Below are positions 1 through 21,216 of a stretch of 21,216 bases of DNA, piece after piece. The translations under genes were made by a program, and so were the position numbers. Source of the stretch: Candidatus Rifleibacteriota bacterium (GTDB taxonomy: Bacteria > UBP17 > UBA6191 > JACPRK01); assembly GCA_016213865.1 (NCBI GenBank), contig JACQZL010000079.1, positions 1,258 to 22,473 on the forward strand, read 5' to 3'. How positions within the stretch are numbered: position 1 is the first letter of the stretch; the number at the start of each line of letters is the position of its first letter. The notes beneath the pieces are model-generated. The model was not told where the DNA came from. It saw only the letters and a list, made by a program, of their open reading frames with translations, and did not search any database.

Positions 1-28
1 GATCCTGGAACGAGTCACCTTCAACGGG

Positions 29-1327
29 GTGGCGATGGACGGACGCCAGTTCCTCGAGAGGGCCGCGCGGGTCAGTCGTCAGCCCCGCTTCGAGCAAGCG
101 CAGGCGCTCGCCACGCCGCCCAGGCCCCGCCTCGCCGCCGACGGCGGGGAGCCCGTCTCGCCCAGGTTCATCTACTTCGGTCAGCCGCTCTTCGACAAGG
201 AAGAAGAGGACGCGGTGGTCCAGACGATCCGTTCGGGCTGGGTCGGGATGGGGCCCAAGTGCCAGCAGTTCGAGAAGGAGTTCGGCGAGTACGTCGGCAA
301 TCCGCGCTCGGTCTCTCTCAGCTCGTGCACCGCGGCCCTGCACCTCTCGCTCGTCCTCCTGGGCGTCGGGCCGGGCCGCGAGGTCGTCACGACGCCGCTG
401 ACCTTCGCCGCAACGGTCAACGCCATCGAGCACGTGGGAGCGACCCCGGTCTTCGCCGACATCGACCCCAAGACGTGGAACCTCGATCCTTCCGCGGTCG
501 AGGCTGCCCTCACGCCACGGACGGCGGCGCTCATCCCGGTCCACTTTGCAGGGCTTCCCTGCGACATGCGGCGTCTCGAAGCCCTGGCCTCCGCGCGGGG
601 CCTCGGCCTCGTGGAGGACGCGGCCCACGCCGTCGGCGCCGTGGTCGACGGCCGCAGAATCGGCAACAGCTCGAACCTGGTCTGCTTCAGCTTCTACGCG
701 AACAAGAACCTGACGACCGTGGAGGGCGGCATGCTCTGCTGCCCCCGGGAGGACCTGGCCGCGAGGGCCCGCAGCCTGCGGCAGCACGGGCTGGGTCAAG
801 ACGCCTGGGCACGCTTTCGCACCAAGGAGCTGATCATGGCCCAGGTGCTCGAGCCCGGCTTCAAGTACAACTTCACCGACCTGCAGGCGGTCATCGGCCT
901 GGCCCAGTTGCGCAAGCTGGAGCGGATGCAGGCCATCCGCGACGAGCTGGCCGCCGAATACGATCGCGGGCTCGAGGGCCTCGACGGGCTCCAGCTCCAG
1001 TACCGGCCCGTCGGCGATCTGTCGCTCCGCCACGCGCTGCACCTCTACGCGGTCCTCCTGGACCCGGACCGGTTCCAGGTGGGCCGCAACTCGGTGGTGG
1101 GCGCGCTGCGAGCCGAGAACATCGGCGTCGGCATCCACTACGAACCGCTGGTGCAGCATCCCTACTATCGCAAGAAGTACGGGTTCCGCGGCGGCGAGTT
1201 CCCCGTGGCCGAGCGCGTGGGACGTGGCATCATGTCGCTGCCCATCTCCCCGACCATGACGGTCGAGGACGCGAGGACCGTCGTGAAGGCCGTCCGCAAA
1301 GTGCTGGACGAGTACCGGCGCGAGTGA
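29..1327 (+). CDS. DegT/DnrJ/EryC1/StrS-type PLP aminotransferase, possibly 5'-partial
   Basis: This is a PLP-dependent sugar aminotransferase of the DegT/DnrJ/EryC1/StrS (ArnB-like) family. Such enzymes move an amino group, usually from glutamate, onto a nucleotide-linked keto sugar in the cytoplasm. The substrate loop SSCTAALHLSL is at about 98-108, the cofactor-binding aspartate lies in EDAAH (D197), and the Schiff-base lysine lies in SFYANKNLTT (K226). The family core starts near residue 45 (RFIYFGQPLFDKEEE). The preceding 45 residues are extra, and the frame stays open to the left edge of the window, so the GTG at 29 and ATG at 35 may be internal codons of a longer or fused protein. There is no convincing ribosome site before either. 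The stop overlaps the GTG start of the next gene (GTGA). The family is certain; the exact sugar is not. Confidence 0.93.
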   Translation: MAMDGRQFLERAARVSRQPRFEQAQALATPPRPRLAADGGEPVSPRFIYFGQPLFDKEEEDAVVQTIRSGWVGMGPKCQQFEKEFGEYVGNPRSVSLSSCTAALHLSLVLLGVGPGREVVTTPLTFAATVNAIEHVGATPVFADIDPKTWNLDPSAVEAALTPRTAALIPVHFAGLPCDMRRLEALASARGLGLVEDAAHAVGAVVDGRRIGNSSNLVCFSFYANKNLTTVEGGMLCCPREDLAARARSLRQHGLGQDAWARFRTKELIMAQVLEPGFKYNFTDLQAVIGLAQLRKLERMQAIRDELAAEYDRGLEGLDGLQLQYRPVGDLSLRHALHLYAVLLDPDRFQVGRNSVVGALRAENIGVGIHYEPLVQHPYYRKKYGFRGGEFPVAERVGRGIMSLPISPTMTVEDARTVVKAVRKVLDEYRRE

Positions 1328-2355
1328 TCCCGGCCGATTTCAACTCTGAAATGCTCCCCGCTGCCGGCCCAATGCCCGTCCACGTTCCCGCCTCACGCGA
1401 GGCGCCCCCGCTCGACGCCGAACCGACCCTCGACGTCTCGGTGGTCGTTCCCTGCTACCGCGATGGCGCCATCATCGCCAGGACGTGCGAGGTGCTCCTC
1501 GACGTCCTCTCGAAGCTGGGCCGGAGCTTCGAGCTGATCCTGGTCAACGACGGCAGTCCCGACGACACCTGGGAGCAGATCCGGCGGCTCTGCGAAGCCC
1601 ATCCCGGGCAAGTCGTGGGGGTCAACCTGTGGCGCAACTTCGGACAGCATCTGGCCGTTTGCGCTGGATTCAGCAACGCGCGGGGTCGGATCATCGTCAC
1701 GATTGACTCCGATCTGCAGGAGGATCCGGCCCATCTGGGCGAGATGCTCGAGCGGCTGGAGCAGGGGTTCGACGTCGTCAGCGGCGCGCGCCTTCAGCGT
1801 GCCGAAGGTTGGGCACGAGCGCTTCCGTCCAGACTGATCAAGGCGTTCTTGCAGCGCGTTACCGGGCAGCATCTCGAGGACTTCGGGTGCATGTTCAGGG
1901 CCTACAGGCGTGAGATGGCCCGCATCATCGAGCGGTACCCGACGCACACGAAACTCATCACGGCTTACTCCGCGTGGATCGGAGCGAGGATTTCCGAGAT
2001 CCCGATGGAGCATCGCAGCCGGCTGGAAAAGCCCGCCTCGCGCTACACGCTGCAGGCGCTGTTCAACATGGCCACGGATCTCCTGGCCAACTACACCTAC
2101 GTGCCGATGCGGCTCATCACCGGCTGCGGCATTCTCTTCTTCCTCTCCGGGATGAGCTTGGCAGGAGTGCTGCTAACCTACCGAGTCATCTTTGGCGCGG
2201 GCCCCAGCGGCATGGCTACACTGGTTGCATTGCAGTTCATGTTCGCCGGCGTCCAGCTCGGATGTCTCGGCATTCTCGGTGCCTACGTCGGCCGCATCTA
2301 CTCGCAGGTCGACGGAAAGCCCTTCGTTCTCGTCAGGGAAGTGCTCGAAAAATGA
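1324..2355 (+). CDS. Family 2 glycosyltransferase, polyprenyl-phosphate sugar transferase (ArnC/DPM1-like)
   Basis: This is a membrane-anchored GT2 enzyme expected to move a sugar from a nucleotide donor to undecaprenyl (polyprenyl) phosphate on the cytoplasmic face. Counting from GTG 1324 (343 aa), the GT-A fold shows VSVVVPCYRDG (38-48), LVNDGSPDD (73-81) and the DxD-type metal motif IDSDLQED (127-134). DVVSGAR and the FGCMFRAYRR acceptor-loop region follow. Two hydrophobic segments at about 262-290 and 297-329 end the protein, as in ArnC, GtrB and DPM1-like enzymes. ATG 1351 and ATG 1372 are possible later starts. GTG 1324 was chosen because it gives the same 4-base stop/start overlap seen at the next junction, but no start has a clear ribosome site. 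Coupling to the aminotransferase and acetyltransferase suggests the sugar is an amino sugar (inference). Confidence 0.9.
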   Translation: MIPADFNSEMLPAAGPMPVHVPASREAPPLDAEPTLDVSVVVPCYRDGAIIARTCEVLLDVLSKLGRSFELILVNDGSPDDTWEQIRRLCEAHPGQVVGVNLWRNFGQHLAVCAGFSNARGRIIVTIDSDLQEDPAHLGEMLERLEQGFDVVSGARLQRAEGWARALPSRLIKAFLQRVTGQHLEDFGCMFRAYRREMARIIERYPTHTKLITAYSAWIGARISEIPMEHRSRLEKPASRYTLQALFNMATDLLANYTYVPMRLITGCGILFFLSGMSLAGVLLTYRVIFGAGPSGMATLVALQFMFAGVQLGCLGILGAYVGRIYSQVDGKPFVLVREVLEK

Positions 2356-2966
2356 CCACCCAGAACCCGCTGGCCACTCCCGAAACTCCGCGTCCGCCGA
2401 AGTTGCACATGCTCTGGCCGGATCGATTACTGTCGGTGGCGCCTCCGGTGAAGGTCGCCAGCGGTTACGCGCTCCGTGTTTTCCGGCCATCCGATACACC
2501 CACCTACTTGCGGCTGATGCACCTGGCGGGATTCACGTACTGGACCGCCGAGATCCTGGACAAGTACCTACAGAAGGCACTTCCCGACGGTTTCTTCATC
2601 GCCGAGGAACTTGCTACCGGAGCATTGGCGGCCACCGCCATGGCCACGCACAATCCGGACTTGTTTCATCCGTTCGGTGGTGAGCTGGGATGGGTCGCGG
2701 GCGATCCGGCTCACGCGGGCAAAGGCCTGGGCAAGGCTGTCACGGCGGCCGTGACTTGCCGGTTCTTGGCCGCCGGCTATCGTCGGATCTACCTGAAGAC
2801 CGACGATTGGCGACTGCCGGCCATTCGCATCTACCTGGACATGGGCTGGGAGCCTTTCTTGTACGAGCCTGGAATGTCCGAGCGCTGGCGGACAATCTGC
2901 GAGAAGGTCGATTACCCATTTCGACCGGAGGCCTGGCCAAAACTGCACGCCGCTCAGTCGGTCTGA
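2352..2966 (+). CDS. GNAT-family N-acetyltransferase
   Basis: This 204-aa protein has one GNAT domain at about residues 38-185. The acyl-CoA pyrophosphate loop is clear: a beta-strand ELGWVAGD (111-118) followed by H-A-G-K-G-L-G (121-127). The C-terminal NPAAxxLYxxxGF-like segment is also present as RLPAIRIYLDMGWEPF (154-169). GNAT enzymes move an acyl group from acyl-CoA to an amine. The ATG overlaps the TGA of the glycosyltransferase gene (ATGA), so translation is probably coupled. With a sugar aminotransferase and a polyprenyl-phosphate glycosyltransferase directly upstream, the likely substrate is the new amino group on the sugar. That is inferred from context; the sequence shows only the acetyltransferase fold. 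Confidence 0.88.
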   Translation: MTTQNPLATPETPRPPKLHMLWPDRLLSVAPPVKVASGYALRVFRPSDTPTYLRLMHLAGFTYWTAEILDKYLQKALPDGFFIAEELATGALAATAMATHNPDLFHPFGGELGWVAGDPAHAGKGLGKAVTAAVTCRFLAAGYRRIYLKTDDWRLPAIRIYLDMGWEPFLYEPGMSERWRTICEKVDYPFRPEAWPKLHAAQSV

Positions 2967-3010
2967 GAAAACCAGTTCACCCGGCGGAGAACCGAGAGGC
3001 TATCCTCGCC

Positions 3011-3442
3011 TCATCTCTTCCGAGTCATGGTGAAGCCGCCGCTGTGGCCACTCGAGTCGATGAAGTGGCCCTCTGTCACCGTGTTTTTGTCCAGCAGCAG
3101 CCCAAGACACTCTGCGATGTACTCGGACGCGTAGTCCACACGCTCGAAGACCACGAGCTTCTGCCCAGCGGGCCGGGTCGTTTGGATCACTCGTCCCCTC
3201 ACGGCACCTCGGGTCTGGCCGTCGACTCTCATCTCCCCGACGAAATCGCCAGATGCAGGGTAGACTCGTTCGACGAACAGCGTGCAACGCCCGGCAACCA
3301 GCGGCCCTCGGACCCCGTTCTGAACCCGGGCATAGGAGGTCCTGACCTCCCACTCACCGTCGGAGAAATCGTGGGCTCCCACCGTCTGAGCCAGGACCAG
3401 GAACCATGCAAACCAGAGTGAATCCCGCGTTGCCGATATCAC
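3011..3442 (-). CDS. Small secreted protein of unknown function
   Basis: This 143-aa protein is not recognised. Its first 23 residues look like a Sec signal peptide: an arginine at position 6, a hydrophobic core LWFAWFLVLAQ, and a likely cut after VGA (21-23). The mature part of about 120 residues begins HDFSDGEWEVRT and is rich in alternating hydrophobic and polar residues (GRCTLFVERV, LVVFERVDYA), suggesting a small beta-rich domain. It has two cysteines (one in GRCTLF, one in AECLGL) that could form a disulfide. The GTG start is well supported: a perfect AAGGAGG lies 8 bases upstream. It sits 78 bases after the TolC-like gene on the same strand, so the two may share a transcript. It converges on the acetyltransferase gene with a 44-base gap and no obvious terminator. 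Confidence 0.8.
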   Translation of the reverse strand: MISATRDSLWFAWFLVLAQTVGAHDFSDGEWEVRTSYARVQNGVRGPLVAGRCTLFVERVYPASGDFVGEMRVDGQTRGAVRGRVIQTTRPAGQKLVVFERVDYASEYIAECLGLLLDKNTVTEGHFIDSSGHSGGFTMTRKR

Positions 3443-3520
3443 GAGTGGCGCCTCCTTCCCTGGAAGTCCCTTGACGCGATGGCTGTTCCGCCGTCGCGTT
3501 CGTTACTGGGCATTCGAGCC

Positions 3521-4822
3521 TCACTCGTTGCCCTCCGGCCCAGGCACCAGCAGGGCTTCCTCGATACCCAGGGCGTCGCCAAGGGCCAGACGTGCTTGAA
3601 GCAGACGCACCCACGCTCGTACGCACAGGACGCGGAACTCCGACACATACTGCCGGGCTCTTGCCGGGGTCGCGGTCGCTCGCCCCGAGTGCTCGGGGCT
3701 GGTGGCGTCTCGCACGGCCTCACGGACGCGCGGGCGCTCGCCAGCCAGCAACTCACTCCAGGCAGCCGCGGCCGCGGCCAGGTCCTTCCCGCGGGTTACG
3801 ACCTTGTTCTCGTGCTCGCGCTGAGCTTGCTCCAGTTCCTCGCGGGCAGCCTCGGCCTGGGCCCGGCTCTCCCGGACGGACGCTGTACCGTCGTCCCAGA
3901 GAGGAAGGTCGATCGCGACGTTGACGTAGTGGCCCCCTTGGGGATCGAGATCGCTCTGGTCGTAGCCGACGTAACCTCCCCCGAGCGTCCACCGGATCCG
4001 GCCCTCGGCCTTCGCGACCGAAACCTCGGCCTCGCAGTGCGCGAGCCGCGCCGCTCCGAGCGCGAGCTCCGGGTGGGCGGCCTGCGTGGCCTGTGCCCCT
4101 GTTGACGAAACGGGCCCGAGCACCTCCGCGAGCAGCCGATCCGACAGCGAGTCACCCAGCAGCTCCCCAATCGGTGGAAGCGGGAGGCCCAGGGCCGACA
4201 ACTCGGCGGCAGCCGGCAGCGGCGACTCGAGCTCTGCGGCCAACACGCTGCGTGTGCTCGAGGCCTGGGCCTTCGCCTCAGCCAGCATCTGGCGGGCGCG
4301 CAGTCCTTCCGACTCGGCTGACCAATTCGTCGATGCGCTCCGCGCGGACGTGGGCCGACCTGGCCAGATGACTGCCCCCGCCGTGAGCTCCTTTTGGACC
4401 TCCTGGGCCTCGAGCGCGCAGAGGAACGACCGCAACGCGTCGATCGCCTCCCGGCGGCGCTCGGCGCGGTCCTCGTGGCGGGCCAGGTCGACTTCGCGCA
4501 AGCCCGAGCGGCGATGCGCCTTGCGACGTGCGGGATCGAGAACCTGCTGCTGCACCAGAACGAGCTGCTGGTGATAGCCTTGGGCCTCGCCTCGCACGCG
4601 GATCCGCTCTCGGTCCCAGCTCACGACGGGATTGGGCCAGCGAGTCCTCTGGTAGAGGCGGGCCTTCGCCTCCTCCTGCCGAGAGCTGCTGACGGGTGTG
4701 GACCCAACGGCCAGGCGAACGACGTCGGCCGGACCATAGAGTACCCGCGTGGCGGCCGGCGAGAGAGACGCCAGGAGAAACAGGAGGAGAATCGGGGAAC
4801 GCGTTCGGGCTCTCGAGACCAT
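3521..4822 (-). CDS. TolC-like outer-membrane efflux protein
   Basis: This 433-aa protein fits the outer-membrane efflux (OEP/TolC) family in length and layout. It has a signal peptide (RARTRSPILLLFLLASLS, cut near A23/A24), long Ala/Glu/Arg-rich helices (about 100-210 and 320-430), and strand regions with WPNPVVSWDRE (about 62-72) and WTLGGGYVGYDQSD plus HYVNVAIDLPLWDDG (about 278-310). Family members trimerise into a channel across the outer membrane and periplasm for export systems. No membrane-fusion or inner-membrane pump gene lies beside it, so its partner is unknown. About residues 147-171 look out of frame: codons there are A/T-ending and non-helical, while the -1 reading of the same bases is helical and GC3-rich. 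Two compensating small indels or sequence errors may explain this. A promoter-like pair lies just upstream. Confidence 0.85.
   Translation of the reverse strand: MVSRARTRSPILLLFLLASLSPAATRVLYGPADVVRLAVGSTPVSSSRQEEAKARLYQRTRWPNPVVSWDRERIRVRGEAQGYHQQLVLVQQQVLDPARRKAHRRSGLREVDLARHEDRAERRREAIDALRSFLCALEAQEVQKELTAGAVIWPGRPTSARSASTNWSAESEGLRARQMLAEAKAQASSTRSVLAAELESPLPAAAELSALGLPLPPIGELLGDSLSDRLLAEVLGPVSSTGAQATQAAHPELALGAARLAHCEAEVSVAKAEGRIRWTLGGGYVGYDQSDLDPQGGHYVNVAIDLPLWDDGTASVRESRAQAEAAREELEQAQREHENKVVTRGKDLAAAAAAWSELLAGERPRVREAVRDATSPEHSGRATATPARARQYVSEFRVLCVRAWVRLLQARLALGDALGIEEALLVPGPEGNE
4310..4380 (-). other. Probable locally frame-shifted segment in the TolC-like gene
   Basis: In the annotated frame this stretch reads VIWPGRPTSARSASTNWSAE, with many A- or T-ending codons and little helix character. 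The alternative frame of the same strand reads HLARSAHVRAERIDELVSRV, which is helical and mostly G/C-ending, as expected for this part of a TolC helix. On either side the annotated frame again looks right (EAQEVQKELTAG before, EGLRARQMLAEAKAQ after). This is the pattern left by two small opposite indels or by two sequence errors. Confidence 0.4.
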
Positions 4823-4836
4823 GGGTGGCTGGTGAC

Positions 4837-4865
4837 ATTATCGAGACTGCCTCGACGGAAGTCAC
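4837..4865 (-). promoter_or_regulatory. Sigma70-like promoter for the TolC-like gene
   Basis: On the minus strand a GATAAT box (4842 down to 4837, 5 of 6 matches to TATAAT) follows a GTGACT box (4865 down to 4860, sharing TGAC with TTGACA) with a 17-base spacer. The start codon is 14 bases after the -10 box, so the leader would be only about 7-8 bases. No ribosome site is seen before this ATG, which fits a near-leaderless transcript. Confidence 0.45.
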
Positions 4866-4930
4866 GATCGAGGCAGGGGTGCGACGTAGAACCCGGGAAG
4901 CCAAATGACTGGGTGCGTGGTCCAAGGAGT

Positions 4931-5004
4931 TGTAGCGCGGGCCCTGGTGGCCCGCCACGGTCGGCGGACCGCCTCCAAAGCGGGGGACAAGCCCCCGCGC
5001 TACA
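4931..5004. repeat. Palindromic dispersed repeat, family R, complete copy
   Basis: This 74-base element is bounded by a perfect 11-base inverted repeat, TGTAGCGCGGG at the left and CCCGCGCTACA at the right. Inside it are GGTCGGCGGACC and a stable hairpin, GCGGGGG-ACAAG-CCCCCGC. Related copies lie at about 14237-14280 and 16503-16594. All three share the segment ending in the CCCCGCGCTAC arm. It has no coding capacity and lies between genes, so it looks like a REP- or MITE-type repeat. It may also work as a terminator for the upstream kelch gene. Confidence 0.75.
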
Positions 5005-5175
5005 CCACTCCCGAGGCCGGTTGCAGCTGTTAACCCACGAACCGAGCGCACCCTCGAGGCAGCGCCGGCGAATCGTCCGGGCTCGGCGGCCCCGAAGTCG
5101 ATGGAGCTGGATCGTCGCAACCGGCAGCACCCCGGCAAACCGTCTCGCCTGACGCTGCTGTCATCGCCTCGGGGG

Positions 5176-8100
5176 TCACCACTGGAGCGTCACGGGCAAG
5201 GCGATGTCCAGCAGATAACCGTGGCCGGCTTGCACCGGCGGGGAAGTCGTCTGCCCTGCAACGTGAACCGAGAAGTGGCTTGTCCGGTTCGCACCTTCTC
5301 GAGTCCAGACGACGAAGTCGGCCCCAGCCCGCACTCGCAGGTCCTCCAGCGTCCCGGTCGCAGACTCGCTACTCGGCGGTCCGATGATGGCGTGTCGCGG
5401 CCTCAGCAGTCGCAGCTTGGCTGCCTCGGGCCACGGCCGGCCGACGAGGTCGATCCGGCGGGGCGAGTTGACCAGAACCACGTATCCCAGCTCCCCTTCG
5501 AGTGCGTAGGTCTGGCTCATCGCTGGAAGATACGTGGCAAATCGTTGGGGTCCTCCGGAGTCAGATGCCAAGCTGACCACGGCCACGGCCCCCGTGCGAC
5601 GTGCCAGCTCGGAGACGTCGAACGGTGCCGGCTCAGACCGTATGGCGGCCCCCTCCGTCCGTCCTTCGAGACGCGCTCTTGACACCGAGGAGTGCTTGTC
5701 AGCTTCTGCGGAGCGCTCCTCAGGACGAACGGAGGGGGAAAACGCCGCCATCCAGTCTTGTTGGCGGAGCCCCGCCATAGTAGGACGAACGGAGGGGGAA
5801 AACGCCGCCATCCAGTCTTGTTGGCGGGGTACCGCCATGGTAGGACGAACGGAGGGGGAGGAACCCGCCATCCAGTCTTGTTGGCGGGGGCCCGCCATGG
5901 TTGAAGTGAGTGGTTGAAACGGCAGGGAGACGAGATTGGGGCCGGGCGCCAAGCTCAACTGAACACGGGGGGCCCGGAGCACGGCCAGAGGTGGTGCGAG
6001 CGGCTTCGCATCGCCGATGTCGGCCTCGCTGTTGCCGTCCCTTGCGAAGAGCGTCAGCGTCGCGGTCCGCGGTCCCGGAGAGGCATCGACGCTGACCGAG
6101 CACTGGAAGCTGAACGATTTCGAGCTTCCACCGTCGATGGTGACGGGGGTTTCCTGCGAGGGGCTGACCTGAATTCCGACACCCTCGAAGGTGAGGCCGG
6201 CGGTCGCAGCGTGGGCTGGCGCCTCGCCGGTGTTGGTCACGGTCACGCTGCAACCAAAAGACTGGCCCTGGTACACACCGTCGGGCGCTGCCAGCATCCC
6301 GATAGCCAGGGCGGCCTGGGTCTGAACGGTCCAGTCGTCCGCCGTGTCGGCCGAAGTGTCCGTGGTCTGCGCTCCGCTGTTCGCATCCGTCCCCGAGACC
6401 GCTCCGTTCAGCGCCGTCACCCCCAACCGAGCGCTTGTCCCGACCGTCACCGTGTAACCAAACGTGGCGGTCACCCCGCCGGCAATCGTGCCCGGATTGG
6501 CCCCGGACACGACGGCGTACGCGCCCGTGTCGTCCCCACCGTTGGAGAACGTCAGCCCTGTCGAACCGATGTTCGCACTCGCCTGACCCGTGTTCGTCAC
6601 CACCATCGCGACGGCGAGAGATGCTTGTCCTCGCGAGACCTGCGTCGGCGTCGTCCGCACGCTCACGATCGAGAGCACCGCAGGCGCCTGGACCGTCCAG
6701 GAGTCGGGCTCATCGGCCGAAGTGTCCGTGATCGGCGCTCCGCTGTTCGCATCCGTCCCCGAGACCGTTCCGTTCAGCGCCGTCAGCCCCAATCGGGCGC
6801 TCGTACCGACCGTCACCGCGTAGCCGAACGTGGCGGTCGCCCCGCCGGCAATCGTGCCCGGATTGGCCCCGGATACGACGGCGTACGCGCCCGTGTCGTC
6901 CCCCTCGTTGGAGAACGTCAGCCCTGTCGAACCGACGATCGCCGTCGCCTGGCCCGTGTTCGTCACCACCATCGTGACAGCGATGCCGGTCTGCCCGCGA
7001 CTGACCACGACAGGCAAGGCCGAGACACTCTCGATGGCCAGACGCGCGGGAGTCTGGACCACCCAGGAATCGATCGTGCCGGCACCTGCATCGAAGGTGT
7101 TACCGTTGGCGCCCCTTCCGCTGATGCGTCCATCCATGACGACGGTGCCTGGCGTGGCCGTGGGTGAAATGTCGACCGTGAAGGCGAACGTGGCCAGGTC
7201 ACCGGCGGCCACGGAAGGAGGATTTCCCCCGGATGGAGTGACGGTGTACTCGGCGCCCAGCTCGTCGCCGTTGCCGAAAGTCAGCTCCGCGGTGGTGACC
7301 GTACCCGGCAGGGTCCCGGTGTTTGCCACGGTCATGCTCACGGAAAGCCCACGCTGGCCCTGGCTTGCGTGACCCGCGCCGGCAGTGACAGTGACGATCT
7401 CGAAAGCCGGGAGACCCGGCTCGACCGTCCAGTGATCGAGCGCGTCGCTCCCGGAGTCCCTGGTAGGCTGTCGGCTCACGGCGCCGACGCCCTCGACGAA
7501 CCCGTCGAGGTTCACCGTCGTCGTGGTCGCGGTGGCGGAGACGGCGACCACGAAGGTCAGGGTTGCAGTGGCTCCGGGGGCGACGGAGGTCGGGATAGAG
7601 GGCAAGGCAACTCTGTACTCCGAGATGAGGTCCCTTGCCTCCAGTTCCCAGGTCTCCCCGCTTTCACTGGAGGGGTCTCCTCCGACGGCGCCTCCGAAGA
7701 GCACTGCGCACTTTCGCGTCGGGTCGTAGGCCATCGCGTGGCCGTTGCGCGCCGCCGGCCTGCTGACAGGACTCTGCTCGAGCCAGTCGGTGCCGTCCCA
7801 CACCCACGTATCGTCCAGGCGAACGCCGCTGTATCCGCCAAAGAGTATCATCCGTTCGAGGGCCGAGTTGTAGACCAGGTCGTGAGTCCGACGACCCAGG
7901 GGGCTCCGGGTCGGGTGCTTCCGAAACCAGTCGATTCCATCCCACTCCCAGGTCTCGGCAAAGCCGGTGGTCCCTCCGAATAGCACCACGCGCCGGCGAG
8001 TAGCATCATAAGCCATGGAGTGCTGATACCGCGCCGACGGCCTGGTGGACGTTGCCGCCCGCGCCCATGTCGTACCGTCCCATTCCCACGTGTCATCAAG

Positions 8101-9750
8101 GGAGACGGCACCTATCACCCCGCCGAAGAGTACCACTCGCTGGCGCTCGGCATCATAGGCCATCGCGTGACACGATCGCGCGGGGGGACTGCTGGCAGGG
8201 GTCTTCAGAACCCAGTCGATGCCATTCCACTCCCATGTCTCATCGCCACCGAAGCTGCCACCGAACAGGACTGCTCGCTGACGGGCCGCGTCGTAGGCCA
8301 TGGCATGCATGCTGCGGTCCGAGGGCCGGCTGGTGGGCGTCATCTGCACCCAATCAGTGCCATTCCACTCCCACGTTTCACCAGCGAGGCCGAAGGCGTG
8401 TCCGCCGAACAGCACGGTCCTTCTGCGACTGGCGTCATAGGCCATCGCGTGATAATGACGCGCTGCTGGTGCAGACGTCGGGTACCGCCGAATCCACCGG
8501 AGACTCGTCGCAAGAGTCAGACCAGCAGAGGTGACCGAGGCCGCTTCGTCGCCTGTGTTGGTCACAGTCAGGTCGACGAGCAGACCCCTCTGTCCCTGCC
8601 GCACCGTCTCATGCGAGGTCGCCACGGCACCAATGGAGATGCGGGCCGGGCGGCCCACGGTCCAGGAGTCGGTGGTGTCGGCATCGGAGTCGACTGTGCC
8701 CAGTTGCGTGCCCGAACCGCTGATGCTGCCGCCGACGGTCACGGTGCCCGTGGTAGCGAATGCCGATACTGCGACGGTGAAGGTCAGCCTGACCGTTTCA
8801 CGCGCAGAGATGCTGACCGGGTTGGCCACGTCGGGGGTAGCATCGAATTCGGAGTCGACCGGGACTGCGCGCGCGAAAGTCGGCGTCGCCGAGAGGATCG
8901 TGCCGGAGGTGGTTCCCGAGTTGGACACCGTCATGCTCACTCGAAGGTCGCGTTGCCCCTGGAAGACAAGATCCTCATCTGCGGTCACGGCACCGATACG
9001 AGACACCGGTCCTGGCAAGGTGACCTGCCAGCCATCTGTTGTCTCGCAGCCAGCATCGCTGGTGAGCTGGCTACTCGAAACCCCTGCCCCCACGATGGCT
9101 CCGTCCACCACCACTGCTCCCGTGGTGGCGACGGCCGAGACGCCAACGACGAAACTGAAGGTCGCCGTAGCGCCGGCAGCGACAGACGTAGGGTTGCCGG
9201 GGACAGCGGCCACGGAGTACTCCAAACCCAGGTCGGCCAGACCAAGTTCCCACGTCTCTCCGTTTTCGCCCCCGTCGCTTCCCCCGAACAGGACGGTACA
9301 TCGACGGGCCGAGTCGTAAGCCACCGCATGGCCGTTTCGGGCCGATGGTCTACTCGCGAATCCCCGCTGGGCCCAGACAACACCGTTCCACTCCCACGTG
9401 TCGCTCCTCCTCACGCCGTCGTATCCGCCGAAGAGCAACACTTGCCGCAGAGCAGCGTCGTACGCCAGAGCATGGGTCCACCGAGCCGGGGGGCTCGCCG
9501 CCACGGCGATCCGGAGCCAGTTGGTTCCTGTCCATTCCCAGGTCTCCGCCCCACCGTTCGATCCTCCGAACAGCACCACGCGCCTACGTGCGGCATCGTA
9601 GGCCAGGCAGTGTTGGTAACGCGCGGACGGGCTGGTGGCCGGCGTCCTCTGCTCCCAGTTCGTGCCGTCCCATTCCCACGTGTCGTTGCGAGCGGAGCCA
9701 CTGAGTCCACCGAAGAGCACGACTCGCTGGCGTGTTGAATCGTAAGCCAT
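5176..9750 (-). CDS. Kelch-propeller and CARDB-like secreted protein, main fragment after an in-frame TGA
   Basis: This is a 1524-aa open frame, but ATG 9750 is not a natural start: it lies inside a kelch repeat (MAYDSTRQRVVLFGG) and is in frame with the open frame ending at the TGA at 9763-9765. Blades 3-6 of a first six-bladed propeller fill about residues 1-175, each with the MAYDxxRxRxVLFGG and TWEWDGTNW signature. Two CARDB-like beta domains (VTNTGD motifs) follow to about 410, then a complete second six-blade propeller (about 417-703). More CARDB-like domains run to about 1250, including two near-identical 122-residue repeats. The C-terminal domain starts GPNLVSLPFQP and is split by a translated palindromic repeat (about 1280-1373) with three 20-residue units. 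Kelch propellers bind ligands and CARDB domains mediate surface adhesion or spacing, so an extracellular role is likely. If the TGA is genuine, this part is untranslated or needs readthrough. Confidence 0.8.
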   Translation of the reverse strand: MAYDSTRQRVVLFGGLSGSARNDTWEWDGTNWEQRTPATSPSARYQHCLAYDAARRRVVLFGGSNGGAETWEWTGTNWLRIAVAASPPARWTHALAYDAALRQVLLFGGYDGVRRSDTWEWNGVVWAQRGFASRPSARNGHAVAYDSARRCTVLFGGSDGGENGETWELGLADLGLEYSVAAVPGNPTSVAAGATATFSFVVGVSAVATTGAVVVDGAIVGAGVSSSQLTSDAGCETTDGWQVTLPGPVSRIGAVTADEDLVFQGQRDLRVSMTVSNSGTTSGTILSATPTFARAVPVDSEFDATPDVANPVSISARETVRLTFTVAVSAFATTGTVTVGGSISGSGTQLGTVDSDADTTDSWTVGRPARISIGAVATSHETVRQGQRGLLVDLTVTNTGDEAASVTSAGLTLATSLRWIRRYPTSAPAARHYHAMAYDASRRRTVLFGGHAFGLAGETWEWNGTDWVQMTPTSRPSDRSMHAMAYDAARQRAVLFGGSFGGDETWEWNGIDWVLKTPASSPPARSCHAMAYDAERQRVVLFGGVIGAVSLDDTWEWDGTTWARAATSTRPSARYQHSMAYDATRRRVVLFGGTTGFAETWEWDGIDWFRKHPTRSPLGRRTHDLVYNSALERMILFGGYSGVRLDDTWVWDGTDWLEQSPVSRPAARNGHAMAYDPTRKCAVLFGGAVGGDPSSESGETWELEARDLISEYRVALPSIPTSVAPGATATLTFVVAVSATATTTTVNLDGFVEGVGAVSRQPTRDSGSDALDHWTVEPGLPAFEIVTVTAGAGHASQGQRGLSVSMTVANTGTLPGTVTTAELTFGNGDELGAEYTVTPSGGNPPSVAAGDLATFAFTVDISPTATPGTVVMDGRISGRGANGNTFDAGAGTIDSWVVQTPARLAIESVSALPVVVSRGQTGIAVTMVVTNTGQATAIVGSTGLTFSNEGDDTGAYAVVSGANPGTIAGGATATFGYAVTVGTSARLGLTALNGTVSGTDANSGAPITDTSADEPDSWTVQAPAVLSIVSVRTTPTQVSRGQASLAVAMVVTNTGQASANIGSTGLTFSNGGDDTGAYAVVSGANPGTIAGGVTATFGYTVTVGTSARLGVTALNGAVSGTDANSGAQTTDTSADTADDWTVQTQAALAIGMLAAPDGVYQGQSFGCSVTVTNTGEAPAHAATAGLTFEGVGIQVSPSQETPVTIDGGSSKSFSFQCSVSVDASPGPRTATLTLFARDGNSEADIGDAKPLAPPLAVLRAPRVQLSLAPGPNLVSLPFQPLTSTMAGPRQQDWMAGSSPSVRPTMAVPRQQDWMAAFSPSVRPTMAGLRQQDWMAAFSPSVRPEERSAEADKHSSVSRARLEGRTEGAAIRSEPAPFDVSELARRTGAVAVVSLASDSGGPQRFATYLPAMSQTYALEGELGYVVLVNSPRRIDLVGRPWPEAAKLRLLRPRHAIIGPPSSESATGTLEDLRVRAGADFVVWTREGANRTSHFSVHVAGQTTSPPVQAGHGYLLDIALPVTLQW
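5630..5902. repeat. Palindromic element family E, copy A, inside the kelch coding frame
   Basis: Bases 5630 to about 5790 match 16959 to about 17118 without gaps at close to 90 percent by eye. The element has 16-base inverted arms, CCCCCTCCGTCCGTCC (5649-5664) and GGACGAACGGAGGGGG (5723-5738), differing at one base. Then come three 60-base units (5723-5782, 5783-5842, 5843-5902), each with TGGCGG-N4-CCGCCA. The minus-strand translation stays open through it, and each unit encodes a 20-residue repeat with RQQDWMA and SPSVRP. It lies between NLVSLPFQP and FDVSELARRTG of one domain, so it looks like an insertion that kept the frame. Confidence 0.85.
6310..7041 (-). repeat. Two tandem near-identical 366-bp CARDB-domain repeats
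   Basis: Two adjacent copies within the kelch gene have a period of 366 bases (122 codons). For example, CGACCGTCACCG occurs at 6441 and again at 6807. The encoded stretches GSTGLTFSN, GAYAVVSGANPGTIAGG and VSGTDANSGA recur with few changes, and much of the DNA between is identical. This indicates a recent tandem duplication or gene conversion; the other CARDB-like domains of the protein are far more divergent. Confidence 0.8.
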
Positions 9751-9762
9751 GGAGTGGCCGGT

Positions 9763-9765
9763 TCA
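9763..9765 (-). other. In-frame TGA stop splitting the kelch gene
   Basis: The minus-strand reading is R-P-S-P-stop-T-G-H-S-M-A-Y-D. The kelch pattern continues in the same frame on both sides, with no indel. Equivalent positions in other blades carry arginine (SARYQHSMAYD, PARSCHAMAYD). The matching third blade of the second propeller uses CGA at this place, so a single C-to-T change at a CpG explains the stop. Other genes in the window end with TGA, so a reassigned code is unlikely. Confidence 0.85.
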
Positions 9766-10374
9766 GGGCGAGGGCCTGCTTACGGGGCTCTTCAGCACCC
9801 AGTTAGTGCCGTCCCAAACCCACGTTTCATCTCCACCGTAGCTTCCTCCAAAGAGCACCACCTGACGGCGCGCCGTGTCATAGGCCATAGCGTGCAGGCT
9901 GCGATCGTAGGGCCTGGTCGCCGGTGTTCTCTCGGCCCAGTTGGTCCCATCCCACTCCCACGTTTCGTTGGCCAGGCCGAAGTCATGCCCTCCGAACAGC
10001 ACCGTCCGCCGGCGCTCCGGGTCGTAGGCCATCGCATGGTAGTGGCGCGCGGCGGGAGCCGTGGCAGGGTGCAACTGCGTCCACTGTTGCTGCATCCCGA
10101 AGGTAAGCCCCGCCGTGGTGATCGCTGCCGCCTCGTCGCCCGTGTTCGTCACGGTCATGTGGACGACCAGCCCCGTCTGCCCCTGCTGCACGGTCGTCGG
10201 CGTCGTCGCCACGGCCTCGAGGGAGAGACGGGGACCGGGCTGCGCGGCCAGGGGCCGGGCGGCCACTGCGGCAAGCAGCGCAGCGACGGCAAGCAGCACG
10301 CTCGAAGGCAGAACCGGAGACGTCGAACGCCTGTGAGCGTCCAGCTCACGAGAGAGGCTCAGAACTCCTGACAT
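9763..10374 (-). CDS. N-terminal fragment of the kelch/CARDB secreted protein, signal peptide and two blades
   Basis: This 203-aa frame carries the export signal and first domains of the large kelch protein. From ATG 10374 there is a basic n-region, a hydrophobic core (VLLAVAALLAAVAA, 26-39) and a likely cut after PLAA (A44). A CARDB-like segment follows (VHMTVTNTGDEAAAITTAGL, 71-90), then kelch blades 1 and 2 (RHYHAMAYDPERRRTVLFGG and RSLHAMAYDTARRQVVLFGG). It stops at TGA 9763-9765, five codons before the frame resumes with MAYDSTRQR. A propeller needs all six blades, so this piece alone should not fold normally. ATG 10416 would add 14 residues without improving the signal peptide, and it lies upstream of a weak TATAAG box (minus strand, 10404-10399). 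Neither start has a good ribosome site. Together the two frames form one 1732-codon gene with a single internal stop. Confidence 0.75.
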   Translation of the reverse strand: MSGVLSLSRELDAHRRSTSPVLPSSVLLAVAALLAAVAARPLAAQPGPRLSLEAVATTPTTVQQGQTGLVVHMTVTNTGDEAAAITTAGLTFGMQQQWTQLHPATAPAARHYHAMAYDPERRRTVLFGGHDFGLANETWEWDGTNWAERTPATRPYDRSLHAMAYDTARRQVVLFGGSYGGDETWVWDGTNWVLKSPVSRPSP

Positions 10375-10753
10375 GCCGGTGGCACATGTTGACACGTGCT
10401 TATATCGCGCGCGCATGTGCGCGAATTCGCCCGGGTTCTATGCACTGGTGTGACAGGCCAAATCGCCACCCCCCTCCGTCGGCCTCCAGCGGGAGCCGGC
10501 GAGACTCCCTGCACCACGAGCTGCTGCTCGAGAAGGAGCGGTTCCTCGACTGAGGTGAACGCCCAGTCGTCGTCGCGCGCTCACCGTGCAGACGAGAGAC
10601 TGCCCGCTCGCTGACCTCTCTCTTTCTCCTCTGTGGCCCTGTGCCCTTGTGGCTCTGGGTTTCAATGGCAAACCGCAGTCGCTCCCACCTGCGGGACGGT
10701 ACCCAGAGGTGAAGCGCGGGGTGCGTGAAGGCGCCGGGCGAGCTCCGGATTGC
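10375..10753. other. Gene-free spacer upstream of the kelch gene
   Basis: This gap of about 380 bases lies between the kelch start and the end of the YfhO-like gene, both minus strand. Next to the kelch start is an alternating purine-pyrimidine, palindrome-rich stretch (10385-10428, including GCGCGCATGTGCGC and TATAT) that could hold the promoter, but no good -35/-10 pair was found. Around 10620-10665 a CT/GT-rich stretch (CTCTGTGGCCCTGTGCCC) looks like low-complexity spacer. No gene is supported. Confidence 0.5.
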
Positions 10754-13114
10754 CTATCGACCCAGGGCTTTCGCGAGCCGCCTCGAACGGCGCAGGGCGA
10801 GGAAGCACCCAAGGAAGGCAAGCGAGCTGATGGAGGCGCCCAGCCGGAAGGAGAGGGGCTCGTACCGCATCTCGACCAGGCGCTCGCCCTGCTGGACGAG
10901 GACGCCTCGGAAGAGGCCCGCGACTCTCACGAGCGGTCTGGGCCGGCCATCGACGGTCGCATGCCAGCCGGGGTACCACTTGTCCAGCAGGACCAGCAGC
11001 CCGCGCCCGTCGAGGTCGATCGATATCTGGAGAGCATTGCGCCCGTAACCCTGGATGCGGCATTGCCGCACGCTTCCCGGGCGGATCGGTTCGCCGGCTC
11101 CGGAGTCCCCATCCGTCCGCTCGAACACGACTTCTCCAGGCAGGGCCTGGATGGCCGCCGTGGTGACGTGGACCGAGCCCGCAGCGACGGGCACGGCCCT
11201 GGGTGCTATGAAGGCCCGCGGCGTGGGCCGGTCCAGTTCGCGAATCGAGACCGAGCCGACCTGGTGGACGATGCGGCCGACGCGGGGCCCCGTTCGGTCG
11301 AGCCCAGGCTCCAGGGAATAGCGGACTCCCAGCGACTCCGCGGAGCGCAGGATGCTCTCCTCGTCGACGCCCCGGACCAGTTCCAGCAGTGCCCTGTCGG
11401 AGTCCAGCCTCAGCGACATGCACGGCCACAGTGAGTCGAACCCCAGGCGCGGCGCCTGGTGATGGAGCATCAGCTCGCGGCCGAGCGCCAGGGCGTGCAG
11501 GGCCGTGGAGTGCCGCCCGTGCCACCTGACCTCGGGAAAGGCCGTGAGAATGCGCAGCGGCGGTTGACCCGGGCCGTTCGAGCCGAGCCAGCGGGCAGTC
11601 TCGGGTGGTTCCGTGAAGACGTGATCCGGAGCAACCGAGTAGCTGAGGCGAGTCGTGGCGGCGAGCTCGGCGATTGCCAGCAATCCCGGCAACAACGCCG
11701 CGGCAGCTCCGAAGCTCCCCAGGGTCAGCCCGGCCGAAAGGCCCGGCGAGCAGGACGGGCCTCCGCGCCCGTCCTGACCCGCGCCCTTCGATACGCGGCC
11801 CAAGGGGCCGCTGTTCAGGGCGAGCGGATCCCGGGTCAGGACGCCCAGCGCCAACAGGAGGAGCGCCGAGAGGACGGCGCCAAGCAGCAGGCTCCCCATC
11901 CACCCGCTGGCCATGGCCCGCAACAACTCGCCGGGTTCCTCGAATCGCTTCAGTCCCACGCCTAGGAACAGTCTCCCGGCCTCGCTTCCCGAGGAGTGAA
12001 GCGCCGCAGCGCCAGCGAGGCAGGCCAGCATCGAGAGCAGGGAGGCCGCGGCGCCGGCCTGACGACAGCGCGGCCGGCGGGTCGAGATTCCCTCGAACCC
12101 CACGGCCGCCAAGGCGGGAACCGTGACGGCGAGGAAGAAGAAGTACTTGGCCGGGAACCTGAAAACCTTGAGCGGCGGGAAGAGCTTCGTCGCCAGGTCG
12201 AACAACGGCAAGTGCGGTCCCATCGAAAGCCCCAGCGCAAGCGCCGAGAGCCCAATCAGCGCGGCCGACGTCCTGCCCAGGTCCTGACGATGCCGGCTGG
12301 GCCCGGCCAGCCAACCCAGGGACGCCGCTCCGAGTATCAACACGGGCAGGCCAAAGTAGAGGTCCACGTAGAAGGGTTCGCCCGAATCCGGGAAGCTGGC
12401 CCAGAAGAAGGGCGAACCCGGGTCCGGGAAGTTGATCGGGACGACGACGTTCGCGAGCAAGCGGGGGCCGATCGCGAAGTCATTCAACTCGCCGGCCTCC
12501 ACGCCGCCACGGCGGTCCGAGTGGGCGTAGACCTCTGCCAGGGGCAGATACTGGTAGGCGAGCAGCAGGAGCGCGAGCCCTCCGGCGGCGGCGGCGCCCC
12601 CCAGCGCCTTGCCGGGCGGCATTGCCGCAGGCCCGGGGCGAACAAACGGATAGGCCGCGATTGCCATGCCGGCGAAGAGCACGTAGTTCGGGTCGGTGCC
12701 GCTTCCCTCGACCCAGAGAACGAGCGAGGTGGCGATGAGCGCCCTGACGCTTCCCGTCGCGAGGAAGTGGTCGAACGTCCAGAGGGCCAGGACCGTCCAG
12801 GTCAGCCCTCGCAGCATCGTCGTCAGCATCGTGCCGCTGACGCTGAAGCCGCAGAACATCAGGACGGCCGCGCCGAGCGCGCGCGCCGGCCGGGAGAGAG
12901 ACCACCGGCCGAGCAACAAGTACAGGAAGGTCCCCGCCAGCGGCACGTGGACGACCGTGAAGAGGTCGTATCCGCGCGGCTGCGGCAGCAGCAGCAACGC
13001 CGAGAGCGGATAGAAGACGAGCGAATGCGGATCGGCCAGGAACGGATATCCGGCGTTGAGAGTGGGCTCCCAGAGCGGCAGTTGCCCGTCCCGGACGGCC
13101 TGCACCGCCAGCAT
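10754..13114 (-). CDS. YfhO-like polytopic membrane protein, apparently N-terminally short
   Basis: This 786-aa protein matches the layout of the bacterial YfhO membrane family, large GT-C-like proteins thought to act in glycosylation of cell-surface polymers. Early residues carry the family-type segment GQLPLWEPTLNAGYPFLADPHSLVFYP (10-36). About ten hydrophobic segments follow, then a soluble region from about residue 500. The C-terminal beta domain has the typical LLVLLDKWYPGWHATVDGRP, and one more helix (ISSLAFLGCFLAL) precedes a basic tail. Relatives usually begin with a helix and an acidic FYPW-like loop before the PLWNP motif; here only nine residues precede it. In this frame a TGA lies about 20 codons upstream of ATG 13114 with no other start between, so the N-terminus looks lost. 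A GGAGG is about 21 bases from the ATG, too far for a normal ribosome site. Whether it is active is unclear. Confidence 0.82.
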   Translation of the reverse strand: MLAVQAVRDGQLPLWEPTLNAGYPFLADPHSLVFYPLSALLLLPQPRGYDLFTVVHVPLAGTFLYLLLGRWSLSRPARALGAAVLMFCGFSVSGTMLTTMLRGLTWTVLALWTFDHFLATGSVRALIATSLVLWVEGSGTDPNYVLFAGMAIAAYPFVRPGPAAMPPGKALGGAAAAGGLALLLLAYQYLPLAEVYAHSDRRGGVEAGELNDFAIGPRLLANVVVPINFPDPGSPFFWASFPDSGEPFYVDLYFGLPVLILGAASLGWLAGPSRHRQDLGRTSAALIGLSALALGLSMGPHLPLFDLATKLFPPLKVFRFPAKYFFFLAVTVPALAAVGFEGISTRRPRCRQAGAAASLLSMLACLAGAAALHSSGSEAGRLFLGVGLKRFEEPGELLRAMASGWMGSLLLGAVLSALLLLALGVLTRDPLALNSGPLGRVSKGAGQDGRGGPSCSPGLSAGLTLGSFGAAAALLPGLLAIAELAATTRLSYSVAPDHVFTEPPETARWLGSNGPGQPPLRILTAFPEVRWHGRHSTALHALALGRELMLHHQAPRLGFDSLWPCMSLRLDSDRALLELVRGVDEESILRSAESLGVRYSLEPGLDRTGPRVGRIVHQVGSVSIRELDRPTPRAFIAPRAVPVAAGSVHVTTAAIQALPGEVVFERTDGDSGAGEPIRPGSVRQCRIQGYGRNALQISIDLDGRGLLVLLDKWYPGWHATVDGRPRPLVRVAGLFRGVLVQQGERLVEMRYEPLSFRLGASISSLAFLGCFLALRRSRRLAKALGR

Positions 13115-13266
13115 GGCCTGTCGGACGGTAAGGAGCCTCCGGCCTCCTGCGGCCGGGTCCTGGCGGGCTCACTGGAATCACTCGTTGGCTTTCGGCAGGG
13201 CAACGTCGCTTCACCCGGCTGATTCTCTACCACGCCCGGTGTCTCGAGAGCCAGGGGCGCGCCCCG

Positions 13267-13272
13267 TATGCT
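13267..13272 (+). promoter_or_regulatory. -10-like box before the methyltransferase gene
   Basis: TATGCT lies 13 bases before ATG 13286 in otherwise GC-rich DNA. A transcript starting about 7 bases after the box would begin around 13279 and have a leader of about 7 bases. The earlier ATG at 13268 lies within the box, which favours 13286 as the true start. No good -35 box was seen. Confidence 0.35.
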
Positions 13273-13285
13273 ATCGTGGCCGGCC

Positions 13286-14158
13286 ATGGAAGCCGCGAAG
13301 CTGGAGCAGCAGGGGATCTTCGACGAACAGGCCGCCCGAGAGATCCTCGGCCATTTCGGCGTCGATCGCCAGTTTGCGGCGGCCCTGGGAATGGGGTACT
13401 ACCGAGAGCTGAAAGACGTCGAGAACGCCCGCCAGGTGGCGCGCCTGGGCTTGCACGCAGGAAGCCGCCTGCTCGACGTCGGCTGCAACATCGGCGAGTT
13501 TCTCCTGCGCGCGCGGGAGACCTACGGCGTAGAGGGCGTGGGGCTGGACCTTTCACTCGGAGCCCTCGTGCGCGCCCGCAAGGTGCTCTCCCGGGTCAAC
13601 CGGGGGGACGCCGAGGCTTTGCCGTTTGCCGCCGGCACGTTCGACGTGGTGACCAGCTTCGACGTCATCGAGCACGTCCCGCATCCGGACCGACTGCTGG
13701 CCGAGATCGCGCGGGTCCTGAAGCCGGGTGGAAGGTGCCTGGTCTATGCCATCAGCCGGCAGAACCAGTACACCTGGCACGCGTTCCTGCGGCTGGCGAC
13801 CCTGGGCCGCATGGGGCAGGACGTCGCCGGGGGCCACCATCCGGACCGCTTCCTCTTGCCGGCCGACGTCCGCAGATGGGCCGCCGAGTCGGGGCTGCGC
13901 GAACTGCAGCTCGTGCCGTTCCACGCCTTCTTCACTCTGGCTTTCGACGAGTTTGGCGCCAGAGGGGTCTCCTTCCTCTACAAGCGCCTGCTCAGGCGAG
14001 GCATCGGCCCCAGACCGGAGCACTTCCCCGATCTGCTGGTGCGCGCCGCGGGCCGCCTTTTCGGCGGGCTGCACGTGTTGCTGAGCCTCGCGGACTTGCC
14101 GTGGACGGCCGCGACCCGGTCGAATGGGTTCTACTTCCTGGGCGAGAAGGGGGTTTGA
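13286..14158 (+). CDS. Class I SAM-dependent methyltransferase
   Basis: This 290-aa protein has a Methyltransf_11-type Rossmann domain. SAM motif I is LLDVGCNIGEF (62-72), the ribose-binding acidic residue is D88 in VGLDLS, and motif II/III is DVVTSFDVIEHVPHPDRLLAEI, starting at about D120. It is followed by the usual VLKPGGR turn. Residues 1-50 form a helical lead-in (DEQAAREILGHFGVD) and the C-terminal third (LPWTAATRSNGFYFLG) may bind substrate. Substrate identity cannot be read from sequence; relatives methylate quinones, sugars, lipids or small metabolites. It is divergent from the YfhO-like gene and starts 171 bases from it. ATG 13268 could add six residues but overlaps the -10-like box. 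Confidence 0.88.
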   Translation: MEAAKLEQQGIFDEQAAREILGHFGVDRQFAAALGMGYYRELKDVENARQVARLGLHAGSRLLDVGCNIGEFLLRARETYGVEGVGLDLSLGALVRARKVLSRVNRGDAEALPFAAGTFDVVTSFDVIEHVPHPDRLLAEIARVLKPGGRCLVYAISRQNQYTWHAFLRLATLGRMGQDVAGGHHPDRFLLPADVRRWAAESGLRELQLVPFHAFFTLAFDEFGARGVSFLYKRLLRRGIGPRPEHFPDLLVRAAGRLFGGLHVLLSLADLPWTAATRSNGFYFLGEKGV

Positions 14159-14236
14159 GGGGTGGCTGCGGGCTGCGGGGCTGCGGGCGTGAGCGAGTGG
14201 ATCAGCCTTGCTCAGGACATGCTTGCGGCCCGCGAA

Positions 14237-14280
14237 GTCAACGGACCGCTCCACAAGCGGGGGACAAGCCCCCGCGCTAC
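14237..14280. repeat. R-family palindromic repeat, right part only
   Basis: The segment from GTCAACGGACCGCTCC to the CCCCGCGCTAC arm matches 4960-5003 closely and keeps the GCGGGGG-ACAAG-CCCCCGC hairpin. The left arm with GTAGCGCGGG is missing, so this is a truncated or diverged copy. Confidence 0.7.
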
Positions 14281-14366
14281 CGACTCGAGATGCAACCGCC
14301 AGTCGCCTTCCCATGAGTTGGCGTCGCTCCCGACACCTGACACCCACCTCCGGCCACTCCGTCGGA

Positions 14367-14372
14367 TATAAT
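14367..14372 (+). promoter_or_regulatory. Perfect TATAAT -10 box before the zinc-ribbon membrane protein gene
   Basis: A perfect TATAAT stands alone in GC-rich DNA, ending 13 bases before ATG 14386. Transcription from about 14379 would leave a leader of only about 7 bases with no ribosome site. CTGACA at about 14337 is too far away (about 24 bases) to be a standard -35 box. Confidence 0.5.
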
Positions 14373-14385
14373 CGAAGCTCGTCCC

Positions 14386-15384
14386 ATGTCCCGCTTCCTG
14401 CCGGCCCCCATTTTCCGCGCCGTCCCCGCCTCACGCCGCGGCGGACGCGAGGTGTGCGTCTACTGCAACCGGACGATGGAGCCCAGGCGCGGACTCTGCC
14501 CCCACTGCGGGAAGACGCCGTTCATGCGCGAGTCGAGGGTCGGCCTCCTGGGCCTTTCGGGCGCCTTCTTCGTCTCCAGTCTGGCGCTGCAACCGTGGGC
14601 AGGGCTGCTGTTCGCGCTCTCGGTGCTGTTCCTCTCGGGCGGGCTCTTCCTGATGGCCCGTCAGGAACACCGCATGTCCGAGCAGCGCCTGGTGTTCCTG
14701 CCCCTGGCATTCCTGATGTTCGCCATGATCCCCTGGCTCGCGGGGTCGGCCGTGCCGCTGGTACTGGCGCTTCTGGGCACCGCGTTCACCTACTGCGCCC
14801 TGCCGTCGCTCCACTCTCCGGCCAGCGAGGACCTCTCGCGCAGCATCGAGGAGTTCGAGGCGCACAACCAGTTGACCTACGGCTTCGGCAACATCCGGGA
14901 CCAGATCCGGGCGACCATCTCAGCGTCCGATGGCGCCAAGCAGATGGTCCTGACCCGCGAGCTGATGCCCCGCATCAACCACCTGCTCGACAAGAAGCTG
15001 CTCTCGATCCTCAAGCGCAAGGTGAGTCTCGAACGCATCATGGCCACCACCGATCCGAACCGGCTCGAGGACGACCGCAAACGCGCCCTGGACCGGGCGG
15101 CTCTGGTCAAGAGCGACGCCGTGCGGGGGGAGCTGGCGCGCAGCGCGGCCCTCTCCAAGTCGATGCAGGACAACTACCAGAAGATCGCCGAGTTGCTGAA
15201 CGTCTACAATGTCCAGATTCGCAATCTCCAGAAGGTGCTTCTCAACCTCAACATGAAGATCGCCGCCTCGGCGTTCAACGATGGGGGCCTGGACTCGATC
15301 CGCGAACCCCTGGACGCGCTCGATCAGGAGATGGAAGTCCTGGAGAGAAGCTTCAAGGACTTCGACCTGATGCTGCAAATGTAG
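14386..15384 (+). CDS. Zinc-ribbon, four-helix membrane protein with coiled-coil tail
   Basis: This 332-aa protein is not matched to a named family, but its layout is clear. A zinc ribbon has two CxxC pairs (C24-V-Y-C27 and C38-P-H-C41). Four hydrophobic segments follow at about 52-69, 72-90, 101-119 and 121-138. A long soluble region of about 190 residues has heptad-like helices, especially from about 245 (ARSAALSKSMQDNYQKIAEL) to the end (EVLERSFKDFDLMLQM). Both termini are probably cytoplasmic. Similar zinc-ribbon/transmembrane/coiled-coil proteins often act as scaffolds or in envelope assembly, but that is only an analogy. It lies downstream of the methyltransferase behind its own TATAAT box, so it is probably a separate transcript. 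The stop is TAG. Confidence 0.8.
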   Translation: MSRFLPAPIFRAVPASRRGGREVCVYCNRTMEPRRGLCPHCGKTPFMRESRVGLLGLSGAFFVSSLALQPWAGLLFALSVLFLSGGLFLMARQEHRMSEQRLVFLPLAFLMFAMIPWLAGSAVPLVLALLGTAFTYCALPSLHSPASEDLSRSIEEFEAHNQLTYGFGNIRDQIRATISASDGAKQMVLTRELMPRINHLLDKKLLSILKRKVSLERIMATTDPNRLEDDRKRALDRAALVKSDAVRGELARSAALSKSMQDNYQKIAELLNVYNVQIRNLQKVLLNLNMKIAASAFNDGGLDSIREPLDALDQEMEVLERSFKDFDLMLQM

Positions 15385-15717
15385 CGGGACTTGGAGCGCG
15401 GGGACACGGGCTGCAATTCGACCCGATGGGTCGTTCCTGTCCCACATTGCCGTCTGCGCAAGGGGAATTCCTCCCCTATTGGCAGAAAGATGTTGACATT
15501 CTGCCGTCACGAGTGGTCATTCTAGAGCGCTCAGTTCTAGGAGTTTGGACACTGGGCCCGGGTCCGTCGAAACACGGCCGGACGGGAAGAACTCCGCGGG
15601 TTTCATGGGCTATGCCGGGGGGCAGCCCTGAAGCCCCGAACCTGGAGTTCCCAGCCCCGCCTGCCGAAACCTGAACCGAACCCTCAAGCCCCTTTGCATC
15701 GCGGAGAAACCCAGCAC
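15385..15717. other. Spacer before the radical SAM gene with an inverted repeat
   Basis: This 333-base gap has no convincing gene. Its main feature is the inverted repeat at 15481-15505 that overlaps a TTGACA. A search for a short precursor-peptide gene for the radical SAM enzyme found only tiny frames (for example 8 codons from the ATG near 15605) without a ribosome site. Confidence 0.5.
15481..15524 (+). promoter_or_regulatory. Possible promoter with operator-like inverted repeat
   Basis: A perfect inverted repeat, GGCAGAA-N11-TTCTGCC (15481-15505), has a perfect TTGACA (15493-15498) at the end of its spacer. A weak -10 candidate, CATTCT, lies 19 bases further on. A repressor bound to the arms would cover the -35 box. 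It may drive the radical SAM gene about 190 bases downstream, leaving a long leader. An RNA hairpin is the alternative. Confidence 0.35.
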
Positions 15718-16506
15718 ATGTTCCGGAGCCCCCCCTGGCAGGCGTCCACGAGTACCAGCACGGACCTGTTCCGGCCCGTGCCCGCTCCGCCGCCCGGCCT
15801 GTTCACGATGGTGGAGCTCGAAGTGAACTCGAGGTGCAACCTGCGCTGCGAGTACTGCCCGGTCTCGGTGGCACCGCCGGCCTCGATGCCCAGGTTGATG
15901 GCTCAGCCGGTCATGGACCGGGTCATCGCCGAACTGGCCAGGCTGGGGTTCGCGGGGCGCCTCTCGTACCACTTCTACAACGAGCCGCTGCTCCATCCGA
16001 ACCTGGACCGCCTCGTCGATCAGGTCCGTCGCGGCGTGCCGGGCGTGCGTCAGGTGCTCTACACCAACGGCGAACTCCTCACCGATGAGAAGCACCGGGT
16101 CCTGGTCGAGGCCGGGGTCGAACGATTCATCATCACGCGCCACACGGGCAAACCGGTTCCGGACCGGGAAAGGCAGACCGTCCTCGAGCCCTCCGAGTTG
16201 GTCCTGACCAATCGCGGTGGGGCCATGGGGCCCGAGACCCGGACGCTCACCCTGCCCTGCCACGTGCCGAACACCATGTTGATCGTCACGGTGACCGGCG
16301 ACGTCCTGCTCTGCTACGAGGACTACCACCGGACTCAGCCGATGGGCAGCATCCTGGAGCGCCCGCTGGACGAGATCTGGTTCTCGGAGCGCTTCGTGCG
16401 ACTTCGCAGCCACCTGGTGCGTGGGGACCGTACCCAGACTGAGATCTGCCGGCACTGCACGAATCGGGCACACCTCACGCCCGAACCCTTCGACTACGTG
16501 CTGTAG
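15718..16506 (+). CDS. Radical SAM protein with SPASM-like C-terminal cysteines
   Basis: This is a 262-aa radical SAM enzyme. The canonical iron-sulfur motif CNLRCEYC gives C40, C44 and C47. NEP at 88-90 and LYTNGELL at 114-121 are typical barrel elements. A C-terminal part has C181, C199, C244 and C247 with the SPASM/Twitch-style order (GDVLLCYEDYH, then a GSILERPLDEIWFSERF segment, then CRHC), enough for one auxiliary cluster. Such proteins modify peptides, sugars or other small molecules using a 5'-deoxyadenosyl radical. ATG 15718 is preferred because GGAG lies 11 bases upstream; TTG 15694 is in frame but weaker. No precursor peptide or maturation partner was found next to it, so the substrate is unknown. 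Its TAG stop lies at the left edge of a palindromic repeat. Confidence 0.88.
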   Translation: MFRSPPWQASTSTSTDLFRPVPAPPPGLFTMVELEVNSRCNLRCEYCPVSVAPPASMPRLMAQPVMDRVIAELARLGFAGRLSYHFYNEPLLHPNLDRLVDQVRRGVPGVRQVLYTNGELLTDEKHRVLVEAGVERFIITRHTGKPVPDRERQTVLEPSELVLTNRGGAMGPETRTLTLPCHVPNTMLIVTVTGDVLLCYEDYHRTQPMGSILERPLDEIWFSERFVRLRSHLVRGDRTQTEICRHCTNRAHLTPEPFDYVL

Positions 16507-16594
16507 GGGGCTTGGTGGCCCGGCAGGCTGGCAGATCCGTTCCAGAAGCGGGGGACAAGCATGCCCTGAGCCTGTCGAAGGGCCCCCGCGCTAC
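16503..16594. repeat. R-family palindromic repeat split by a second short repeat
   Basis: This copy begins at the radical SAM stop region (GTAGGGGGCTTGGTGGCCCG) and ends with CCCCGCGCTAC. It matches the copy at 4931-5004, but the GCGGGGGACAAGC hairpin arm is followed by about 22 extra bases (16561-16582, ATGCCCTGAGCCTGTCGAAG and two more) before the right arm. The extra piece is a motif widely seen as a dispersed repeat in bacterial genomes (TTCGACAGGCTCAGGGC in reverse). Confidence 0.7.
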
Positions 16595-16629
16595 CGTCCG
16601 TGAAGCGCAGGTCCCGTGAATTCCATGGA

Positions 16630-16654
16630 TGCCTGAGGAGGAACGCCTCAGGCA
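16630..16654. repeat. Perfect 9-bp-stem hairpin
   Basis: TGCCTGAGG pairs with CCTCAGGCA across a 7-base loop. No T-run follows on the plus strand, so a standard intrinsic terminator is not clear, although it lies 124 bases after the radical SAM gene. Confidence 0.55.
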
Positions 16655-16847
16655 CGCACTTCTGCCATTCAGTTCCGATACGAGGCTAACTGAGAGAGAG
16701 AGAACAGGGATGTGGAGACTGGAGATTTCGAATCCGGTCGGCAGCTCGTCGCCCAGTCCCCGGTCTTGGGTGCCGGGTAACGCCCGGGGGGAGCGACGCC
16801 AACTCGACGCCAACTCCTGGGGAGATCAGGATCCGTTCGTGCTGAGC

Positions 16848-16871
16848 CGGAGGCTCGTTTACGAGCCTCCG
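16848..16871. repeat. Perfect 10-bp-stem hairpin with TTTA loop
   Basis: CGGAGGCTCG pairs with CGAGCCTCCG across a four-base TTTA loop. It is a very stable hairpin with no following T-run, in gene-free DNA. Confidence 0.6.
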
Positions 16872-16958
16872 AGTCGAAGCACGGCTTGCAGAGCCAGTTC
16901 TCCCGCCCCCCTTCGACATGCTCAGGACATGCCCTCGACGCGCCCCGCTACGCTCGGC

Positions 16959-17125
16959 GGCTCAGACCGTATAGCGGCCCCCTCCGTCCGTCCTTCGAGA
17001 CGCGCTCCTGACACTGAGGAGCTCTGGTTGGCTCCTGCGGCGCGCTACTCCGGACGAACGGAGGGGGAAAACTCAGCCATCCAGTCTTGTTGGCGGGGCC
17101 CCGCCATAGTAGGGCGAACGGAACG
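16959..17125. repeat. Palindromic element family E, copy B, intergenic
   Basis: This copy matches 5630 to about 5790 with no gaps and about 15 differences by eye. Its arms are CCCCCTCCGTCCGTCC (16978-16993) and GGACGAACGGAGGGGG (17052-17067). The hairpin at 17091-17106 is here a perfect 16-base palindrome (TGGCGGGGCCCCGCCA). It has one full 60-base unit and a decayed start of a second, against three units in the coding copy. Confidence 0.85.
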
Positions 17126-17264
17126 AGAGAAGGCAGCTTCCCATTTCCCCGCGTCGCTCCCCCCCCGGGTTGGGATGCAACCTCCTGCCACCCTCGATGG
17201 TAGTATGGGTCAAAGACAGGCGTTCTGCCGTACCTTGCCCTTGCTTTCGAAGGAGGCCGTTCCC

Positions 17265-17783
17265 GTGAACCGAGCTTGCATCCTGCTCCTCATCTGCCTG
17301 GTGGCCACTCTTGCTACGGCTTGCTCCAAGCCCCCCCCGGCGCCCATGGGTTTCCAGAACCGCGCCCAGTTCGAGGAGTACGTGGACAGCATCACCATGC
17401 CGGATGCGTGGAAGGAAGCTGTCAAGTCGGAGACGCAGCAGGTCTCGGGCAAGTACATCAACAACATGGCCCGCTACCTCAAGCTGCAGGGCGAGCCGGT
17501 CATGGCCCTCTGCAAGAAGTACGGCATGAAGGCCGAGATCGGCTTCGAAGGGGTCGACCCGACGCCCGCCATCCAGCAGGCCGTCCGCGACCTGATCACC
17601 GCCGGCGACAAGCAGAACATCTACAAGAACGACCGCTGGAAGGACACGGAAGAGCTCAACGGCGTTTGGGAAGAAGGCCGCAACAGCTTCCAGCAAGCCG
17701 CTGAGTTCGCCCGCCAGAACCGCGGCGACCGCAAGTCGTCGGTGGCCAGCCAGCCCGACTTCGGCGACGTCAAGGACCGCTGA
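17265..17783 (+). CDS. Small lipoprotein of unknown function
   Basis: This 172-aa protein has a type II signal peptide: one arginine at position 3, a hydrophobic core ILLLICLVATLATA, and a lipobox ATAC with the lipidated cysteine at 20. Ser21 suggests the outer membrane. The mature part is helical and polar, with EEYVDSITMPDAWKEAV, GKYINNMARYLKLQGEP and a central VDPTPAIQQAVRDLITAG, ending in a charged QNRGDRKSSV tail. It is not recognised as a known family. The GTG start is supported by a perfect AAGGAGG 8 bases upstream, identical in design to the start of the small secreted protein at 3442. A weak TAGTAT box is at 17201. It stands alone between a repeat-rich spacer and a terminator-like hairpin. 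Confidence 0.82.
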   Translation: MNRACILLLICLVATLATACSKPPPAPMGFQNRAQFEEYVDSITMPDAWKEAVKSETQQVSGKYINNMARYLKLQGEPVMALCKKYGMKAEIGFEGVDPTPAIQQAVRDLITAGDKQNIYKNDRWKDTEELNGVWEEGRNSFQQAAEFARQNRGDRKSSVASQPDFGDVKDR

Positions 17784-17811
17784 GGCGGCCCCCACCTGCT
17801 CGAGCTATCTG

Positions 17812-17852
17812 CCCCCCGGAGCGTCTCGGCGAGCCGGGGGGTTGAGTGTTTT
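17812..17852 (+). terminator. Terminator-like hairpin after the lipoprotein gene
   Basis: CCCCCCGG (17812-17819) pairs perfectly with CCGGGGGG (17834-17841) and is followed by TTGAGTGTTTT. The stem is strong and the T-run is broken, so this is a likely but imperfect intrinsic terminator 29 bases after the stop codon. Confidence 0.6.
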
Positions 17853-17856
17853 GGGA

Positions 17857-17927
17857 GATGGCTGGATGGCTGGATGGCTGGGTGCGTGGCTCGATGGCTG
17901 CATGGCTGCATGGCTGCATGGCTGCAT
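17857..17927. repeat. Octamer tandem repeat ATGGCTGG/ATGGCTGC
   Basis: ATGGCTGG units followed by ATGGCTGC units run for about 70 bases with small breaks (GGTGCGTGGCTCG). This is a simple-sequence tract between genes. Confidence 0.75.
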
Positions 17928-17987
17928 AGAGCCATTGATGCACGGAGCCATTGACGCGTGGATGTAGGGCTGCGGGGCTGCGGGCTT

Positions 17988-18035
17988 CTGGCTACTGACT
18001 ACTGGCTACTGACTACTGGCTACTGACTACTGACT
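17988..18035. repeat. Tandem repeat CTGGCTACTGACTA, three perfect copies
   Basis: Three identical 14-base units (17988-18001, 18002-18015, 18016-18029) are followed by a partial unit. Each splits into related heptamers CTGGCTA and CTGACTA. It lies about 30 bases beyond the stop codon of the TPR gene on its downstream side. Confidence 0.85.
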
Positions 18036-18068
18036 GCCTTCTCGCCCCCCGGTCCTGCCCCCTGCTCC

Positions 18069-21000
18069 CTACAACATCTCCGAGCGGCTCTTTTCGATGT
18101 GCACCAGCGAGCGGCGGGCGTCCTTGGCGTAGTTCGACGTCGGGTCCAGCGCGATGACGCGGTTGTAGGCCTTGATCGCCTCGTCGTAGTTGTTGAGGAT
18201 GCGGTGGATCGTCGCGATCTTGAAGTGCGCCTCCACCATCGTCGGATCGAGGTAGACCGCCTTGAGGTACTCCTGCAGCGCCTCGCTCTTGAGGTTGCGG
18301 TCGTAGTTCTCGTTGTAGGCCTCGCCCAGCTCGAAACAGGCGCGTGCGTTGTTCGGGTTCTTCTCCAGCGCCTGCTTGCAGGCCTGGATCGCCTCGTCGT
18401 ACATGTGCTTGCCGGCGATCGATTCCTTGTTGTAGACGCGCTTGAGACCCCAGTAGCCCCACGGGCTGTCCTTGTCCATCGATAGGAGCTGCTTGAACTC
18501 GAAGCTCGCGCTCCCGATCTCCTCTTCCGACAGCGAGAAGGACGACGTCAGGGCCAGGTAGGCGTAGCCCAGGTCGAAGTGGGCCATCGGATCCTTGGCG
18601 TTCTCGCGGGCCCGCTCCTCGAACTCCTCGCGAAGCTCCCGGTAGCGGTCCTCCACGCGCTCGTCCTTGTCGTACATGATCTTGTACGTGTCAATGAGCT
18701 TCATCCGGTACGAACCGTCGTCAGGGTTCAGCTCGATCAGCTTCTGCAGTCGCTCGACGGCGGACGGGTAATTGCCGCCCTTGAGGGCGACTTCCACCAG
18801 GCGCTCGTGCGCCAGCAGGTTGTCGGGCTCGACCGACAGGACGTGGCCGCAGTACTCCTCGACCCGCTGGGGCTGGTTGAGGATGAGGAAGACCTGGGCC
18901 AGCAGGTTGCCCGCGATGACGTTCTCGGGATCGGCCTGCAGCGCCTTGTCCAGGTACTCGGCGGCCTTGCTCAGGTTCTCCTCCTCGCCCATGGACGGGT
19001 CGAGCTTGAGCATGTGGAAGTAGCCGGCGTTGAGCTGGCTCTGGATGTTGTCCGGCTCGCGCTGGGCGGTCTTCTGGTAGCGCGCGGCCACCTGCTGCAG
19101 CGTCTCGCCGTCGGCGTTGGTGCCGCCGTCGATGACGAAGAAGCCCTGGTACTGGTTGATCACCGTGAAGTGCAGGTCCGGGTTGTTCGGGAAGAACCGC
19201 GTCGCGACCTTCAGGACCGGGATTGCGTGGGCACCCTCGAACTTGCGAGCGTAGAGCTTGCCCAAGCGCAGCGGCAGGTCGGGCAGCTCATCCTGGTCGG
19301 GGGTGGCCGACCAGATCTGCTCGTACTGGAAGATCGCCTCCTCGTTGTTCGACTTCAGCTCGTTGAGGCGTCCCAGGTTGTAGCGCGCCTGGATGTGTTG
19401 GGGCTCCAGGCTGCAGACTTCCGAGTAGCACTGCTGGGCTTCGTCGAGCTTGCCGGCCTCTTCCAGGCTGGCGGCCTTCTCGAGCAGCTCGGAGATGGTG
19501 GCGCTGACTTCGGCTTCCTTCTCGTTCTGGAAGTAGTGGCGCACCTCTTCGTTCGACGGATCGAGCTTGAAGACCTGCTCGAAGTAGTGGCGCGTGCGTT
19601 CGGCATCGCCCGCGGCCTGGCAGACGCGGCCCATCTGGAGGAAGGTGTCGACCTCGCCCGGCTCGAGCTGGCTGGCCCGCCCGAACGACTGGAGCGCCTC
19701 GTCGGTTCGGCCGGCGCCGGCGTGGGCCAGGCCCAGGTGGTAGTGGCCCTGGAAAAACTCGGGGTCGACCTGCGCGAGCGACTGGAAGCAATCGACCGCC
19801 GCATCCCAGTTCTCCTCGCCCAGGTGGATCTGGCCGAGCTCGAGCAGCGTCTGGAGGTGTTCGGGGTTGGCCGCGCGGGCGCGTTCGTAGTAGTCCTTGG
19901 CCGTCTCCGGCTCGTTCTGCTCGCGGTAGATGTGGCCCAGGTAGTGGAGAGCCAGTGGATGCTGGGGCTCGGTCTCCAGGACGCGCTCGAAGCCGGTGAT
20001 GGCGTTCTTGACGAGGCCACGCTCCATGAAGATGCGCGCTTCCTCGAGGGTCTCGTTGGTCTCGGAGCCCTGTTTCTCGGCCAGGATGCCGTCCAGGCGC
20101 CGCTTGTACTGCAGGTTGGAGGGCTTCAGTTCGTAGGCCCGGCGCAGGTTCGTGACCGCCTCGTCCAGCTCACCCAGGCTGTGGTGGACCTCGCCCAGGT
20201 GGAAGTAGGCGGCGGCCTCCTCGGGGTTGACCTGGATGGCGCTCCGGAGCGACTTCACGCCGTCGTTGAAGACCTTCTGGTCATCGTACTGCCGGCCCAT
20301 CTGGACGTACAGGCGGCCCAGCTCGGCCAGGGCCTCGCTGTTGTCGGGCTCGCTCTTGACGACGTTGCGCAGCTCATTGACCGCCATGTCCATGTGCCCG
20401 GCGCGGTCGTGCACGCGCGCGACGGCCATCATCAGCCGCGTCTCGCGCGGGTTCTCGGCCATCTGCGCCTTCAGAATGCGCATCGCCTCTTCGGTCTGCT
20501 CCTCGGCCAGGAAGGTCTCGGCCAGCTCGACGACGGGCCGGACGTCCCGGACGTCGACCTCGCGCGCCCGCTCCAGGACTTCCCGGGCCGCGGCCAGGTC
20601 GCCACGATGGAACTGGGCGCGTCCCAGGTCCAGCATCGCTTCGAGGTTCTCCGGGTCGTGCGCGAGCGTGCGCTCCAGGATGCCCACAGCGTCGTCGAAC
20701 ATCTCCTGGGCCAGGTAGACGTGCGCCAACCGGAGAGACACCTCGACGTTCTTCGGGTTGCGCCGCAGCAGGATCTGGTACTGCTCCAGCGCCTGGTCCG
20801 GGCGGTTGACGCGGAAGTAGATCTCGCCCATCCGCGCGTACAGGTCCAGGTTGTCGGGCTCGAGCTTGACGGCCTCCTGGAGCATCTCGATCGCCTGGTC
20901 GGTCAGGTTCTGGAGGACGTAGACCTCGGCCAGGCTGGTGTAGAGCGCGGTGTCGGACCAACCGAGCTGGCGGGCCTTTTTGAGCTCGGCCGCGGCCTTC

Positions 21001-21216
21001 AGGTGGTCCTTCTGGCCGAAGTAGAGCCGCCCCAGTTCGAAGTGCGCCTCGGCGTGGTCGGCGTTGCGCGAGAGGATCTGCTGGAAGTTGAGGATCGCCT
21101 TGCTGTCCAGGCCCTGTCGGGCGAAGATGCGGCCCTGGGCGAGCAGCAACGGCTCGTTGTCCGGGTCCTCCTCGAGCAGCGAGGCGTACAGCTCGCTCGC
21201 CTTGAGCAGCAGGCCC
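18069..21216 (-). CDS. Giant tetratricopeptide-repeat protein, 5'-partial
   Basis: At least 1048 residues are visible and the frame is still open at the right edge, so the true start lies outside. The TTG at 21149 is an ordinary internal leucine codon. The protein is almost entirely TPR units: about 27 can be laid out by eye, most 34 residues long, ending in the (N)PDN/NPE pattern (for example DTALYTSLAEVYVLQNLTDQ and NLDLYARMGEIYFRVNRPDQ). Some units carry insertions (QGSETNETLEEARIFMERG; VIDGGTNADGETLQQVAA). TPR solenoids bind protein partners, so this is probably a scaffold. No transmembrane segment is seen in the visible part; export cannot be judged without the N-terminus. It ends KSRSEML and a TAG. 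It converges on the lipoprotein gene across simple-sequence repeats. Confidence 0.92.
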   Translation of the reverse strand, partial: GLLLKASELYASLLEEDPDNEPLLLAQGRIFARQGLDSKAILNFQQILSRNADHAEAHFELGRLYFGQKDHLKAAAELKKARQLGWSDTALYTSLAEVYVLQNLTDQAIEMLQEAVKLEPDNLDLYARMGEIYFRVNRPDQALEQYQILLRRNPKNVEVSLRLAHVYLAQEMFDDAVGILERTLAHDPENLEAMLDLGRAQFHRGDLAAAREVLERAREVDVRDVRPVVELAETFLAEEQTEEAMRILKAQMAENPRETRLMMAVARVHDRAGHMDMAVNELRNVVKSEPDNSEALAELGRLYVQMGRQYDDQKVFNDGVKSLRSAIQVNPEEAAAYFHLGEVHHSLGELDEAVTNLRRAYELKPSNLQYKRRLDGILAEKQGSETNETLEEARIFMERGLVKNAITGFERVLETEPQHPLALHYLGHIYREQNEPETAKDYYERARAANPEHLQTLLELGQIHLGEENWDAAVDCFQSLAQVDPEFFQGHYHLGLAHAGAGRTDEALQSFGRASQLEPGEVDTFLQMGRVCQAAGDAERTRHYFEQVFKLDPSNEEVRHYFQNEKEAEVSATISELLEKAASLEEAGKLDEAQQCYSEVCSLEPQHIQARYNLGRLNELKSNNEEAIFQYEQIWSATPDQDELPDLPLRLGKLYARKFEGAHAIPVLKVATRFFPNNPDLHFTVINQYQGFFVIDGGTNADGETLQQVAARYQKTAQREPDNIQSQLNAGYFHMLKLDPSMGEEENLSKAAEYLDKALQADPENVIAGNLLAQVFLILNQPQRVEEYCGHVLSVEPDNLLAHERLVEVALKGGNYPSAVERLQKLIELNPDDGSYRMKLIDTYKIMYDKDERVEDRYRELREEFEERARENAKDPMAHFDLGYAYLALTSSFSLSEEEIGSASFEFKQLLSMDKDSPWGYWGLKRVYNKESIAGKHMYDEAIQACKQALEKNPNNARACFELGEAYNENYDRNLKSEALQEYLKAVYLDPTMVEAHFKIATIHRILNNYDEAIKAYNRVIALDPTSNYAKDARRSLVHIEKSRSEML

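What the first reader, a model, noticed from the sequence alone, without database searches (positions are those of the whole stretch)
5630..5902. A dispersed palindromic element inserted in frame and translated inside a giant kelch gene
About 160 bp of the kelch gene matches an intergenic stretch (16959-17125) at close to 90 percent without gaps. In the gene, its 60-bp module is present three times and every unit stays open, adding three 20-residue repeats (RQQDWMA...SPSVRP) in the middle of a C-terminal domain. Rickettsia palindromic elements are a known case of palindromic repeats that insert into genes and are translated. This looks like an unrelated, undescribed family with the same behaviour.
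Basis: partly seen in the sequence, partly recalled or inferred. Interest (0 to 1): 0.82.

Follow-up and report, generated by a model that had tools for sequence, protein, structure and literature searches.

The report
Translated palindromic repeat in kelch gene
A small palindromic DNA repeat, normally found between genes, sits in frame inside a large kelch-repeat gene of an uncultured bacterium (Candidatus Wallbacteria), where it would add a floppy loop of about 91 amino acids; this is a new example of a behaviour already known from Rickettsia and several other bacteria.

Summary
Window 5629-5808 matches 16958-17137 at 88% over 180 bp without gaps. In the kelch ORF (5176-9750, minus) a hairpin is followed by three in-frame 60-bp units, about 91 residues in all. 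The lineage is Candidatus Wallbacteria; the host genome is not held. All 30 aligned homologues of the C-terminal domain (30 of 62 matches) lack the insert, so it is an insertion into a loop, not an ancestral domain. Two more copies of the unit, both exactly 60 bp and apparently intergenic, occur in one relative (G031). One is joined to a dispersed palindrome found 13-88 times in each of four relatives, which is almost never inside a coding frame: 1 of 82 testable clusters, a recQ linker, against 37-47% of random positions. Keeping frame needs little luck: the unit is natively 60 bp, and its lack of stops is mostly what its composition gives. The gene has an in-frame TGA upstream of the insert, so translation is uncertain. 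In-frame REP/RPE insertions are already published in many bacteria. Verdict: new member of a known kind.

The parts
5629..5902 (.). palindromic element inserted in the kelch ORF: hairpin plus three tandem 60-bp units
   Evidence: absent from 30 of 30 aligned homologues
5649..5664 (.). left hairpin arm CCCCCTCCGTCCGTCC
   Evidence: same place by the constant offset of 11329 from the arm
5723..5738 (.). right hairpin arm GGACGAACGGAGGGGG, also the start of unit 1
5723..5782 (-). 60-bp unit 1, read in the kelch frame as 20 residues
5783..5842 (-). 60-bp unit 2
5843..5902 (-). 60-bp unit 3
5176..9750 (-). kelch ORF (1524 aa) carrying the insert at about residues 1283-1374
9763..10416 (-). upstream 217-aa ORF with kelch matches in the same frame, ended by TGA 9763-9765 (Pfam matches below the curated cut-off)
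5176..5631 (-). part of the C-terminal domain downstream of the insert (starts APFDVSEL), conserved in paralogues
5903..5967 (-). stretch upstream of the insert with two predicted beta strands (PNLVSLPFQPLTS region), conserved in paralogues
16958..17137 (.). second, intergenic copy with a single 60-bp unit at 17052-17111
   Evidence: coding test negative under three codon models

Best explanation
A REP/MITE-like composite palindromic element (hairpin with arms CCCCCTCCGTCCGTCC / GGACGAACGGAGGGGG, plus a 60-bp hairpin-bearing unit) lives mainly between genes in this Wallbacteria lineage. One copy landed in a surface loop of the C-terminal domain of a kelch protein gene, in a phase that kept the frame. 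A single-unit copy ends with an imperfect repeat of the start of its unit (GGACGAACGGA-like, 60 bp apart), so unequal recombination or slippage can give tandem units. Because the unit is natively 60 bp and GC-rich, changes in unit number keep the frame and seldom bring a stop. The encoded peptide of about 91 residues would be a mostly disordered loop, tolerated rather than useful. Shown: dispersal, absence from homologues, fixed unit length, open frame. Inferred: movement in trans by an unidentified enzyme, the tandem mechanism, translation, neutrality.
For: 88% identity over 180 bp to an intergenic copy. 30 of 30 aligned homologues lack the insert, which sits in a variable loop; one of them, L247, has a weak kelch match upstream (E 6.4e-5, 22.8 bits, under the cut-off of 50). 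Two unit copies in G031, both 60 bp, both negative in the coding test and lying between genes with Pfam domains. Related palindrome at 43, 51, 88 and 13 sites in G001, G002, G015, G031, reversed-pattern control 0 in all four. Second in-frame case of that palindrome in the recQ linker of G001, also in G002, absent from the G031 recQ. AlphaFold: flanks mostly above 90 pLDDT, insert blocks 41-63. 10 of 21 differences from the intergenic copy are synonymous in the kelch frame, 6.0 expected, P 0.05.
Against: The in-frame TGA upstream allows the reading that the gene is decaying. The 23-base core of the widespread palindrome does not match the kelch or intergenic hairpin even at 7 mismatches, because their loop is much longer; the link rests on the arms and on the G031:C459 copy. 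No mobilising gene found: 0 of 9 Y1_Tnp loci carry the core in their fetched flanks, and G015, richest in the core, has no Y1_Tnp match at E <= 1e-3. The three units differ from each other (4, 7, 8 of 60) about as much as from the intergenic unit (3, 5, 8), so no recent amplification shows. The unit's openness is not clearly beyond its composition. The intergenic and G031 copies fold only weakly better than shuffles. Host genome not held. The kelch site passes the coding test with two of three codon models.
Confidence: 0.8

Rival explanations
1. The kelch gene is a pseudogene or a decaying gene, and the element inserted with no need to keep the frame; the open frame is chance. (Not exclusive of the best explanation as to what the element is.)
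For: In-frame TGA at 9763-9765. 3 of 6 frames are open across the insert and shuffled units are also often open. About 1 in 3 insert lengths keep frame.
Against: No other stop in the 1524 codons. The domain downstream of the insert still matches paralogues at 25-41%. Slight excess of synonymous differences, P 0.05. The TGA may be recent or a sequencing error.
Confidence: 0.3
2. The 20-residue repeats are a selected protein feature (a spacer or binding module), not a tolerated insertion.
For: Synonymous excess, P 0.05. All three units stay open. The recQ case also lies in an inter-domain linker.
Against: Absent from 30 of 30 aligned homologues. Predicted mostly disordered. No relative of the peptide at E <= 10 among 592 candidates, which by the tool's length rule are proteins of about 156-497 aa.
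Confidence: 0.1
3. The repeat arose within the kelch gene and the intergenic copy is a displaced gene fragment.
For: The two copies lie in one 21-kb window.
Against: Unit copies in G031 lie beside methyltransferase, EcsC and protein kinase genes, not kelch genes. The domain lacks the insert in 30 of 30 aligned homologues.
Confidence: 0.03

Closest known systems
REP elements inside genes (GTAG- and CGTC-tagged), Di Nocera et al. 2013, PMC3733652
   Same: short dispersed palindromes, mostly intergenic, some in frame in genes, many of these for DNA synthesis and repair; clusters encode 43 to 82 aa in Thauera and R. conorii (section 15 read; passages)
   Different: no unpaired GTAG or CGTC tag recognised by eye; larger composite with a 60-bp unit; a phylum not among those named in the passages seen
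Rickettsia palindromic elements (RPE), as described in PMC2229807
   Same: 105-146 bp hairpins, intergenic and in frame in protein genes (passages)
   Different: different host phylum; no RPE sequence was compared here; only one coding copy of the composite is known here
MITEs with open frames (ERIC, YPAL/RU-2, the 107-bp Correia/NEMIS form), review PMC2229807
   Same: small repeats with open frames found fused in frame to genes (passages)
   Different: no target-site duplication or TA termini were established here
PARCEL, PMC2996958
   Same: DNA with dyad symmetry coding for tandem peptide repeats (abstract)
   Different: 25-residue amphipathic units; here 20 residues, predicted mostly disordered, and three of four loci non-coding

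Membership tests
REP elements | palindromic, dispersed, mostly intergenic | tested here: met
   for the related 23-base palindrome: 111 sites in 85 clusters, 1 of 82 testable in a coding frame; for the composite only 4 loci are known
REP elements | 20-40 bp size | tested here: inconclusive
   the 23-base core fits; the composite in the window is about 180 bp or more
GTAG/CGTC REPs | unpaired GTAG or CGTC tag at one end | tested here: inconclusive
   by eye: CGTC lies inside the paired arm; GTAG occurs in some window units but not in the G031 units; the paper's consensus figures were not seen
RAYT-mobilised REPs | repeats flank a Y1 transposase gene | tested here: not met
   0 of 9 PF01797 loci in G001, G002, G031 have the core at <=6 mismatches within the fetched flanks of up to 1.5 kb; the host genome could not be tested
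Rickettsia palindromic elements | palindrome inserted in frame in protein genes | tested here: met
   composite in kelch; related palindrome in the recQ linker
Rickettsia palindromic elements | sequence homology to an RPE type | not tested
   no RPE sequence fetched
MITE | target-site duplication and a parent transposase | tested here: inconclusive
   no clear duplication seen by eye at 5629/5902; no orthologous empty site at DNA level held

The most novel reading that the evidence does not exclude
A distinct composite palindromic family of the Wallbacteria whose fixed 60-bp unit lets it grow and shrink in tandem inside genes without breaking the frame, so that it repeatedly supplies disordered loops and linkers to proteins. 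(Odds lowered from 0.2 to 0.15 after one search showed that the unit's freedom from stops is mostly what its composition gives.)
Probability: 0.15. Interest if true: 0.55.

Novelty: new member of a known kind. Interest (0 to 1): 0.33.

Why it matters
It adds a case from an uncultured phylum to the bacteria whose palindromic repeats are found in protein genes, with homologues that lack the insert and a simple account of why the frame survives (unit length a multiple of three, GC-rich and therefore few stops). The strong avoidance of coding frames by the related palindrome (1 of 82 clusters) suggests that such insertions are usually removed.

Tried and rejected
Exact 19-mer of the unit: 0 hits in genome contigs and viral contigs. 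Distant blastn of the insert against plasmids and phages: none at E 1e-5. Protein search with the kelch C-terminus: only itself, among the 7988 candidates sharing most words; with the insert peptide: none at E <= 10 among 592 candidates. Rfam: no match at gathering scores in the window. Core palindrome: no match in phages, no exact 27-mer in viral contigs. A GTAGCGCGGG match beside a Y1 transposase in L144 was rejected because it lies in an ORF of 403 aa. Paper searches used: 44, 45, 46, 80, 81, 87, 92. Core strings: 0 papers; 2 papers judged unrelated from title and start of abstract. Sequences shown only in figures or supplements would be missed. PMC12306157 was seen as outline and abstract only and not used.

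Limits of the counts. 30 of 62 homologue matches were aligned; the other 32 were seen only as table rows; AlphaFold used the window and 27 of those 30. The palindrome survey used 3 of the 4 genomes that had been picked because they had matches (4 of 39 at E <= 0.01); 111 sites were recovered in the fetched regions, against 144 counted for those three genomes, and none of the 51 of G002 was in the survey. 3 of 85 clusters were dropped as too close to a contig end; one of them (L220) had passed a laxer test. The coding test misses elements near gene ends, and the G031 codon model rests on 25 ORFs. The G032 recQ match ends before the linker and says nothing. An earlier comparison of unit openness with a mean of 1.6 was for hairpin plus units together and was replaced.

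Full report
The window has 66.5% GC; the longest contig listed for its own proteins is 22,473 bp. No whole genome is held for it. A neighbouring protein (14386-15384) is 66-72% identical to its six relatives, two of them named Candidatus Wallbacteria; the search for related loci with their alignment gave two Wallbacteria genomes at 69% and 68%. These became G001 and G002, and 39 genomes of their phylum were searched.

Observation. The insert at 5629-5902 and the intergenic copy at 16958-17137 share 180 bp at 88% without gaps, and the 60-bp unit occurs three times in the kelch ORF and once in the intergenic copy. The arms CCCCCTCCGTCCGTCC / GGACGAACGGAGGGGG are 94% complementary in the intergenic copy. 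The hairpin with the first unit folds better than all 200 shuffles as DNA, z -5.4, and the whole insert as RNA, z -5.9. The intergenic copy gives z -2.0 with 9 of 200 shuffles as good, and the G031:C459 copy z -1.1 with 31 of 200. The intergenic copy lies upstream of a GTG at 17265 preceded by AAGGAGG and followed by a lipoprotein-like start (by eye); a longer ORF (16629-17783) reads through it, but the coding test is negative under three codon models.

Is it an insertion? The C-terminal domain has 62 matches at E <= 0.001 in 3 of 39 genomes. Thirty loci were returned and aligned: 30 of 30 lack the insert, and the gap falls within a few residues of the same place, between ...QPLTST and PAPFDVSEL. 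One of them, G031:C295 (L247), has the intermediate domain type too (by eye) and a weak kelch match upstream, E 6.4e-5 and 22.8 bits, under Pfam's cut-off of 50; so a kelch homologue without the insert is likely but not secure. AlphaFold on 28 sequences gives about 90 or more for most of the domain and 41-63 for the insert blocks, with two short helices at low confidence.

Are there further copies of the unit? Blast over 39 genomes found one strong match, G031:C459, E 4.8e-12. A covariance model of the unit found this one and a second, G031:C515, 53 bits; the other 8 matches were at E 0.099 or worse. Both are exactly 60 bp. Both are negative in the coding test under three models. C459 lies between a methyltransferase and an EcsC-family gene, C515 between a protein kinase gene and an ORF with CHASE2 and kinase matches whose true start is unsure. 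So the 60-bp length is a property of the element, not a product of selection for frame in the kelch gene. In that search at most 140 candidates per genome were scored.

The wider family. In the G031:C459 copy the unit follows CTTCGACAAGCTCAGGACGAACCG. A 23-base core of this with up to 3 mismatches occurs 43, 51, 88 and 13 times in G001, G002, G015 and G031, and the reversed pattern 0 times in all four; these four were chosen because they matched. A 33-base form matches 8 plasmid records of Comamonas, Sphingobium, Novosphingobium, Methylobacter and Phyllobacterium at 91-100% and no phage. The kelch and intergenic hairpins share the arm GGACGAAC and the loop ends TTCGA...CTC (and by eye), but their loop is far longer, and the core does not match them even at 7 mismatches; three other places in the window match at 6-7, against 0.4 expected from shuffles. 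So the window element is linked to the widespread palindrome through the G031 copy; common descent is inferred.

Coding or not. From G015, G001 and G031, 80 regions were fetched, holding 111 core sites in 85 clusters. A test for an open frame with coding-like codon use on both sides was positive for 1 of 82 testable clusters (0 of 42, 1 of 31, 0 of 9), against 444 of 1200, 371 of 900 and 142 of 300 random positions. The one is in the linker between the zinc-binding and HRDC domains of recQ in G001. G002 has it too, though its copy is not fully readable and is not used as evidence on frame; the G031 recQ lacks it. The kelch site passes the same test with the G015 and G001 models and fails with the G031 model.

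Why the frame survives. Three of six frames are open across the insert. The six units, each repeated three times, are open in 5, 5, 6, 4, 6 and 5 of 6 frames. Shuffles of the same units give means of 3.3 to 4.2, and 5% to 42% of shuffles are at least as open. The freedom from stops is thus mostly what GC-rich composition and a unit length divisible by three give, and needs no selection. Between the kelch and intergenic copies 10 of 21 differences are synonymous in the kelch frame, 6.0 expected, P 0.05: a hint at most. Against translation stands the in-frame TGA at 9763-9765, which parts the ORF from its 217-residue N-terminal piece. Units differ among themselves (4, 7, 8 of 60) about as much as from the intergenic unit (3, 5, 8), so the array is not freshly amplified.

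Mobility. Y1 transposase genes (PF01797) occur in G001 (2), G002 (5) and G031 (2), with none at E <= 1e-3 in G015. None of the nine loci has the core in its fetched flanks. This resembles CGTC REPs, which are reported to lack a dedicated transposase (PMC3733652, passages).

Prior art. REPs in genes, more than half of the inserts being dimers or groups that encode 20 to 30 residues, clusters encoding 43 to 82 residues, and many hosts among DNA synthesis and repair genes are described in PMC3733652 (section 15). In-frame fusion of RPE, ERIC, YPAL and NEMIS is reviewed in PMC2229807 (passages). The sequence family here may be undescribed (core strings were searched without a paper on it), but its behaviour is known.

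Noticed in passing
window 9763-9765: In-frame TGA splits the kelch gene into a 217-aa and a 1524-aa ORF in the same frame; a nonsense mutation or a sequencing error.
   Followed up: partly
window 4931-5004, 14237-14280, 16507-16596: Another dispersed palindrome (AAGCGGGGGACAAGCCCCCGCGCTAC); at about 16549-16596 a GCCCTGAGCCTGTCGAAGGG palindrome sits inside it, giving an occupied and empty pair within the window.
   Followed up: partly
L194:725-747: Core palindrome in frame in the linker of recQ (SFDKLRMSGG) in G001, also present in G002.
   Followed up: yes
L144:1150-1200 and 1945-1997: A Y1 transposase gene in G001 flanked on both sides by a hairpin with CCGGGGACACACGACCTATTTT, unrelated to the finding.
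   Followed up: no
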